From: Massilimicrobiota sp. An134
GTDB lineage: Bacteria > Bacillota_I > Bacilli_A > Erysipelotrichales > Coprobacillaceae
Length of the DNA stretch: 64,000 nt
Direction: 5' to 3'
Assembly: GCF_002160815.1 (NCBI RefSeq)
Contig: NZ_NFLH01000002.1
Span: forward strand, 1-64,000
Numbering within the stretch: the first letter of the stretch is position 1; each line of letters opens with the position of its first letter. Positions 1 through 64,000 of this stretch are shown piece by piece. The notes under the pieces were generated by a model. The model made no database searches. It worked only from the letters and a program-made list of their open reading frames with translations, and had not been told where the DNA came from. The position numbers and the translations under genes were made by a program.

Positions 1-510
1 TTTCTTGACGATCTCCACGACCTTGTTTTCGTGTTTTCTACTATTGGCGTTGGCTTTTCGATGTGTTCCATCTCCAAATACTGTATCAAGATCCACAAAA
101 TCATATGCTATGGCTTCTTTGATGATCCTGTTGAAAATCTCATCAAAAATTTCTGAATCTCCATATCTTCTGATATAGTTCTGTGACCAGGTTGAATAGT
201 TTGGAACCTCATCATCAATGGACAACCCTAAAAACCATCTGTAGGCAAGGTTCACCTTTGTTTCTTCACATGTTCTTCTCATGGAATGAATACCAAATGC
301 AAAGTTGATAAAAAGCATTTTAAAAAGTACCACCGGATCAATACTTGGTCTGCCAAAAGAACTATATAAAGGTCTAACGAGAGGATATATGAAATTCCAG
401 TCAATAGCTTCTTCAAGCTCTCTTACCTTGTGATCCAATGGTACTAATTCATCTATAGTACTCAAAATCAAGCTGTCATTTTTTCGATTGTTTAAACATG
501 TCATTGCCAT
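1..510 (-). CDS. IS1182-family transposase, N-terminal 170 residues (cut by the window edge)
   Basis: The frame is open from an ATG at 510-508 to base 1 with no stop. The first 90 residues look like the DUF772-type N-terminal domain of IS1182/IS5-like transposases (for example RPSIDPVVLFKM). The FGDGTHRKANAN stretch near residue 145 matches the region of the first catalytic aspartate of the DDE domain. A GGAGG Shine-Dalgarno site at about 520-524 supports the start. The C-terminal catalytic part lies outside, so activity cannot be judged. It mobilises its own element; no relation to the neighbouring exporter genes is implied except as a sign of an accessory region. Confidence 0.85.
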   Translation of the reverse strand, partial: MAMTCLNNRKNDSLILSTIDELVPLDHKVRELEEAIDWNFIYPLVRPLYSSFGRPSIDPVVLFKMLFINFAFGIHSMRRTCEETKVNLAYRWFLGLSIDDEVPNYSTWSQNYIRRYGDSEIFDEIFNRIIKEAIAYDFVDLDTVFGDGTHRKANANSRKHENKVVEIVKK

Positions 511-626
511 AATATTTTACCTCCAAATATGCATTTACATTATACCATATTTTCATGATATAGTGGTAAAATAAAAAGTCGTGGAGCCTCAAAATTTGCA
601 TATTTGGAACGAAGTCATCCACGACA
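511..626 (-). promoter_or_regulatory. Transposase promoter and fold-back leader
   Basis: Read leftward there is an extended -10 (TGGTATAAT; hexamer at 544-539) followed by a GGAGG ribosome site. The 12 bases 522-533, which include part of that ribosome site, are perfectly complementary to 597-608, which lies upstream of the promoter. A transcript entering from outside would therefore contain both arms and mask the ribosome site. The element's own transcript would contain only one arm. The same logic is known from IS10 and IS50; applying it here is inference. Confidence 0.5.
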
Positions 627-667
627 ATAGATATAATACCATATATTTTTCTATTTGAAAACTAAAA

Positions 668-726
668 GCTGTTGACTTTTTACTTTGTCAACAGCCTGAA
701 AAATAGATGTTATCAAACATCTATTT
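668..726 (-). terminator. Tandem hairpins ending the leftward ABC operon
   Basis: Two stems follow one another. AAATAGATGT at 701-710 pairs with ACATCTATTT at 717-726, overlapping the stop codon of the last gene. GCTGTTGAC at 668-676 pairs with GTCAACAGC at 687-695, and read leftward it is followed by a T-rich run. The second has the form of an intrinsic terminator. Confidence 0.6.
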
Positions 727-914
727 TAGGCTGTATGTGTGCGCATTTCATTTTTTAATTCATATAATGCATGACGGGCTTCTTCAATGTCATCAATCAC
801 ATCATAAATTTCTTTACGTTGTTCTTCATTGATAGAATCATATTTAGAAATATCAAGAAGCTTTTCTAAAGCCTGATAAATATAATGATTTGCCTGATTT
901 AATTGTTCCATCAT
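726..914 (-). CDS. Small hypothetical helical protein, 62 aa
   Basis: I do not recognise this protein. It is highly charged and predicted to be almost all helix, with no membrane segment. It is the last gene of the leftward ABC cassette, 9 bp after the membrane gene at 924-1376, and has a good ribosome site (AAAGGAGG) before its ATG ATG start. The terminator hairpins overlap its stop codon, so it is co-transcribed. A soluble accessory role for the exporter is possible but nothing in the sequence shows it. Confidence 0.6.
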   Translation of the reverse strand: MMEQLNQANHYIYQALEKLLDISKYDSINEEQRKEIYDVIDDIEEARHALYELKNEMRTHTA

Positions 915-923
915 TAACCTCCT

Positions 924-1376
924 TTAAATAAATAGATGTATACCAATCATAATCAATATCATTGATACATAATGATAACTCCAAATCTTATAGAATACAA
1001 GTAAAAAAATAAAAACAAGACTCCATAGGATCAATTGTAGAGCGATTAGTCCAAAAGATAAAGGTAAAGAAAAGAAAATAAAAAAGAAAATGTGAATCAA
1101 TGTATAAAAGCTTATATATTTGAACCATTGTTTCAAAAAAATCTCATGTTTCTTTCGTTTAGAAAGACGTAAGCTTATCAATGTATCAAGATAGAGATAC
1201 TGATAAACGATTTGATAGAAAATATAACTCCAGAATATTTGGGTGATAACAAAAATAAGATATCGAAAATCGAAGAAGGGATAGTGAAGAAGAATATAAG
1301 GTGTTATATCCTGATAAAGATATTTCAAAAAATAAACAAGCAAGCCATAAATAACAGTTATTTTAATCCATTTCAT
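924..1376 (-). CDS. Hypothetical multi-pass membrane protein of the ABC cassette, 150 aa
   Basis: No family is recognised. The protein is dominated by aromatic and aliphatic residues and should have four or five membrane segments with a short basic loop (RLSKRKKHE) near residue 72. Its start overlaps the end of the ATPase gene by 14 bp, so translation is coupled to the ATPase. The position suggests a further transmembrane component or an immunity/accessory protein of the exporter; that is inference. Confidence 0.65.
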   Translation of the reverse strand: MKWIKITVIYGLLVYFLKYLYQDITPYILLHYPFFDFRYLIFVITQIFWSYIFYQIVYQYLYLDTLISLRLSKRKKHEIFLKQWFKYISFYTLIHIFFFIFFSLPLSFGLIALQLILWSLVFIFLLVFYKIWSYHYVSMILIMIGIHLFI

Positions 1377-1971
1377 CTAAGAATAATTGTCCCTCTTCTA
1401 AACGATAGATATGTGTATAATGGATATCTGGTAAGTAATCATGAGCAGCAATCACAATGGTATGTCCTTTGTCATGTAATTGATTGATGAGCTGACAGAA
1501 TGTATGAATAGATGTCTGATCTAAACCACGTGTGGGTTCATCTAATAAAATAAGTTCCTGATTTTCCATAATGGCTTGAATGATACCTGCTTTTTGACGC
1601 ATACCAACAGAAAAGTTTTTTAACTTCATGGAGCTATGTAAATCTAATTGAAATTGTTGACACAATGATTCAATATAGCTGCTATCATATTGATTTTTTA
1701 AAGAAGCCAGGAATTGAAGATTATAAGCGAGAGTTTCGTTTTCTAGAAAACCTGGATTTTCAATTAAAGCTCCAATCTGTAAATCATTCTTTTTGGTGAT
1801 TGTCCCTGAAGTAGGTTTGATAATATCGCAGATCAGCTTAAAAAGTGTTGATTTTCCTGAACCATTGATACCATGAATATAGATACATTCATGACCATCA
1901 AGATGAAATGAAAGATGTTGTAATACGGGTTGTTTATGAAAACTTATACTTAAATCTTGAATATCTAACAT
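1363..1971 (-). CDS. ABC transporter ATP-binding protein, 202 aa
   Basis: This is a single nucleotide-binding domain of minimal length. It has a Walker A motif GINGSGKS (about residues 34-41), the ABC signature as a variant (FSVGMRQK, about 119-126), and Walker B with its glutamate (LILLDEP, about 140-146). An H-loop histidine follows (AAHDY). The short form without a C-terminal extension is typical of ABC-2-type exporters. It would power the membrane proteins encoded just upstream (1981-2478 and 2471-3313). The substrate is unknown; small peptide or antibiotic export is the usual role of such cassettes. Confidence 0.9.
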   Translation of the reverse strand: MLDIQDLSISFHKQPVLQHLSFHLDGHECIYIHGINGSGKSTLFKLICDIIKPTSGTITKKNDLQIGALIENPGFLENETLAYNLQFLASLKNQYDSSYIESLCQQFQLDLHSSMKLKNFSVGMRQKAGIIQAIMENQELILLDEPTRGLDQTSIHTFCQLINQLHDKGHTIVIAAHDYLPDIHYTHIYRLEEGQLFLDEMD

Positions 1972-1980
1972 AAATCCTCC

Positions 1981-2478
1981 TTAAAATAGTTTTGTATAAA
2001 CAATATGAAATAAAAAGTTCATAAAGATAGGTAAAGCTAAATAAATAAAATTCTTTTTTTGACCAATTTGTAGATATATGAATGTTGTTTCAATAAAAGT
2101 GACAATAAGATTAAGAATCATAAATAAAATCGTCACAAACATATCTTCTGGTAAGATGCCACCAAAAAAGAAAGCATAGCTTATATAAATAATCATTGTA
2201 TAAATAAAACTGACCATCATTAAGAAATAATAAACGGAAGTATATGTTTTCTGTTCACCAATTCTTGTGATAATAGGAGATAGCAAGCGATTGCATTGTG
2301 CTGTAAACTGATAGTTCATTAATAAAAAGACATTATTCATATAAACACAAAGATAATTCGAATAAATGAGACAAATTGTATAAGTGTTTTTTCCACAAAG
2401 GATGGGTGATGCAAACAACATCATAATCAATATGATCATGACTTTCACATCGAGAAGTTTGAACCATTTTTTAATCAT
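1981..2478 (-). CDS. Putative ABC transporter membrane subunit, 165 aa
   Basis: A hydrophobic protein with about five predicted membrane segments and no recognisable catalytic motif. It overlaps the larger permease gene by 8 bp and ends 9 bp before the ATPase gene, the usual arrangement for exporter subunits. The length is short for an ABC-2 permease, so it may be a half-size partner of the 280-residue subunit. Function is assigned from context. Confidence 0.6.
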   Translation of the reverse strand: MIKKWFKLLDVKVMIILIMMLFASPILCGKNTYTICLIYSNYLCVYMNNVFLLMNYQFTAQCNRLLSPIITRIGEQKTYTSVYYFLMMVSFIYTMIIYISYAFFFGGILPEDMFVTILFMILNLIVTFIETTFIYLQIGQKKNFIYLALPIFMNFLFHIVYTKLF

Positions 2479-3313
2479 TTGTTTCTCTCCTTTTCAATAA
2501 GATCTGAAAACAAAGATAAGAAACTATGGCATATATGAAAAAACAAATCGCATACAATGCAAGATGTGAAAGACCAAATGGATTTTCACGAACATGTTCT
2601 AATCCTAATGCAACTAAATTGTTGATTTGAATAAGAAAAGCTGCTTCTGGAATAGGTAAATACCCTTGAATCAAGGCGGGAATTAATACCAGCAAAATAC
2701 CAATGATCACACCACAACAACGATAGACATATTTGTTGGTGATAAAAGTCTGTAATGCCAAAATAACACTGGACATTAAAGCATAGCCTAAAGAAGTGAG
2801 GGTTATAAAAAGAATCAGATTGATCACTTCAATAGGGCATAGAAGCTGAGTCGTGATATAGTATCCATCAGGATAAGTCATGCTTTGAAAATGTATAGGA
2901 ATTAAAAAAACATGACAGAAAATAAGTAGGCCTACTTGGATCAGGGTGATTACTCCAAAGGTCAAAAGTAAATTTTTGATGCTGACTTCCAGATAATAAT
3001 GTCTTCTTGTTAATCGTGTTTCAATTATGTAAGCACTGCGAGTTTGATGCATATTTAAAAAATCATATGCCATGATATTTGGCAGCAACAGCATCAGTAA
3101 AATAAATAAAAATGGGTTTGTACCTATACGATATAAACTGTAAAAAAATTCAAGTCCAGCATTAGGATAAGCTTCCTGATAACCAGGACTGGAAAAAATA
3201 GATTGTTGAAAACTATAAATAGTGCTTATGATAATGAATATAAAAGTGACAGTCACTAGAAATAGTTTTTCTTTTGAAAGAAACGCTTTCCATAAGGAAC
3301 GATGTCTTTCCAT
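2471..3313 (-). CDS. Putative ABC-2-type permease, 280 aa
   Basis: First gene of the leftward cassette. It begins with a short basic cytoplasmic tail and a membrane helix (about residues 17-34), then a long extracytoplasmic loop, then about five further helices, which is the usual ABC-2 permease layout. A ribosome site (AAAGGAGG) lies upstream of its ATG. The next gene overlaps it by 8 bp. The substrate cannot be read from sequence. The divergent LytTR regulator at 3476-4180 is the likely controller. Confidence 0.7.
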   Translation of the reverse strand: MERHRSLWKAFLSKEKLFLVTVTFIFIIISTIYSFQQSIFSSPGYQEAYPNAGLEFFYSLYRIGTNPFLFILLMLLLPNIMAYDFLNMHQTRSAYIIETRLTRRHYYLEVSIKNLLLTFGVITLIQVGLLIFCHVFLIPIHFQSMTYPDGYYITTQLLCPIEVINLILFITLTSLGYALMSSVILALQTFITNKYVYRCCGVIIGILLVLIPALIQGYLPIPEAAFLIQINNLVALGLEHVRENPFGLSHLALYAICFFIYAIVSYLCFQILLKRRETND

Positions 3314-3475
3314 AAAATTATTGTCCTCCTTTCTTATATGTTTCCTTTATACCTTAACAGACTTATGCAAAAATAAGTCGAAAGTGTGCTAAAAATGCAC
3401 AAACAGGAGTGAAAGTGGCATTTTTTATTTAAAAATGAATAGGTAAAATAAAAAAAGGGATAAGGAGTGAAGGAC
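3314..3475. promoter_or_regulatory. Divergent promoter region between ABC cassette and LytTR regulator
   Basis: This region must hold both promoters. Leftward, GGTATAAA reads as a -10. A 20-bp inverted repeat GACTTA-N8-TAAGTC at 3360-3379 sits just upstream, where an operator would overlap the -35. A GAAAGTG repeat occurs at 3380 and 3411, spaced 31 bp, close to three helical turns. LytTR proteins usually bind such spaced direct repeats, so either element could be its site. The rightward promoter is weak and not clearly placed. Confidence 0.4.
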
Positions 3476-4180
3476 ATGAAAGTATTTATTTGTATGGATG
3501 ATGAAGATTGTATAGAAAAATTAAGTGAATTATTATATCAGACACATATGGAAGAAGATATATCTATTGATAGCTATGATCAATTTGTCAATATAGCATT
3601 TTTACGTCAAAGAGAAAGCTACGATGTGGCTTTTATTGGAGATCGTATTCATGGTGACAATGGTTTTTTAATGGGTGAGTATTTACATGATGCGAATCCT
3701 GAATGTTTGATTATCTATATTGGTGATGATTATGCGCATATGCATGAAAGTTTTCGGGCATATGGATATCAGATGTTTTTAAAACAGGAATTACCAGAAC
3801 TGTTTAATGGTGAATTTCAAAGAATATGGAGTCATTACCAAAAATTACATCACGAGGAAATCTTCTATCTTGATAATGGAGGAACACGACGTTTTTTACC
3901 AGGGGAAATCGTTTATATTGAAAATGGACGTTTTCAAACACAGGTGGTGACTGCACATCAGCGTTTTTATGGACATTTTGGTGATTTAACCAAAACAAAA
4001 ACGAAGTTATTGAAGTATTCTTTTTTTCAGATGCATCCCCGTTATTTTGTAAATATGCATTATATTTTAATGATTCGAAATGGTGAATTAGAAATGAAAA
4101 ATGGGGATTGTATTCCAACTTCTATTATGAATAAAGAATTAATTAATGATGCGATTCAATCTTTTCTTTCTAGTCAGTAA
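3476..4180 (+). CDS. LytTR-family DNA-binding regulator with degenerate receiver domain, 234 aa
   Basis: Residues 1-115 have a receiver-like fold and 130-234 are a LytTR DNA-binding domain (FLPGEIVYIENGR, then HPRYFVNM). A frame with an upstream GTG at 3467 exists, but the AAGGAG at 3462-3466 is placed correctly only for the ATG at 3476. The acidic pocket (D8, D9) and the lysine (K103) remain. However, the position of the phosphorylated aspartate aligns with G55, and the conserved threonine aligns with G83. No sensor kinase gene is adjacent. It probably controls the divergent ABC cassette and may act without phosphorylation. Confidence 0.85.
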   Translation: MKVFICMDDEDCIEKLSELLYQTHMEEDISIDSYDQFVNIAFLRQRESYDVAFIGDRIHGDNGFLMGEYLHDANPECLIIYIGDDYAHMHESFRAYGYQMFLKQELPELFNGEFQRIWSHYQKLHHEEIFYLDNGGTRRFLPGEIVYIENGRFQTQVVTAHQRFYGHFGDLTKTKTKLLKYSFFQMHPRYFVNMHYILMIRNGELEMKNGDCIPTSIMNKELINDAIQSFLSSQ

Positions 4181-4196
4181 AAAATATGAATAAATA

Positions 4197-4225
4197 TTGA
4201 AAAAAAAGGTAAGAAATGATATTAT
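4197..4225 (+). promoter_or_regulatory. Promoter of the purine operon
   Basis: TTGAAA at 4197-4202 and TATTAT at 4220-4225 are separated by exactly 17 bp. The expected start point, about 4232, falls just before the riboswitch. The promoter begins 17 bp after the stop codon of the LytTR gene. Confidence 0.65.
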
Positions 4226-4232
4226 TCAATTA

Positions 4233-4328
4233 GTTATACAACTGACGGAAGTGGAATAGACCACATGGAGTATAATGGGAAAGAGTCGACCGTCTGGGCA
4301 ACAGTCTGGACGTTTAGACTCTTTTTTT
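4233..4328 (+). promoter_or_regulatory. ZTP (pfl) riboswitch with intrinsic terminator
   Basis: The first part has ACTGACGG, then a short GTGG...CCAC helix (4251-4264), then GGAGTA. The second part has the hallmark CCGTCTGGGCA at 4290-4300. AGAGTC (4282-4287) and CGTC pair with GACG and GACTCT, followed by seven T (4322-4328), forming the terminator that uses the same stem as the ligand pocket. ZTP riboswitches sense ZMP/ZTP, which build up when 10-formyl-THF is short. They turn on fhs and purine genes, exactly the genes that follow. Confidence 0.9.
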
Positions 4329-4431
4329 GGTTTTTCATAAATTGATAGCGATATCAATAGTCAAAACCATGAATTTGTGATATAAAGAAAGTGTCAAGAG
4401 GTCCTAAAAATAAAAAAAGAAAGGGTGTTTA

Positions 4432-6105
4432 ATGATGTTAACAGATGTAGAGATTGCACAAAGTGCAAAAATGAAACCCATCAAGGAGATTGCTGAAAAA
4501 GTTGGACTTGATGAAGATGATTTGGAGCTTTATGGTAAGTATAAAGCTAAGATTTCATTAGAAGCGATTTCTCAACTTAAGGAAAAAGAAAATGGAAAGT
4601 TAATCTTAGTGACTGCCATTAATCCAACACCTGCAGGTGAAGGAAAGACAACAACAATGATTGGATTATCTCAAGCATTGAATAAATTAGGGAAAAAATC
4701 TGTTGTGGCTATGCGTGAACCAAGTTTAGGTCCATGTTTTGGCGTGAAAGGTGGTGCAGCTGGTGGTGGTTATGCTCAAGTTGTTCCAATGGAAGATATC
4801 AATCTGCATTTTACTGGTGATATTCATGCTATTACGACTGCCAATAATTTAATTGCTGCGATGTTAGACAATTCTATTCAACAGGGAAACCCATTGGATA
4901 TTGATACAAGACAGATTGTCTGGAAAAGATGTGTGGATCTTAATGATCGTGCATTAAGACATATTGTTGTGGGACTTGGTGGTAAAGTCAATGGTGTTCC
5001 TAGAGAAGATGGATTTGATATTTCAGTAGCGAGTGAAGTCATGGCTATTTTGTGTTTAGCAACATCATTGGAAGATTTAAAACAACGTGCAGGACGTATG
5101 ATTGTGGCTTATAATCATGTTGGTGAACCTGTGACGGTGGATGATATTCAGGCCACAGGAGCTGTCACATTATTATTGAAAGATGCTATTAAGCCCAATT
5201 TAGTCCAAACACTTGATCATACGCCAGTCTTTGTTCATGGGGGTCCATTTGCGAATATTGCACATGGATGTAACTCTGTTATGGCAACAAATTTAGCTAT
5301 GAAATTAGGTGATTATGCTATTACTGAAGCTGGTTTTGGAGCTGATTTAGGTGCTGAAAAATTCTTAGATATCAAATGCCGTCAGGCTGGATTAAAACCA
5401 GATGCAGTTGTTATTGTCGCAACTGTCCGTGCGCTTAAAATGCATGGTGGCGTAAAGAAAACAGATTTAGCAGTAGAAAACTTAGATGCCCTTAGAAAAG
5501 GAATTGAAAACTTAGAAAAACATATTGAAAATATTCATAAATACCATTTGCCTAGTGTTGTTGCTATTAATGCTTTTCCAACTGATACAAAGGCTGAACT
5601 TGAATTATTAAAGGAAATCTGTAAACAAAAAGGTGTCGATGTTGCCATTAGTGAAGTGTGGGCAAAAGGAGCAGATGGTGGCATTGAATTGGCTGAAAAA
5701 TTATTAGAAGTCTTAGATACAAAAGAAGCTCATTTTGAGCCATTATATGATTTGAATTTACCAATTGCTGACAAAATCAAAGTCATTGCAAAAGAAATCT
5801 ATGGTGGGGATGATGTGACTTTCACTAAGAAGGTCATGAATAAAATGAAAAAATATGAAGCACAGGGATTAGGTCAATTACCAATCTGTGTCGCAAAAAC
5901 ACAATATTCATTATCTGATGATCCAACATTGCTTGGTCGTCCTCATGGATTTGTGGTTGAAATCAATGATTTGATTCCAAATACAGGTGCAGGATTTTTA
6001 GTCGCTATTAGTGGCGATATTATGCGTATGCCTGGATTACCAAAACAACCAGCTGCCGTGAATATGGATATTGATGAAGATGGCAAGATTGTTGGATTAT
6101 TTTAA
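4432..6105 (+). CDS. fhs: Formate--tetrahydrofolate ligase
   Basis: Makes 10-formyl-THF from formate, THF and ATP, the one-carbon donor for PurN and PurH. The 557-residue length and the ATP-binding [11 protein letters not shown] motif (residues 65-75) are typical. The [18 protein letters not shown] stretch just after it is characteristic of the family. There are two adjacent ATG codons at 4432 and 4435 behind a GAAAGGGTG ribosome site. It is the first gene of the operon directly below the ZTP riboswitch, which makes biochemical sense because ZMP accumulates when this enzyme's product is short. Confidence 0.97.
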
Positions 6106-6123
6106 ATAGAAGGAGATGGAGAA

Positions 6124-6612
6124 ATGAAAGTAGCAGTGATTATGGGTTCAACAAGTGATTTACCTAAAGTTGAACCAGCTATTCAAATTTTAAAAGATTA
6201 TGGTGTTGAAGTTCAGGTGAGATGTTTATCAGCTCATCGTGCTCATCTAGGACTTAGTGAGTTTATGAAGGAAATCAATCAAAATGGGACAGAGGTTGTA
6301 ATTACAGCAGCAGGTATGGCCGCTGCCTTACCAGGTGTTGTCGCATCGCAAACAGTATTACCTGTTATTGGTGTTCCACTAAGTGGCGCAACATTAGATG
6401 GTATGGACGCTTTGTTGTCAATTGTCCAAATGCCTTCTGGTATCCCAGTTGCAACAGTCGCTATCAATGGAAGTAAAAATGCAGCTTATTTAGCATTACA
6501 GATGATGGCTGTACATCATGAAGAATTAAAAACAAAACTCATCGCCTTCCGTCAGGATAATGAAAAACAGGCAATGAAAGCAAATCAGGAAGTTATGGAA
6601 AAATATCAATAA
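6124..6612 (+). CDS. purE: 5-(carboxyamino)imidazole ribonucleotide mutase / AIR carboxylase
   Basis: Produces CAIR in purine synthesis. The 162-residue protein has the N-terminal MGSTSDLP phosphate-binding loop, SAHRA (36-40) and AAGMAAALPG near residue 62, all PurE hallmarks. No purK lies in this operon. So either purK is elsewhere, or this PurE acts directly on AIR and CO2 (class II type); the sequence alone does not let me decide. It follows fhs by 18 bp with a GGAGATGGAG ribosome site. Confidence 0.93.
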   Translation: MKVAVIMGSTSDLPKVEPAIQILKDYGVEVQVRCLSAHRAHLGLSEFMKEINQNGTEVVITAAGMAAALPGVVASQTVLPVIGVPLSGATLDGMDALLSIVQMPSGIPVATVAINGSKNAAYLALQMMAVHHEELKTKLIAFRQDNEKQAMKANQEVMEKYQ

Positions 6613-6629
6613 AAAAGGAGAACAAAACA

Positions 6630-7334
6630 ATGGCAAAATTATTATATGAAGGAAAAGCAAAACAAGTTTATGAAACAGAAAATCCAAATGAATACATCAT
6701 TCATTATAAAGATGATGCAACAGCTGGTAATGGTGTGAAACATGATCAGTTTGAAGGAAAAGGTGTCTTAAATAATACGATTTCTTGTATTATCTTTGAT
6801 ATGTTAGAAGAAGCAGGAATCAAGACACATATGATTGAAAAAATCAATGAAAGAGATATTCGTGTTAAAAAAGTAGAAATCTTCCCATTAGAAGTCATTA
6901 TTAGAAATATTACAACAGGATCATTCTGTAAAAGATTAGGAGCAAAAGAAGGTATTGTCTTAGATGAACCAATATTCGAATTAAGTTATAAAAATGATGA
7001 CTATGGTGATCCATTAATCAATGATGATCATGCTGTAGCATTGGGACTGGCAACGCGTGATGAATTAAAATATATCCGTGAAACAACATTAAAGATTAAT
7101 GAATTATTAAAAGCATTCTTCTTAAAATTAAATTTAAAATTAGTAGATTTTAAAATTGAATTTGGTAAAACTGAAGATGGTCAAATCTTATTGGCAGATG
7201 AAATTTCACCTGATTCTTGTCGTTTATGGGATGTTGATACAAATCAAAAATATGATAAAGATGTCTTTAGACAAGATATTGGTGATTTAATTGAAACTTA
7301 TAAAGCCGTTTTAGCAAGAATGGAAAATAAATAA
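6630..7334 (+). CDS. purC: SAICAR synthase
   Basis: Joins aspartate to CAIR using ATP. The 234-residue length is that of bacterial monofunctional PurC. YEGKAKQVY near the N terminus forms the nucleotide loop. EVIIRNITTGSFCKRLG (about 89-105) and SPDSCRLWD (about 192-200) are the family signatures. It follows purE by 17 bp and precedes purM by 11 bp, each with a clear ribosome site. Confidence 0.97.
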   Translation: MAKLLYEGKAKQVYETENPNEYIIHYKDDATAGNGVKHDQFEGKGVLNNTISCIIFDMLEEAGIKTHMIEKINERDIRVKKVEIFPLEVIIRNITTGSFCKRLGAKEGIVLDEPIFELSYKNDDYGDPLINDDHAVALGLATRDELKYIRETTLKINELLKAFFLKLNLKLVDFKIEFGKTEDGQILLADEISPDSCRLWDVDTNQKYDKDVFRQDIGDLIETYKAVLARMENK

Positions 7335-7345
7335 GGAGAAAAAGT

Positions 7346-8371
7346 ATGGATTATAAAAAAGCTGGTGTAGATATTGAAGCTGGATACAAATCAGTAGAAT
7401 TAATGAAAGAACATGTCAAAGCAACGATGCGTCCTGAAGTGATTGGTGGACTTGGTGGTTTTGCTGGAGCATTTGATTTAAGTGCCATTAAAAATATGGA
7501 AGAACCTGTTTTATTATCAGGAACTGATGGTTGTGGAACAAAGGTGAAATTAGCTTTTGTGATGGATAAACATGATACAATAGGTATTGATGCTGTTGCG
7601 ATGTGTGTCAATGATATTGCATGTAGTGGTGGAGAGCCATTGTTTTTCTTGGATTATATTGCCTGTGGAAAGAACTATCCTGAAAAAATTGCAACCATTG
7701 TTAAAGGGGTGGCTCAAGGTTGTCTTCAATCTGAGTGTGCATTAGTTGGTGGTGAAACAGCAGAACATCCAGGATTAATGCCTGAAGATGATTATGATTT
7801 GGCTGGTTTTGCAGTAGGTGTTGTTGATAAAAAAGATATTATTGATGGTTCAAATATCAAAGCTGGTGATGTTTTGGTTGGTATCGCATCTAGTGGTGTG
7901 CATAGTAATGGTTTTTCACTTGTGAGAAAAGTTTTTGATATCACAAAAGAATCATTAGAAACATATTATGATGAATTAAATGGAACATTGGGTGAAACAT
8001 TATTAACACCAACAAGAATTTATGTCAAAGCTTTAAAAAATATCAAAAAAGCTGGCGTTCAAGTCAAAGGATGCTCACATATTACAGGTGGAGGATTTTA
8101 TGAAAATGTTCCAAGAATGTTACCAGATCATGCATTAGCCCTCATTCGTAAAGATAGTTATCCTATCCCACCTATTTTCAATCTGATTCAAAAGAATGGA
8201 CAAATCGAAGAACAGATGATGTATAATACGTTTAATATGGGGCTAGGAATGGTGATTGCTTTAGATCCTGCAGATGTTGACACAGCTATGAAAGCTATTG
8301 AAGCAGCAGGTGATCATTGTTATGTTGTTGGACATATTGAAGAAGGTCAAAAAGGAGTTCAGTTATGTTAA
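7346..8371 (+). CDS. purM: Phosphoribosylaminoimidazole (AIR) synthase
   Basis: Closes the imidazole ring of FGAM to give AIR, using ATP. The 341 residues match the family length. Signatures include DYKKAGVDIEAG at the start, GTDGCGTKVKLA (about 59-70) and MCVNDIACSGGEPLFFLDY (about 86-104). ALVGGETAEHPG follows in the second half. Its last codons overlap the purN start by 7 bp, so the two are translationally coupled. Confidence 0.97.
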   Translation: MDYKKAGVDIEAGYKSVELMKEHVKATMRPEVIGGLGGFAGAFDLSAIKNMEEPVLLSGTDGCGTKVKLAFVMDKHDTIGIDAVAMCVNDIACSGGEPLFFLDYIACGKNYPEKIATIVKGVAQGCLQSECALVGGETAEHPGLMPEDDYDLAGFAVGVVDKKDIIDGSNIKAGDVLVGIASSGVHSNGFSLVRKVFDITKESLETYYDELNGTLGETLLTPTRIYVKALKNIKKAGVQVKGCSHITGGGFYENVPRMLPDHALALIRKDSYPIPPIFNLIQKNGQIEEQMMYNTFNMGLGMVIALDPADVDTAMKAIEAAGDHCYVVGHIEEGQKGVQLC

Positions 8372-8958
8372 AGATTGCTGTGATGATATCTGGTGGTGGC
8401 ACAGATTTGCAATCAATTATTGATGCCTGTCAGGCTGGAAAAATCAATGGAACGATTGAACTTGTGATTTCTAATCGTCAAAAAGCTTATGGTTTACAGC
8501 GTGCTCAAAAAGCAGGGATTGAAACAGCAGTTGTCAAAAAGAATGATACATTGATTGTATCAATGTTAAAGGAAAGAAACATTGATTTGGTTGTTTTAGC
8601 TGGTTATTTAGCCATTTTAACAGATGAACTGATTGATGCCTATCCAAATCAGATTATCAATATTCATCCTTCATTGATTCCTTCATTTTGTGGGGCAGGT
8701 ATGTACGGAATGCATGTCCACGAAGCTGTTTTGAATAGAGGCGTGAAAGTCAGTGGGGCGACTGTTCATTTTGTCAGCAGTGAAATAGATGGTGGTCCTA
8801 TCATTAAGCAGGTTGCCTGTGATATTTCGGATTTAGATAAACCAGAAGATATACAGGCTAGAGTTTTGGAGATTGAACATCGCATCTTACCTGAAGTTGT
8901 CGGGTTATATTGTGATGGAAGAATAAAAGTAGAAAATGGAAGGGCAAAGGTGATTTAA
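8365..8958 (+). CDS. purN: Phosphoribosylglycinamide formyltransferase
   Basis: Transfers formyl from 10-formyl-THF (made by the fhs product of this operon) to GAR. The 197-residue protein keeps the catalytic triad in the expected spacing: N99, H101 in NIHPSL and D142 in EIDGG. The GGGTDLQ loop near residue 10 binds the substrate phosphate. It overlaps purM by 7 bp and touches purH. Confidence 0.96.
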   Translation: MLKIAVMISGGGTDLQSIIDACQAGKINGTIELVISNRQKAYGLQRAQKAGIETAVVKKNDTLIVSMLKERNIDLVVLAGYLAILTDELIDAYPNQIINIHPSLIPSFCGAGMYGMHVHEAVLNRGVKVSGATVHFVSSEIDGGPIIKQVACDISDLDKPEDIQARVLEIEHRILPEVVGLYCDGRIKVENGRAKVI

Positions 8959-10482
8959 GTGAAAAGAGCTTTGATTTCTGTAACAAATAAAGATGGTGTT
9001 GTTGATTTTGCATCAGGTTTAGTGAAACTCGGATTTGAAATTGTTTCTACTGGTGGAACAATGAAAGTTTTAGAAGACAATGGTGTTCACTGTATTGCGA
9101 TTGATGATGTCACTGGTTTTCCTGAAATGTTGGATGGGAGAGTGAAAACTTTACATCCTAAAGTTCATGGTGGACTTTTATTTAAAAGAGATAATCCAGA
9201 ACACGTGAAAACAGTTCAAGAACATCATATTCAACCTATTGATTTGGTTTGTGTGAATTTATATGAATTTGAAAAAGCTTTAAGAGCTGGAAAACCAATG
9301 GAAGATATGATTGAAAATATTGATATTGGTGGACCTTCTATGATTAGAAGTGCTGCTAAAAACTTCAAAGATGTTTTGATTGTCACTGATCCAAGTGATT
9401 ATGCAAAAGTCTTAGAAGCTATTGAAAACAATCAGACTGATTATGATTTCAGATTACGTCTTGCTTATAAAGCTTTTAGTACAACAGGGGCTTATGACGC
9501 CATGATTTCACGTTATTTTGCAGATGTATGTCATGATGAATTCCCTGATACTTTAAACATTTCATTAAAGAAAGTGGAACATTTACGTTATGGAGAAAAC
9601 TCTCAACAGGCAGCTAATAAATATGAAGACAGCTATGTTCAAAAATCATTATTAGATTATGAACAATTACATGGAAAAGAAATTTCTTTCAATAATGTCA
9701 ACGATTTATATGGAGCTGTGGCTTTAGTGAGAGAATTTGGTGATCAGATTGTTACAGCGGCTATTAAACATTCAACACCTTGTGGGGTTGCGATTGGTGA
9801 AACTGGTTATGATTCTTATATGAAAGCTTATGAAGCAGATCCACAATCTATCTTTGGTGGAATTGTAGCCGTGAACTATAAAATTGATAAACAGACAGCT
9901 GAACAGATGCATAAGATTTTCTTAGAAATCGTTGCAGCACCTGATTTTGACGCGGATGCTTTGGAAATCTTAAAGAAAAAGAAAAACTTACGTATCTTAA
10001 AATTAAAGAATTTAGATGCTAGAGATGCCAAATATGATATTAAATATCTTGAAGGTAAAGTGCTTGTCCAAGAGTTAAATACAAAGATGATTGATGAAAT
10101 GAAAGTTGTCACTGAAGCAAAGCCTACACCAGAACAGCTAACAGATATGGAATTTGGTATGAAAGTTGTCAAATATGTTAAATCAAATGCAATCTGTATT
10201 GTGAAAAATGGTGTGACTTTGGCTATTGGTGGAGGACAGACTTCACGTGTTTGGGCTTTGGAAAATGCTATTAGAAACAATCCTGATAAGAATTTCGAAG
10301 GTTCAGTTTTAGCTAGTGATGCTTTCTTCCCATTTAATGACTGTGTTGAAGTTGCTGCCAAGGCAGGAGTTGGCGCTATTATTCAACCAGGTGGAAGTAT
10401 CAGAGATCAGGATTCTATTGATTTGTGTAATGAAAAGAATATTCCAATGGTCTTTAGTGGATATAGACATTTTAGACATTAA
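8959..10482 (+). CDS. purH: Bifunctional AICAR formyltransferase / IMP cyclohydrolase
   Basis: Performs the last two steps to IMP, with 10-formyl-THF as donor. The N-terminal cyclohydrolase domain starts RALISVTNKDG and carries LDGRVKTLHPKVHGG (about 54-68). The C-terminal transformylase has the catalytic Lys-His pair in AIKHSTPCGVA near residue 270. I accept the GTG start at 8959, immediately after the purN stop, because AAGGTGAT at 8946-8953 is placed for it. The 507 residues fit the family. Its substrate AICAR (ZMP) is the riboswitch ligand of this operon. Confidence 0.97.
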   Translation: MKRALISVTNKDGVVDFASGLVKLGFEIVSTGGTMKVLEDNGVHCIAIDDVTGFPEMLDGRVKTLHPKVHGGLLFKRDNPEHVKTVQEHHIQPIDLVCVNLYEFEKALRAGKPMEDMIENIDIGGPSMIRSAAKNFKDVLIVTDPSDYAKVLEAIENNQTDYDFRLRLAYKAFSTTGAYDAMISRYFADVCHDEFPDTLNISLKKVEHLRYGENSQQAANKYEDSYVQKSLLDYEQLHGKEISFNNVNDLYGAVALVREFGDQIVTAAIKHSTPCGVAIGETGYDSYMKAYEADPQSIFGGIVAVNYKIDKQTAEQMHKIFLEIVAAPDFDADALEILKKKKNLRILKLKNLDARDAKYDIKYLEGKVLVQELNTKMIDEMKVVTEAKPTPEQLTDMEFGMKVVKYVKSNAICIVKNGVTLAIGGGQTSRVWALENAIRNNPDKNFEGSVLASDAFFPFNDCVEVAAKAGVGAIIQPGGSIRDQDSIDLCNEKNIPMVFSGYRHFRH

Positions 10483-10492
10483 GATATAAATA

Positions 10493-10930
10493 ATGAATGC
10501 TAAACAGATGTGGGACAAGTTTTTGGACAAAGAGGCTGGAGATAGTTACGATGCATGGCAGTATGGTAGTCATGCCAATGGGCTTGCTTTACTGACATTG
10601 CTGAAAATCAAAACAGCAACATCTTCAGCTTATCCCATATATGTCCAATACGATGAACCTCTACCACAGGTTGGAAGTTACAGCATAATCTTAGATAAAC
10701 AAGATCATGCTGTATGTATCATTCAAACGACAGAAGTTACCATCATTCCTTTTGATCAAGTGAATGATGAGCATGCTTATTTAGAGGGAGAGGGAGATCG
10801 TACGCTTGATTATTGGCGAAAAATACATGCAGATTTTTTTACACAGGAAATGGAAAATATGGGTCAGCAGTTTCATAAGGACATGTTAGTTGTGTGTGAA
10901 AAATTTAAAGTTGTATATCCAAAATCATAA
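10493..10930 (+). CDS. ASCH-domain protein inside the purine operon, 145 aa
   Basis: The sequence fits the ASCH superfamily (a PUA-like beta-barrel fold): a helical N terminus with ALLTLLKIKTATSS (about 32-45), a strand-rich core, and GEGDRTLDYWRKIHADFF near residue 100. Some ASCH proteins bind RNA, and YqfB of E. coli hydrolyses N4-acetylcytidine. Neither function can be assigned here. It lies 10 bp after purH and 12 bp before purD on the same strand, so it is co-transcribed with purine genes. A nucleoside-related job is suggested by that context only. Confidence 0.8.
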   Translation: MNAKQMWDKFLDKEAGDSYDAWQYGSHANGLALLTLLKIKTATSSAYPIYVQYDEPLPQVGSYSIILDKQDHAVCIIQTTEVTIIPFDQVNDEHAYLEGEGDRTLDYWRKIHADFFTQEMENMGQQFHKDMLVVCEKFKVVYPKS

Positions 10931-10942
10931 GAGGAGGAAACC

Positions 10943-12199
10943 ATGAAAGTATTAGTTATTGGTAGTGGTGGTCGTGAACATGCGATTGCTTATGCTTTAA
11001 ATAAAAGCCAGAAAGTTGATGAAATTCATGCTATACCAGGAAATCCAGGTATGGCTGAAATTGGAACTTGTCATCCTGGTCATGTAGAAGATTTAGATAG
11101 TATTTTAAAATTTGTTGAAGAACATGCGATTGATTTTACAGTGATTGGACCTGAAGTGCCTTTATGCATGGGATTAGCTGATTTATTGGAAAGTCATGGA
11201 CATAAAGTTTTTGGCCCAACGAAACAGGCTGCAACTTTGGAAGGAAGTAAAGCTTTTTCTAAGGATTTTATGAAAAGACATCATATTCCTACTGCCGCCT
11301 ATCAGGAAGTTCACTCTTATGAAGAGGCTATTGAAGCTTTAACTTCATTTGATTATCCTGTTGTTGTCAAAGCAGATGGATTGGCAGCTGGTAAGGGTGT
11401 TGTGATTTGTGAAAATGAATCACAAGCAAAGCTGGCTTTACAGGAAATGATGGTAGAAGGAGCTTTAGACGGAGCTGGAAAAACAGTTGTTTTAGAAGAA
11501 TTCTTAACTGGATTTGAATGTTCACTTCTTTGTTTTACTGATGGTGAAACAATTGTTCCCATGGTAAGTGCTAAGGATCATAAACAAATCTATGATGAAA
11601 ATAAAGGACCAAATACAGGTGGTATGGGAACTGTTTCTCCAAATCCTTTCTTACCAGAGGGAATGGAAGAGATTTTGAAAAAAGATGTTCTAGAACCATT
11701 TATGGCTGGTTTAAAAGCTGATCATATGGATTATAGAGGTGTTGTTTTTATTGGTTTGATGATCGAAAATAATCAACCAAAAGTTCTTGAATTCAATGTT
11801 CGCTTTGGAGATCCTGAAACACAATCTATTCTTTTAAGATTAGATACAGATTTATTTGATATTATGTATGCTGTAAGTACAAAAACATTAAAAGATATTG
11901 ATATTCAATGGAAAGACGAACATGTGGCCTGTCTTGTTTTAGCAAGTCAGGGTTATCCAGGAAGCTATGAAAAAGGCAAGGTTATTACGGGTATTGATCA
12001 GGTTGATGAAGATATCGTGATTTTCCATGCTGGAACTGCTATCAATCAAAATGGTGAGCTTGTAACAAATGGAGGACGTGTCTTAAATATTTGTGCCTAT
12101 GGTCAAACATTAGAGGAAACACGTGATAAAGTTTATCAGGCTGCCAAGACTATTGAGTTTGATGGTAAATATTATCGTAAAGATATTGGATTAAATTGA
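10943..12199 (+). CDS. purD: Phosphoribosylamine--glycine ligase
   Basis: An ATP-grasp enzyme making GAR from phosphoribosylamine and glycine. The 418 residues are typical. It opens with KVLVIGSGGREHAI, and has the ATP-grasp core PVVVKADGLAAGKGV (about 139-153). NTGGMGTVSPNP and a C-terminal metal-binding FNVRFGDPE follow. GAGGAGG precedes the ATG. Its amine substrate comes from PurF, which is not encoded in this window. Confidence 0.97.
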   Translation: MKVLVIGSGGREHAIAYALNKSQKVDEIHAIPGNPGMAEIGTCHPGHVEDLDSILKFVEEHAIDFTVIGPEVPLCMGLADLLESHGHKVFGPTKQAATLEGSKAFSKDFMKRHHIPTAAYQEVHSYEEAIEALTSFDYPVVVKADGLAAGKGVVICENESQAKLALQEMMVEGALDGAGKTVVLEEFLTGFECSLLCFTDGETIVPMVSAKDHKQIYDENKGPNTGGMGTVSPNPFLPEGMEEILKKDVLEPFMAGLKADHMDYRGVVFIGLMIENNQPKVLEFNVRFGDPETQSILLRLDTDLFDIMYAVSTKTLKDIDIQWKDEHVACLVLASQGYPGSYEKGKVITGIDQVDEDIVIFHAGTAINQNGELVTNGGRVLNICAYGQTLEETRDKVYQAAKTIEFDGKYYRKDIGLN

Positions 12200-12208
12200 G
12201 GTGAAAAG

Positions 12209-15200
12209 ATGAGTAAAGTCTATCGTGTATATGTTGAAAAGAAAAGTGCATATGCTATTGAAGCGAATGAGTTATTAAATAATATTCAGACACAATTAAA
12301 AATAGAAACAGTGACAGATGTTCATGTTGTGAATCGTTATGATCTTCAAGGTGTCAGTGAAGATGTTCTTAAACAAGGGATTCCAACAATTTTAAGTGAA
12401 CCTATGGTTGATGAAATTTATCAGGAAGATTATCCTTTAAATGAACATCAAAAAGCTTTTGCGATTGAATTTTTACCTGGACAATATGACCAGAGAGCTG
12501 ATGCCTGTGAGCAATGTTTTCAGGTTTTAACAGGTGAAAAAAATGTTAAGGTCAAATGTGCCAAATTGATTGTTTTAGAAGGACAGGTATCTGATGATGA
12601 TGTCAAAGATATTCAAAATTATTTGATTAATCCAGTAGATCAGCGTTTAGCTTCATTAGATAAGCCAGAACATTTGAATGATGAAGATGTACATATTAAC
12701 CCTGTTCCAATTATTGATGGATTTATGGATATGAGTGATGATGAATTAAAACGTTTTATACAAGATAATGGTATGGCCATGAATGAAGATGATTTAAAAG
12801 TCACTCAAGATTACTTTAAAAATGAAGAAAAACGTAATCCAACAGAAACTGAATTAAAGGTATTAGATACATATTGGTCTGATCATTGTCGTCATACAAC
12901 ATTTGCGACAATCATTACAGATTTAGACATTGAAAATGGTGCATTTAAAGAAATTTTAGAAAAAGATGTTGAAAATTATAAAACATCACGTCATTTGGTT
13001 TATGGTGTGAATACAGATCGTCCATTAACTTTAATGGATTTAGCAACGATTTCTATGAAAGAATTAAGAAAAACAGGCTATTTAGATGATTTAGAAGTTT
13101 CTAAAGAAATTAATGCCTGTTCTGTAGAATTGACTGTTCATACCAATGAAGGTGATGAAGAATGGCTATTGATGTTTAAAAATGAAACACATAACCATCC
13201 AACAGAAATTGAACCATTTGGTGGGGCAGCAACATGTTTAGGTGGTGCCATTCGTGATCCTCTTTCAGGACGTGCTTATGTATACCAGTCTATGCGTATT
13301 ACAGGAGCTGGAGATCCAAGACAGCCATTAGACGAAACAATGAAAGGAAAACTTCCTCAACGTAAAATCTGTCAGGAAGCAGCTCATGGCTTTTCAAGCT
13401 ATGGAAACCAGATTGGTTTAACAACTGGTTTTGTCCATGAAATTTATGATGATGGATTCCTTGCAAAACGTATGGAACTTGGTGCCGTTGTGGCAGCTGC
13501 ACCAAAAGATCAGGTGAAACGTTTAGAACCATTAAAAGGACATATTGTCTTATTGATTGGTGGACGTACTGGTCGTGATGGTATTGGTGGAGCGACAGGT
13601 TCATCAAAATCACATGAATTAAAAACCACAACAACAGCTGGAGCTGAAGTTCAAAAAGGAAATCCAGTAGAAGAAAGAAAAATTCAAAGATTATTTAGAA
13701 ATCCTGAAGTGTCAAAACGTATTGTACGTTGTAATGACTTTGGGGCAGGTGGAGTCTGTGTAGCCGTAGGTGAATTGGCAGATGGACTGGAAATTAATTT
13801 AGATGCTGTCTTAAAGAAATATGAAGGTTTAACAGGAACAGAATTAGCGATTTCTGAATCTCAGGAACGTATGGCTATTGTGATTGATCCTCGTGATGAA
13901 GCTTTTATTAAAGCTGCCTGTGATCAGGAAAATCTTGAAGTTGTCAAAGTCGCAACAGTCACTGACAAAAACCGTTTAACAATGTCTTATATGGGACAGA
14001 CTGTTGTTGATATTGATCGTGGCTTCTTAGATAAGAATGGAGCTTCACGTTATCAGAATATTCATGTTGAATTACCTGATTTTGATCAGACACCTTTTGA
14101 TGAAGTGAAACAGACATCATTTGTCAAAACTTCAAAAGATGTGTTAAGTCGTTTATCTGTTTGTAGCCAAAAAGGATTGGTGGAAAGATTTGACTCATCT
14201 ATCGGTAATGGAACTGTTTTATCACCATTTGGTGGAAAGACTTTAAGAACTGAAACTGAAGGTATGGTCGCTTTAATTCCGGTATTACAAAAAGAAACAA
14301 CAACATGTTCAATCATGAGTTATGGTTATAATCCTGTTATTTCAAAATGGTCACCTTATCATGGCTCTATTTATGCGATTGTTGAATCTATTGCGAAAAT
14401 TGTCGCAATGGGTGGAGATTATCATACAATTCGTTTCTCTTTCCAGGAATACTTTGAAAAATTACTTGATATTCCAGAAAAATGGGGAAAACCATTTGCA
14501 GCATTACTTGGTGCATATCGTGTTCAATCTGAGATGAAACTTCCATCTATTGGAGGAAAAGATTCTATGTCAGGATCATTTGAAGATATACATGTGCCAC
14601 CAACACTTGTCTCTTTTGCGATTACTGGTGGAGATGTGCAAGATGTGATGACACCAGAATTAAAAGCAGCTCATCATACTTTGGTAGAAGTGATGTTACC
14701 AAAAGATGAATTCCATATTTTTGACTTTGATGCTTTAAAAGCACAATATGATGGTATTATGGAATTGATGAAAAATAAACAGGTTTATAGTGCTTATACT
14801 GTCAAAGATGGTGGTGTGATTGAAGCTGTTTATAAAATGGCATTTGGAAATGCAATTGGTGTACAATTGAATGATGAATTGGCATTAGAAAGCTTTGTTC
14901 AAAAAGATTATGGACATATCATCTTAGAAGTTGAAAATGATTCAGTTGTGACATTGCCACATACAAGAATTATTGGACATACAGTTGATTCATCTGTTAT
15001 GATATATCGTGATGAAACTTTATCATTAGATGAAGCTTATCAAGTTTATGAATCTGTTTTAAATGATGTTTATCCAACAACAGAAAAAGCTCCAACAAGT
15101 GATATGATTGTGAAAGACTGTCATCAAAGATGTGAATTAAAAGCAAAACAGACATATGATGAAGTCAAAGTTGTTATTCCAGTATTCCCAGGAACAAACT

Positions 15201-15967
15201 GTGAATATGATTCAAAACGTGCTTTTGAACGTGCTGGCGCAACAGTTCAACTCGTCTTGATGCGAAATAAAACAGCTCAAGAAATGAAAGATTCTGTTGA
15301 AGAATTAGAAAAGGCTATTCGTCAATCACAAATTATGATGTTACCTGGTGGATTTAGTGCTGGTGATGAACCAGAAGGATCTGGTAAATTTATTGCGACA
15401 GTTTTAAGAAGTCCAAAACTAAAAGCTGCCATTGATGATTTATTAGAAAATCGTGATGGATTGATGATTGGAATTTGTAATGGATTCCAGGCATTAGTGA
15501 AATTAGGATTACTTCCTTATGGACATATTAAAGATATGGATGAAAATGATCCAACATTAACATTCAATACAATTGGTCGTCACTTATCTCAGATGGTGAA
15601 TACAAGAATTGCTTCTGTAAAATCACCTTGGTTAACAGGTGTGAATGTAGGCGATATTCATACTGTTCCTATTTCTCATGGAGAAGGACGTTTTGTTGCT
15701 CCAAAAGAAGTCATTGAACAATTATTTGAAAATGGGCAGGTTTTTAGTCAATATGTAGATGAAAACAATCAGCCAACTATGGTTTCACCATATAATCCTA
15801 ATGGATCAATGATGGCTATTGAAGGTATTGTTTCAAGTAATGGACGTGTATTAGGAAAAATGGCTCATAGTGAACGTCAAGGTGAAAATAGAAATAAGAA
15901 TATTTATGGTGAAATGGATCAGAAATTATTTGAAGCAGGTGTAAATTATTTTAAAGGTGGTAAATAA
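12209..15967 (+). CDS. purL: Phosphoribosylformylglycinamidine synthase, single-chain form
   Basis: Converts FGAR to FGAM with glutamine and ATP. At 1252 residues this is the large one-chain form. It has an N-terminal PurS-like region, two PurM-like halves (TYWSDHCRHTTF near residue 225; NDFGAGGVCVAVGE near 514) and a C-terminal class I glutaminase domain. The glutaminase nucleophile is C1090 in GICNGFQ, and PGGFSAGDE forms the oxyanion region. Bacilli usually split this enzyme into PurS, PurQ and PurL; the fused form also occurs in clostridia, Bacteroidetes and proteobacteria. Start chosen from GAGGTGAAAAG before the ATG. Confidence 0.97.
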   Translation: MSKVYRVYVEKKSAYAIEANELLNNIQTQLKIETVTDVHVVNRYDLQGVSEDVLKQGIPTILSEPMVDEIYQEDYPLNEHQKAFAIEFLPGQYDQRADACEQCFQVLTGEKNVKVKCAKLIVLEGQVSDDDVKDIQNYLINPVDQRLASLDKPEHLNDEDVHINPVPIIDGFMDMSDDELKRFIQDNGMAMNEDDLKVTQDYFKNEEKRNPTETELKVLDTYWSDHCRHTTFATIITDLDIENGAFKEILEKDVENYKTSRHLVYGVNTDRPLTLMDLATISMKELRKTGYLDDLEVSKEINACSVELTVHTNEGDEEWLLMFKNETHNHPTEIEPFGGAATCLGGAIRDPLSGRAYVYQSMRITGAGDPRQPLDETMKGKLPQRKICQEAAHGFSSYGNQIGLTTGFVHEIYDDGFLAKRMELGAVVAAAPKDQVKRLEPLKGHIVLLIGGRTGRDGIGGATGSSKSHELKTTTTAGAEVQKGNPVEERKIQRLFRNPEVSKRIVRCNDFGAGGVCVAVGELADGLEINLDAVLKKYEGLTGTELAISESQERMAIVIDPRDEAFIKAACDQENLEVVKVATVTDKNRLTMSYMGQTVVDIDRGFLDKNGASRYQNIHVELPDFDQTPFDEVKQTSFVKTSKDVLSRLSVCSQKGLVERFDSSIGNGTVLSPFGGKTLRTETEGMVALIPVLQKETTTCSIMSYGYNPVISKWSPYHGSIYAIVESIAKIVAMGGDYHTIRFSFQEYFEKLLDIPEKWGKPFAALLGAYRVQSEMKLPSIGGKDSMSGSFEDIHVPPTLVSFAITGGDVQDVMTPELKAAHHTLVEVMLPKDEFHIFDFDALKAQYDGIMELMKNKQVYSAYTVKDGGVIEAVYKMAFGNAIGVQLNDELALESFVQKDYGHIILEVENDSVVTLPHTRIIGHTVDSSVMIYRDETLSLDEAYQVYESVLNDVYPTTEKAPTSDMIVKDCHQRCELKAKQTYDEVKVVIPVFPGTNCEYDSKRAFERAGATVQLVLMRNKTAQEMKDSVEELEKAIRQSQIMMLPGGFSAGDEPEGSGKFIATVLRSPKLKAAIDDLLENRDGLMIGICNGFQALVKLGLLPYGHIKDMDENDPTLTFNTIGRHLSQMVNTRIASVKSPWLTGVNVGDIHTVPISHGEGRFVAPKEVIEQLFENGQVFSQYVDENNQPTMVSPYNPNGSMMAIEGIVSSNGRVLGKMAHSERQGENRNKNIYGEMDQKLFEAGVNYFKGGK

Positions 15968-17344
15968 ATGGAAAGACAAATTTTTGAAAGTATGACACTT
16001 TGTCCTTTAGATGGACGTTATAGTAATGTCAAAGATGCTTTTGCCCAATATTTTAGTGAATATGCTTTAGTTAAATATCGTGTATATGTAGAAATTCAGT
16101 GGTTAAAGTTCTTGATTGAAAATATTGAAAGTGATATCTTAAAGAATTTTGATCAAGCCAATATGAAACAAATTGAAGATATAGCTAATCATTTTGATGA
16201 AGAAGCTTTTGCCAAAATTAAAGAGATTGAATCTTCAACACGTCATGATGTTAAAGCTGTAGAATATTATATTGGTAATACTTTAAAAGAAATGGGTTAC
16301 GATGATTTAATCAGCTTTGTTCATATCGGTTGTACTTCAGAAGATATCAATAATACGTCTTATGCTTGTATGATTAAACATGGTTTACAAGATGTCTGGT
16401 TAAAAAAAGCAAATGAAGTTGTAGATGCAATGAATAAATGGGCAATTGAACATAGTGATGATGCCATGTTGGCACATACACATGGTCAACCAGCGACACC
16501 AACAACAATTGGTAAAGAATTTAAAGTCTATGCTTATCGTTTTGCTTCTAGTATTGAAAATATTAAAAATATTCAGATTAAAGCAAAATTCAATGGTGCA
16601 ACAGGAAATTATAGTGCCATTTTAACAGCTTTTCCAAATGTTGACTGGCCTGCACAAGCTAAGAAATTTGTTGAAGAATATTTAGGTTTAACTTTCAATC
16701 CATTAACAACACAAATTGAAAGTCATGATTATACTTGTCATATTTTAGACGGTATTCGTCATTTCAATAATATTTTAATGGATTTAGATGTTGATATGTG
16801 GCTTTATATTTCTATGGAATACTTTAAACAGATTCCAGTTCAAGGAGAAGTAGGAAGTAGTACAATGCCTCATAAAGTCAATCCAATTCGTTTTGAAAAC
16901 AGTGAAGCCAATGCAGATATGTCAAATCATATTTGTGTAGCTTTATCTAATAAGTTACCAAAATCTCGTATGCAAAGAGATTTATCTGATTCTTCTAGTC
17001 AAAGAAATTTAGGATTAGCTTTTGGATATTCTTTACAGGCTATGAATGAAACATTAAATGGACTTGCTAAATGTGTAGTGAATAAAGAAAAATTAGCATA
17101 TGATCTTAATGAAAAATGGGAAGTTTTAGCTGAACCAATTCAAACAATGTTAAGAAAATATGGTGTGCCTGATGCTTATGATACTTTAAAAGCTCTAACA
17201 AGAGGAAAAAGTATTTCTAAAGAAGATATTTTGAAATTTGCTGAAAGTTTAGATATTCTTTCTGATGAAGACCGTGAAACTTTAGTGAATATGACACCAG
17301 CTTCTTATATTGGCAAAGCAAGTGAACTTGCAAAAATGAAATAA
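15968..17344 (+). CDS. purB: Adenylosuccinate lyase
   Basis: Splits fumarate from SAICAR and from adenylosuccinate, so it serves both IMP and AMP synthesis. The 458-residue protein has HIGCTSEDINNT (about 119-130), THGQPATPTT with the catalytic histidine (about 171-180), and the fumarase/aspartase-family signature GSSTMPHKVNP (about 297-307). The length and the spacing resemble the longer E. coli-type PurB. It starts one base after the purL stop and ends the operon before a clear terminator. Confidence 0.96.
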   Translation: MERQIFESMTLCPLDGRYSNVKDAFAQYFSEYALVKYRVYVEIQWLKFLIENIESDILKNFDQANMKQIEDIANHFDEEAFAKIKEIESSTRHDVKAVEYYIGNTLKEMGYDDLISFVHIGCTSEDINNTSYACMIKHGLQDVWLKKANEVVDAMNKWAIEHSDDAMLAHTHGQPATPTTIGKEFKVYAYRFASSIENIKNIQIKAKFNGATGNYSAILTAFPNVDWPAQAKKFVEEYLGLTFNPLTTQIESHDYTCHILDGIRHFNNILMDLDVDMWLYISMEYFKQIPVQGEVGSSTMPHKVNPIRFENSEANADMSNHICVALSNKLPKSRMQRDLSDSSSQRNLGLAFGYSLQAMNETLNGLAKCVVNKEKLAYDLNEKWEVLAEPIQTMLRKYGVPDAYDTLKALTRGKSISKEDILKFAESLDILSDEDRETLVNMTPASYIGKASELAKMK

Positions 17345-17350
17345 ATAGAG

Positions 17351-17386
17351 AAGGTAATGGGCATCTATGATGAACATTACCTTTTT
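17351..17386 (+). terminator. Terminator of the purine operon
   Basis: AAGGTAATG at 17351-17359 pairs perfectly with CATTACCTT at 17375-17383 and is followed by a short T run. It lies 7 bp after the purB stop. Confidence 0.85.
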
Positions 17387-17468
17387 ACATAAACAAAAAC
17401 TATATAATTTATGCTTTACAATGAATTGATCAATCAATCTGATATTTTAACCATGAAAAGTTTGGATA

Positions 17469-17477
17469 TGTTATAAT
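17469..17477 (+). promoter_or_regulatory. Extended -10 promoter
   Basis: TGTTATAAT (hexamer 17472-17477) lies about 22 bp before the start of the small membrane protein gene. No convincing -35 is seen, as expected for extended -10 promoters. Confidence 0.5.
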
Positions 17478-17499
17478 TGTTATAAAAGGGGATGGGATA

Positions 17500-17880
17500 A
17501 TGAAATATCGTGTTATTTATAATAAAGGACTACCTAAGTCCATGTTAGAAAAGATAAAAAATAGGGAATATACATTAGATGAGATTCATTCTATGTATCA
17601 AGTTATAAAAAGAAACTATGATGCTAAACAAAAGGGATGGATACGTGCTATGATCATTTTGATAATATGTATTGTTGGCGTAGGTGGTTTAGGAATAACA
17701 AAAGTTCAACAACAAGCCTTAATAGTTTATCTTTTTTCCATTGGTTTTGTAGCTGGATTATGTATCTTGATATTGATATATGCAAAAATTAATGCAGTCA
17801 ATAAAGAAATGAACCAACTTCAAAAAGCGTTAGAAATAGGGTATCCAGAATTGGCTGAAAGATTTTTTGTGAAATCGTGA
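17500..17880 (+). CDS. Hypothetical membrane protein with two helices, 126 aa
   Basis: I do not recognise a family. A charged N-terminal region (1-45) is followed by two hydrophobic helices (about 49-66 and 74-95) and a charged helical tail. This suggests a small inner-membrane protein with both ends in the cytoplasm. It stands alone between the purine terminator and the phosphate transporter, with its own extended -10 and a GGGGATGGG ribosome site. Confidence 0.6.
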   Translation: MKYRVIYNKGLPKSMLEKIKNREYTLDEIHSMYQVIKRNYDAKQKGWIRAMIILIICIVGVGGLGITKVQQQALIVYLFSIGFVAGLCILILIYAKINAVNKEMNQLQKALEIGYPELAERFFVKS

Positions 17881-17985
17881 TATTTTTCTCAAAAACTTAG
17901 CAGCGAAAGACATTTATGAGATAAAAGAACCTATATAATATATAGCTTTATGATTTAGAAAATATATGAAAAATGTCGATAGAAA

Positions 17986-18033
17986 TGTTAAGATTATGTT
18001 AAAAATATTTACATTATGTTAGGAATATGTTAA
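17986..18033 (+). promoter_or_regulatory. Candidate Pho box (PhoP binding repeats)
   Basis: TGTTAA occurs at 17986 and 17997, and TGTTAG/TGTTAA at 18017 and 18028. Each pair is spaced 11 bp, one helical turn. On the other strand this reads TTAACA-N5-TTAACA and TTAACA-N5-CTAACA, close to the TT(A/T/C)ACA-N5 repeats bound by PhoP of Bacillus subtilis. The phosphate transporter gene starts 32 bp further on. Regulation by a PhoP-type protein is therefore likely but not shown. Confidence 0.6.
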
Positions 18034-18064
18034 GTTTTACTTGTGTATAAATAGGAGGGACATG

Positions 18065-19762
18065 ATGGAACTGACAAACATATTCTCTTTGCTTGGAGGG
18101 TTGGCTTTATTCCTTTATGGGATGACAATGATGTCAAATGGTTTAGAGCTGGCTGCCGGGAATAAGATGAAGTCAATTTTGGAAAAATTGACAACAAATC
18201 GTTTTTTAGGAGTTGCAGTTGGAGCACTAATAACAGCGATTATTCAATCTTCATCAGCAACAACAGTCATGGTTGTAGGCTTTGTTAATGCAGGACTTAT
18301 GCAATTGAAAAATGCTGTATGGGTCATCATGGGTGCCAATATTGGGACAACAATCACAGGACAGCTGATTGCCTTGGATATTACAGCTTTAGCACCTATT
18401 ATTGCTTTTATTGGGGTTGTGTTGATTGCCTTTTTCAAAAGCAAGAAACTTGATGCAATTGGTGAAATTATTGCTGGTTTAGGTATTTTATTTATGGGGA
18501 TGGAAATGATGTCAACAGCAATGGCGCCATTAAGAGAGTCTGCAGAATTTGCAAGTATTGTCGCAAACTTCCAAAATCCATTGATTGGTATTTTAGTAGG
18601 TGCAGTCTTTACTGCCATCATTCAGTCATCATCAGCGTCAGTAGGTATTTTACAGGCGTTAGCGATGAGTGGAGTTGTAACTTTACCATCAGCTATTTAT
18701 GTTTTATTTGGACAAAATATCGGAACATGTATTACGGCTGTTCTTGCATCAATAGGGACAAATAGAAATGCAAAGCGAACAACAATTATTCACTTATCAT
18801 TCAATATTATAGGAACAATTATCTTTGTGATTATTAGTATGACAACACCATTTGCTGCGTTTATGGCATCATTAACACCAACAAATGTTGCTGCACAAAT
18901 TGCCAATGTACATACAGTCTTTAATGTTGTGACAACAATCATCTTGTTGCCAATTGGAACAAAACTGGTCGATTTATCATTCATTATTTTACCAGAAAAG
19001 CCAGAATTGGAAGGAAAGATGCAGTTAAAATACTTAGACTTTGGTATTTTTACAAACGACTATCATATTGGAATAAGTGCTATTGCGAATACGCAGTTGT
19101 TCAATGAAACACAGAACATGCTAGATGTTGCAATAGACAATGTCCGCAAATCATTTGAACTTTTGATAGAGTTCAAGGAAGACAAATATGAAAAGCTACA
19201 AAAGAATGAAGAATATATTAACTATTTGAATAAAAATATCGTAGACTTTACAACAAATGCGATTTCAACAGAATTTCCAATAGAAGGTTCACAGGCCATT
19301 GGTTTATTCATGAAGATATCATCAGACATTGAAAGAATTGGAGATCATGCGGTGAACATAGCCCAAAGGGCCGAGCTACTTCAAAGTGAAGACAGACGAT
19401 TCTCACATGAAGCCATGGATGAGATAGGAATCATGAGCAGTCTTTGTGTCAATATACTAGATGAGCTGAGAATCATGAACTATGATGAGTTCAGTAGCAT
19501 TGTAGACAAAGTTGATGTAATAGAAGAGAACATAGACAAGACACATCATCAGTTTACAGTGAATCAGCTTAAGAGATTAAAAGATAAAAAATGTACAACA
19601 GAGAACAGTGTTGTCTATACAAAGATTCTTACAGATTTTGAAAGAATTGGAGATCATGGATTGAACATAGCCAAAGGTTTCTATAAAGCCAGAGAAGCAA
19701 TGAAAGCTATGAAAATGGTGAAACCAGAAATGATCGAAGAAACAGAAAAAGCAACAGCGTAA
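18065..19762 (+). CDS. Na+/phosphate cotransporter with C-terminal PhoU-like domain
   Basis: An inner-membrane carrier of the Na/Pi-cotransporter (NptA/YjbB) family. The first 310 residues hold two inverted membrane repeats, each with the hallmark QSSSA motif (QSSSATTVMV near residue 62 and QSSSASVGIL near 190). The rest is a soluble PhoU-like helical domain with two repeats of ERIGDH. A frame extends up to a TTG at 18041, but AGGAGGG at 18053-18059 is correctly spaced only for the ATG at 18065. It may import phosphate, or export it as proposed for YjbB. The upstream Pho-box-like repeats argue for phosphate control. Confidence 0.92.
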   Translation: MELTNIFSLLGGLALFLYGMTMMSNGLELAAGNKMKSILEKLTTNRFLGVAVGALITAIIQSSSATTVMVVGFVNAGLMQLKNAVWVIMGANIGTTITGQLIALDITALAPIIAFIGVVLIAFFKSKKLDAIGEIIAGLGILFMGMEMMSTAMAPLRESAEFASIVANFQNPLIGILVGAVFTAIIQSSSASVGILQALAMSGVVTLPSAIYVLFGQNIGTCITAVLASIGTNRNAKRTTIIHLSFNIIGTIIFVIISMTTPFAAFMASLTPTNVAAQIANVHTVFNVVTTIILLPIGTKLVDLSFIILPEKPELEGKMQLKYLDFGIFTNDYHIGISAIANTQLFNETQNMLDVAIDNVRKSFELLIEFKEDKYEKLQKNEEYINYLNKNIVDFTTNAISTEFPIEGSQAIGLFMKISSDIERIGDHAVNIAQRAELLQSEDRRFSHEAMDEIGIMSSLCVNILDELRIMNYDEFSSIVDKVDVIEENIDKTHHQFTVNQLKRLKDKKCTTENSVVYTKILTDFERIGDHGLNIAKGFYKAREAMKAMKMVKPEMIEETEKATA

Positions 19763-19790
19763 AACTTTATGTGAAAACATAAAGTTTTTC
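19762..19790 (+). terminator. Terminator of the Na/Pi cotransporter gene
   Basis: AAACTTTATG at 19762-19771 pairs perfectly with CATAAAGTTT at 19779-19788, followed by T-rich sequence. Confidence 0.85.
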
Positions 19791-19847
19791 TGTTTTTAAA
19801 GTTAAAAATAATATTTTATATAAACAGTAGTTTCTATGATGAAAATT

Positions 19848-19856
19848 TGTTATAAT
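19848..19856 (+). promoter_or_regulatory. Extended -10 promoter of ridA
   Basis: TGTTATAAT with hexamer at 19851-19856, 26 bp before the ridA start. No clear -35 is seen. Confidence 0.55.
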
Positions 19857-19882
19857 ATTGAACAACATAGGAGGTAATAATA

Positions 19883-20257
19883 ATGAAAAAAGTTATATCA
19901 ACGGATAAAGCACCAGGAGCTATTGGACCATATAGTCAGGGTATTGATTTAGGAGATATTATTTTCTTCTCTGGTCAAATTCCTTTGAATCCTCAAACTG
20001 GTGAAATGCCAGAAGGAATAGAAGCACAAACAAAACAGGCTTTAGATAATGTCAAAGGATTACTTGAAAGTCAAAATTTAGATTTTTCTCATGTTGTAAA
20101 GACAACAGTATTTTTAGACGATATGAAAGATTTTAATACTGTTAATAGCATTTATGCTCAATATTTTGTAGAGCCTTATCCTGCTAGAAGTGCTATTGAA
20201 GTAGGAAGCTTACCAAAAGGCGCACTTATAGAAGTGGAAATTATTGCCGTCAAATAA
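19883..20257 (+). CDS. ridA: RidA-family enamine/imine deaminase
   Basis: Hydrolyses reactive 2-aminoacrylate-type enamines produced by PLP enzymes. The 124-residue trimeric-barrel protein shows the family pattern: KAPGAIGPYSQG at the N terminus, FFSGQIPLNP (about 33-42), and the C-terminal PARSAIEVGSLPKGALIEVE. The substrate-binding arginine is the one in PARSA. A TAGGAGG ribosome site precedes the ATG. Confidence 0.95.
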   Translation: MKKVISTDKAPGAIGPYSQGIDLGDIIFFSGQIPLNPQTGEMPEGIEAQTKQALDNVKGLLESQNLDFSHVVKTTVFLDDMKDFNTVNSIYAQYFVEPYPARSAIEVGSLPKGALIEVEIIAVK

Positions 20258-20603
20258 CACTATTATTTTAGCTGAAAGATTTCATCATTATATTAAAATT
20301 TATTATAGTGATGGACATACGGAAATTATTTTTGAAGATATAAAAAGTTATCTTCAACAAAAAAGAGCAAAAAAAGGATATAAAAATGCTATTTTACTAC
20401 ATGAAAATTGGCTATATCCAACTATGAATCAAAAAGATTATTCATGTCATTGGGTTAACTTGTATTATTTACGTGAAAAAAATCCTTATTGTAAGCAATT
20501 ATTAAAGGATAAAAATATATATCAAAAAGCAAAAATTATGTATATAAAACAAATTCAAAAAGAAATGAATACCTATGGTCATACAGTAAAAGAACTAAGG
20601 TAA
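20244..20603 (+). CDS. Hypothetical protein overlapping the end of ridA, 119 aa
   Basis: No family is recognised. The basic, tyrosine-rich sequence contains a WLYPTMNQKDYSCHW segment mid-protein and looks like real coding sequence. The only early start is a TTG at 20244, inside the last codons of ridA, with a weak ribosome site. The first in-frame ATG would remove half the protein. Translation coupled to ridA is therefore likely. A strong terminator overlaps the end. It could alternatively be a degraded gene that has lost its own start. Confidence 0.55.
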   Translation: MPSNNTIILAERFHHYIKIYYSDGHTEIIFEDIKSYLQQKRAKKGYKNAILLHENWLYPTMNQKDYSCHWVNLYYLREKNPYCKQLLKDKNIYQKAKIMYIKQIQKEMNTYGHTVKELR

Positions 20604-20621
20604 TACTTTGGTTCTTTTTTT
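20588..20621 (+). terminator. Terminator after ridA and its partner gene
   Basis: AAAAGAAC at 20588-20595 pairs with GTTCTTTT at 20611-20618, with inner pairing around AAGG/CTTT, followed by T residues. It overlaps the stop codon of the hypothetical gene. Confidence 0.75.
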
Positions 20622-20759
20622 GTTTATAAGAGAAGATTAAAAATCTAATTTATTTTATGAGAAAAGTAATCTTTTGGAGTAAAATGGAAGGTTTTCTAAA
20701 TAAAAAAAATCAGGTATAATAAAATTGAAATTGTTTTGATATGAAAATAGGAGAAAAGT

Positions 20760-22436
20760 ATGAAAAATAAAATCTTGATTGTGGATGATTCACAGGTAAA
20801 TAGACAAAGTTTAGCGGATATTTTAAGAGAAGATTATGAAATTGTTTTTGCAAATAATAGTACTGAAGCTATTTCATTAGTGAAGAATAATCTTTCATCG
20901 CTATCTTTGATAATATTGAATTGGATGATGGCTGAAATGAATGGGATTGAAGTTTTATCTTCTATGAATAAATATCACTGGATTGATAAAATACCTGTCA
21001 TCATTATTGTCACACAAAATTTACAATATCCTATAGAACATGCTTATGAATTAGGGATTAGTGATGTTATAAGTTTGCCATTTCATGAAGATATTGTAAG
21101 AAAAAGAATATCTAACATCGTCTCACTATATTCTCAAAAAACTTATTTAAAAAATATGAAAACAGAGCAATCATCTGATCAATTAGATATTGAAAAAATG
21201 AAAAACAATTTCTTTTTTGAAAAGCAGAATCAACTGGCATTTATATATGATAATCAGTTAGATATCATGTTTTTATCACAAGATGCTTCTCAACGCTTGG
21301 AATTACCAGAAATTGTTGCCCATCCTATGGCTAGAGATTCTCATAATCGTCTTAAAGTCAGATTAACAAAGATGATACAGTTAGCTCAACAGACAAATCA
21401 AACAAATCCATCTTTTGAATATGAAGATATATTTATCATTGATGGAAAAGACCTATTGTGTCATTTTCGATGTCGTGCCATCTGGCTAGGTGAAGAAAAT
21501 GCACGTTTTATAGGCGTGATGGGATTTATAGATAAAGAAGAACTCTTTGATGATGAACAATTTCAAAATATTTCAAAGTTTGATCTTTTACATTTTCAAC
21601 ATTTTTTAATAGAATTTCAAAAAATATTTGATCAGATTTCTTTGATTGATGTTCAGACACAGCGCTATATATCTTTAACGAATGAAGATATTGAAAATAT
21701 GTACTTTATGGAACATCAAGATTTATGGCAAGATATATCAATGTTTGATTCGAAAAGGTACAAAAAAGCATATGAACACCAATCAAAAGTCATCCACTTT
21801 GATTTTCAGTCACGATATATTTATTATGTCATTGATCAATATATAGAAGTGAATGATGATCCATATGTGATAGAATATAAATTAAAGATGCATGAACATA
21901 TTTTAAAAAGTGATAAACAATATCGAAAAATGGTCAAAACATTAAATTATATGCAAGAGAATATATATCTGGATGGGTTAACCGAAGTTTATAATAGACG
22001 TTATTTAGAAGATGACTTGATAAAAAAAGAAGATATAACAGCGATTGCTATGATTGATTTAGATCATTTTAAAGATATTAACGATTGTTTTGGACATTTG
22101 GCAGGAGATCGAGCACTACAGGAAACAGCAAAGACCATCAAGAAAAGTGTACGTGAAAAAGATGCTGTGATTCGTTATGGTGGTGATGAATTTGTTATTT
22201 TATTCTATCAGATACCTAAACATATTTTAGATGAAAGATTGAATTCTATTCGCCAAGAAATTACAGAAATAAAAATTAAAACATACCCTGATTTAAAATT
22301 AACATGCAGCATTGGTTGTGCATATGGAAAATATGATTATCAGTTATTGAAATTAGCTGATAAAAGAATGTACCAGGCAAAAGAAAAACGAAATTGTGTT
22401 GTTATTGACGATAAAGAAGAGTTAGTGAAAGTATGA
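20760..22436 (+). CDS. Diguanylate cyclase with degenerate receiver domain, 558 aa
   Basis: Residues 1-120 are a receiver domain and about 150-390 an uncharacterised region, possibly PAS-like. Residues 400-550 are a GGDEF domain that makes cyclic-di-GMP from two GTP. The active site is intact (GGDEF at 474-478), and so is the inhibitory RxxD site five residues upstream (REKD, 465-468). In the receiver the phospho-acceptor aspartate is asparagine (N54 in ILNWMM) and the conserved lysine is leucine (L106 in SLPF). Phosphorylation is therefore unlikely. It stands alone with TATAAT at about 20714. No c-di-GMP effector or phosphodiesterase gene is nearby. Confidence 0.88.
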   Translation: MKNKILIVDDSQVNRQSLADILREDYEIVFANNSTEAISLVKNNLSSLSLIILNWMMAEMNGIEVLSSMNKYHWIDKIPVIIIVTQNLQYPIEHAYELGISDVISLPFHEDIVRKRISNIVSLYSQKTYLKNMKTEQSSDQLDIEKMKNNFFFEKQNQLAFIYDNQLDIMFLSQDASQRLELPEIVAHPMARDSHNRLKVRLTKMIQLAQQTNQTNPSFEYEDIFIIDGKDLLCHFRCRAIWLGEENARFIGVMGFIDKEELFDDEQFQNISKFDLLHFQHFLIEFQKIFDQISLIDVQTQRYISLTNEDIENMYFMEHQDLWQDISMFDSKRYKKAYEHQSKVIHFDFQSRYIYYVIDQYIEVNDDPYVIEYKLKMHEHILKSDKQYRKMVKTLNYMQENIYLDGLTEVYNRRYLEDDLIKKEDITAIAMIDLDHFKDINDCFGHLAGDRALQETAKTIKKSVREKDAVIRYGGDEFVILFYQIPKHILDERLNSIRQEITEIKIKTYPDLKLTCSIGCAYGKYDYQLLKLADKRMYQAKEKRNCVVIDDKEELVKV

Positions 22437-22496
22437 TTGTAAAAATTGCTGTTTGTTTAAACATGAACTCATTCTTAAAAGATAATATATAATGAA

Positions 22497-22545
22497 TGAT
22501 ATAATATTTTACAATTGTGTTTAATTTGTTGAAATAATATTTTAA
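22497..22545 (+). promoter_or_regulatory. anmK promoter with candidate MurR operator
   Basis: An extended -10 TGATATAAT (hexamer 22500-22505) is followed by the near-palindrome TTGAAATAATATTTTAA at 22529-22545. Seven of its eight base pairs are symmetric. The same 17-mer recurs upstream of the AmiE-like gene. Its position just after the expected start point fits a repressor roadblock. Assignment to MurR is inference from the shared site and the adjacent regulator gene. Confidence 0.55.
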
Positions 22546-22576
22546 TAGGTGTATGATTCTTTTGAGGTGAAGAAAG

Positions 22577-23716
22577 ATGTACGCGGTTGGAATCATGTCA
22601 GGAACATCAATGGATGGTATTGACACAGTGCTGGTTGATATTCATGGTTATGGAAAGGAAACAAAATTGAAAGTCATTGGCTACCATGAGTATCCTATGC
22701 CTATAGATATGAAAGCAAAAATTATGAAAGCCTGTGATGAAAAAGATTCTCATGTTGATGAAATTTGTAGCTTAAATTTTGAACTAGGATATCTGTTTGT
22801 TGAAGCTGTCAAAGTTTTACTTCATAAATATCATATATTATCAAAAGATATTGATTTTATTGCAACACATGGACAAACAATTTATCATATTCCTTTTCAA
22901 AAAGGTCAACTGTTGCCATCTACTTTACAAATTGGGGAACCTGCTGTTTTGGCTTATGAATTGAATACAACAGTGATTTCTAATTTTAGAGTGATGGATA
23001 TGGCAGCTGGCGGACAGGGAGCACCGTTGGTACCATATAGTGAATTTATATTATATAGTGAAGAACATAAAAATATCGCATTACAAAATATTGGTGGCAT
23101 TGGAAATGTGACTTTGTTAGTTGGACAGGATCTTGATCAAGTTCAGGCATTTGATACTGGACCAGGAAATATGATGATTAATGAAGCATGTCGTATCCTT
23201 TATCATTTAGAGTATGACGATTGTGGACATATTAGTGCTAAAGGAACGGTTATCAATGCTTTGTTAGATGAATTGATGCATCATTCATATATGAAAAAAC
23301 AACCACCTAAATCAACAGGAAGAGAAGATTTTGGAGAAAAATATGTTCATTATCTTGTTGATAAATATAAAAAAGAAAAGCCACAAGATATTATAACAAC
23401 TTTAACCTATTTTACTGCAAAAAGTATAGGTTATCATTATCAGACATATATATTGCCATATTATCCATTGCATAAAGTCATTGTTGGCGGTGGTGGCAGT
23501 CATAATCAGACACTTTTACAAATGCTTCAAAAAGAATTATATGATATCCCTGTTTATACACAGGATGATATCGGTTATTCAAGTGATGCAAAAGAAGCCA
23601 TTGCTTTTGTCATTATGGGGAATGAAACATTACACCATCACTTTTCTAATGTTAAAAGTGCGACTGGTGCATCTGATTATGTTATATTAGGAAATATGAC
23701 ATTACCACCACGATAA
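22577..23716 (+). CDS. anmK: 1,6-anhydro-N-acetylmuramic acid kinase
   Basis: Phosphorylates anhydroMurNAc (and opens the ring) to MurNAc-6-phosphate, the substrate of MurQ. The 379-residue protein starts GIMSGTSMDGIDTVLVDI, the family's ATP-binding signature. It has IATHGQTIYHIP (about 94-105) and the FDTGPGNMM motif near residue 195 with the catalytic aspartate. Length matches the family. It opens the recycling cluster, 52 bp before murR. GAGGTGAAGAAAG serves as ribosome site. Confidence 0.95.
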   Translation: MYAVGIMSGTSMDGIDTVLVDIHGYGKETKLKVIGYHEYPMPIDMKAKIMKACDEKDSHVDEICSLNFELGYLFVEAVKVLLHKYHILSKDIDFIATHGQTIYHIPFQKGQLLPSTLQIGEPAVLAYELNTTVISNFRVMDMAAGGQGAPLVPYSEFILYSEEHKNIALQNIGGIGNVTLLVGQDLDQVQAFDTGPGNMMINEACRILYHLEYDDCGHISAKGTVINALLDELMHHSYMKKQPPKSTGREDFGEKYVHYLVDKYKKEKPQDIITTLTYFTAKSIGYHYQTYILPYYPLHKVIVGGGGSHNQTLLQMLQKELYDIPVYTQDDIGYSSDAKEAIAFVIMGNETLHHHFSNVKSATGASDYVILGNMTLPPR

Positions 23717-23740
23717 TTCCTAGTATTTTTATAGAAGCAT

Positions 23741-23749
23741 TGATATAAT
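23741..23749 (+). promoter_or_regulatory. Extended -10 promoter of murR
   Basis: TGATATAAT with hexamer at 23744-23749, 20 bp before the murR start. None of the TTGAAAT-N3-ATTTTAA sites is present here, so murR may be expressed from this promoter without self-repression, or by read-through from anmK. Confidence 0.5.
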
Positions 23750-23768
23750 GATAATAGGTGGTGAATTT

Positions 23769-24608
23769 ATGAATTGTCTAGTACAGATTAAAGAAGCACA
23801 AAAAAGTTATACATCAACAGAAAAAATCATTGCTCAATATATTTTAGAACATACTCATGAGATATTAAATGATTCAGCCCAGCAACTAGGTGAAAAAAGT
23901 CAAACGTCAGCTGCTGCTGTTATTCGTTTTTCTAAAAAATTGGGGTATAAAGGATTTAGTGATTTAAAAATCAGTTTAGCTAGATCTTCACAAAATGAAG
24001 AGGAGGATATTGATACTGTTTTAGAGGAGGCAGATGATTTAACAACGCTTATTCATAAAGCTTGTCAATTAAATGTATCTACAGTTCAAAAAACATATCA
24101 AATGATTAATGAAGGACAATTACAAAAAGCAATTGAATATATGATTAACGCAAAAACAATTTATTTATTCGGGGTAGGAAGTTCTGCCATTGTGGCTTAT
24201 GATTTTTCTCAAAAGTTATTGAGAATTGGTAAAAAAGCTATCTATAATACTGATATTCATGTGCAGATGACCTTTGCAGAAAGCATGACAAAAGACGATG
24301 TAGCTATTTTCATCAGTTACTCTGGAATGACTGCTGGTTTAACTGGTATGGCTAAAAAATTGAAAAAAGATGGTATACCAAGTCTGTCTATTACACAAAA
24401 TTCTAGAAATACTGTCGCAAAAAATACAACGATTCAATTGTTTGTTCCTTTGGAAGAAAAAGAAATGAGAATAGGAGCTATCTCTTCAAGAACAGCATCT
24501 TTGGTTGTCACAGATCTTTTATATTATGGTGTTTATAAATACGACTTAGAAAATAACAGAGCTAAACTTTATGAAACAAAGAATCTGGTTTCTCAATTAT
24601 TGAAATAA
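23769..24608 (+). CDS. murR: MurR/RpiR-family transcriptional regulator
   Basis: The N-terminal 75 residues are an RpiR-type helix-turn-helix (TSTEKIIAQYILEH, then TSAAAVIRFSKKLGYKGF). The remainder is a SIS sugar-phosphate-binding domain (FGVGSSAIVAYDFSQKLLRIG near residue 135; ISYSGMT near 185). MurR proteins of E. coli and Bacillus bind MurNAc-6-phosphate and control MurNAc use, which fits the neighbours exactly. The frame extends upstream, but AGGTGGTGA supports the ATG at 23769 (280 aa). It is followed by a terminator. Confidence 0.9.
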   Translation: MNCLVQIKEAQKSYTSTEKIIAQYILEHTHEILNDSAQQLGEKSQTSAAAVIRFSKKLGYKGFSDLKISLARSSQNEEEDIDTVLEEADDLTTLIHKACQLNVSTVQKTYQMINEGQLQKAIEYMINAKTIYLFGVGSSAIVAYDFSQKLLRIGKKAIYNTDIHVQMTFAESMTKDDVAIFISYSGMTAGLTGMAKKLKKDGIPSLSITQNSRNTVAKNTTIQLFVPLEEKEMRIGAISSRTASLVVTDLLYYGVYKYDLENNRAKLYETKNLVSQLLK

Positions 24609-24638
24609 TAGAGATTTGATAGATATTCTATAGAAATG

Positions 24639-24669
24639 GACCTCTTTAGATTTAAAGAAGGTCTTTTTT
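24639..24669 (+). terminator. Terminator after murR
   Basis: GACCTCTTTA pairs with TAAAGAAGGTC (one bulged base) at 24639-24663, followed by a run of T. It separates murR from the downstream operon. Confidence 0.75.
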
Positions 24670-24694
24670 ATATCTTAAAAAGAATATAATTTTG

Positions 24695-24760
24695 TTGAAA
24701 TCTGATTTTATTGACAAAATAATTCAAAAATTAGATAATAAAATTGAAATAATATTTTAA
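24695..24760 (+). promoter_or_regulatory. Promoter of the MurNAc-recycling operon with two candidate MurR operators
   Basis: TTGACA at 24711-24716 and GATAAT at 24734-24739 are 17 bp apart. One operator-like site, TTGAAATCTGATTTTAT at 24695-24711, ends at the -35. A second, TTGAAATAATATTTTAA at 24744-24760, covers the expected start point. Two sites flanking one promoter suggest tight repression. Confidence 0.6.
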
Positions 24761-24775
24761 TAAGGAGAGTTATAT

Positions 24776-25804
24776 ATGAACACAAAGATTGAATATTTTT
24801 TAGAAGAATCAGTGAATCAAAACGTTTTTCCAGGCTGTTGTGTTGCTATTATTCATAATCAGATAACAGATTATTATTGTGTGGGGAATAAATCTATTTA
24901 TCCATGCCAAGAAGAGAATCAAATAGATACACTTTATGATTTAGCGAGTCTTAGTAAAGTTGTTGGCACAACACCAGCAATATTAAGACTCATTCAAAAA
25001 GGATTATTATCTTATGATACACCTATTTATACAATAATTCCTGAATTTTTTAATAGAGATATAACGATCTTTCATTTGTTGACACATACATCTGGATTAC
25101 CAGCGGATTTATCTTGGGGTTTAGATGTCACTAAGAATCAAATGGTTCAAGATATAAGTAATGTAAGTTCTAGCTGTATCCCTGGACAAAAAGTTGTTTA
25201 TTCTGATTTGGGATATATTCTACTAGGACATATTATTGAGTCTATAACAAAAAAGAGTTTGGATAAAGTAGTAAAAGAGGAAGTCTTATTGCCATTGGAT
25301 ATGTATCAAACAGAATATTGTCCCAAAGAGCACATTCAATGTGCACCAACAGAAATCAGTCCACATTTTCATCAATTATTAAGAGGACAAGTTCATGATA
25401 GAAAGGCTTATATAATGAATGGTGTTGCTGGACATGCAGGACTATTTTCAAATGTTTATGATTTAGAGATGTATGCAAAAATGATTTTAAATTATGGACA
25501 ATATAAAAATCAAACATTTTTAGAAGAACAATATATTCATGATATGTTTACGAATTTTTCTCTGGAACATCAAATTCCTAGGGGAATAGGTTTTTTGACT
25601 TATACTCCTGATAGTCTTTTTTCATCATTAAATTCTATAAAAACAATAGCTCATACTGGTTTTACAGGTACATCAATATTAATTGATCTGCAGAACCAAA
25701 TTGCAATCATTGTTTTATCTAATAGAGTTCATCCGACACGAGAAAATACAAAGATATTGAATTGGCGTAGAGAGTTTCATAATTTTGTGATGGAAAATAT
25801 ATGA
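24776..25804 (+). CDS. Serine beta-lactamase-family hydrolase, probably AmiE/YbbE-like muropeptide amidase
   Basis: A 342-residue class C beta-lactamase-type fold. The SxxK nucleophile motif is in DLASLSKVVG (about residue 60), the second motif is YSDLGY (about 142), and the third is HTGFTGT in place of KTG (about 295). There is no signal peptide, so it should act in the cytoplasm. In B. subtilis the mur cluster carries AmiE (YbbE), a member of this family that removes peptide from MurNAc. The same place in this cluster argues for that job, but a general esterase role cannot be excluded. Confidence 0.8.
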   Translation: MNTKIEYFLEESVNQNVFPGCCVAIIHNQITDYYCVGNKSIYPCQEENQIDTLYDLASLSKVVGTTPAILRLIQKGLLSYDTPIYTIIPEFFNRDITIFHLLTHTSGLPADLSWGLDVTKNQMVQDISNVSSSCIPGQKVVYSDLGYILLGHIIESITKKSLDKVVKEEVLLPLDMYQTEYCPKEHIQCAPTEISPHFHQLLRGQVHDRKAYIMNGVAGHAGLFSNVYDLEMYAKMILNYGQYKNQTFLEEQYIHDMFTNFSLEHQIPRGIGFLTYTPDSLFSSLNSIKTIAHTGFTGTSILIDLQNQIAIIVLSNRVHPTRENTKILNWRREFHNFVMENI

Positions 25805-25838
25805 TGTGAAATTATATTACAAATTTTATAAAATAATA

Positions 25839-25866
25839 TTGAAATTTAATTTTAAATTGTTATAAT
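25839..25866 (+). promoter_or_regulatory. Promoter of the first EIIC gene with candidate MurR operator
   Basis: TTGAAATTTAATTTTAA at 25839-25855 is a third version of the site (7 of 8 pairs symmetric) and includes a TTGAAA -35. TATAAT follows at 25861-25866 after 16 bp and is preceded by TGT, giving an extended -10. Repressor binding would cover the -35. Confidence 0.55.
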
Positions 25867-25921
25867 AATAATGTAAGCACTTCCGTTAATTGGGGAGAAG
25901 AAAAGAGAGGAGAGTATAACT

Positions 25922-27217
25922 ATGGAAAAACTTACAAATTTTATTGAAGAAAAAGTTGCACCTCCATTAATTAAGTTTTCAAACTTAAGATATGTGCAAA
26001 TTATGCAGAGAACATTTATTAGTTTTACTGCACTATTAATTATAGGATCAATATTCTTATTATTAGCATCATTGCCTTTTGATCCATGGCAAAATCTTAT
26101 CGGTGATTTTTCAGCAAAATTTGCTGCTGCATCAGGAGTTGGAACTGGTTTTATTGCTTTGTTTGTTGTTGTTGCAGCTGCATATGCGACAATTGAATAT
26201 TATAATAAGAAAAAGGGAGAGGGATTAGATTTTGTTGCTCCAATAATCTTAGCTGTATCATCTTTCTTTATTCTTATACCAGCACAAACTGTTTCTACAA
26301 TAGTTGAAGGATCAGATACTGCGGGTACATTTACAGGTGTTCCTACTGACTTTTTGGGAGCAAAAGGTGTGTTTGTAGGTTTGATTGTTGGGATTGTAAC
26401 TATTGAAATTTATCGTTTCTTCATTAATAAGAAATGGACAATTAAAATGCCAGAAGGTGTTCCACCAATGGTAGCAAGTGCATTTATTGCCTTAATTCCA
26501 AGTACATTTGCGATTATATTCTGGTGGTTAATTGCAGTTGTTTTATCAATTGATTTACCAAATATTATTATGGGAATCTTTACACCATTAGTTAGTGCTT
26601 CTGATACACCAGCAACTGTATTTGTAACATCATTCTTGAATCGTGCTTTATGGGCAGTCGGTATTCATGGTGGAAATGTAGTTGGTTCTATTGCAAATCC
26701 AATTTGGACACAAATGACTGCTGCAAACCAAATTGCAATGGAAGCAGGAAAGAATTTACCATATGTGTTTACAAGTGTATTCTATGATAACTATATTTGG
26801 ACTGGACTAGCACCACTTGCAACTGTAATGATTTTCTCTAAATCAAAACGTATCAAAGCTTTAGGAGTTTTAGCTTTACCTGCTGCATTATTCAATATTG
26901 GGGAACCATTAATCTTTGGTTTACCAATTATGATGAATCCATTAATGATGATTCCATTTGTATTAGGATATATGGTTGTAGCTGTAGTTGCTGTTGTTCT
27001 CACAATGACTGGAATTATTCCGGTACCAGTTTTATCTGCACCTTGGATTTTACCAGCACCTATCAAAACATTTATGGCAACATCAGGTAGTATACCAGCA
27101 GTTATATTTGTTCTTATTACTTGGGTTATTTTAGGGCTTGTATTTTATCCATTTGTAAAAGCTATGGAAAAAAATGATTTAAAAGAAGAAAAAGCGGCTT
27201 TAGAAGAAGGAAAATAA
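25922..27217 (+). CDS. PTS permease EIIC, lactose/cellobiose type, 431 aa (first copy)
   Basis: A membrane carrier of the phosphotransferase system with about ten helices. The family signatures are GIHGGNVVGSIANPIWTQM (about 240-258) and FNIGEPLIFGLP (about 320-331). There is no fused IIB or IIA domain and neither is encoded nearby, so it must borrow phosphoryl carriers from elsewhere or use another mechanism. Placement before mupG and murQ indicates a MurNAc-containing sugar such as MurNAc-GlcNAc as cargo. MurP, the usual MurNAc transporter, is a glucose-family EIIBC, so this is a different permease type in that role. Confidence 0.88.
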   Translation: MEKLTNFIEEKVAPPLIKFSNLRYVQIMQRTFISFTALLIIGSIFLLLASLPFDPWQNLIGDFSAKFAAASGVGTGFIALFVVVAAAYATIEYYNKKKGEGLDFVAPIILAVSSFFILIPAQTVSTIVEGSDTAGTFTGVPTDFLGAKGVFVGLIVGIVTIEIYRFFINKKWTIKMPEGVPPMVASAFIALIPSTFAIIFWWLIAVVLSIDLPNIIMGIFTPLVSASDTPATVFVTSFLNRALWAVGIHGGNVVGSIANPIWTQMTAANQIAMEAGKNLPYVFTSVFYDNYIWTGLAPLATVMIFSKSKRIKALGVLALPAALFNIGEPLIFGLPIMMNPLMMIPFVLGYMVVAVVAVVLTMTGIIPVPVLSAPWILPAPIKTFMATSGSIPAVIFVLITWVILGLVFYPFVKAMEKNDLKEEKAALEEGK

Positions 27218-27239
27218 AATTAGAAAGTGGAGGTGTTCT

Positions 27240-28274
27240 ATGTTAGGAATTTCAGTATATTTTCAAGATTTGAATCTAAAATATCTTGAAGAGGCTAAAA
27301 AATGTGGCGCGAAATATGTATTTACATCTTTGCATATACCAGAAGAAGACTATTCTGACTTAGATCAAAAATTACCTTTATTTTTAGAGAAATGTCATTC
27401 TTTAGGATTGCAGGTAGTCCCTGATGTTTCACCTGTTACTTTTGAAAAATTAAACATTCCTCATCAAGATTATAAACAGTTAAAAAGAATGGGATTTAAA
27501 GCTTTAAGATTAGATTATGGTTTTGATGATTATGAAGTTATTAAGGAATTACAGAAGGATTTTTATTTAATGCTGAATGCAAGTGTAGTTAATGATCAAT
27601 ATCTAAAAGGTGCACAAGAAGCAGGAGTGGATTTTGATAAATTAGCATTAACACATAATTTTTATCCTCATAGTGAAACAGGATTATCTTTGGAATATTT
27701 TCAAAAGAAAAATAAAACTTTTCAAAAATATCATTTAACTGTTCAAGCTTTTGTATGTGGAGATGTATTAAAAAGATTTCCACTTTATGAAGGATTGCCA
27801 ACAGTGGAAAAACATCGTACAATGAATCCATATGTTGCAGCTGTTGAGTTAATACATGATTGTGGTATTAAGGATATACTTATTGGTGATAGTGAGGCTT
27901 CTATTTCTACTCTTAAAAATATTCAGGCTTATATGGATAAAAATATTATGCATATTCCTTGTCATTTAGAAAAAGAGTATGAATATCTTTATGACCAGGA
28001 GATTCAAGTCAGAAAAGATCTTGCTGAAAAGATTGTAAGATTAACATTGCCTAGAACACCAGATATTCCAATATTCCATAATACTATTCGTCAACGTGGA
28101 TATATAGTAATGGAAAATAAACTGGCAGGTCGTTATAGTGGAGAAGTTCATATCATAAAAGAAAGTTTACCTTTTGAAGCAAGAACAAATGTTATTGGAT
28201 TTATACATCCTGAATATATTGATATTATTGATTATATTGATGCACAAACAACGATTGTATTAGAGAGAATATAG
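27240..28274 (+). CDS. mupG: MupG-family 6-phospho-N-acetylmuramidase (first copy), 344 aa
   Basis: Belongs to the DUF871/MupG family: a TIM barrel (about 1-235) plus a C-terminal cyclophilin-like domain. S. aureus MupG splits MurNAc6P-GlcNAc into MurNAc6P and GlcNAc in the cytoplasm. Family motifs seen are GISVYFQD at the N terminus, THNFYPHSETGLSLEYF (about 138-154), GLPTVEKHR and IGDSEAS (about 216-222). It sits between the EIIC gene (22 bp upstream) and murQ (12 bp downstream). The operon therefore encodes import, cleavage and lactyl-ether removal in order. Confidence 0.9.
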   Translation: MLGISVYFQDLNLKYLEEAKKCGAKYVFTSLHIPEEDYSDLDQKLPLFLEKCHSLGLQVVPDVSPVTFEKLNIPHQDYKQLKRMGFKALRLDYGFDDYEVIKELQKDFYLMLNASVVNDQYLKGAQEAGVDFDKLALTHNFYPHSETGLSLEYFQKKNKTFQKYHLTVQAFVCGDVLKRFPLYEGLPTVEKHRTMNPYVAAVELIHDCGIKDILIGDSEASISTLKNIQAYMDKNIMHIPCHLEKEYEYLYDQEIQVRKDLAEKIVRLTLPRTPDIPIFHNTIRQRGYIVMENKLAGRYSGEVHIIKESLPFEARTNVIGFIHPEYIDIIDYIDAQTTIVLERI

Positions 28275-28286
28275 GGAGAAGTCAAG

Positions 28287-29189
28287 ATGAATAAAGTAAA
28301 TATTTCTCATTTAGTGACTGAAAGTAGAAATTCTAAAACAATGAATTTAGACGATATGAGTATCCATGAATTTTTAACAGTTATGAATGAAGAAGATGCT
28401 CTTGTTCCACAACGTATTCATGATGTTTTGCCTCAAATCGAAAAGGCTGTGGAAAAAATTGTTGAGGCTTTAAATCAAGGTGGAAGACTCTTTTATGTAG
28501 GCAGTGGAACAAGTGGACGTTTAGGAATATTAGATGCTGTGGAATGTCCTCCAACATTTAGTACAACAAATGAAGTGAATGGTATTATTGCAGGTGGTCC
28601 GTCAGCTTTCGTTAAAGCTAAAGAAGGAGCGGAAGATCATGAAGATGATGGTCAAAGAGAAATCATGGAGGCTGGAATCTGTGATAAAGATGTTGTAGTA
28701 GGTATTGCTGCCAGTGGAAGAACGCCACATACTATAGGTGCTTTGAAACAGGCCAATAAAATAGGTGCATATACAATCAGCATTGCTTGTAATCCAGATA
28801 GTGAGATTGGAAAAGTTGCAAAGTTAGCTATTGATATGAATTTAGGTCCAGAAGTCATTACTGGTTCCACACGTCTTAAAGCAGGAACAGCACAAAAGCT
28901 TGTTTTAAACATGTTATCAACAGCTTCCATGGTAGGAATAGGAAAAACATATCAGAATTTAATGGTTGATTTAAAACCTTCTAATGAAAAACTGGTTGAA
29001 AGAAGTAAAAGAATTATTATGGAAGCAACAGGATGTAGCTATGAAGTAGCTCAAGAAACATTTGAAGAATGTCATCGACATGTCAAAGTTGCGATTATTA
29101 AAATATTATTAAATTGTACTGTTGAAGAAGCCAAGTCAAGATTAGAAAGCAGTCAAGGCTTTGTAAAGAAAGCAATTCAAAATCAATAA
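28287..29189 (+). CDS. murQ: N-acetylmuramic acid 6-phosphate etherase
   Basis: Removes the D-lactyl group from MurNAc-6-phosphate to give GlcNAc-6-phosphate. The 300-residue SIS-domain protein has LVTESRN near the start and GGRLFYVGSGTSGRLGILDA (about 66-85), with the catalytic glutamate in the following VECPPTF. GSTRLKAGTAQK follows near residue 197. It receives MurNAc6P from MupG and AnmK of this cluster. A strong hairpin lies immediately after it. Confidence 0.96.
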   Translation: MNKVNISHLVTESRNSKTMNLDDMSIHEFLTVMNEEDALVPQRIHDVLPQIEKAVEKIVEALNQGGRLFYVGSGTSGRLGILDAVECPPTFSTTNEVNGIIAGGPSAFVKAKEGAEDHEDDGQREIMEAGICDKDVVVGIAASGRTPHTIGALKQANKIGAYTISIACNPDSEIGKVAKLAIDMNLGPEVITGSTRLKAGTAQKLVLNMLSTASMVGIGKTYQNLMVDLKPSNEKLVERSKRIIMEATGCSYEVAQETFEECHRHVKVAIIKILLNCTVEEAKSRLESSQGFVKKAIQNQ

Positions 29190-29216
29190 CAGACTGATTT
29201 CAGTCTGTTATTTTTC
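29186..29216 (+). terminator. Internal terminator or attenuator between murQ and the second EIIC gene
   Basis: ATAACAGACTGA and TCAGTCTGTTAT form a perfect 12-bp stem with a very tight loop, then TTTTTCT. The ribosome site of the next gene (AGGAG at 29218-29222) begins just after. Partial read-through would lower expression of the second module compared with the first. Confidence 0.8.
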
Positions 29217-29229
29217 TAGGAGAATAAAA

Positions 29230-30366
29230 ATGAGTGAACAAATCAATGATTATATTAATAAAATAATAAACTTAGATTTTATTCAGGCACTTAAAATGAC
29301 ATTTGTACATATGACATTATGTTTTGTTGTTTTAGGAATTATTGTCTTTTTTCAATGGTTTTCTATCTTTTATCCATATATAGAATGTATATATTTTTTG
29401 ATGATACAAATGATGTATGCATTTCAATATATTCAAAGAAAAAAACTGAATCCTGTTTTCATGTTGTTCTCTGTGCTTTTGAGTATGCTTTTTATTTATT
29501 ATGGAAAACAATACTCTATTTTGACTTTGACTCTGCCAGTTTTATTTGTGCATATGATATATTTGGCCATGATTCATCGTATGTCTCTCTATTTAGAAAA
29601 GAGAATCCATTTTTTTATTGAACCGATTGAAGCCTATTTCAAACAGCTTGTACCAGTTTTTATCGCAGCTTTATTGATTATGGGATTGATTTATTGTCAA
29701 AATACCTATATAGGTCTTTTCATTAGCTGTGTTCAATTATGTTTATCTTTTTTAACGTCTATAATAGGGATTTTACTTATAGTTGTATTGACATGTGGAT
29801 TCTGGTTAAGCGGGATTCATGGTGTGGCTATGGTAGGAATCTTGGCTAGACCTTTTTGGACACAAATGCTGATGGTAAATTTAATATGTTATATCAATCA
29901 TCAGGCTATTCCTTATATTGGAGTTGAAGGTTTTTATCAATGGTTTGTATGGATTGGAGGTTCAGGTGCTACATTAGGATTAGTTCTCTTATGTCAATTT
30001 TTTGCGAAAAGTCACTATCTTAGACAAATGGGTCATCAGACTCTTCAATCAGGACTTATCAATATTAATGAACCTGTGATTTTTGGTGCACCCATTGTTC
30101 AAAATCGCTATTTAAGAATTCCTTTTCTTGCCGCTCCAATCGTTATGAGTCTTTGTACTTATATAATGATGGCTTATCATTATATCAATATACCTGTTAT
30201 GCTTGCACCATGGGTATTACCATCTGTTTTTGGAGGCTTCTGGGTAACGGGTGGTCAAATCTTTTCAATTCTTTATATTATAGGAATGATTATTGTTTCA
30301 CTGATCATTTATTTACCATTTTTCATTTGTTATGATCGTCAATTAGTTAAGGAGGAAAACGCATGA
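29230..30366 (+). CDS. PTS permease EIIC, second divergent copy, 378 aa
   Basis: A shorter relative of the 25922 permease. It keeps SGIHGVAMVGILARPFWTQM (about 193-212) and the INEPVIFGAPIV segment (about 277-288) of lactose/cellobiose-type EIIC proteins, but its N-terminal half is poorly conserved and about 50 residues shorter. No IIA or IIB is present. The last 4 bp overlap the second mupG gene (ATGA-type), so the two are translated as a pair. It may carry a different muropeptide sugar, or be decaying. Confidence 0.8.
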   Translation: MSEQINDYINKIINLDFIQALKMTFVHMTLCFVVLGIIVFFQWFSIFYPYIECIYFLMIQMMYAFQYIQRKKLNPVFMLFSVLLSMLFIYYGKQYSILTLTLPVLFVHMIYLAMIHRMSLYLEKRIHFFIEPIEAYFKQLVPVFIAALLIMGLIYCQNTYIGLFISCVQLCLSFLTSIIGILLIVVLTCGFWLSGIHGVAMVGILARPFWTQMLMVNLICYINHQAIPYIGVEGFYQWFVWIGGSGATLGLVLLCQFFAKSHYLRQMGHQTLQSGLININEPVIFGAPIVQNRYLRIPFLAAPIVMSLCTYIMMAYHYINIPVMLAPWVLPSVFGGFWVTGGQIFSILYIIGMIIVSLIIYLPFFICYDRQLVKEENA

Positions 30367-31457
30367 GAAGATTAGGTATCTCTATTTATCCAGAAAAATC
30401 ATCATCAGAAAAAATCAAAGCATATATTGATCAGATGTCAAAATTAGGTTTTTCACGTATTTTTTCTTGTCTTTTATCCGTTAATAAAAGTAAAGAGGAA
30501 ATTATTCAAGATTTTAAAGATATCAATCTTTATGCTCAATCAAAAGGATTTGAAATCATTGTAGACGTATCACCAAGAGTTTTTCAGGACTTAGATATTA
30601 GTTATCAGGATTTACACTTTTTTAAGGAGATAGGAGCAGATGGTTTACGTTTAGATGCTGGTTTTTCAGGAAGTGAGGAAGCCTTGATGACTTATAATCC
30701 TTATGGATTGAAGATTGAAATCAATATGAGTAATGATGTTCATACACTTGATACAATTATGGATTATCAGCCTAATAAGTATTGTTTATTGGGATGTCAT
30801 AATTTCTATCCCCATAATTATAGTGGATTATCATTAGATTATTTTATGAAGTGTACAGAGCGTTTTATCAGCTATGGCATTCCTACAGCTGCTTTTGTCA
30901 CAAGTCAAAATGAAAATACATTTGGGTCTTGGCCAGTCACAAATGGTCTGCCAACCTTAGAAATGCATAGACATCTTTCATTAATAACACAAATCAAACA
31001 TATGCTGGCTCTCAATGTCATTGATGATATTATCATTTCTAATTGTTATCCTTCTTTAGAAGAATTAAAATCATTGGAAAATTTAGACTTAAATCTCGTC
31101 ACTTTTGATGTTGATCCTATAGAGAATTTACCAGCAATGGAAAGAAAAATTTTATTTGAAGAACTCCATTTTCAACGTGGAGATGTAAATAGCTACATGA
31201 TACGTTCTACACAAAGTCGTGTTAAATATAAAGCACATCATTTTGAATTGATCAATACTCCACAAATGATTCATCGTGGTGATGTTATTATTGAAAGCAG
31301 TCAATATGGACATTATGCTGGAGAACTTCAGATAGCTTTAAAAGATATGCCAAACAGTGGAATGTCCAATGTAGTTGGTCATATTAAAGAAGAGGAAATA
31401 TTTATTCTTGATGATATCAAACCATGGCAAAAATTTAGATTGAAAGAAGTGAAATAA
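30363..31457 (+). CDS. MupG-family protein, second copy, 364 aa
   Basis: A paralogue of the 27240 gene with the same two-domain layout. CHNFYPHNYSGLSLDYF (about 140-156) and GLPTLEMHR are conserved. The IGDSEAS motif of copy one is ISNCYPS here (about 220-226), so a conserved aspartate is replaced and the substrate or activity may differ. The C-terminal domain (HYAGELQIALKDMP) is intact. It overlaps the preceding EIIC gene by 4 bp and is followed 2 bp later by the sugar kinase gene. Confidence 0.82.
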   Translation: MRRLGISIYPEKSSSEKIKAYIDQMSKLGFSRIFSCLLSVNKSKEEIIQDFKDINLYAQSKGFEIIVDVSPRVFQDLDISYQDLHFFKEIGADGLRLDAGFSGSEEALMTYNPYGLKIEINMSNDVHTLDTIMDYQPNKYCLLGCHNFYPHNYSGLSLDYFMKCTERFISYGIPTAAFVTSQNENTFGSWPVTNGLPTLEMHRHLSLITQIKHMLALNVIDDIIISNCYPSLEELKSLENLDLNLVTFDVDPIENLPAMERKILFEELHFQRGDVNSYMIRSTQSRVKYKAHHFELINTPQMIHRGDVIIESSQYGHYAGELQIALKDMPNSGMSNVVGHIKEEEIFILDDIKPWQKFRLKEVK

Positions 31458-31459
31458 AC

Positions 31460-32359
31460 ATGAATTATATTTGTATAGATGGTGGTGGAACAAAAACAAA
31501 ATTTGTGCTTTATGATGAAAATGGACAAGTTATAAAAGAAAAGTCTGCTGGATCCATTCATATTTTGACACAGTCAAAACAAGAAAGTGTATGCATTCTT
31601 AAAGAGAATGTTACGTTATTGGATCCTTCTAAACAATCTTTGATTGTTGCAGGATTGGCTGGATATGGAAATCAGGAAGATTTAAGAAAACAAATAGAAG
31701 ATATTTGCCAAGAAGCTTTCGAGGGCTATACGTATCTTTTATATAATGATGTTCAAATAGCTTTAGCAGGAGCATTAGCTAATCAGGATGGTATTGTTGT
31801 GATTGCAGGAACAGGCAGCATCGCTTATTCATGCTTGAATGGACAAACAAAAAGATGTGGTGGCTGGGGTTATCAGTTAGGTGATGAAGGTAGTGCTTAT
31901 TGGATGGGAAAAGAGCTTATGAAAATATATTGTCAACAAGTTGACGGAAGATTAGAAAAGACAAAATTGTATGATAAAGTTAAAGAAAGTTTATTATTAG
32001 AAAATGACTATGATATCATTTCATATCGTCATCATCTTCAAAACGAAAGAAAAGATATTGCACTTTTAGCAAAAATCAATTATGAATTGGCTTTAGAAAA
32101 TGATCTGTATGCTTTGCAGATTTATAAAAATGCCGCAAATTATCTTGGTCAACTGATAAAAGTTCTAGCTCGAGATTTTCATCAACCTATACCAGTATCT
32201 TATATAGGAGGCGTTTTTCAGGCAGGTGAATATATTTTAAAGCCATTAAAAGAAACATTACAGACGACATCATGTTATTTACAGTCACCGCTTTATCCAC
32301 CAGAATATGGAGGATATTTATTAGGGTGTATGTATACTCAAAAGATACTCAAAAAATAA
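31460..32359 (+). CDS. BadF/BadG-family amino-sugar kinase (GlcNAc/MurNAc kinase)
   Basis: A 299-residue ASKHA-fold kinase. It has YICIDGGGTKTKFVLYD at the N terminus (phosphate 1), NDVQIALAGA with the catalytic aspartate (about 97-106), IAGTGSIAYS (about 114-123) and GGWGYQLGDEGSAYWMG (about 134-150). The family includes mammalian-type GlcNAc kinase and MurK of Clostridium acetobutylicum, which phosphorylates MurNAc and GlcNAc. MupG releases free GlcNAc, so a kinase here completes the pathway to GlcNAc6P. The exact substrate is inference. Confidence 0.85.
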   Translation: MNYICIDGGGTKTKFVLYDENGQVIKEKSAGSIHILTQSKQESVCILKENVTLLDPSKQSLIVAGLAGYGNQEDLRKQIEDICQEAFEGYTYLLYNDVQIALAGALANQDGIVVIAGTGSIAYSCLNGQTKRCGGWGYQLGDEGSAYWMGKELMKIYCQQVDGRLEKTKLYDKVKESLLLENDYDIISYRHHLQNERKDIALLAKINYELALENDLYALQIYKNAANYLGQLIKVLARDFHQPIPVSYIGGVFQAGEYILKPLKETLQTTSCYLQSPLYPPEYGGYLLGCMYTQKILKK

Positions 32360-32376
32360 AGAGTATCTTTTCTTTT
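32340..32376 (+). terminator. Terminator of the recycling operon
   Basis: AAAAGATACTC at 32340-32350 pairs perfectly with GAGTATCTTTT at 32361-32371, followed by CTTTT. The upstream arm lies within the end of the kinase gene. Confidence 0.85.
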
Positions 32377-32414
32377 GAATTATGTTACAATAATAAAGAA
32401 ATGAGTGTGATAAA

Positions 32415-33518
32415 ATGATAACTCCTAGACATTTGGTAAAAACGATTAAAGGTCAATATAGAATCATAGTCATTAGTGATATTCATGGTCATTTAGATAG
32501 ATTTCAGGCACTTTTAAAAAAAGTGAAATACACACCTGAAGATTATCTGATTATTTTAGGTGATTTTGTAGAAAAAGGTGACCAGGTTATTGAAACCATT
32601 CATTATGTTCAAAAACTATCTAAACGTGATCGTGTTTTTGTGCTCATGGGAAATTGTGAATGGGCATTAGACGCATTGCTGACAATACCTGAACTGGCTA
32701 ATCAGATACAGGGTTATTTAAAGCGTGTTTCCAGCAATGGCTGCATACGTGAAGTTTATCATCGTTTACATTTGGATCAGGGGCATGAAACAATGCTAGG
32801 TATTCAAAAACAGATTGCTGATTATTTACATGATGAAATTGCATTTATATCTCACTTACCTGTTACATTAAAGTTGAATCAATTTCTATTTGTTCATGCA
32901 GGTATTGAAAAAAGAAAAGATTATAAAAACAGTTCTTTATCTTCATTGTTGGAAATGAAATATTTTTACCATCAGGGACATCTTTTAGATGATATGGTTA
33001 TTGTAGGTCATTTACCTACATCCAATTATTATCCAAATCAAATATGTAATGATATTATCATTGATGAAAAGGAAAAAATCATTTGTATTGATGGGGGAAC
33101 GGGTGTCAAATCTATTTCACAATTAAATGCATTAATTATTGAATCTAAAGATGGTGTTATTCATTACTCACAAGAATATGTTCAACCTTTGCCATATCAT
33201 CATGTTATATCTGATGTAGAAATATCTCAAAATGAGAAGCATAAAATTGCATATCCGCACTTTGAAGTGGAAGTCATCAAAAAAGGTGAGGAATTCAGTG
33301 AGTGTTATCAAAAGGAAACGCAACAATATTTAAAAATAAAAAACGAGTTTTTATATAAGCGTCATCATCAGACATATTGTTTAGATGATTATACTGATTA
33401 TTTTATTTCAGCCAAAAAAGGTGATCTTGTGAAAGTTATAGGAATCTATAGTCATTATGCATATGTGATTCATCAAGGAGAAGTGGGCTGGATTGATGTC
33501 AAATGTATAAATTTATAA
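32415..33518 (+). CDS. Calcineurin-like metallophosphoesterase with C-terminal SH3-like domain
   Basis: Residues 1-235 resemble PPP-type phosphatases. ISDIHGH (about 21-27) and LGDFVEKGDQ (about 49-58) supply metal ligands. MGNCEWAL (about 80-87) stands in place of the usual GNHE, so one histidine is a cysteine. HAGIEKR and IVGHLP follow. The C-terminal 100 residues end in a segment that looks like an SH3-like barrel (VKVIGIYSHYAYVI). The substrate is unknown; these enzymes act on phosphoproteins or dinucleotides. It begins after the mur-cluster terminator and is followed 32 bp later by a small gene. Confidence 0.75.
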   Translation: MITPRHLVKTIKGQYRIIVISDIHGHLDRFQALLKKVKYTPEDYLIILGDFVEKGDQVIETIHYVQKLSKRDRVFVLMGNCEWALDALLTIPELANQIQGYLKRVSSNGCIREVYHRLHLDQGHETMLGIQKQIADYLHDEIAFISHLPVTLKLNQFLFVHAGIEKRKDYKNSSLSSLLEMKYFYHQGHLLDDMVIVGHLPTSNYYPNQICNDIIIDEKEKIICIDGGTGVKSISQLNALIIESKDGVIHYSQEYVQPLPYHHVISDVEISQNEKHKIAYPHFEVEVIKKGEEFSECYQKETQQYLKIKNEFLYKRHHQTYCLDDYTDYFISAKKGDLVKVIGIYSHYAYVIHQGEVGWIDVKCINL

Positions 33519-33550
33519 AATGAGTTTATACTTATATAGGTGATAATATA

Positions 33551-33958
33551 ATGCATAATGAAATATATATTGAAGAATTGTTAAATGGTTTAAACATGGG
33601 CTTGCTGGCTATTGATCATTTGATTGATAAAATTGAAAATGATCAATTACGTGATATCGTTTTACATCAAAGAAAAGCCTATGGAGATTTGAAAAACAAA
33701 ATAACACGTGATGACTCTCATACTGAAGATCATTTGAAAAATAAGATGATGTTAGAGTCAATGATTGAAATCAAAACATTATTAACAGACGATGCTAAAA
33801 TTACAAAGATGTTAATAGAAGGAAGTAATCAGTCAGTTATGACAATGGCACATTTATTGAATAAAGATCATCATGTCGATTTAAAGGTGAAACAATATAG
33901 TGATGAATTTGAGGAAATTTCTCAAAAATACATAGATGAATTGAAAGCCTTTCTTTAA
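33551..33958 (+). CDS. Hypothetical helical protein, 135 aa
   Basis: No family can be named with confidence. The protein is predicted all-helical, rich in His, Asp and Glu, with a four-helix-bundle look reminiscent of small ferritin-like or DUF2383-type proteins. No full metal-binding motif could be confirmed. AGGTGAT precedes the ATG. It lies between the phosphatase gene and the Cys-rich small protein gene on the same strand. Confidence 0.65.
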   Translation: MHNEIYIEELLNGLNMGLLAIDHLIDKIENDQLRDIVLHQRKAYGDLKNKITRDDSHTEDHLKNKMMLESMIEIKTLLTDDAKITKMLIEGSNQSVMTMAHLLNKDHHVDLKVKQYSDEFEEISQKYIDELKAFL

Positions 33959-34055
33959 AAAGTTTATGAGTGATGATGAATTTATTTGATTGAGTCACTA
34001 TAAGATGTTTTGTATTTAAAAAAGGTGTAGAATAAAAGAAAGGGAGGAAAAAGAT

Positions 34056-34406
34056 ATGAATGCAAAACAATTAGATGAAGTGGTACATAAAACACAGGAG
34101 TTAATCAAGACACCGACTTGTTGCCAGGAATTAAAAGAAATGGCGGAAAAATGGTTAAAATCAGTAGGAAGCGAAAATGAAGCTTTGATGACACAACAAT
34201 ATATGGCAGAATTAAAAGAAGATATCATGCCTATTGACAATTTAATTGCCTTTGCAAGTTCAAAGGATGGACAGATATATTTTGGTGAAAGTAAAGCCAA
34301 AGAAATTGTACGTCATAGTCAGGAGATTCAAGCACAGGGAGCTCAATATTGTGATTGTCCAGCTTGTGCTATTGTAGAAGACATTTTAAAGACATTAGAA
34401 GGATAA
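34056..34406 (+). CDS. Conserved small cysteine-containing protein of unknown function, 116 aa
   Basis: I do not know a function. The protein is helical, with a CC pair near the N terminus (TPTCCQELKEMA, about 19-30) and a CDCPAC cluster near the C terminus (about 98-103). This layout could bind a metal or form disulfides. Proteins of this type are common in gut Firmicutes and carry uninformative names. AGGGAGGAAAAAG before the ATG is a strong ribosome site. It is convergent with the P-type ATPase gene, with a shared terminator. Confidence 0.75.
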   Translation: MNAKQLDEVVHKTQELIKTPTCCQELKEMAEKWLKSVGSENEALMTQQYMAELKEDIMPIDNLIAFASSKDGQIYFGESKAKEIVRHSQEIQAQGAQYCDCPACAIVEDILKTLEG

Positions 34407-34410
34407 TAAA

Positions 34411-34441
34411 AAATAAGCAAGTCCAAATGGCTTGCTTATTT
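34411..34441. terminator. Bidirectional terminator
   Basis: AAATAAGCAAG at 34411-34421 pairs perfectly with CTTGCTTATTT at 34431-34441, with A/T tracts on both sides. It serves the small Cys gene rightward and the P-type ATPase gene leftward, overlapping the last codons of the latter. Confidence 0.85.
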
Positions 34442-37009
34442 TGTTAACATTTTTTTCGCTTGAATAATAATTGTTGGTAAAAGAGCGAATCCATAAATAA
34501 CAAGAAGTTGATTTATAGAAATTGTATGAATCATAAATAATCCATGCATTGCTGGAACAAATAAGATGAAGTGTAGTAATGCAAAACCAATAATAAATGC
34601 AATAATGCTTGAACGGTTTGTAAAGAAACCAATTTTTGATAGTGGTTGAGAACTACGACAATTGAAACCATGTAATAAACGAGCTAAACAGATTGTTGCA
34701 AAGGCCATTGTAGAAGCTGTTAAAGGATCTCCTTTTAATCCAGTTAAGTATGCACACATTGTACAAATAGCAATAACAATACCTTCATAACTGATTTGGA
34801 AGAAAGTTGATTTGTTAAGAATAGAATCATCAGCTTTACGTGGTTTTTCTTTTAAAACATCATTACGTCCAGATTCCATACCAATCGCAATTGCAGGTAA
34901 AGAGTCGGTAATAAGATTCATAAATAATAAGTGAACAGGGAAGAAAGGTGTAGGTAATAAAAGAAGTGATGCGATAAATACACAAATAATTCCTGCAAAG
35001 TTACCAGATAATAAATAATTGATAGAGTTTTTGATATTACGGTAAACATTACGTCCAGTAATAACAGCTTTGACAATAGTAGAGAAGTTATCATCTGTTA
35101 ATATCATATTCGCAGCATCTTTAGAAACTTCAGTACCCGTAATTCCCATAGCAACTCCAATATCACTTTGTTTAAGTGCTGGAGCATCGTTGACACCATC
35201 ACCAGTCATGGCTACAATATCTCCGCGTTTTTGCCAGGCTTTGACAATACGAATCTTATGTTCAGGAGCAACACGTGCATAAACACTGATGTGTGTTAAT
35301 TTTTCATCTAATTCTTCATCACTCATTTGATTTAATTGTTGACCATCAATAGATAAGTCACCATCTTCATAAATACCAATCTTTTTCGCAATGCTTCTGG
35401 CAGTCACAACATGGTCACCCGTAATCATAATAGGCTTAATACCTGCCATTTTACATTTCGCAACGGCATCAGCACTTTCTAGTCTTGGCGGATCCATTAG
35501 GGAAACAAGACCAACAAATGTTAGATTGTTTTCATCATCTAATTGAATATCATTACTATCTAAATCTTTATATGCAAAACCTAAGACACGTAATCCTTCA
35601 TTCGCATAATTTTGATTTTGTTGAAGGATTTCGTTTTTATAACGTTCTGTTAGTGTTTCTTTTTGTCCATTGATAAGGATAGATGTACATCTTTGTAAAA
35701 TAACATCTGGTGCTCCTTTTGTATATAAATGATTTAAAGAAGAAACACTCATTAATTTACGATCTGAATCAAATGGTAATTCGTTTTGACGAATAGCAGT
35801 ATTTTCAAATTCTGGATCATTTTGTGTATGAAGATGAACCAAATCAATTAAAGCTAATTCAGTTGGATCTCCAATTCTCTGATCTCCATTAATCACAGCA
35901 TTATTACATAATAAACATGCTTTTAATAAAACATTGTGATCATGATGATGACTATCTAAATCATCAATTTCTAATAATTTGTTATTTAAATAGATTGTTT
36001 GTGGTGTCATTTTGTTTTGTGTTAAAGTTCCTGTTTTATCACTACAGATAACAGATACACAACCTAAACTTTCGACTGAATTCAAATTTTTAATAATGGC
36101 ATTTTCTTTAACCATTTTTTGTGTACTCATAGATAAAACAATTGTCACAATAGAACTTAAAGCTTCAGGAATAGCAGCTACAGCTAAGGCAACAGCAATC
36201 ATTAAAGCATCAAGTAAAGATTCATGAGCTAAGAAAATATTTAAAGCCAAAACAATGGCACAAATAATCATAATCGCAACAGATAATTTACCACTGAAAT
36301 CATCTAAACTCTTTTGTAAAGGTGTTTTACGATCTTTCGCTTCATTTAACATAGAAGCGATTTTACCGATTTCAGTATTCATTCCAATGCTTGTTACAAT
36401 ATAACGTCCTGTACCATTTGTGACTAAACTTCCAGAAAAAGCCATATTTTTCTGATCTCCAACAATGACTTCCTGTTCAATAGTATCAGTGATTTTATCA
36501 ACACTATCAACCTCACCAGTCAAGGCACTTTCGTTAATTTGAAGGGATGCTGATTCAATAATACGACCATCACCACTGACAACATCACCTGCTTCAATTT
36601 GAACAATATCACCAATTGTTAATTCATTAGAATTTAATTCACATAATTGTCCATCACGTAAAACTTTGACTTTAGGAATAGAAAGTTTCTTTAAACTTTC
36701 TAATGATTTTTCAGCTTTTAATGTTTGAACTGTTCCTAAAATCGCATTAATGACAATGACCACAACAATAACAAGTGTACTTTCCAGCTGACCACTTAAT
36801 CCAGAGATAATGGCGGCAATAATTAATATAATAACTAATAAATCTTGAAATTGTTTTAAGAAAATCAAGAAAGGACTTTCTTTTTTCTTTTCAGCCAATT
36901 CATTTTTGCCATACTTTTCTTGTCTTGACAAAGCTTCTTGAGTTGATAAACCCGATTTTGTTGTCTGACAATCATTTAATGTTTGTTCAATACTTTTTTG
37001 ATAATACAT
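34436..37009 (-). CDS. P2-type cation ATPase, probable Mn2+/Ca2+ exporter
   Basis: A membrane pump of the PacL/PMR1 Ca2+-ATPase group, 857 residues. It shows an N-terminal cation-ATPase domain, the metal-site segment AAIPEALSSIVTIVLSMSTQ in helix 4, the phosphorylated aspartate in CSDKTGTLTQNKMT, GDGVNDAPALK in the hinge, and six C-terminal helices. A longer frame begins at 37036, but GGAGG sits correctly for the ATG at 37009. The Mn2+ riboswitch upstream parallels L. lactis YoaB and S. pneumoniae MgtA, which export Mn2+/Ca2+. I therefore prefer Mn2+ efflux as the role. Confidence 0.9.
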   Translation of the reverse strand: MYYQKSIEQTLNDCQTTKSGLSTQEALSRQEKYGKNELAEKKKESPFLIFLKQFQDLLVIILIIAAIISGLSGQLESTLVIVVVIVINAILGTVQTLKAEKSLESLKKLSIPKVKVLRDGQLCELNSNELTIGDIVQIEAGDVVSGDGRIIESASLQINESALTGEVDSVDKITDTIEQEVIVGDQKNMAFSGSLVTNGTGRYIVTSIGMNTEIGKIASMLNEAKDRKTPLQKSLDDFSGKLSVAIMIICAIVLALNIFLAHESLLDALMIAVALAVAAIPEALSSIVTIVLSMSTQKMVKENAIIKNLNSVESLGCVSVICSDKTGTLTQNKMTPQTIYLNNKLLEIDDLDSHHHDHNVLLKACLLCNNAVINGDQRIGDPTELALIDLVHLHTQNDPEFENTAIRQNELPFDSDRKLMSVSSLNHLYTKGAPDVILQRCTSILINGQKETLTERYKNEILQQNQNYANEGLRVLGFAYKDLDSNDIQLDDENNLTFVGLVSLMDPPRLESADAVAKCKMAGIKPIMITGDHVVTARSIAKKIGIYEDGDLSIDGQQLNQMSDEELDEKLTHISVYARVAPEHKIRIVKAWQKRGDIVAMTGDGVNDAPALKQSDIGVAMGITGTEVSKDAANMILTDDNFSTIVKAVITGRNVYRNIKNSINYLLSGNFAGIICVFIASLLLLPTPFFPVHLLFMNLITDSLPAIAIGMESGRNDVLKEKPRKADDSILNKSTFFQISYEGIVIAICTMCAYLTGLKGDPLTASTMAFATICLARLLHGFNCRSSQPLSKIGFFTNRSSIIAFIIGFALLHFILFVPAMHGLFMIHTISINQLLVIYGFALLPTIIIQAKKMLTK

Positions 37010-37041
37010 ACTTTTTCCTCCATTTTTCATCTTCAACGAAT

Positions 37042-37172
37042 AAAAAAGACAAGCTCGCTAAAGATTTATATGTCTTTAACGAGTCTTGTCTTTAAGATGC
37101 ACCAGAATAATAAATTATTCGCGATTGTTGATAACATCACACATATTGTGAGACTACTCCCTCATTGCCATT
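37042..37172 (-). promoter_or_regulatory. Mn2+ (yybP-ykoY) riboswitch with terminator, upstream of the P-type ATPase
   Basis: Read leftward, GGGAGTAG (complement of 37154-37161) follows AATGAG. Then comes a TCACA/TGTGA hairpin, ATCAACAATCGC and a GAATAAT/ATTATTC hairpin followed by TGG, the order of the yybP-ykoY aptamer. A long terminator occupies 37042-37093 (AAAGACAAG and CTCG arms, then T6). AATGAG (complement of 37161-37166) can pair with CTCGTT (complement of 37078-37083) inside the terminator's first arm. Ligand-stabilised P1 would therefore block termination. This predicts induction by Mn2+. Confidence 0.78.
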
Positions 37173-37201
37173 ATATTAACATACTCGTCAAAATATGTAA
37201 A
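37173..37201 (-). promoter_or_regulatory. Promoter of the riboswitch-ATPase transcript
   Basis: Read leftward, TTTACA (37201-37196) and TAATAT (37178-37173) are 17 bp apart. The start would fall close to the first base of the aptamer stem. Confidence 0.5.
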
Positions 37202-37307
37202 TAGAAAATCTTTGAATTATTTTTGTGAAGAAAGTTGACTGTTATTCATCATGAAATAGATATAAATGGATAAAAATCAATACTATGGAAAGGTTATTTG
37301 GCTTTGA

Positions 37308-39179
37308 TTATGCACTATCTTTAAACCAATAAACAAGTCCATTTTCCTGATAATCTCCAGTCAATGGGTTGATTGGTATTTTTTTGAGTTCTGATGATGG
37401 CTCATACCAGAGTTCTTCTTTTTGCATAAAGTTTGCCATTGTCTGGAAAATGACTTTTGGAATTCTTGTATCTGAAGTCATATTCATTTCACGATTATCA
37501 TCATAGCCACACCAGCTTAAAATTGTATATTGTGGATTATAGCCCGCACACAAAGAGTCATAAGGTGTTGAACCAGTTTTCGTGGCAAATGTTGTGTTTG
37601 TAGGATAATTAACCATCGTAGGTGTCGTATAGGATTGAAAGGACTTTTCAAAAGGTGCAGTTAATAATTGACTCATCATTAAACAGGTATCTTTATTTAA
37701 AAGCTGTTTGTTTTGAGGCTTATATTCATACAAAACATCACCGTTATTATTTGTAATCTTGGTAATCGTATGAACATCATTGTAAATACCTTGATGAGCA
37801 AGTGTGGTATAAATAGCAGAAAAATCATAAACATTGGTATTTAAAGTTCCTAAGGCAAGAGATGGATGAGGAGAAATATGTTGATATCCAAATTGAGAAA
37901 GTGTATTCACTAATGCCTGTTCTCCTAAAAACATATGTGTTTTCACTGCATAAATATTATCACTCACCGCAATCGCCTGTGCCATTGTAACATCATCATT
38001 GGCATATTTTTTGTTGAAATTGGTTGGTGTATATGTTTTTCCATTTTCTAATTGAAAAGTAGTGGGTTCACTTTTGAATTTGGTAATGGGCGTAAAACCA
38101 TTTTCTAAAGCAATATAATAAAGTAATGGTTTGATAGTAGAACCAACCTGACGTGAAGCTTGGGTTGCACGATTGAATTGTGAAGTCGCATAATCTTTAC
38201 CACCCACCAATGCTAAGACTTCAGATGTCTGACTATCTAATATGAGACTAGAGACTTCTAATTCCTCTCGATCTTTCATTTGTTCGGTAATGGTTTGATT
38301 AAGCTGATCTTGAATTTGGGGATTTAAACTTGTCTGTATATTTAAACCTTGATTGACATATTCTTCTTTATAAAAGCCAAGCTCTTTTAGCTCACTTATA
38401 ACCGTATCACGATAATAGGGATAAGCACATTGGATGGTAGAAGATGGATGAGGATTGAGTTTGAATTCACTTTGATAAGCCTGATTTGCCTGTTGTTGTG
38501 TAATCTGTTTTTCATGAACCATTGCATCTAAAACGATTTTCTGTCTTTGTTTAGCTGCTTTGATATCTTTAAATGGTGAATAATACTCAGGACCATTAAT
38601 CACTCCAGCCAACATACTGGCTTCATTTAAATCTAAATCACGGGGTTGTTTATTAAAATAGTATAGACTGGCATTTTGAATACCATAAATACCATGTCCA
38701 AAATAAACAGTATTAATATAACCTTGTAAAATCGTATCCTTATTATAATGCGTTTCTAGACGAACAGTTAAAAAAGCTTCTTGGATTTTTCTGGACCATG
38801 TCTTATCATTATTTAAAAACATTAATCTGGCATATTGCTGGGATATTGTGCTGGCTCCTTCAACACGACCATTTTCACTGATATTGGCTTTAATAGCACG
38901 TAAAATACCAACGGGATCAAAACCACGATGTTCATAAAAACGATGATCTTCAATAGCCACAATACTCTTTAAAAAATAAGGTGAAACATCTTTGAGCTGT
39001 ACATCATTACTTTGTTGTTGGGATTGATAAAAAAGTTGTTGATTTTGATCATACATTCTAATAATATGACCACCATTCAAATCAGGAGCTTCAATGATAT
39101 AACTTATAGAATAGACACTTATCATAAATACAAAACCAACAATAATGATTCTTCTTAACCATTTGATACATTTGATCAT
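37308..39179 (-). CDS. Class A penicillin-binding protein (PBP1A-type glycosyltransferase/transpeptidase)
   Basis: Polymerises and cross-links peptidoglycan outside the membrane. A short cytoplasmic tail and one helix (about 9-28) precede the GT51 domain, which has the catalytic glutamate in EDHRFYEHRGFD (about 77-88), GASTISQQ (about 108-115) and an YFGHGIYGI motif. The transpeptidase has SxxK in GSTIKP (about 348), SDN (about 397) and KTGST (about 537). At 623 residues it is compact and lacks long C-terminal extensions. GAGGTGAT precedes the ATG. The 100 bp between its stop and the ATPase promoter hold no clear terminator. Confidence 0.94.
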   Translation of the reverse strand: MIKCIKWLRRIIIVGFVFMISVYSISYIIEAPDLNGGHIIRMYDQNQQLFYQSQQQSNDVQLKDVSPYFLKSIVAIEDHRFYEHRGFDPVGILRAIKANISENGRVEGASTISQQYARLMFLNNDKTWSRKIQEAFLTVRLETHYNKDTILQGYINTVYFGHGIYGIQNASLYYFNKQPRDLDLNEASMLAGVINGPEYYSPFKDIKAAKQRQKIVLDAMVHEKQITQQQANQAYQSEFKLNPHPSSTIQCAYPYYRDTVISELKELGFYKEEYVNQGLNIQTSLNPQIQDQLNQTITEQMKDREELEVSSLILDSQTSEVLALVGGKDYATSQFNRATQASRQVGSTIKPLLYYIALENGFTPITKFKSEPTTFQLENGKTYTPTNFNKKYANDDVTMAQAIAVSDNIYAVKTHMFLGEQALVNTLSQFGYQHISPHPSLALGTLNTNVYDFSAIYTTLAHQGIYNDVHTITKITNNNGDVLYEYKPQNKQLLNKDTCLMMSQLLTAPFEKSFQSYTTPTMVNYPTNTTFATKTGSTPYDSLCAGYNPQYTILSWCGYDDNREMNMTSDTRIPKVIFQTMANFMQKEELWYEPSSELKKIPINPLTGDYQENGLVYWFKDSA

Positions 39180-39284
39180 GACTTATCACCTCATTTTTTC
39201 ATTTTTGCCGATATTTATGAATAATATTCATGATTCATGGAAAATATGGGAATAAGAAATAAAACGTGACTTTCTCAGTGTGGT

Positions 39285-39297
39285 TTTGTTATAATGT
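39285..39297 (+). promoter_or_regulatory. Extended -10 promoter of the DUF1934-cls genes
   Basis: TTGTTATAAT occurs here, with TGACTT about 17 bp upstream as a poor -35. It lies about 20 bp before the DUF1934 gene. Confidence 0.45.
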
Positions 39298-39312
39298 AGG
39301 CGGTGATGTCAA

Positions 39313-39717
39313 ATGTATCAAACAAAACAAATTCATTATAAAGCAATTTTTAAGCAAGATCATGATCAGCATAAAATTGAATATAAAGCCAAAGGATTAT
39401 TTCATCAAGATCAAAAAACAAGTCTTGATTTTGATACACCTGAAGGACATATTCAAATATCTTATGATGATCAGGAAGTGCATTTACAACATGGAAATTC
39501 ACTTTTAAAATTTCATAAAGAAAAACCATTTTGGAATCAATATCAATTACCTTATGGTTCAGTTGCTTTAAAAACAAAGTTACTGAAATTTCAAAATAAT
39601 CAAGATAGCATGAAATTGAAATATGAATTGTATGATCAGCAAGGGTTAATTTCTACAGTTTATATCATGATTACGATGAAAGCCTATTGTCTGGTGGACG
39701 AACATGAAAATATTTAA
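39313..39717 (+). CDS. DUF1934 (YwiB-like) beta-barrel protein, 134 aa
   Basis: The strand-rich sequence with a YDDQEVHLQHGNSLLKF core and LKYELYDQQG towards the end fits the DUF1934 family of lipocalin-like small barrels. In Bacillus ywiB lies beside argS, and here argS is two genes downstream, which supports the call. The biochemical role is unknown. A GGCGGTGAT ribosome site precedes the ATG. It overlaps the cls start by 14 bp. Confidence 0.7.
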   Translation: MYQTKQIHYKAIFKQDHDQHKIEYKAKGLFHQDQKTSLDFDTPEGHIQISYDDQEVHLQHGNSLLKFHKEKPFWNQYQLPYGSVALKTKLLKFQNNQDSMKLKYELYDQQGLISTVYIMITMKAYCLVDEHENI

Positions 39718-41209
39718 AATATTTTTAAATCGTATTTTTGTGTTTGGTTTTCTTATCTTGATTCAAATATTATGGGTATTTTTTATAGGTAGAGAATTAT
39801 TGGAACATTATTCTTGGATTCATTATCTGATGCGATTGATCAGTTTGATGGTTGTCTTATGGTTAGTTAATAAAGATGAAAATCCTTCTTATAAGATATC
39901 ATGGATTATTGTTGTTTTATTATTCCCAATGTTTGGGGGATTATTATATTTATTGATTGGAAATAAGAAACCATCTCATAAGATACGTAGAATTTTACAG
40001 CCTGCTTTAGATGAAATCAGTCAAGTTGCCTTGTTAGAAGATGATGTTTCCAAAACCCTAACAGAGTCCAAACAGGATGCGCTTCATTATTTATCTGATT
40101 TGGGATATGGAACTTATTTAAGAACAAAGTGTCGCTATTATTCGTTAGGTGACTATTGTTATGGAGATTTATTGAAAGATATCAGTCAGGCTAAAAAATA
40201 TATATTTATGGAATATTTTATTGTATCTGAAGGATTGATGTTTGAAAATATTTTAAAAATTCTCGCTCAAAAAGTTCAGGAAGGTGTAGAAGTTCGTTTT
40301 ATTTATGATGATGTTGGCAGTATAACAACACTTCCTTATCATTTTGAAAAAAAGTTAGAACAACTGGGAATTCAATGTGTTGTCTTTAATCCTTTTATAC
40401 CGCTTGTTTCTGCCAGGATGAATCATCGAGATCATCGTAAAATTTGTATTATAGATGGAAATATTGGATATAGTGGTGGCTTTAATCTGGCTGATGAATA
40501 CATTAATGTGAAAGTGCGTTTTGGGCATTGGAAAGATACAGGTATTCGTTTGGAGGGACAAGGTGTCTGGAATTTAACAACCATGTTTTTATCAACATGG
40601 AATGCCTATAAACATCAAGATGATGATTATACACAGTATCAACCTCATCAATTGCCACCGATTCAGCAGGATGGATATGTAGTGGCTTATGGAGACTCAC
40701 CTGTTGACCATGAAGAAACGGGTGAAAACATATATTTGAATCTTATTAATCAGGCTCAAAAAGAAATTCTTATCATGACGCCTTATTTTATTATTGATGA
40801 AACAATGATGAAAGCTTTTTTACTGGCAAGAAGAAAAGGGGTGCGCATTCAAGTCATTACTCCTGGGATTCCAGATAAAAGAAATGTGTATCATGTGACA
40901 CGTTCTTATTATTACTCGTTAATGAAAGAAGGGGTTGAATTCTATGAATATAAACCTGGCTTTTTACATGCTAAAATGGTTTTATGTGATCAAAGAATAG
41001 CAACCGTTGGAACTATTAATTTTGATTATCGTAGCTTGTATTTACATTTTGAATGTAATGTGATGGTGACCCAAAAATCTGTCATTAAAGATATTTCGAA
41101 AGATTTTAAAGAAACATTAGCATTAAGTCAAAAAGTCACGCTTAAAGATAGTCGTCGTTTTAGAGGAATATATGAAGCTTTTTTAAGGTTATTTGCACCA
41201 TTAATGTAG
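39704..41209 (+). CDS. cls: Cardiolipin synthase
   Basis: Makes cardiolipin from two phosphatidylglycerols at the membrane. Two N-terminal helices (about 8-27 and 38-60, with a third near 66-84) anchor a pair of phospholipase D domains. The HKD motifs are seen as HRDHRKICIIDG (about 240-251; HRK in place of the usual HxK spacing start) and HAKMVLCDQ (about 423-431). The 501-residue length is normal. It overlaps the DUF1934 gene by 14 bp and ends about 65 bp before argS. Confidence 0.94.
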   Translation: MKIFKIFLNRIFVFGFLILIQILWVFFIGRELLEHYSWIHYLMRLISLMVVLWLVNKDENPSYKISWIIVVLLFPMFGGLLYLLIGNKKPSHKIRRILQPALDEISQVALLEDDVSKTLTESKQDALHYLSDLGYGTYLRTKCRYYSLGDYCYGDLLKDISQAKKYIFMEYFIVSEGLMFENILKILAQKVQEGVEVRFIYDDVGSITTLPYHFEKKLEQLGIQCVVFNPFIPLVSARMNHRDHRKICIIDGNIGYSGGFNLADEYINVKVRFGHWKDTGIRLEGQGVWNLTTMFLSTWNAYKHQDDDYTQYQPHQLPPIQQDGYVVAYGDSPVDHEETGENIYLNLINQAQKEILIMTPYFIIDETMMKAFLLARRKGVRIQVITPGIPDKRNVYHVTRSYYYSLMKEGVEFYEYKPGFLHAKMVLCDQRIATVGTINFDYRSLYLHFECNVMVTQKSVIKDISKDFKETLALSQKVTLKDSRRFRGIYEAFLRLFAPLM

Positions 41210-41217
41210 AAAAAATG

Positions 41218-41245
41218 TTGACTATATCGTCAAATATGATATTGT
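41218..41245 (+). promoter_or_regulatory. Promoter of argS-rpoE
   Basis: TTGACT at 41218-41223 and TATTGT at 41240-41245 are 16 bp apart, with TGA before the -10. TTGAC-N6-GTCAA also forms a short inverted repeat over the -35. No T-box leader is present. Confidence 0.45.
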
Positions 41246-41274
41246 ATTAAAAGTATGATAAGAAGGAGGATACT

Positions 41275-42936
41275 ATGGCTGTTAATAAAATAGAACTTTC
41301 ATTAAAGAAGGTCTTACAAAAAGCAATTATTGATTTAAAATTTGTGGAAGATTATCCCCTTGAACAGATTGTAATAGAAATTCCTAAAGATAAAGCTCAT
41401 GGAGATTATTCTACAAATATGGCAATGCAATTAACAAAAGTTTTAAGAAGAAATCCAAGAGAGATTGCTAAGTCTATTATTGATGCATTAGATTTAGAAG
41501 CAGGACATATTGAACGTGTAGAAATAGCTGGACCTGGTTTTATCAATCTCTTTTTAAAGAAAGATGCTATGACATCAGTGATTAAAGATGTTTTAGATGA
41601 ACAAGATCATTATGGATATTCTGATTTTGGTCAAGGGATTAAATATAATATTGAATTCGTATCTGCTAATCCAACAGGTGATCTTCACTTAGGACATGCG
41701 AAAGGAGCAGCGGTTGGTGATAGTATTTGTCGTATTATGAAAGCTGCTGGTTATGATGTGACAAGTGAGTATTATATTAATGATGCTGGTAATCAGATTA
41801 CAAATTTAGCTTTATCATTATATGCCAGATATTTACAGGCTTTTGGACAAGATGCCTCACTTCCAGAAGATGGGTATCATGGACCAGATATTATTCAAAT
41901 TGCAGAAAATTTGAAAGAAGAATTTGGTGATAAATTCTTAAATATTCCTAAAGAGGAAGCCATTGCTTATTTTAGAAAAATTGGGACAGAACATGAATTA
42001 CAGAAAATCAAAGATATTTTAAAGGAATTTAGAGTTCAACATGATGTCTGGTTTAGTGAAACATCATTATATGAAAATAATAAAATTGAACCCACAATTC
42101 AAAAGTTAAAAGATCAGGGATATACTTATGAAAGTGAAGGGGCTTTATGGTTTAAATCTACTGAATTTGGTGATGATAAAGACCGTGTTTTAATTAAAAG
42201 TGATGGAAGCTATACATATTTGACTCCTGATATTGCATATCATTTAAATAAGTTGGATCGAGGATATCAGTATCTTGTTGACTTGTTAGGTGCAGATCAT
42301 CATGGTTACATTCAACGTATGAAAGCTGCTATACAGGCATTAGGTTATAATGCAGATCAACTCAACATTGATATTATGCAGATGGTTCGTATGGTTGAAA
42401 ATGGTGAAGTTGTCAAAATGAGTAAACGTACTGGTAATGCTGTGACAATCAAAGATCTAATTGAAGATATCGGAGTTGATGCAACACGTTATTTCTTTGC
42501 ATCTAAAGCAGCAAGCTCACCATTTGATTTTGATTTAGGTTTAGCTAAATCTCAGTCAAATGATAATCCTGTTTACTATGCACAATATGCTCATGCAAGA
42601 ATGTGCTCAATTGAAAGACAGGCTATGCAGGCTCATATCGAAGTTGCCAATCATTATGAATTATTGGTTCATGAAAAAGAAATTGAATTGGTTAAACACA
42701 TTAATGAATTTAGAGATGAAGTGATTGAAAGTGCTAAACAAAGAGCTCCTCATAAAATCGCAAATTATATTCAAAAACTTGCGCAATTATTTCATTCGTT
42801 CTATAATGATTGTTATGTAATTGATGAAAATCATCTTGATTTATCATCACAAAGATTAGCTTTAGTGAAAGCTGCTCAAATTACTTTAAAAAATGCATTA
42901 AATTTAATTGGTGTGAATGCACCAGAAAAAATGTAG
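41275..42936 (+). CDS. argS: Arginyl-tRNA synthetase
   Basis: Charges tRNA-Arg. It has the N-terminal Add-1 domain (1-100), a class I catalytic core with ANPTGDLHLGHAKGA (HIGH motif as HLGH, near residue 140) and VKMSKRTGN (KMSKS-like, near 383). The C-terminal DALR anticodon-binding domain begins with YYAQYAHARMCSI. The 553 residues fit. AAGGAGG precedes the ATG. Confidence 0.97.
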   Translation: MAVNKIELSLKKVLQKAIIDLKFVEDYPLEQIVIEIPKDKAHGDYSTNMAMQLTKVLRRNPREIAKSIIDALDLEAGHIERVEIAGPGFINLFLKKDAMTSVIKDVLDEQDHYGYSDFGQGIKYNIEFVSANPTGDLHLGHAKGAAVGDSICRIMKAAGYDVTSEYYINDAGNQITNLALSLYARYLQAFGQDASLPEDGYHGPDIIQIAENLKEEFGDKFLNIPKEEAIAYFRKIGTEHELQKIKDILKEFRVQHDVWFSETSLYENNKIEPTIQKLKDQGYTYESEGALWFKSTEFGDDKDRVLIKSDGSYTYLTPDIAYHLNKLDRGYQYLVDLLGADHHGYIQRMKAAIQALGYNADQLNIDIMQMVRMVENGEVVKMSKRTGNAVTIKDLIEDIGVDATRYFFASKAASSPFDFDLGLAKSQSNDNPVYYAQYAHARMCSIERQAMQAHIEVANHYELLVHEKEIELVKHINEFRDEVIESAKQRAPHKIANYIQKLAQLFHSFYNDCYVIDENHLDLSSQRLALVKAAQITLKNALNLIGVNAPEKM

Positions 42937-42945
42937 GAGGATATT

Positions 42946-43278
42946 ATGATTGATTATAGACAAAGTTCAATGGTAGATGTTGCATTTGATTTAATGACAA
43001 AGAAAAAAAAGCCAGTTGATTTTTATAAATTATGGCAGGAAGTTTCTGAAATCAAAGGATTTAATCAAGAAGATAAAGATGAAAATGAATCTTTATTTTA
43101 TACAAACATTACTTTAGATGGACGTTTTATTACAGTAGGTGAAAATCGCTGGGATTTAAGAAGTCGTCATAAATTTGATGAAGTGCATATTGATATGAAT
43201 GATATTTATGCTGATGATGAAGAAGATGCATCTGAAGAAGATTCTGATGATGGTTTAATTGAAGATGATTATAATTAA
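42946..43278 (+). CDS. rpoE: DNA-directed RNA polymerase delta subunit
   Basis: A Firmicute-specific RNA polymerase subunit that increases transcript release and recycling. The N-terminal HARE-HTH domain (about 5-75) includes VDFYKLWQEVSE and NRWDLRSRH. The C-terminal third is a run of aspartate and glutamate, the diagnostic acidic tail. At 110 residues it is shorter than the 170-residue Bacillus protein because of the tail. It follows argS by 9 bp and ends at a terminator. Confidence 0.93.
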   Translation: MIDYRQSSMVDVAFDLMTKKKKPVDFYKLWQEVSEIKGFNQEDKDENESLFYTNITLDGRFITVGENRWDLRSRHKFDEVHIDMNDIYADDEEDASEEDSDDGLIEDDYN

Positions 43279-43283
43279 TAAAA

Positions 43284-43315
43284 AAGCAAATCACATTGAA
43301 GTGATTTGTTTTTTA
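43284..43315 (+). terminator. Terminator after rpoE
   Basis: CAAATCAC at 43287-43294 pairs perfectly with GTGATTTG at 43301-43308, then T6. Confidence 0.88.
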
Positions 43316-43372
43316 TTAATGATGTTATTGAAATAGAGTTTTCAGGATTTTATATATTTAAAAAGAAAGTAT

Positions 43373-43401
43373 TTTACTCAAACAGGAAAAATGATTATAA
43401 T
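43373..43401 (+). promoter_or_regulatory. Promoter of the hydrolase-aroD operon
   Basis: TTTACT at 43373-43378 and TATAAT at 43396-43401 are exactly 17 bp apart. Confidence 0.65.
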
Positions 43402-43418
43402 GAAAAAGGTGAACCAAA

Positions 43419-44147
43419 ATGAAAGACATTTATTATCAAGTGACTGGACAGGGATTTCCTGTAGTATTTTTACATGGTAATGGCGAAGATCATCATATTT
43501 TTGATCAGGCAGTCAATCTCTTATCAAAACAATATCAATGTATATGTATAGATTCTCGTTATCATGGGCAAAGTGTTCATACAGGGGAACTCTCATACCA
43601 GCAGATGTGTCAAGATGTTATGGCGGTTATGGATGAATTAAACATTGCTGCATACGATGTGATAGGATTTAGTGATGGTGGTATTGTTTCACTTATGTTA
43701 GGAATGCAGGATTCACGTTTAAAGCATATTATATCTATTGGTGCGAATACCAAACCACGCTATATCAAAAGATTTTATCGTTTGACTTTTTATTTACAAA
43801 TGATATGTCTAGCTATTTTTTCTATTTATCAAAAGAAAGCCAGATTAACATTTCGACTATATAAATTAATGTTAACACAGCCTCAAATTGAGTATAAACA
43901 ACTTCAACAGATTCATGTTCCTGTTTTGGTTTTAGCAGGAGAATTTGATATGATTGATGCAAAAGATACAGACCATATAGGGGAGTCATTACCTTATGGA
44001 ATTGTGAAAATTATTCAACATGGCAATCATTTTTTATTAAGAGATGCATTTCAGGAAACAGTAAAAGAAATTTCTTTGTTTCTAGAAGCATGTCATCAGG
44101 AGGAGAATTATGAGTGTATGTCAAGTTCGACAATTGAAGATAGGTGA
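43419..44147 (+). CDS. Alpha/beta-hydrolase-fold protein, 242 aa
   Basis: The oxyanion motif VVFLHGNGEDHHIF (about 15-28) and the nucleophile elbow GFSDGG (serine near residue 87) are clear. An aspartate in AGEFDMID and a histidine in HGNHFLL complete the catalytic triad. The substrate is unknown; the family includes esterases and lyases of small metabolites. It overlaps aroD by 38 bp, so translation is tightly linked, but that does not reveal its substrate. Confidence 0.85.
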   Translation: MKDIYYQVTGQGFPVVFLHGNGEDHHIFDQAVNLLSKQYQCICIDSRYHGQSVHTGELSYQQMCQDVMAVMDELNIAAYDVIGFSDGGIVSLMLGMQDSRLKHIISIGANTKPRYIKRFYRLTFYLQMICLAIFSIYQKKARLTFRLYKLMLTQPQIEYKQLQQIHVPVLVLAGEFDMIDAKDTDHIGESLPYGIVKIIQHGNHFLLRDAFQETVKEISLFLEACHQEENYECMSSSTIEDR

Positions 44148-44862
44148 AGGAAAACCTAAAGTTTGTATTCCTGTTGTAGAAACAACAACATCTTCTATAT
44201 TGAAACAGATTCAGTTTTTACAGTCCTATCTATTTGATATTATAGAATTACGTATTGATTTTTATCAGGATATTCATGATTTACAAAAAGTCCAGGATTT
44301 ACTGATGCAAATCAGAAATCAAACTGAAAAACCACTGTTATTGACATATCGTTCTGCTAGAGAAGGGGGACAAATCCAATTAAGTGATGAAGCATATCTT
44401 GCACTTGTCAAAACAGCATGTCAAAGTCAATGTATTGATATGATTGATGTAGAATTGATGAGTGGTAATGTGTTGGTTTGTCAAATGGTTGATATAGCAC
44501 ATCAAAATCATGTGAAAGTTCTGATGTCATATCATGATTTTGAACAGACACCAAAGATTCAGGAAATGAAACAATATTTAGAGAATATGGAAATTCTCGG
44601 TGCAGATCTATGTAAAATAGCTGTTATGCCACATCGTTATCAAGATGTGGTCGACTTATTAAATATAACAATGGAGATGTCACACAGACTTTCTCGACCT
44701 ATTGTCACAATGTCTATGGGATCAATCGGGAAAATTTCAAGAATTGTCGGAGAATTAACAGGTTCTGCCATGACATTTGCCAGTGTGAATCAAGCGTCTG
44801 CCCCAGGTCAAATGGAGGTAGAAGATTTACAGAAACTTTTGGAGGTGATTCATCATGATTGA
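44110..44862 (+). CDS. aroD: Type I 3-dehydroquinate dehydratase
   Basis: Third step of the shikimate pathway, through a Schiff base. The 250-residue TIM barrel has ELRIDFY (about 44-50), LLTYRSAREGGQ (about 76-87), the catalytic histidine in MSYHDFEQTP (about 140-149) and the Schiff-base lysine in LCKIAVMP (about 165-172). AGGAGGAGAATT precedes the ATG, which lies 38 bp inside the previous gene. No other shikimate gene is in the window. Confidence 0.95.
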   Translation: MSVCQVRQLKIGEGKPKVCIPVVETTTSSILKQIQFLQSYLFDIIELRIDFYQDIHDLQKVQDLLMQIRNQTEKPLLLTYRSAREGGQIQLSDEAYLALVKTACQSQCIDMIDVELMSGNVLVCQMVDIAHQNHVKVLMSYHDFEQTPKIQEMKQYLENMEILGADLCKIAVMPHRYQDVVDLLNITMEMSHRLSRPIVTMSMGSIGKISRIVGELTGSAMTFASVNQASAPGQMEVEDLQKLLEVIHHD

Positions 44863-45631
44863 TTTACTAAAGGCTCAAAAGGCTTTTCAAAAATATATCA
44901 GTCATTATGATTCTACAATTCCATCTATTCGTTTAAAAATCATTCATACTTATAAAGTTATGGAGTGTAGTGAATATTTGTGTCATAAGCTCCATTTGTC
45001 AAAAGAAGATAGTGATTTAGCTTCACTCATTGCTTTGCTTCATGATATTGGACGTTTTGAACAATGGATGAGATATCAAAGCTTTGCTGATCATAAAACA
45101 ATTGATCATGCCTTGTTTTCTAGTCAGTTGCTGTTTGATGAAGGGCTTATTAGAGAGTTTATTGAGGATGATCAATATGATGATATTATTAAGCACGCTA
45201 TTGAACAGCATAATCGTTATCAGGTAGAAGATGGTTTTGATGAGAAAACATTGTTATTTATTCATTTAATAAGAGATGCAGATAAATTAGATAATTTTAG
45301 AGTAAAAGAAGAAGAAAAAATAGAGAATATATTATATGTATCTTTAGATGAGGTGAATCATGAGCAGATTTCTGAAAAAATTTATCAACAGTTTTCACAG
45401 CAACAGTTGATTTATGCGCCTGATCGACACACACATATTGATATGTGGTTATCTTATATTGCTTTTATTTTTGATTTGTATTTTCAAGAAAGTATTCAAT
45501 ATATTCAAGACAACCATTGGGTTGAACGCTCATTTCAACGTTTAAATCCTGTAGATTTTAAAGTGAATAAACAATATCAAACTTTAAAGCAGATTGCTTT
45601 AGATTATATACAAAAAAGGAGTGCAGTATGA
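44855..45631 (+). CDS. HD-domain phosphohydrolase, 258 aa
   Basis: A metal-dependent HD superfamily protein. IALLHDIGRFEQW near residue 65 carries the HD pair, and H-containing AIEQHNRY (about 112-119) and LIRDADKLDNF (about 140-150) supply the other ligands. The likely chemistry is phosphomonoester or nucleotide hydrolysis; the substrate is unknown. It overlaps aroD by 8 bp and the next gene by 4 bp. Confidence 0.85.
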   Translation: MIDLLKAQKAFQKYISHYDSTIPSIRLKIIHTYKVMECSEYLCHKLHLSKEDSDLASLIALLHDIGRFEQWMRYQSFADHKTIDHALFSSQLLFDEGLIREFIEDDQYDDIIKHAIEQHNRYQVEDGFDEKTLLFIHLIRDADKLDNFRVKEEEKIENILYVSLDEVNHEQISEKIYQQFSQQQLIYAPDRHTHIDMWLSYIAFIFDLYFQESIQYIQDNHWVERSFQRLNPVDFKVNKQYQTLKQIALDYIQKRSAV

Positions 45632-46137
45632 ATCATAAAAAAACAAGAAAAATGGTTTATTTAGCCCTGTTAAGTGCGATTGCGATTGTTTTACATACAG
45701 TAGAAGCAGCAATTCCTGTTCCTTTGCCAGTTGGTGCAAAGCTAGGGCTAGCTAATATTATTTCTTTAGTCGTTATTCATCTTTATGGTATTAAAGAAAT
45801 GTTTATTGTGAATATATTTAGAGTTCTGGTTTCTAGTTTATTAACAGGTATTTTTATGCAGAATCCATTCTTTATTAGTTGTGGTGGTGTTTTTTTAAGC
45901 AGTTTAGCTTTAGCTATTATTTATAAATTTGTAAAACTACCAATGGTTTCTACATCTATTGTGTCAGCTATCTTTCATAATATTGGACAAGTCGCTGTTG
46001 TTGCTTTTATATTTTCATTTGCGGGTATCATGGTTTATGTTTTACCATTACTTATCACATCTATTCCAACAGGAATTTTAACAGGACTTGTTGCAATTGA
46101 GATTTTAAAACGTGTTAAAAAGGAACAATTTCAATAA
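45628..46137 (+). CDS. Gx-transporter / heptaprenyl diphosphate synthase component I-like membrane protein
   Basis: A 169-residue membrane protein with five or six helices of the family named Hpre_diP_synt_I or Gx transporter. The conserved N-terminal segment VEAAIPVPLPVGAKLGLANI is present, resembling substrate-binding (S) components of ECF-type carriers. The family usually sits near NusG-like or isoprenoid genes; here it closes the aroD operon, overlapping the HD gene by 4 bp. The substrate is unknown. Confidence 0.82.
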   Translation: MNHKKTRKMVYLALLSAIAIVLHTVEAAIPVPLPVGAKLGLANIISLVVIHLYGIKEMFIVNIFRVLVSSLLTGIFMQNPFFISCGGVFLSSLALAIIYKFVKLPMVSTSIVSAIFHNIGQVAVVAFIFSFAGIMVYVLPLLITSIPTGILTGLVAIEILKRVKKEQFQ

Positions 46138-46139
46138 AG

Positions 46140-46161
46140 TGAACCCAATTTGTTGGACACT
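46140..46161. mobile_element. Candidate solitary IS3-family terminal repeat
   Basis: TGAACCCAATTTGTTGGACA begins 3 bp after the stop of the Gx-transporter gene and resembles the ends of IS3/IS150-group elements (TG...CCCAA...GTTGGACA). No transposase or second end is nearby. It abuts the truncated VanZ gene, as expected if an insertion and later deletion left a scar. Confidence 0.4.
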
Positions 46162-46181
46162 TATTTAAATTTTATGAATTG

Positions 46182-46514
46182 ATGAACTTAGTTCCGTTTT
46201 TTGATGTAACAAGTGGAAGAGGCGATTTTATCAGACAGGTAGTATTAAATATAGTTATGACCATTCCTTTTGGATTTTTATTACCATTAGTAAGAGAGAA
46301 AAAGATAAATTTATTGAATGTTATTTTTTATACTTTTCTATTAAGTTTAGGTATAGAAATCTTACAACCATTTATAAATGGTGTAAGATCATCTGATATA
46401 ACTGATATAATAACAAATGTGACAGGAGGTATGATTGGATATATCTTATATTTATTATTCAAACCACTTGTAATTAAAATACTTCATTGTGTGAAAATGG
46501 GAGATGTCAATTAA
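46182..46514 (+). pseudogene. VanZ-like membrane protein, N-terminally truncated
   Basis: The remaining 110 residues match the VanZ-like family from its NLIPF motif onward (MNLVPFFDV, then NIVMTIPFGFLLP and SSDITDIITNVTGGMIGY). The first membrane segment, which normally precedes NLIPF, is missing. The frame continues upstream only to a stop at 46140 beside the IS-like repeat. There is no ribosome site before the TTG at 46179 or the ATG at 46182. It is probably a gene remnant, though a short functional form cannot be excluded. Confidence 0.65.
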
Positions 46515-46550
46515 ATAAAAAAATATTGATATGGAATTAGTAAATTTGAA

Positions 46551-46580
46551 ACGATTGATATGGAATCAGTCGTTTTTTAT
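46551..46580 (+). terminator. Terminator after the VanZ remnant
   Basis: ACGATTGAT at 46551-46559 pairs with ATCAGTCGT at 46565-46573 (one G-T pair), followed by T6. Confidence 0.75.
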
Positions 46581-46589
46581 TTACAGACT

Positions 46590-46598
46590 TGTTATAAT
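46590..46598 (+). promoter_or_regulatory. Extended -10 promoter of glpK
   Basis: TGTTATAAT with hexamer at 46593-46598, 18 bp before the glpK start and just ahead of the GAGGAGGG ribosome site. Confidence 0.5.
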
Positions 46599-46616
46599 AA
46601 AGTGAGGAGGGTATTT

Positions 46617-48101
46617 ATGAAAGAATATATTTTAGCAATTGATCAGGGAACGACAAGTACCAGAGCTATTTTATTTGATCAACATGGACATTTATGTCAT
46701 ATGCAACAAAGAGAATTTAAACAATATTTTCCTCATCCAGGATGGGTAGAACACGATGCTAAAGAGATATGGAACTCGGTCGTAGAAGTGGTTCAGGCAT
46801 TGTTTACGATTGAAAATATTCAGTCTTCACAGATTAAAGCTATTGGAATAACCAATCAAAGAGAAACAACGGTCGTATGGGATAAAACAACAGGAGAACC
46901 TGTTTATCATGCCATTGTCTGGCAATCACGTCAATCACAGGATATTTGTGATGAATTGATTGAAAAAGGGTATAGTCCTATGATTCAAGAAAAAACGGGA
47001 TTAATTATTAATCCATATTTTAGTGCCAGCAAAATCAAATGGATACTAGATCATATTGATTATGAACATAAGGATCAGTTATTATTTGGAACGATTGATA
47101 CATGGCTGATCTGGAAATTGACTGGTGGAAAAGTACATGCGACAGATTATACCAATGCTTCAAGAACAATGTTATATAATATTCATGATTTAAAATGGGA
47201 TGATGATTTATTAGCATTATTTGATATTCCTAGAAGTATGTTACCAGAAGTGAAAGAATCTTCATGTATATATGGATACAGTGATGAAACGCAAATGAGT
47301 GGATTGCATTTTAGAGCACCTATCTGTGGAGTTGCAGGTGATCAACAGGCATCATTATTTGGGCATACTTGTTTTCAATCAGGAGATATCAAAAATACTT
47401 ATGGAACAGGATGCTTTATTTTAATGAATACTGGTCATATGCCTGTAACATCAAATAATGGTTTATTGACAACAATTGCATGGGGACTTCATGGAGAAAT
47501 CACTTATGCTTTAGAAGGGTCTGTTTTCATTGGTGGAAGTGTTATGCAATGGTTAAGAGATGGTCTTCATTTAATACAAAATGTTGGAGAAACAGAAGCT
47601 ATGGCTCAATCTTTAAAGAATAATGAAGGTGTGTATCTCATCCCAGCATTTGTTGGGTTAGGCACGCCCTATTGGGAAAATGATGTCAGAGGAACAATCT
47701 TTGGCTTAACACGAGGAACTTCAAGAAATCATATTGTGCGTGCAGCTTTAGAGTCTATCGCTTTTCAAAGTTGCGATGTGATCGAAGTGATGAAACAGGA
47801 AGCACATATTTCTTTAAAAAGTCTATCAGTAGATGGTGGAGCAACAAGTAATGCATTTTTAATGCAGTTTCAAAGTGATATGCTTCATATTGATATATTA
47901 CAGCCACAAGTTAAAGAAACAACAGCCCTTGGAGCAGCGTATTTAGCTGGTTTAGCTATAGGTTTTTATAAAAGTCAGGATGATATCAAGAAAAATCATC
48001 AATTTGCTCAAGTATATCATCCAGTCATGAATCAACAAGAAGCTTTACAATATTATAAGCAGTGGCAAAAAGCAATTGCAGCAACATGTGTATTTAAATA
48101 G
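46617..48101 (+). CDS. glpK: Glycerol kinase
   Basis: Phosphorylates glycerol with ATP. The FGGY kinase fold is clear: YILAIDQGTTSTRAILFD (about 3-20), NQRETTVVWDKTTG (about 79-92), a catalytic aspartate in GVAGDQQASLFGH (about 238-250) and the C-terminal FGGY signature region (SLKSLSVDGGATSN). The 494-residue form starts at the ATG at 46617 behind GAGGAGGG; the longer open frame has no ribosome site. No glycerol facilitator or GlpO/GlpD gene is adjacent. Confidence 0.96.
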   Translation: MKEYILAIDQGTTSTRAILFDQHGHLCHMQQREFKQYFPHPGWVEHDAKEIWNSVVEVVQALFTIENIQSSQIKAIGITNQRETTVVWDKTTGEPVYHAIVWQSRQSQDICDELIEKGYSPMIQEKTGLIINPYFSASKIKWILDHIDYEHKDQLLFGTIDTWLIWKLTGGKVHATDYTNASRTMLYNIHDLKWDDDLLALFDIPRSMLPEVKESSCIYGYSDETQMSGLHFRAPICGVAGDQQASLFGHTCFQSGDIKNTYGTGCFILMNTGHMPVTSNNGLLTTIAWGLHGEITYALEGSVFIGGSVMQWLRDGLHLIQNVGETEAMAQSLKNNEGVYLIPAFVGLGTPYWENDVRGTIFGLTRGTSRNHIVRAALESIAFQSCDVIEVMKQEAHISLKSLSVDGGATSNAFLMQFQSDMLHIDILQPQVKETTALGAAYLAGLAIGFYKSQDDIKKNHQFAQVYHPVMNQQEALQYYKQWQKAIAATCVFK

Positions 48102-48110
48102 GAGGATTTT

Positions 48111-48581
48111 ATGAAAGCAAAAAGAATTGTGGCTTTGACTTTATTAACATGTTTATTGATGGGATGTCAGCAAGCCGATGAAACAGCTAAAAACGATCAG
48201 TCAACTGTTGAATTGATTCAAACTGATGATAGCTGGGGAATTGCTTTGTCTTCGACAAATGTCAGCAATACAGGCTTAACATTGATTTGTAGCCAAAATG
48301 GTGGAGAGATCACAGGTGAACTTCAAACAGGTGAAAAATACTGGATTGAAGAAAAGGTAGATGGAAAGTGGCAGGAACTTTCAACACCAGAAAAACCTAT
48401 TTGGCAAGATTTGTCTTATACCATTAAAATGCAAAACTTAACACAATGGGATATTCAATGGAGTGACCTTTATGGGACATTACCACAAGGAGAATATCGC
48501 ATTGGTAAGGAAATACAGGATTTTCGTGGTGGCAGTGACTATGATGAAAAAGCTTATTATGCTGAGTTTGTGATTGAATAG
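48111..48581 (+). CDS. Lipoprotein with immunoglobulin-like domain, 156 aa
   Basis: A signal peptide with lipobox LLMGC (cysteine at about residue 19) predicts attachment to the outer face of the membrane. The rest is a beta-sandwich of the bacterial Ig-like type, ending LPQGEYRIGKEIQDFR...YYAEFVIE, a pattern common in small Firmicute lipoproteins. It begins 9 bp after glpK with AGGAGG, so it is likely co-transcribed. The role is unknown. Confidence 0.8.
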   Translation: MKAKRIVALTLLTCLLMGCQQADETAKNDQSTVELIQTDDSWGIALSSTNVSNTGLTLICSQNGGEITGELQTGEKYWIEEKVDGKWQELSTPEKPIWQDLSYTIKMQNLTQWDIQWSDLYGTLPQGEYRIGKEIQDFRGGSDYDEKAYYAEFVIE

Positions 48582-48628
48582 AAGTTTACGCTAGATGTTA
48601 AAGAACACATTTATGACTAGAAAATGAA

Positions 48629-48662
48629 AAAACATGACTTCATTTCAAAGTCATGTTTTCAT
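48629..48662. terminator. Bidirectional terminator
   Basis: AAAACATGACTT at 48629-48640 pairs perfectly with AAGTCATGTTTT at 48648-48659, with A and T tracts on both sides. It ends the glpK operon rightward and the LemA-DUF2207 operon leftward. Confidence 0.88.
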
Positions 48663-48663
48663 T

Positions 48664-50412
48664 TTAGCGGACACCGCCTCCGCCACCACCAGAGAAGCCA
48701 CCTCCGCCTCCTGTAAATGATGATGAACCGCCACCACCACTTGCAGCTATAGAAGCATCATGTGAAGCTTTCATACTGTTGTGTGAGAACATATGAACCA
48801 TATGCATTGTATAGATTGTATCTAATTGTGATTGTTCATTGAAGGTTGGACATAATCTTCCTAATTGTTCCTGAACTTTATCGGCAATCTGTAAAATAGA
48901 AGCAAAAATGAGATATTCTTCCCATAACTTGACTTCAATCACTTCTTTTTCATCAATCAAGCTCATTTCCTCTAAGAAAGTTTTTAAACCTATGATATGT
49001 TCCATTTCTTCTCTAATAGATGCATCATAAGTATCAGTGCTATGTGAGAATCTGATTTTTAAAAATGATGTATATGTTGTTTCTAATGTTAATAAATGCT
49101 GATTTCTTAATTCATTTTCAATATATTCATCAATACTTTCAAACCATTCATCAATTTTTTCATAATTTTCTTTGCACCACGATTCAAACTCATCTGTTTC
49201 TAAGACCTGATTAGAACCAGCTGCCTGTCTGAAAAATTGAAATAACTTTTTCTCTAATGGATGTGTAATAGGAATATCGTTATCTAAATCTACTGAATAG
49301 CCTTCTTTTTTAAAGAAGAGGAATTGTTTGACTTCTTCTTTTTGAAATTCAATATAGTTTTCTTTAATCCATCTTAATAGAATAGCAGCAATCAGGCCAT
49401 CACGATCTTGATCAGTAATCAAACCTAATTTTTTAGCATAGTAATAGAATTGAAATAAATCTTTTTGACAAGGAATGTCTCTAAACATTGGTGGTTCATG
49501 ATTTAATGGAATATGATCGTTGAATTGAAAATCAACACGACCTCTTGTATAAGCCACAATCAATACGACGACAACTGCACCAATTAATCCTATCACTGCA
49601 AAGACAATAGCGATAATCATCGCAGTATTATCTTTATACATAAAAGAGTTGTAATAATCTCCCTGATCATAAAATTCGTCTTCATATTGACTGCCATCAA
49701 TCGCATCTTCTAATATCTTTTGAAAAGATTGATCATTCACATGAGCGTTTGTAAATGTTTCATTATCAATCTGCATCAATAATTGCATCTTAGCACCTTC
49801 AGGTACAGCACTTTGTGTTTCCATAATGACATCACCATGATCAAAATAGACAACACCCTGATATCCAAAAGCCCAGATTTTCGCATTGTTTTTGTTGAAA
49901 TCATGTGATGATGAAACAGTGATTTTGACATGTTGAGGTTCTAACTCCATTTCTGAAAAGAAAGCATAGTTAAATCCTTGAGTGTCCTGATATTGTTGAA
50001 CAAAATTGGCTATATCATATTCAAATGTATAAGTTCTTCGTCCATACTCACCAATACCAAAGCAGAGTTCATAGCGATCACCATCTTGAATCATCCCACA
50101 TTTGCCATCTTTGTCTTCTTTATCAAGATCAACATCCCATTCACCAATATTTTGATAACGATTGCCTTGATCATCAACAACATTAAAATTCGATATATGA
50201 GAATCTCCCATATTATCAAAAACTTTATAAATTTCTGTTCCCTCTTCAATATTGATATCCCAAATTTCCTGCACATGTGCACTTCCATCATTATTTAAAG
50301 TTGTATGGATAGAGATGTCATTTAAATGGGTATCAGCTCCATAAACCAAAGAAGATAACGATGGTATGAGAATAAGTAGTAAAGAAAATATCAGACATAT
50401 TTTCTTTTTCAT
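48664..50412 (-). CDS. DUF2207-family membrane protein with Gly-rich tail, 582 aa
   Basis: A signal peptide (1-25) is followed by an extracytoplasmic DUF2207 domain (about 28-200), a membrane helix (about 263-290) and a cytoplasmic region of about 250 residues. The protein ends with a glycine- and serine-rich tail (positions 560-582, mostly GGG repeats with phenylalanines). DUF2207 proteins pair with LemA, whose gene ends 1 bp before this start. The molecular role is unknown. The Gly-rich tail is a regular feature of the family. Confidence 0.88.
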   Translation of the reverse strand: MKKKICLIFSLLLILIPSLSSLVYGADTHLNDISIHTTLNNDGSAHVQEIWDINIEEGTEIYKVFDNMGDSHISNFNVVDDQGNRYQNIGEWDVDLDKEDKDGKCGMIQDGDRYELCFGIGEYGRRTYTFEYDIANFVQQYQDTQGFNYAFFSEMELEPQHVKITVSSSHDFNKNNAKIWAFGYQGVVYFDHGDVIMETQSAVPEGAKMQLLMQIDNETFTNAHVNDQSFQKILEDAIDGSQYEDEFYDQGDYYNSFMYKDNTAMIIAIVFAVIGLIGAVVVVLIVAYTRGRVDFQFNDHIPLNHEPPMFRDIPCQKDLFQFYYYAKKLGLITDQDRDGLIAAILLRWIKENYIEFQKEEVKQFLFFKKEGYSVDLDNDIPITHPLEKKLFQFFRQAAGSNQVLETDEFESWCKENYEKIDEWFESIDEYIENELRNQHLLTLETTYTSFLKIRFSHSTDTYDASIREEMEHIIGLKTFLEEMSLIDEKEVIEVKLWEEYLIFASILQIADKVQEQLGRLCPTFNEQSQLDTIYTMHMVHMFSHNSMKASHDASIAASGGGGSSSFTGGGGGFSGGGGGGVR

Positions 50413-50413
50413 A

Positions 50414-50962
50414 TTAAAATTTCACCTCAGGAATCTCTTTATCATTTTCATTAATTTCAAAGTAATCAAATCTTTCAAAATGAAATAGACTAGCAATTAT
50501 GCTAGAAGGGAACATCTCTAACTTATTTGTATAACTATAAACGGAATCATTATAGAATTGTCTAGCAAAACTGATTTTATCTTCAGTTTGTGTCAATTCG
50601 TTTTGTAAACTGACAAAGTTTGTGTTCGCCTTTAAATCAGGATAAGCTTCACTAATTGCCATAATCTTATTTAAGGCCTGTGTCAATTCTCCCGCTGCTT
50701 CCATTTGTTCACTTGGAATAGAAGCGTTCATATATGTGTTTCTGGCTTGCATGACACTATCCAAAGTTTCCTTTTCATGTTTGGCATAACCTTTGACAGT
50801 TTCAACTAAATTAGGAATCAAATCAGCACGTCTTTTTAAGACAACATCAATTTGTGCCCAATTTGTTTTCACTTTATTTTTTTCTCTCACTAAGGCATTA
50901 TATGAGACAATCACATATAATACCAAAACAACAATGAGAATACCTACTATTATTAATATCAT
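50414..50962 (-). CDS. LemA-family protein
   Basis: A single N-terminal membrane helix (1-20) is followed by YNALVREKNKVKTNWAQIDVVLKRRADLIPNLVETVKGY (the LemA hallmark, about 25-64) and an alpha-helical bundle. The 182 residues match the family. The N terminus is short and outside, with the bundle probably cytoplasmic. It forms an operon with the DUF2207 gene. GGAGGAAAGG precedes the ATG. The function of LemA proteins remains uncertain. Confidence 0.93.
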   Translation of the reverse strand: MILIIVGILIVVLVLYVIVSYNALVREKNKVKTNWAQIDVVLKRRADLIPNLVETVKGYAKHEKETLDSVMQARNTYMNASIPSEQMEAAGELTQALNKIMAISEAYPDLKANTNFVSLQNELTQTEDKISFARQFYNDSVYSYTNKLEMFPSSIIASLFHFERFDYFEINENDKEIPEVKF

Positions 50963-51069
50963 AATCCTTTCCTCCTATAACAACATTATATACTATTCTT
51001 TGATGAAAATTGTAAATTTTTTGTTAAATCATCAGATAAATAGAATTGTTTTATGGAATATTTATTTCA

Positions 51070-51102
51070 AAAAAGTAGATAAGTGTTTGATCTTATCTAC
51101 TT
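51070..51102 (-). terminator. Terminator of the TetR-MATE operon
   Basis: AAGTAGATAAG at 51073-51083 pairs perfectly with CTTATCTACTT at 51092-51102 and, read leftward, runs into T6. It overlaps the last codons of the MATE gene. Confidence 0.85.
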
Positions 51103-52427
51103 GGTTTTGTCCAGTTTTCTTTTTTTATACCATAAATAATACCAATAGTATCAGCTAAGAACCAGCCAATAGGAATAGCCCACCATATTGCAACAGTACC
51201 TAATATTGGCGCAAAGATATATGCTAAAACGACTCTTGTTCCTAAAGAGGCAATTGTTAAAACAACAGAAATGCCAGGCTTTCCAACACCACGATAATAG
51301 CCATAGAGTAAAAATAAGCATCCAATTCCTAAATAACACATACCTTCAATCTGTAAGTATTCAACACCTTGACGAATAATTTCAACTTCTTCAGGATGAA
51401 TGAAAATCAGCATGAGTGTAGGTGCAAAAATATAGACAATTAAAGAAATGAAAATACAGAAGATACCAGAAATCAGGATAGCTGATTTAAGTCCTTTGTG
51501 GATACGTTCTGGTAGGTTGGCACCTTGATTTTGAGCAATGAAGGTTGAAAAGGCATTGCCAAAATCCTGAACAGGCATATAGGCAAAAGAGTCAATCTTC
51601 ACAGCTGCCGCAAAAGCAGACATAGTGATGACACCAAAACTATTGACTAATCCCTGAATCATCAAAATACCAAAGTTCATAACAGATTGCTGGATGCATG
51701 TTAATAATGAATAATCTTTAATCTTTTTGATAATGTCTTTATCAAAATAGCAGTGTTGTCGTGTTGGTAATAAATCTTTTTGTTTGATGAAAACATAAAT
51801 CATAATACCAAAACCACTCACCGCTTGCGCAATAATTGTCGCAAGGGCAGCACCACTGACTCTCATATGAAAAGAGACAATGAAATAAACGTCTAAAATA
51901 ATATTGATGATGGTTGCAATCGCAAGAAAATAAAGAGGCACTTTAGAATTTCCTAATGCTCTTAATAAAGAAGCAAAATAATTATAAAGAAAAGTAAAAA
52001 AGAAACCGATAAAGATGATAAATAAGTAATCATAACTTTGTTGATAGATATCTTGGGGAATATTCATAAAATGTAAAATAGGATGAATAAAAATGAGACA
52101 TAATATTTCTAGAATGACTGTAAAAATCATAATGCCAATAAAAGAAATAAAAAAAGAAGTTTTCATTTTATCTATTTGTTGACCACCATAATACATTGAA
52201 AATAAGATTCCACTTCCCATACATAACCCTAGAATAACAGATGTTAAAAAGGTCATTAAAGTAAAAGAGGATCCTACAGCAGCTAAAGCATTGGAACCAA
52301 GAAATTGTCCAACAATGAAGGTATCTGCGACATTATAGAACTGTTGAAGAAGATTCCCAATAATCATCGGTATCGCAAAGAAAATTAATGATTTGGTAAT
52401 AGAACCATGTGTTAACTGATTATTCAT
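51093..52427 (-). CDS. MATE-family multidrug efflux transporter
   Basis: A 444-residue inner-membrane antiporter with twelve predicted helices in two homologous halves. The N-terminal signature is present (LIFFAIPMIIGNLLQQFYN, then ADTFIVGQFLGSNALAAVG), and the second half repeats the pattern near residue 240 (MNFGILMIQGLVNSFG). These carriers expel cationic drugs using Na+ or H+. It follows the TetR gene by 9 bp, so the regulator very likely controls it. Confidence 0.93.
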   Translation of the reverse strand: MNNQLTHGSITKSLIFFAIPMIIGNLLQQFYNVADTFIVGQFLGSNALAAVGSSFTLMTFLTSVILGLCMGSGILFSMYYGGQQIDKMKTSFFISFIGIMIFTVILEILCLIFIHPILHFMNIPQDIYQQSYDYLFIIFIGFFFTFLYNYFASLLRALGNSKVPLYFLAIATIINIILDVYFIVSFHMRVSGAALATIIAQAVSGFGIMIYVFIKQKDLLPTRQHCYFDKDIIKKIKDYSLLTCIQQSVMNFGILMIQGLVNSFGVITMSAFAAAVKIDSFAYMPVQDFGNAFSTFIAQNQGANLPERIHKGLKSAILISGIFCIFISLIVYIFAPTLMLIFIHPEEVEIIRQGVEYLQIEGMCYLGIGCLFLLYGYYRGVGKPGISVVLTIASLGTRVVLAYIFAPILGTVAIWWAIPIGWFLADTIGIIYGIKKENWTKPSR

Positions 52428-52436
52428 AAAAACCCC

Positions 52437-52976
52437 CTATAAATTATGAAGAATGAGATCAGACATTGTATGGGCATATTCTTCCATAGATTCAAAATTT
52501 TCATTTTGAAGCCATTCTCTTAATAATATCATAAAGCCACCAATGAATATATGAAGTCTTCTTTTGGTTTCTGGAGAAAGAGAAAACTCCTGTTGTAATT
52601 CTTGAATCATTGCATCTCTCATTTCATTATAAAATTCAAATGTAAAATCCTGATTAGATAAAATACAGTATGTTTCATAGTCATTCTTTAAAATATCTAA
52701 AATTTTCATTAATAATGTATTGAGCTGTTCAACTAATGTCAGCTTATGATTTTTACGTGTAAAATATAAAATCTGTTCAATGAATTCACGTTGAAAACTC
52801 TCTAGTAAATCCTTTGTATCTAAATAATGGGCATAGAATGTCCCACGACTAATATTGGCTTCATGAATAATATCAGTGACTGTCACTTTGCTGGCAGGTT
52901 TTTCTTTTAAAAGATCAATAAAAGCTTTTTTTATTAATAATTTTGAACGTGTTGCGTTACGATATTCAGTTCTCAT
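52437..52976 (-). CDS. TetR-family transcriptional regulator
   Basis: The N-terminal helix-turn-helix is typical: TRSKLLIKKAFIDLLKEKP, then VTVTDIIHEANISRGTFYAHY (about 29-49). The C-terminal ligand domain (60-179) is of the type common in small Firmicute TetR proteins. It begins the leftward TetR-MATE operon behind AGGAGGGG. Two inverted repeats in the upstream region (52992-53028 and 53041-53063) are candidate operators. Confidence 0.92.
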   Translation of the reverse strand: MRTEYRNATRSKLLIKKAFIDLLKEKPASKVTVTDIIHEANISRGTFYAHYLDTKDLLESFQREFIEQILYFTRKNHKLTLVEQLNTLLMKILDILKNDYETYCILSNQDFTFEFYNEMRDAMIQELQQEFSLSPETKRRLHIFIGGFMILLREWLQNENFESMEEYAHTMSDLILHNL

Positions 52977-52991
52977 TCAAATCCCCTCCTT

Positions 52992-53080
52992 CAATATTGG
53001 ACAGTTTGAACCAATGTGTCTAATATTGTATAAATCATGAATATGTGTACATTGTATACATATTTTAAATCTATTATAAT
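52992..53080. promoter_or_regulatory. Divergent control region with two candidate TetR operators
   Basis: CAATATTGGACA at 52992-53003 and TGTCTAATATTG at 53017-53028 form an inverted repeat (11 of 12) with a 13-bp gap. ATATGTGTAC at 53041-53050 and GTATACATAT at 53054-53063 form a second (9 of 10) with a 3-bp gap. A rightward promoter, TTGTAT at 53052-53057 and TATAAT at 53075-53080 (17 bp apart), overlaps the second repeat. The regulator may thus control both directions. Confidence 0.5.
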
Positions 53081-53140
53081 ATATTTAAATAAGAAAAGTA
53101 TATAAGAATTTCACAATATACTCAAAAAGGAGGAGAGCTT

Positions 53141-53407
53141 ATGATGAATTTTTATCGCTTGAACCATCGTCTACAACAGATGACTTTAAAGATTTTACAG
53201 AATCTTTGTCATCGTCATGATATTGTAATTGAAGATGGAGATTTAAAGATTATTTTACATCTCATTCAAGATAATCCTCACACAGTCTTAAATGATGAGT
53301 ATACGCCTATCTTATTGTCAGAAATATCTCAAAAAACAAGTCGTGAAACTTGTTTGAATTTTAAACCACTTTTAGATGAGAATTATTTACTTCAAGAGAT
53401 AGAATAG
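53141..53407 (+). CDS. Hypothetical helical protein, 88 aa
   Basis: No family is recognised. The sequence is histidine- and leucine-rich and predicted helical, without membrane segments; the last third (LLSEISQKTSRETCLNFKPLLDENYLLQEIE, in part) could be a winged-helix-like fold. AGGAGGAGAG precedes the ATG ATG start and a terminator overlaps its end. Its promoter overlaps a candidate TetR operator, so it may belong to the same regulon as the MATE pump. Confidence 0.6.
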   Translation: MMNFYRLNHRLQQMTLKILQNLCHRHDIVIEDGDLKIILHLIQDNPHTVLNDEYTPILLSEISQKTSRETCLNFKPLLDENYLLQEIE

Positions 53408-53429
53408 CCACCAAACAGGTGGTTTTTTT
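53407..53429 (+). terminator. Terminator after the 88-aa gene
   Basis: CCACC and GGTGG form a short GC-rich stem with loop AAACA, followed by T7. Confidence 0.8.
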
Positions 53430-53430
53430 A

Positions 53431-53459
53431 TTGTTTCATCAATCATAAAATGATAGAAT
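53431..53459 (+). promoter_or_regulatory. Promoter of the asparaginase operon
   Basis: TTGTTT at 53431-53436 and TAGAAT at 53454-53459 are 17 bp apart, with TGA before the -10. Confidence 0.55.
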
Positions 53460-53480
53460 GTCCTGTGGGTGAGAGAATAT

Positions 53481-54461
53481 ATGAAAACAATTGCAATTGT
53501 CGCAACTGGTGGAACGATTGCTGGGAGAGGACAGATAGGAAAAGCTGTAGCCTACCATGCAGGAGAAATGGATGTTAATGAAATTATTGAATCTATTCCT
53601 ATGTTAAATCAAGTTGCACATATTAAAGAATATCAATTAATGAATGTAGATAGTAATGAGATGACACCACAAAGATGGATTATGTTGTCACGTCAGATTA
53701 ATGAACTGGTTGAACGTGATGATATTGATGGTATTGTGGTGACTCATGGAACAGATACTTTAGATGAAACGGCTTATTTTTTGAATTTGACATTACATAC
53801 ATCTAAACCAGTTGTTGTGACAGGGGCTATGCGTCCTGCCACAGCAACCAGTGCTGATGGCCCTTATAATTTATATCAGGCTGTTTGTCTGGCAGCTGAT
53901 GATGGAGCCTATAATCAGGGTGTCATGGGGCTTTTTTCGAGTACGATATATTCGGGTAGAGATATCCAAAAAGTCAATAATTTTAAGGTAGATGCTTTTG
54001 AACAAAAGGCATTTGGATGTTTGGGTTATATGCAAGACCATGAAGTTCATTTCTTTTCAAAAACATTTAAAAAACATACTCTTCAATCTCTTTTTTCTAG
54101 CCAAAATTATAATGACTTACCAGCAGTAGGAATTGCTTATTTTTATGCAGGTGCGAGTCATGAAATTCTCTATTCTTTAGCTTTAAATCATCAAGGAATT
54201 ATATTAACAGGATCAGGAAGTGGGAATTATAGTCAGGACTGGTTACATGCGATTGAAGATTTATCAAAACAGGGCATTATTTTTGTCCGTTGTTCAAGAG
54301 TATCACAAGGTATTGTTTTTGATGATGAAGTGTTTGATCCTCATCATTGTTGTATACCAGGAAATACTTTAACACCACAAAAAGCCAGAGTTTTATTAAT
54401 GCTGGCATTAACATATACACATGATCGTCAAAGAATTAAGGAGTTTTTTAATGAATACTAA
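53481..54461 (+). CDS. L-asparaginase
   Basis: Hydrolyses asparagine to aspartate and ammonia. The first catalytic threonine is in IVATGGTIAGRG (about residue 12), and the second in VVTHGTDTLDETAYFL (about 83-98), with the lysine of the second triad further on. The sequence is type II-like, but there is no signal peptide, so the enzyme should be cytoplasmic. A GTG 12 bp upstream is open, but GGTGAGAG is spaced for the ATG at 53481. It overlaps the transporter gene by 11 bp. Confidence 0.93.
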   Translation: MKTIAIVATGGTIAGRGQIGKAVAYHAGEMDVNEIIESIPMLNQVAHIKEYQLMNVDSNEMTPQRWIMLSRQINELVERDDIDGIVVTHGTDTLDETAYFLNLTLHTSKPVVVTGAMRPATATSADGPYNLYQAVCLAADDGAYNQGVMGLFSSTIYSGRDIQKVNNFKVDAFEQKAFGCLGYMQDHEVHFFSKTFKKHTLQSLFSSQNYNDLPAVGIAYFYAGASHEILYSLALNHQGIILTGSGSGNYSQDWLHAIEDLSKQGIIFVRCSRVSQGIVFDDEVFDPHHCCIPGNTLTPQKARVLLMLALTYTHDRQRIKEFFNEY

Positions 54462-55326
54462 ACGCAAAGGTATTATTTTTACAATGATTGCCACTATTCT
54501 TTTTGGAGTAACACCAGCTATTGGGAAAATGACATATGCAATGGGGAATAATGGTATACAATTGGCTTTTTTAAGGCATTTATTTGTCTTGCCGTTATTT
54601 TTATTTATTGTTCTTTATCAGGGAAAATCATTACGATTGAATCGTCAGCAGCTTTTAGATGTTTTCAAAGTAGGCTTTTTTGGAAATACATTGACAATTG
54701 TCTTATTGTATTCATCTTATGAATATATAGGGGTAGGAAGTGCAACGGTTCTACACTTTTTATATCCATTGTTTGTATGCTGTATGAATTTTTTGTTTTA
54801 TCAGCAAAAACTCAACAAGCAACAGATTTTATGTCTTGTTTTAGCCATCCTAGGTATTTTCTGTTTTATGGATTCATCTGCATCTTCTTTATTAGGCGCT
54901 TTATTAGCGATTTTATCAGGTGTTTTCTTTGCTTATTATATGGTGGGTATGGATCATTCTTCGATTCGTTATATGAGTCCCTATGTTTTTAATTTTTATC
55001 TGGTCGTTATGAATACGATTGTGATACTGGTTTTAGCCATGGTATTGGGACGTATCCATATCATGCCAATAGAAGCATATATTTTATCAGCTGTTGTTGC
55101 TGTGCTGACATCTTTAATTGGTGTTGTTTTACTACAAAAAGGTATTTATTGTTTAGGGGCATCTTTAACAGCTATTTTATCAACTTTAGAGCCTATCACA
55201 AGTATTGTTGTTGGTGTTTTATGGTTGAATGAAAGATTGACATTATTGAAAGTAATAGGATGTATACTTGTTTTATTATCGACTTTTATCTTAGTGAAAA
55301 GTCAAAATCAAGAAGGAGAATCTTAA
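54451..55326 (+). CDS. EamA/DMT-superfamily transporter
   Basis: Ten predicted membrane helices in two EamA repeats of about 140 residues. The first repeat opens GIIFTMIATILFGVTPAIGK; the second ends LEPITSIVVGVLWLNERLT, the usual EamA signature. The family exports amino acids, nucleosides or other metabolites; this substrate is unknown. The open frame begins at 54421, but AAGGAG at about 54440 supports the ATG at 54451, inside the end of the asparaginase gene. Confidence 0.88.
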   Translation: MNTKRKGIIFTMIATILFGVTPAIGKMTYAMGNNGIQLAFLRHLFVLPLFLFIVLYQGKSLRLNRQQLLDVFKVGFFGNTLTIVLLYSSYEYIGVGSATVLHFLYPLFVCCMNFLFYQQKLNKQQILCLVLAILGIFCFMDSSASSLLGALLAILSGVFFAYYMVGMDHSSIRYMSPYVFNFYLVVMNTIVILVLAMVLGRIHIMPIEAYILSAVVAVLTSLIGVVLLQKGIYCLGASLTAILSTLEPITSIVVGVLWLNERLTLLKVIGCILVLLSTFILVKSQNQEGES

Positions 55327-55872
55327 ATGAGAATGGATGAACTGATGGATGATTTATCAAAGCAATCATCATTTTTACTTGCTATTGATGGGATGAGTGG
55401 CAGTGGTAAAACAACTTTAGCTCAAAGTTTACAAGAAAAATGGCATGCGCATGTTTTTCATATGGATGATTTCTTTTTGCCATTAGAAATGCGTACACCA
55501 CAAAGGTTACAGCAACCTGGTGGTAATGTGCATTATGAACGTTTTTTAGAAACGGTCTTAAAACCTTTATCTTTACAACAATCTGTTTTTTATCAGCCTT
55601 TTGACTGTCAGACGATGTCATTTCAAACAGTTCAGGAAATACCTTATTCACCCTTTAACATTATTGAGGGTAGTTATGCGTTACATCCTTCTTTACAACG
55701 CTATTATACGCATGGAATTGTTTTAAAGATTTCGCCACTTACACAAAAAGAACGTTTATTCAAAAGAAATCCTGAAAAAATAGATCAGTTTATTCATCGC
55801 TGGATTCCGATGGAAAATCAATATTTTGATGCTTTTGATATTTTTGAAAAGTACCCTGTCTTAGAACGATGA
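55327..55872 (+). CDS. Uridine kinase-like P-loop protein, 181 aa
   Basis: A P-loop kinase with Walker A GMSGSGKTTL (about 23-32), an acceptor-site aspartate pair in FHMDDFFLP (about 48-56) and IIEGSYALHP (about 114-123) as the second half-site. The layout matches uridine kinase/phosphoribulokinase-like proteins, but it is shorter than Udk (about 205 residues), so the phosphate acceptor is uncertain. It starts directly after the transporter stop, with AAGGAG as ribosome site. Confidence 0.82.
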   Translation: MRMDELMDDLSKQSSFLLAIDGMSGSGKTTLAQSLQEKWHAHVFHMDDFFLPLEMRTPQRLQQPGGNVHYERFLETVLKPLSLQQSVFYQPFDCQTMSFQTVQEIPYSPFNIIEGSYALHPSLQRYYTHGIVLKISPLTQKERLFKRNPEKIDQFIHRWIPMENQYFDAFDIFEKYPVLER

Positions 55873-55913
55873 CATATTTGATCGCGCTATACATATAATA
55901 TATGGGTGATATA

Positions 55914-56321
55914 GTGATTTTAAATGAAGCAGAAGTGCAAATAGGATTATCCTTTATTTTACAGTCAGTTTTAAAAAAGTATGATGTTGTTTTACAGGAA
56001 ATGAATTTGAAAATAAAAGAAGATCATCTCTTGTTGACATCAGTTGTTTTGTATAATCAATATCATGTTGATGTTTTGTGTGAGTTCAATTTGAAATATG
56101 AAAATCAGCACTTTGTATTTGAAAATATTCAAGGCAAGGTTGAATATTTATTTTTACAGTTTCCTATTATGAGTTTTTTGAAGTCTTTTTTACAAGACTC
56201 ACATATCATTTGGAAAGATAACCAGATTCAATATGAGATTGATTTACCTATTGAAAGTTTAAATCTAGCAGATGGACAATTACAAGTTATACTAAAAAAC
56301 AATCAAAGTGTTTCACCTTGA
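55914..56321 (+). CDS. Hypothetical protein convergent with clpP, 135 aa (GTG start)
   Basis: No family is recognised; it is a strand-rich soluble protein. The frame is open from an ATG at 55902, but that codon has no ribosome site and would fall before the start point of a TATAAT at 55894-55899. GGGTGAT at 55904-55910 fits the GTG at 55914, which I prefer. The last 19 bp overlap clpP on the other strand, through a palindromic terminator. The ending LKNNQSVSP mirrors the ClpP ending LKNNQGETL because both are read from that palindrome. Confidence 0.6.
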
Positions 56322-56330
56322 TTGTTTTTT
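56294..56330. terminator. Bidirectional terminator embedded in two coding regions
   Basis: AACAATCAAAG at 56298-56308 and CTTGATTGTT at 56317-56326 form the stem, with A6 and T6 tracts at the two ends. Both the rightward hypothetical gene and the leftward clpP gene end inside it. Confidence 0.8.
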
Positions 56331-56899
56331 AATACTTCATCAATTAATCCATAATCTAATGCATCATAGGCATTCATAAAATAGTCACGATCAGTATCTT
56401 TTTTAATACGACGTAAGGGTTGATTGGTCATTTGAGCTAATAAGCGATTGAGCTTTTCTTTTTGTTTTAATATATGACGGGTAGAAATCTCGATATCACT
56501 GGCTTGACCTTGTGCTCCACCTAGAGGCTGATGAATCATAATTTCACTATTTTCTAATGCATAGCGTTTTCCTTTTTTTCCAGCAGCTAATAAAAAAGCA
56601 CCCATACTGGCTGAAAGACCAATACTGATGGTTGAGACATCACATTTTACAAAATTCATCGTATCGAAGATAGCCAAACCAGCGGAAACACTGCCACCTG
56701 GAGAATGAATATACATATCAATATCAGCCTGACTGTCCAATGATTCAAGATAGAGAAGCTGACTGACAATGGAGCTTGCCATCTCATCATTAATTTCACC
56801 ACAGAGCATAATAATGCGATCTTCTAATAATCTTGAGAAAATATCGTAAGCATATTCTTTAGAATTCTTTTTTAATATCACAGTGGGTATAAAATGCAT
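56303..56899 (-). CDS. clpP: ATP-dependent Clp protease proteolytic subunit
   Basis: A serine peptidase that forms the ClpXP/ClpAP chamber. The catalytic triad is visible: serine in [14 protein letters not shown] (about residue 93), histidine in [12 protein letters not shown] (about 118) and aspartate in KDTDRDYFM (about 167). [19 protein letters not shown] is the oxyanion region. The frame opens at 56920, but GGAGGT is placed for the ATG at 56899, giving 198 residues. TATAAT (56924-56919, leftward) lies very close, so the leader is short. No CtsR or CIRCE site is seen. Confidence 0.94.
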
Positions 56900-57054
56900 A
56901 AGTGTACCTCCATAATTCATTATAGAGAAATTTGTGTTGGATTATTCATAGAAAATTGATTTTTTCTTGCGTTAATATTGAGTTAAGCGAAGTTAAAAAA
57001 CGAGAAAAGATTTTCATTCTTGTGAAAAAAATTATATAAAGCGCACAACTTTTA

Positions 57055-57083
57055 TTGATTTCTTTGGGTTTGTGGACTATAAT
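57055..57083 (+). promoter_or_regulatory. Promoter of gap
   Basis: TTGATT at 57055-57060 and a perfect TATAAT at 57078-57083 are exactly 17 bp apart, 37 bp before the gap start. GTTAA is repeated at 56971, 56982 and 56992 upstream, about one helical turn apart; a regulator site is possible but not identified. Confidence 0.75.
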
Positions 57084-57120
57084 ATAGACATAAATTATTA
57101 GTAAGGAGGATGTCATAAAA

Positions 57121-58137
57121 ATGGCAGTAAAAGTAGCAATTAACGGTTTTGGACGTATCGGACGTCTAGCATTTAGACAAATGTTTGGAGCTGAAGGATA
57201 TGAAGTTGTTGCAATCAACGACTTAACAGATCCTAAAATGTTAGCACACTTATTAAAATATGATTCAGCTCAAGGTAAATATGCTTTAGCTGATACAGTA
57301 GAAGCTAAAGAATCTTCAATCGTAGTAGATGGAAAAGAAATCGAAATCTACAAAGAAGCAGATGCTTCTAAATTACCTTGGGGAGAATTAGGAGTAGATG
57401 TAGTATTAGAATGTACAGGTTTCTATACTTCTAAAGCTAAATCTCAAGCTCATATTGATGCAGGAGCTAAAAAAGTTGTTATTTCTGCACCAGCTGGAAA
57501 TGATTTACCAACTGTTGTATTTGGTGTAAACGAAGGAACATTAACTGCTGATGATACAATTATTTCAGCTGCATCTTGTACAACTAACTGTTTAGCACCT
57601 ATGGCTAACGCATTAAACAAATTAGCACCAATCAAATCTGGTATCATGTTAACAGTACATGCTTATACTGGTGACCAAATGGTATTAGATGGACCTCATA
57701 GAAAAGGTGACTTAAGAAGAGCACGTGCTGCTGCAGTTAATATCGTGCCTAACTCAACTGGAGCTGCAAAAGCTATCGGTTTAGTTATCCCTGAATTAAA
57801 TGGAAAATTAATCGGTTCAGCTCAACGTGTACCAGTTCCTACTGGATCTACAACTATCTTAACTTCAGTTGTTGAAGGTGAAGTTACTGTAGAACAAGTT
57901 AACGAAGCTATGAAAGCAGCTGTAACTCCATCATTTGGATACACTGAAGAACAATTAGTATCTTCAGATATTATTGGAATGACTTATGGTTCATTATTTG
58001 ATGCAACTCAAACTATGGTTAAAGCATTAGATAACGGAACTACTGAAGTTCAAACTGTTGCTTGGTATGACAACGAAAATTCTTATACTTCTAACATGGT
58101 TAGAACTATTAAATATTTCGCTGAATTAACTAAATAA
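57121..58137 (+). CDS. gap: Glyceraldehyde-3-phosphate dehydrogenase
   Basis: The glycolytic NAD-dependent enzyme. Rossmann start [16 protein letters not shown], catalytic cysteine in [12 protein letters not shown] (about residue 154) and [16 protein letters not shown] (about 180-195) are clear. The 338 residues are standard. Codon choice is visibly more restricted than in neighbours (AAC, GGT and GCT preferred), as expected for a very highly expressed gene. It is a single-gene unit with its own strong promoter and terminator; pgk and tpi are not adjacent. Confidence 0.98.
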
Positions 58138-58148
58138 TTTAGAAACTT

Positions 58149-58182
58149 CTTGGGAGTACATTGTATTCCCAAGATTTTTTTT
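58149..58182 (+). terminator. Terminator of gap
   Basis: CTTGGGA at 58149-58155 pairs with TCCCAAG at 58167-58173, extended by the inner GTAC/GTAT, then T8. Confidence 0.88.
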
Positions 58183-58300
58183 ATGTCAAAAGACGATTTG
58201 ATTCTTGTGTCAAATGTATGACAGATATTTTTTATCATATATTTTGAAAGATAAAATGATATATAGTAAGATAATGCCTAAAGAAAAGAGGTGTTAAAAC

Positions 58301-59080
58301 ATGAATACATCTGTTTTGATTGGTATTATGATACCATTTATTGGGACAACATTAGGTGCAGCCTGTGTTTTCTTTATGAAACAAAAAATGGATAATCGTG
58401 TTCAAAAAGTTCTGCTGGGATTTGCTTCTGGAGTGATGATTGCGGCTTCAGTCTGGTCACTTTTGATTCCAGCTTTAGATATGTCAGCAAGTTTAGGAAA
58501 ATTATCTTTTATACCTGCGGCAGTTGGTTTTTTATTGGGAATTTTCTTTCTATTATTTTTAGATCGTACTATTCCACATATGCATTTGGATCATCAGGTA
58601 GAAGGAAAGAAATCGCACTTGCAACGTACAACAATGTTAATTTTAGCAGTCACAATGCATAATTTTCCTGAAGGGATGGCAGTTGGAGTTGTTTTTGCAG
58701 GAGCCTTGATGGGCAATAGCGATGTTTCTATTGCTGGGGCTATTGCCTTATCATTGGGTATTGCGATACAGAATTTTCCAGAAGGGGCTATTATTTCTAT
58801 GCCATTAAAAAGTGAAGGAGTGTCTAAAGGAAAAGCTTTTCTGTATGGGATGTTATCTGGGATTGTTGAACCTATGGGTGCTATATTAACGATTGTCCTG
58901 TCACAGTTTTTTGTACCGATTTTGCCTTATCTTTTATCGTTTGCCGCTGGCGCAATGGCATATGTCGTTGTAGAAGAGCTGATTCCTGAAGGTTCGCAAG
59001 GGACACATTCAAATATTGCGACGATTGGCTTTGCGATTGGTTTTGTCATCATGATGATATTAGATGTAGCATTGGGATAG
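58301..59080 (+). CDS. ZIP-family metal transporter
   Basis: A 259-residue membrane protein with eight predicted helices. The two metal-binding HNFPEG-type motifs, VTMHNFPEGMAVGV (about 113-126) and IQNFPEGAIISMP (about 152-164), are diagnostic of ZupT-like ZIP carriers, which move Zn2+, Fe2+ or Mn2+ into the cytoplasm. The second motif has QN in place of HN, as is usual. The DtxR-family regulator 43 bp downstream is a plausible controller. Confidence 0.9.
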   Translation: MNTSVLIGIMIPFIGTTLGAACVFFMKQKMDNRVQKVLLGFASGVMIAASVWSLLIPALDMSASLGKLSFIPAAVGFLLGIFFLLFLDRTIPHMHLDHQVEGKKSHLQRTTMLILAVTMHNFPEGMAVGVVFAGALMGNSDVSIAGAIALSLGIAIQNFPEGAIISMPLKSEGVSKGKAFLYGMLSGIVEPMGAILTIVLSQFFVPILPYLLSFAAGAMAYVVVEELIPEGSQGTHSNIATIGFAIGFVIMMILDVALG

Positions 59081-59123
59081 TGAAGTGTGATATAATGATA
59101 TAAATTGATATGAGGTGACAAAA

Positions 59124-59492
59124 ATGGACTTGCATGAATCAGGTGAAATGTATTTAGAAACGATATTAATCTTAAAGAATCAAAATGAATATGTTCGTTC
59201 TATTGATATTGCACATACTATGGATTTTTCTAAACCAAGTGTATCACGTGCAATTAAACTTTTAAAAGAATCTCAATTGATTGTTGTAGATGATAAGGGA
59301 TATATTGATTTTACTGATGAAGGGCGTCGTATTGCAGAAAAAGTGTATGGTCGTCATCAGATTTTAACAGAGTTCCTTGTTTCTATTGGTGTGAGTGCTA
59401 AACAGGCCGAAGAAGATGCTTGTCGTATTGAACATATTATTAGTGACGAAACACAACAATGTATTCAAAACTTTTTAAAGAAGCAGTCTTAG
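59124..59492 (+). CDS. DtxR/MntR-family metal-dependent regulator
   Basis: A 122-residue protein with the winged-helix domain (DLHESGEMYLETILIL, then VRSIDIAHTMDFSKPSVSRAIKLL, in part) and the start of the helical dimer/metal domain (EFLVSIGVSAKQAEEDACRIEHIISDET). The E, H and C residues of that last segment are the metal ligands of the family. There is no SH3 domain, as in MntR. A GTG at 59115 is open, but GAGGTGA fits the ATG at 59124. It probably governs Mn2+/Fe2+ genes, such as the ZIP gene before it. Confidence 0.9.
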   Translation: MDLHESGEMYLETILILKNQNEYVRSIDIAHTMDFSKPSVSRAIKLLKESQLIVVDDKGYIDFTDEGRRIAEKVYGRHQILTEFLVSIGVSAKQAEEDACRIEHIISDETQQCIQNFLKKQS

Positions 59493-59506
59493 GATTGCTT
59501 TTCTTT
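59481..59506 (+). terminator. Probable terminator after the DtxR-family gene
   Basis: AAGCAGTC at 59481-59488 pairs with GATTGCTT at 59493-59500 around the stop codon, followed by T-rich sequence. Confidence 0.55.
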
Positions 59507-59534
59507 GTTTGTAGAAAATAAAAGGGTTTATGAG

Positions 59535-59563
59535 TTAAAAATAATTGTCATCTATGATAGAAT
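59535..59563 (+). promoter_or_regulatory. Promoter of the S41 protease-uvrB operon
   Basis: TTAAAA at 59535-59540 and TAGAAT at 59558-59563 are 17 bp apart, with TGA before the -10. Confidence 0.5.
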
Positions 59564-59582
59564 AAAAAAACGAGGTGTATGT

Positions 59583-61016
59583 ATGGACGATTTTCAGTTT
59601 GAATATGATCAAAAAAAGAAAACAAGATTAAAAAAAGGACCTATCTATATGATGGCTTGTATTTTATGTCTGGTGACTGGAGGTGTTGGTGGTTATTTTA
59701 TTCATGACTTCCATTCCAATCGTTATGGTGATGATAGTGATGTCTATAATGAAATTGCGCAAATTATTGAAAATGATTTTTTAGATACAAGTGATAATGA
59801 TACAAGTTTACAGGAACGTATGCTAAATGGAATGGTTTTAGCATTAGGAGATCCTTATTCTTCATATTTATCATTGGAACAGTCAGAAGAATTAGGATCG
59901 TCTATTAATGGGACTTTTGAAGGTATTGGGATTACGTTTACAATGGTAGATGATGGTGCTATTGTGTTGGATGTATATCAAAATACGCCAGCTCAAAAAG
60001 TGGGTATACAAAAAGGAGATATTATTACGCACATTGAAGGAACTTCGATCGCTGGATATACATCAGATAAAGTTAAAGAAATGATACAGGGTGAAAGCCA
60101 GAGTCAAGTTGCTTTACGTCTATTAAGAGATGGAAAAAGTCAAAATCTATCAGCAACACGTCAAAATGTGGATACATCAATTGCTTCTTCTATTATGACT
60201 GTAAACCAACAGAAAGTTGGTTATTTAAGAATTGTGACTTTTGGTGAAAATATTCATGAAGTTATTGAAACGAAGCTGCAAGATATGAAATCACAAAAAA
60301 TCAACCACATTATCATTGATTTAAGGGATAATAGTGGAGGTTATTTGAATGCTGCCCAAGAGATTCTTGATTTATTTGTGCCAGAAGGACAAACATTATT
60401 TTCTCTTCAGGATAAAGATGGCAAAACGGAAGAATATAAAGCAACCAGTCGGGAAAAATATGTATTTGAACATGGCTATATTTTAGTGAATCAGCAAACT
60501 GCCAGTGCTTCAGAAGTTTTAAGTGCAGGTTTGAAAGAGAATTTAGATTATCAATTGATTGGTGAAACGACTTATGGTAAAGGTGTTGCACAAACACAAG
60601 TGACTCTTTCTAATTCATCTGTATTGAAATACACTCATGAAAAATGGTTAACTCCTCATGGAACATGGATCAATGGTACAGGATTAGAGCCAGATTATGT
60701 CATTGATGAAACTAATATCCATGATTTTCATGTAGGTGAAATGAAACAATCTTATCAATATGATGATGTTGATAATAATATTCAATATATGCAGGAAATG
60801 CTTCAAGAATTAGGTTATTCATTAGATCGTCAGGATGGATATTTTTCACATCAGACAACAACAGCTTTAGAAGCATTTGAAAAAGATTATGCTTTAAAAC
60901 AGGATGATATTTATTCTCAAAATGATCGTTTAATTCTTTTAAGTGCTTTAACATATCATTTGTATCAAGAAAAAGAGGATGTTTATCTACAAAAAGTGAA
61001 TCAATTGATTCAATAG
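59583..61016 (+). CDS. S41-family C-terminal processing peptidase
   Basis: A membrane-anchored protease of the CtpA/CtpB type, 477 residues from the ATG at 59583 (GAGGTG upstream; the longer frame lacks a site). One N-terminal helix (about 22-42) is followed by a PDZ domain (about 105-190), then the catalytic core with IIDLRDNSGGYL (about 242-253), the nucleophile serine in NQQTASASEVLSAGLKEN (about 302-319) and the lysine in GETTYGKGVAQ (about 327-337). The C terminus (about 400-470) is a peptidoglycan-binding-like domain (MQEMLQELGYSLDRQDGYFS). It lies 12 bp before uvrB. Confidence 0.92.
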   Translation: MDDFQFEYDQKKKTRLKKGPIYMMACILCLVTGGVGGYFIHDFHSNRYGDDSDVYNEIAQIIENDFLDTSDNDTSLQERMLNGMVLALGDPYSSYLSLEQSEELGSSINGTFEGIGITFTMVDDGAIVLDVYQNTPAQKVGIQKGDIITHIEGTSIAGYTSDKVKEMIQGESQSQVALRLLRDGKSQNLSATRQNVDTSIASSIMTVNQQKVGYLRIVTFGENIHEVIETKLQDMKSQKINHIIIDLRDNSGGYLNAAQEILDLFVPEGQTLFSLQDKDGKTEEYKATSREKYVFEHGYILVNQQTASASEVLSAGLKENLDYQLIGETTYGKGVAQTQVTLSNSSVLKYTHEKWLTPHGTWINGTGLEPDYVIDETNIHDFHVGEMKQSYQYDDVDNNIQYMQEMLQELGYSLDRQDGYFSHQTTTALEAFEKDYALKQDDIYSQNDRLILLSALTYHLYQEKEDVYLQKVNQLIQ

Positions 61017-61028
61017 GGAGGTGCTAAA

Positions 61029-63002
61029 ATGGAACAATTTAAATTAGTTTCCAAATATTCACCAATGGGTGATCAACCAGCAGCTATTCAACAGCTGGTT
61101 GATGGAATACGTGCTGGAAAAAAGGAACAGGTTTTACTGGGAGGAACGGGAACAGGAAAAACGTTTACTGTTTCTAATGTTATTGCTCAGGTGAATAAAC
61201 CAACACTGGTATTAGCCCATAATAAAACTTTAGCTGGACAATTATATTCAGAATTAAAAGAATTTTTTCCTGAAAATCGTGTGGAATATTTTGTTTCTAA
61301 CTTCGATTTTTATCAGCCAGAAGCTTATATTCCAAAAAGTGATACATACATAGATAAAAATGCAAAAACAAATTATGAAATAGAAATGTTGCGTTCAGCA
61401 GCCATGAATTCTTTATTAGAAAGAAAAGATACGATTGTCGTTGCATCAGTGGCTTCTATTTATGGTTTAGGAAATCCTGAACAATATAAAGAAATGATTT
61501 TCTCATTACGTGTCGGTCAGGAAATTGATCGTCGCGAACTCTTAACTTATCTTGTAGATCGTCAATACCAAAGAAATGATATCGAACAGTCAAAAGGGAC
61601 ATTCAGGGTACGTGGTGATGTCATTGAAATTGTACCTGGACATACAGAAAGCTGGCTGATTCGTATAGAGCTTTTTGGTGATGAAGTGGAAGGAATCAGT
61701 GAGGTAGATCCTTTGACTGGTAAAGTCTTGAGTCGTTATAAAACATATACGATTTATCCGGCTTATGGCTATGTCACAAAAAAGGAACAAATGTTACATG
61801 CCTGTGATACAATTTCCGAAGAACTTCAAGACCGTTTACAATATTTTAAGGATGCTATGAAACCACTGGAATATGAACGTTTGGATCAGCGTACACGTCA
61901 CGATATTGAAATGTTAAGAGAAGTAGGGATGTGTCCAGGAATTGAAAATTATTCACGTCATATTGATGGACGAAAAGCAGGACAACGTCCTTATACTTTA
62001 ATCGATTATTTTCCAGATGACTTTTTAATGATTGTTGATGAAAGTCATGTGATGTTACCACAGGTCAGAGGTATGTTTAATGGGGATCGCAGCCGTAAAG
62101 AAACATTGGTTGAATATGGTTTCCGTTTACCAAGTGCCTTGGATAATCGACCATTGCGTTTTGAAGAGTTTGAAAAGATTATTAATCAGGTGATTTATGT
62201 TTCGGCAACGCCAGGTGACTATGAATTAGAAAAAACACATGGTGAATATGCAGAACAGATTATTCGTCCAACAGGTTTGTTGGATCCTATTATTGATGTT
62301 CGTCCAACAAAAAATCAGATTGATGATCTGATTGATGAAATTCATGAACGTATTGATAAAAAAGAGAGAGTTTTAATTACAACACTTACAAAACGTATGG
62401 CTGAAGATCTTAGTGCTTATTTAAAAGAAGTAGGGTTAAAAGTCGCTTATTTACATTCAGATACAAAAACATTAGAACGTACTGAAATTTTAAGAGATTT
62501 AAGACTTGGAAAATATGATGTACTGGTGGGAATTAACCTGTTAAGAGAAGGGTTGGATTTACCTGAAGTATCTCTAGTTTGTATTTTAGATGCGGATAAA
62601 GAAGGGTTCTTAAGAAGTGAACGCTCATTAATTCAGACGATTGGACGTGCGGCCAGAAATGCGAATGGAAAAGTGATTATGTATGGTGATCATATAACAG
62701 AATCTATGCAAAAAGCGATTGATGAAACAAATCGTCGTCGTGAAATTCAAGAAGCCTATAATAAAGAACATCATATTATTCCACAGACTATTCATAAAGA
62801 AATTCATGATTTAATTCAAGGTAAAGAAACAATGGAAGAAGCTTCTTCATTATTACAAAAAGGTAAAAAAGCACCTCAAAAAGCAAAGAAGAAACTGATT
62901 GCAGATCTAGAAAAAGAAATGAAAGAAGCTGCGAAAGTGCTTGATTTTGAAAGAGCTATGGAATTAAGAGATATTATTATGGAACTTAAAGGTGAAAAGT
63001 AA
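61029..63002 (+). CDS. uvrB: UvrABC excinuclease subunit B
   Basis: The damage-verifying helicase-like subunit of nucleotide excision repair. Walker [11 protein letters not shown] (about 38-47), the beta-hairpin region [14 protein letters not shown] (about 94-107), DEXD box as [10 protein letters not shown] and the C-terminal UVR domain ([20 protein letters not shown], near 620-639) are all present. The 657 residues are normal. uvrA is not the next gene; the CCA-adding enzyme gene overlaps the stop by one base (TAATG). Confidence 0.97.
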
Positions 63003-64000
63003 TGAAAATAGATGCTTTGGCTCAAGAGATTTTTGATGATATGATCGCTCATGGTGGAAAAGTTTATATTGTCGGTGGATCTGTTCGTGATGAAATCTTA
63101 GGACGTTATGATCAGCATGATGTAGATGTAGAAGTATATCATTTAAGTTATGAAAAACTGTGTGCTATTTTACAAAAATATGGTCATGTTCATACATTTG
63201 GAAAATCTTTTGCGATTGTTCAGTTAGAAGAGCTTCCTCATTATGACTTTGCCTTACCTCGACAAGAAACAAAAACTGGTCACAAGCATCAGGATTTTGA
63301 AGTGATGATTGATCCTGATTTACCATTAGAAAAAGCTGTTTTGAGGCGTGATCTGACAATGAATGCACTCATGTATGATTACTTAGAACAACGTGTCATT
63401 GATTTATGTGGTGGTTTATCAGATATTGATCAGCATATCATTCGTTGTGTGGATCCTGAACATTTCATGGAAGATCCTTTGCGTGTTTTAAGAGTGGCAC
63501 GTTTTGTCGCCCAATTTGAATTTCAAGTTGAAGAGAAGACTTTGAATCTATGTCGTTCTATGGCACAGTCACATATGCTGGATCATTTATCATATGAAAG
63601 AATTTATCAGGAGTATTGTCAAATCCTGATGGCACCACAACCATCATTAGGATTTATGTTTTTAAAAGATATAGGAGCTTTACCACCTTATTTACAGGCT
63701 CTGACAACAACGCATCAGCGTTTAGATTTTCATCCTGAAGATGATGTTTTCACGCACACGATGCTGGTTATAGATGTAGCCAGTCATGTGAAAAAGAAAA
63801 CCGATCATCCTTTATGGTTTATGTGGGCATGTTTACTTCATGATATAGGGAAACCTTTGGTAACAACCAAAGAAGGACATGCGCCTAAACATAATGAAGC
63901 AGGTGTGCAGGTGTTTCAAAATGTTCCAATCATCACATCTAAAAAAGAAAGACAATATATTTCCACAATGATTATGTATCATATGCATTTAATGAATATG
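63002..64000 (+). CDS. cca: CCA-adding enzyme / tRNA nucleotidyltransferase with HD domain (cut by the window edge)
   Basis: Adds or repairs the 3' CCA of tRNA. The frame runs open for 333 codons to the window end. The nucleotidyltransferase head has VGGSVRDEILGR (about 22-33) and the metal aspartates in HDVDVEVY (about 39-46). RRDLTMNALMYD (about 114-125) and EDPLRVLRVARF (about 155-166) follow. An HD domain begins near residue 250 (FTHTMLVIDVASHV, then CLLHDIGKPLVTT). The HD domain recalls the multifunctional E. coli type. The start overlaps the uvrB stop. Confidence 0.92.
   Translation, partial: MKIDALAQEIFDDMIAHGGKVYIVGGSVRDEILGRYDQHDVDVEVYHLSYEKLCAILQKYGHVHTFGKSFAIVQLEELPHYDFALPRQETKTGHKHQDFEVMIDPDLPLEKAVLRRDLTMNALMYDYLEQRVIDLCGGLSDIDQHIIRCVDPEHFMEDPLRVLRVARFVAQFEFQVEEKTLNLCRSMAQSHMLDHLSYERIYQEYCQILMAPQPSLGFMFLKDIGALPPYLQALTTTHQRLDFHPEDDVFTHTMLVIDVASHVKKKTDHPLWFMWACLLHDIGKPLVTTKEGHAPKHNEAGVQVFQNVPIITSKKERQYISTMIMYHMHLMNM

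Follow-up and report, generated by a model that had tools for sequence, protein, structure and literature searches.

The mur gene cluster and its putative regulator

The window, i.e. the whole 64-kb stretch of DNA analyzed here, derives from a gut bacterium related to Massilimicrobiota and contains a gene cluster with a role in the recycling of the cell wall sugar MurNAc. The genes are found in the order anmK, a murR-like regulator gene, a serine beta-lactamase-family gene (likened to AmiE in the first-pass annotation), a PTS EIIC gene, mupG, murQ, a second EIIC gene, a second mupG and a NagK-like kinase gene (Table 1). As in MurR-type regulons, the regulator gene is thereby situated within a MurNAc catabolic cluster, with anmK, murQ, two mupG, PTS EIIC and NagK-like genes.

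Two Pfam domains, both above cut-off, assign the regulator to the RpiR family, namely HTH_6 in the N-terminal part (PF01418, E=1.3e-19) and SIS in the C-terminal part (PF01380, E=3.8e-20), and its SIS motifs, e.g. ISYSG and D-x-H-x-Q, align with those of E. coli MurR. Against the E. coli-type MurR equivalog model NF012026 it reached 120.6 bits, with a cut-off of 408, and it is therefore called MurR-like here: its place is that of MurR and its role probably the same, while the model does not establish it as an ortholog of the E. coli protein. Among named relatives, the closest one found is Massilimicrobiota timonensis, whose regulator is 83% identical; the organism-named locus collection yielded two Massilimicrobiota loci. 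RpiR-type helix-turn-helix (HTH_6) matches numbered 16 in the genome as a whole.

With a gap of approximately 50 bases between anmK and murR, the latter may share the anmK promoter. A comparison of this junction in the window and in the relatives L052 and L068 also pointed to a possible private murR promoter with no operator, whose conserved extended -10 element, just upstream of murR, may provide a constant supply of the regulator. Downstream of murR a strict terminator scan found none, and the hairpin listed in Table 1 is a probable weak one.

Table 1. Features of the mur locus, in window coordinates.
Feature	Position	Strand	Evidence and remarks
Partner copy ATGATATAATATTTTAC (putative operator)	22496..22512	+	33 bp upstream of 22529
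Strong copy TTGAAATAATATTTTAA (putative operator), anmK-murR promoter	22529..22545	+	TTGAAA (22529-22534) = -35 box
-10 box TATGAT, anmK promoter	22552..22557	+	17-bp spacer from TTGAAA
anmK, anhydro-MurNAc kinase	22577..23716	+	PF03702 E=1.4e-93; NF007142 565 bits, cut-off 435 (above)
Possible private murR promoter, extended -10 TGATATAAT	23741..23749	+	ATTGATATAAT kept in two relatives
MurR-like RpiR-family regulator (HTH_6 + SIS)	23769..24608	+	ATG at 23769, preceded by AGGTGGTGA
Probable weak terminator hairpin after murR, then T run	24637..24670	+	Fold z = -1.33, not significant
Further reported copy TTGAAATCTGATTTTAT (doubtful)	24695..24711	+	49 bp from 24744, a spacing unseen in relatives
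Degenerate partner copy TTGACAAAATAATTCAA (putative operator)	24711..24727	+	33 bp upstream of 24744; TTGACA = -35 box
-10 box GATAAT, beta-lactamase-family gene promoter	24734..24739	+	TTGACA-17-GATAAT
Strong copy TTGAAATAATATTTTAA (putative operator)	24744..24760	+	Just downstream of -10 GATAAT
Serine beta-lactamase-family gene	24776..25804	+	PF00144 E=1.6e-45
Partner copy GTGAAATTATATTACAA (putative operator)	25806..25822	+	33 bp upstream of 25839
Strong copy TTGAAATTTAATTTTAA (putative operator), PTS operon promoter	25839..25855	+	TTGAAA = -35 box
-10 box TATAAT, PTS operon promoter	25861..25866	+	TTGAAA-16-TATAAT
PTS EIIC, lactose/cellobiose family	25922..27217	+	PF02378; TIGR00410 308 bits, cut-off 236 (above)
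First MupG, 6-phospho-N-acetylmuramidase family	27240..28274	+	PF19200, PF05913
murQ, MurNAc-6-phosphate etherase	28287..29189	+	TIGR00274 387 bits, cut-off 302 (above)
Second EIIC, shorter	29230..30366	+	PF02378
Second MupG	30363..31457	+	PF19200, PF05913
BadF-family N-acetylglucosamine kinase-like protein	31460..32359	+	PF01869; NF046058 133 bits (below cut-off)

A near-palindromic site in the window and the genome

The first-pass annotation had described four copies of a near-palindrome, TTGAAAT-N3-ATTTTA(A/T), at 22529, 24695, 24744 and 25839, and proposed that they define a candidate MurR regulon. All four sequences were recovered at these positions, and the identity over 19 bases between the copies at 22529 and 24744 was confirmed. 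Searching the complete genome (2,558,858 bases) with the exact pattern yielded five matches, four of which are the reported sites, and none for the reversed pattern; within the window, the same four were the only matches without mismatch. The fifth (C12:90609) lies past the end of a hypothetical gene, on its 3' side, where no promoter role was seen. The genome count is partly circular, since the pattern was derived from these very sites, and relatives were consequently used as the fair test. When a weight matrix built from relatives only was applied to all positions of the window, the 24744 and 22529 copies shared rank 1, followed by 25839 (rank 3), 25806 (rank 4) and 24695 (rank 5), with 22496 at rank 10. 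The strand of a match carries little information, as the site is nearly symmetrical.

The caveat of an AT-rich background, raised together with the original proposal, holds for loose matching: with up to two mismatches, 23 sites were found in the window where 18.9 were expected, i.e. chance level, and a single-site scan of the genome at two mismatches, which returned some 600 places, was of no use. It does not extend to the exact matches, with five against none for the reversed pattern, and the genome-wide scan that had been suggested as a check revealed no random scatter. The motif is thus real and not an artefact of AT-richness. A perfect palindrome elsewhere (G000:C32:445), as well as its relative in G004, falls within an integrase-like gene, and these were not taken as regulon members.

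Pairs of sites 33 bp apart

At all three mur promoters, a weaker second copy, absent from the first-pass annotation, was found exactly 33 bp upstream of the strong copy. Allowing at most three mismatches in the 24 specified positions of the resulting 48-bp pair, the whole genome contained three matches, namely the three mur promoters, with none for the control. The summed score in the window was 25.5 at offset -33, compared to a score of -36 at the next best offset, and none of 20,000 dinucleotide shuffles reached 25.5. Among the relatives, which were chosen by protein, spacings between 12 and 80 bp were scored, and 33 bp came out far ahead with 14 partner placements above threshold, compared to three at 34 bp and none at the other leading spacings. 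The 34-bp variant replaces the 33-bp one in L066 and L072 (EIIC promoter). A 34-bp pair elsewhere in the genome under study (C29:16261, three mismatches) was a single weak match and was taken as chance.

The strict form of the pair, with at most one mismatch, was present in six out of 395 genomes of the class, in mur loci in all six, with no control matches. A looser form gave 45 matches in 295 genomes of the order, at least 26 of them at mur loci, compared to eight for the control. Two operators about three helical turns apart, a further mark of a MurR-type regulon, are hence represented by the 33-bp pairs at all three promoters and in relatives, and a pair of palindromes at 33 bp is a better description of the site than single, scattered copies. 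Two individual copies call for caution. The core of the 24711 partner departs from the motif at three positions, and this copy might be no more than a -35 box; in L072 the register is the same, with TTGACA again preceding the operator by 33 bp. The copy at 24695 does not fit the 33-bp register and is doubtful, and may be either an extra site or a chance occurrence.

Conservation and co-occurrence with the regulator

Loci near regulator homologues were collected by protein similarity only. In these relatives the consensus reads TTGAAAT-N3-ATTTYAA, and it precedes PTS genes, murQ, anmK or the beta-lactamase-family gene. TTGAAAT-N3-ATTTCAA, in which the two halves match completely, occurs in several relatives, so that this is a true palindrome. 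A further check put forward with the original proposal concerned orthologous mur genes, and conservation of the motif in front of them was borne out: at anmK for three further genomes of the genus, and across two families of the order at the promoters of murQ, PTS or beta-lactamase-family genes. As in a MurR-type regulon, a common operator-like site is accordingly found at the promoters of the cluster and conserved in relatives.

We also gathered mur loci via MurQ, whatever their regulator. Of 12 further genomes that encode a close MurR homologue (the window itself not counted), 10 had the motif at the mur locus, whereas the 13 mur loci from 11 genomes with murQ but lacking such a homologue had no motif within one mismatch; for 10/12 versus 0/11, Fisher's test gives p = 7e-5, an optimistic value since the genomes are related and not independent. 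In G019 and G045, which make up the rest of the 12, 33-bp pairs are present but weaker. Best 33-bp pair scores ranged from 10 to 41 in loci with the regulator, and none exceeded -6 in loci without it. The distant homologues of G021 and G029 (33–35% identity), where pairs with a slightly different arm, ATTACA, occur, were excluded from the co-occurrence count. In G054 the regulator and the mur-locus sites are on different contigs, so that the link between motif and regulator is not one of mere adjacency. The motif, in short, is linked to the presence of a close MurR homologue and not to that of the mur genes as such.

Promoter geometry and proposed mechanism

Promoter boxes were assigned as consensus matches. 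The anmK site had been placed after the start point, which proved wrong, as it coincides with the -35 box and spacer of a likely promoter, TTGAAA-17-TATGAT, whose geometry is kept in L052, L068 and L080. For the first EIIC gene, a copy over the -35 had been proposed, and the TTGAAA at 25839 does serve as the -35 box in the assigned promoter; the arrangement is similar to that of the EIIC promoter in L072, with its 34-bp pair.

Taken together, the genome scan, the conservation and the co-occurrence with a close MurR homologue support the reading of the cluster as a MurR regulon, and the MurR-like repressor very probably binds at the paired palindrome. We propose with high confidence that a tetramer of this RpiR protein clamps the paired operators and represses the three mur transcription units, with probable release by MurNAc-6-phosphate. 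TTGAAAT-N3-ATTTYAA would thus be the operator of the protein encoded between the sites. A distance of 33 bp corresponds to approximately three helical turns and would present both palindromes on the same face of the DNA, such that one tetramer, as a dimer of dimers, could hold both, with one palindrome per dimer. At anmK-murR and the PTS operon, the -35 box and the spacer are part of the strong copy and the partner lies further upstream; at the beta-lactamase-family gene the strong copy is found just past the -10, with the degenerate partner over the -35. Occupancy is predicted to make the -35 box inaccessible at anmK-murR and the PTS operon and to cover the start region at the beta-lactamase-family gene, so that RNA polymerase would be blocked at each of them. 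The ligand that then releases the repressor would, on the model of E. coli MurR, be the MurNAc-6-phosphate produced by the PTS.

Alternative explanations

The motif might instead be promoter sequence and nothing else, i.e. a common TTGAAA -35 box in an AT-rich spacer, a view that draws on the -35 position of TTGAAA at anmK and EIIC1 and on the chance-level frequency of the motif at two mismatches. This would leave several observations unaccounted for, namely that the right arm ATTTYAA is conserved though it is no promoter element, that the 24744 copy is outside the -35 position, that the partners 33 bp upstream are palindromic, that the reversed controls gave no matches and that mur loci devoid of the regulator are also devoid of the motif, and we regard it as extremely improbable. 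It is likewise improbable, if not to the same degree, that the sites belong to another regulator, be it a different RpiR protein or CcpA acting via cre, with murR among them by chance. Any of the proteins behind the 16 HTH_6 matches could bind, and similar pairs at non-mur genes in G016, G114 and G186 indicate that related palindromes are used by other regulators, but the motif goes with the close MurR homologue, even in trans as in G054. As for CcpA, the cre consensus WTGNAANCGNWNNCW had no match with up to one mismatch at any of the three promoters and was at chance level in the window; moreover, the motif lacks the CG found at the centre of cre and is a palindrome of odd length.

A different question is whether MurR binds the sites but activates some of the promoters, as NanR does in Streptococcus pneumoniae, an RpiR activator that binds upstream of the polymerase site (PMC12713135). 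The partners at anmK and EIIC1 are upstream of the -35 box, as such a role would have it, but the strong copies lie over the -35 and spacer or just past the -10, positions that fit steric repression, and the MurR proteins of Bacillus subtilis and E. coli are both repressors (PMC6148471, PMC5061867). Activation thus appears quite unlikely, and we favor repression by a bridging MurR-like tetramer.

Comparison with known systems

The system resembles the E. coli murQ-murR divergon in that an RpiR repressor is linked to MurNAc-6-phosphate etherase and transporter genes, and in having two operators about three turns apart over a promoter; for E. coli MurR, bridging of two sites with a 17-bp gap and a 47-bp span has been proposed (PMC12713135). 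In the E. coli murQ-murR intergenic region, we found the best direct repeat to be ATGATTCC, with a spacing of 32 bp. The operator sequences are, however, unrelated, as no TTGAAAT palindrome was seen in that region, and there are three promoters here in place of one divergent region, with murR following anmK. B. subtilis MurR (YbbH) is likewise encoded in a Gram-positive mur cluster, murQRP-amiE-nagZ-ybbC, which includes amiE, to which the beta-lactamase-family gene of the window had been likened, and deletion of murR increases PmurQ activity, identifying MurR as a negative regulator (PMC6148471). That cluster is a single operon, though, and MurP and NagZ are here replaced by MupG, AnmK and a lactose-family EIIC. 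No description of the B. subtilis MurR operator was found in the literature searched. MurR regulons have also been inferred by comparative genomics in Firmicutes, in RegPrecise work on Lactobacillales (PMC3616900), with Lactobacillales being another order than that studied here. Finally, the palindrome of S. pneumoniae NanR, another RpiR protein, is similar (consensus TCTGAAACTACTTTCAAA), and NanR shows a dimer-tetramer arrangement (PMC12713135). It differs from the system in the window by activating sialic acid genes and by an 18-bp even palindrome with no adjacent full second site.

The 32-bp repeat of E. coli, a single comparison, suggests that the operator spacing is older than the operator sequence. 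A fixed pair spacing of 32–34 bp might then be ancestral and conserved among MurR-type RpiR tetramers as far apart as those of E. coli and Erysipelotrichales, with sequences diverged beyond recognition, a possibility that we raise tentatively and, on balance, do not favor.

Significance

The regulator-operator system described here is well supported and of a kind already known, and the operator may have been described earlier, our literature search having been limited in coverage. What it adds is a specific sequence and geometry for the putative operator of a MurR-like protein in a Gram-positive bacterium; in B. subtilis, the nature of MurR regulation was still called unknown in 2018 (PMC6148471). 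It also places anmK, and hence 1,6-anhydro-MurNAc, under what would be the same switch as the rest of the cluster. Lastly, the 33-bp spacing offers a direct way to test the model in which RpiR proteins bridge two sites as a dimer of dimers.

Promoter regions and gene content of the mur loci

The extended -10 box directly upstream of murR, TGATATAAT, is conserved in the window and in the related loci L052 and L068, and in none of the three is it accompanied by the palindromic operator predicted for MurR, hinting at a basal murR expression that would be free of regulation. Further downstream, approximately TGTAAGCNNTTCC is conserved in the window and L072, lying in both after the PTS promoter and ahead of the start codon of EIIC1, the first PTS EIIC gene.

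The window's mur operon (25922-32359) contains two EIIC and two mupG genes, while no PTS EIIA or EIIB gene was recognised within it; a PTS EIIB-like gene is found directly 5' of EIIC in other genomes (e.g. in L073). In genome G004 (L068), the place of EIIC1 is taken by a different EIIC (35% identity), at whose promoter no MurR-type site was found, together with another RpiR gene.

Some homologues are split over two frames, namely murR and the second mupG in L068, and anmK in L052. Two such breaks within L068 alone, in a genome assembled as a single contig, suggest sequencing errors rather than pseudogenes.

Palindrome pairs outside the mur genes

Three pairs of TGAAAT-N3-ATTTCA-like palindromes with 33-bp spacing were found at non-mur genes in G016, and form a candidate regulon distinct from the mur one but of shared architecture. 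Pairs so spaced also occur beside or near other RpiR genes in G186 and G114, with a glycosidase-like and a PTS-like gene as neighbors, suggesting that RpiR proteins in general may use the 33-bp spacing.

Positions of promoter elements, replacement genes and palindrome pairs (L068 in murR-forward orientation)
Feature	Locus (genome)	Position	Strand
Extended -10 box	window	23741-23749	
TGTAAGCNNTTCC (approximately)	window	25871-25884	
Another RpiR gene	L068 (G004)	7988-8764	opposite
Different EIIC	L068 (G004)	9007-10308	
33-bp pair	L187 (G016)	6662	
33-bp pair	L188 (G016)	430	
33-bp pair	L189 (G016)	6767	
33-bp pair	L199 (G186)	1779	
33-bp pair	L192 (G114)	6257
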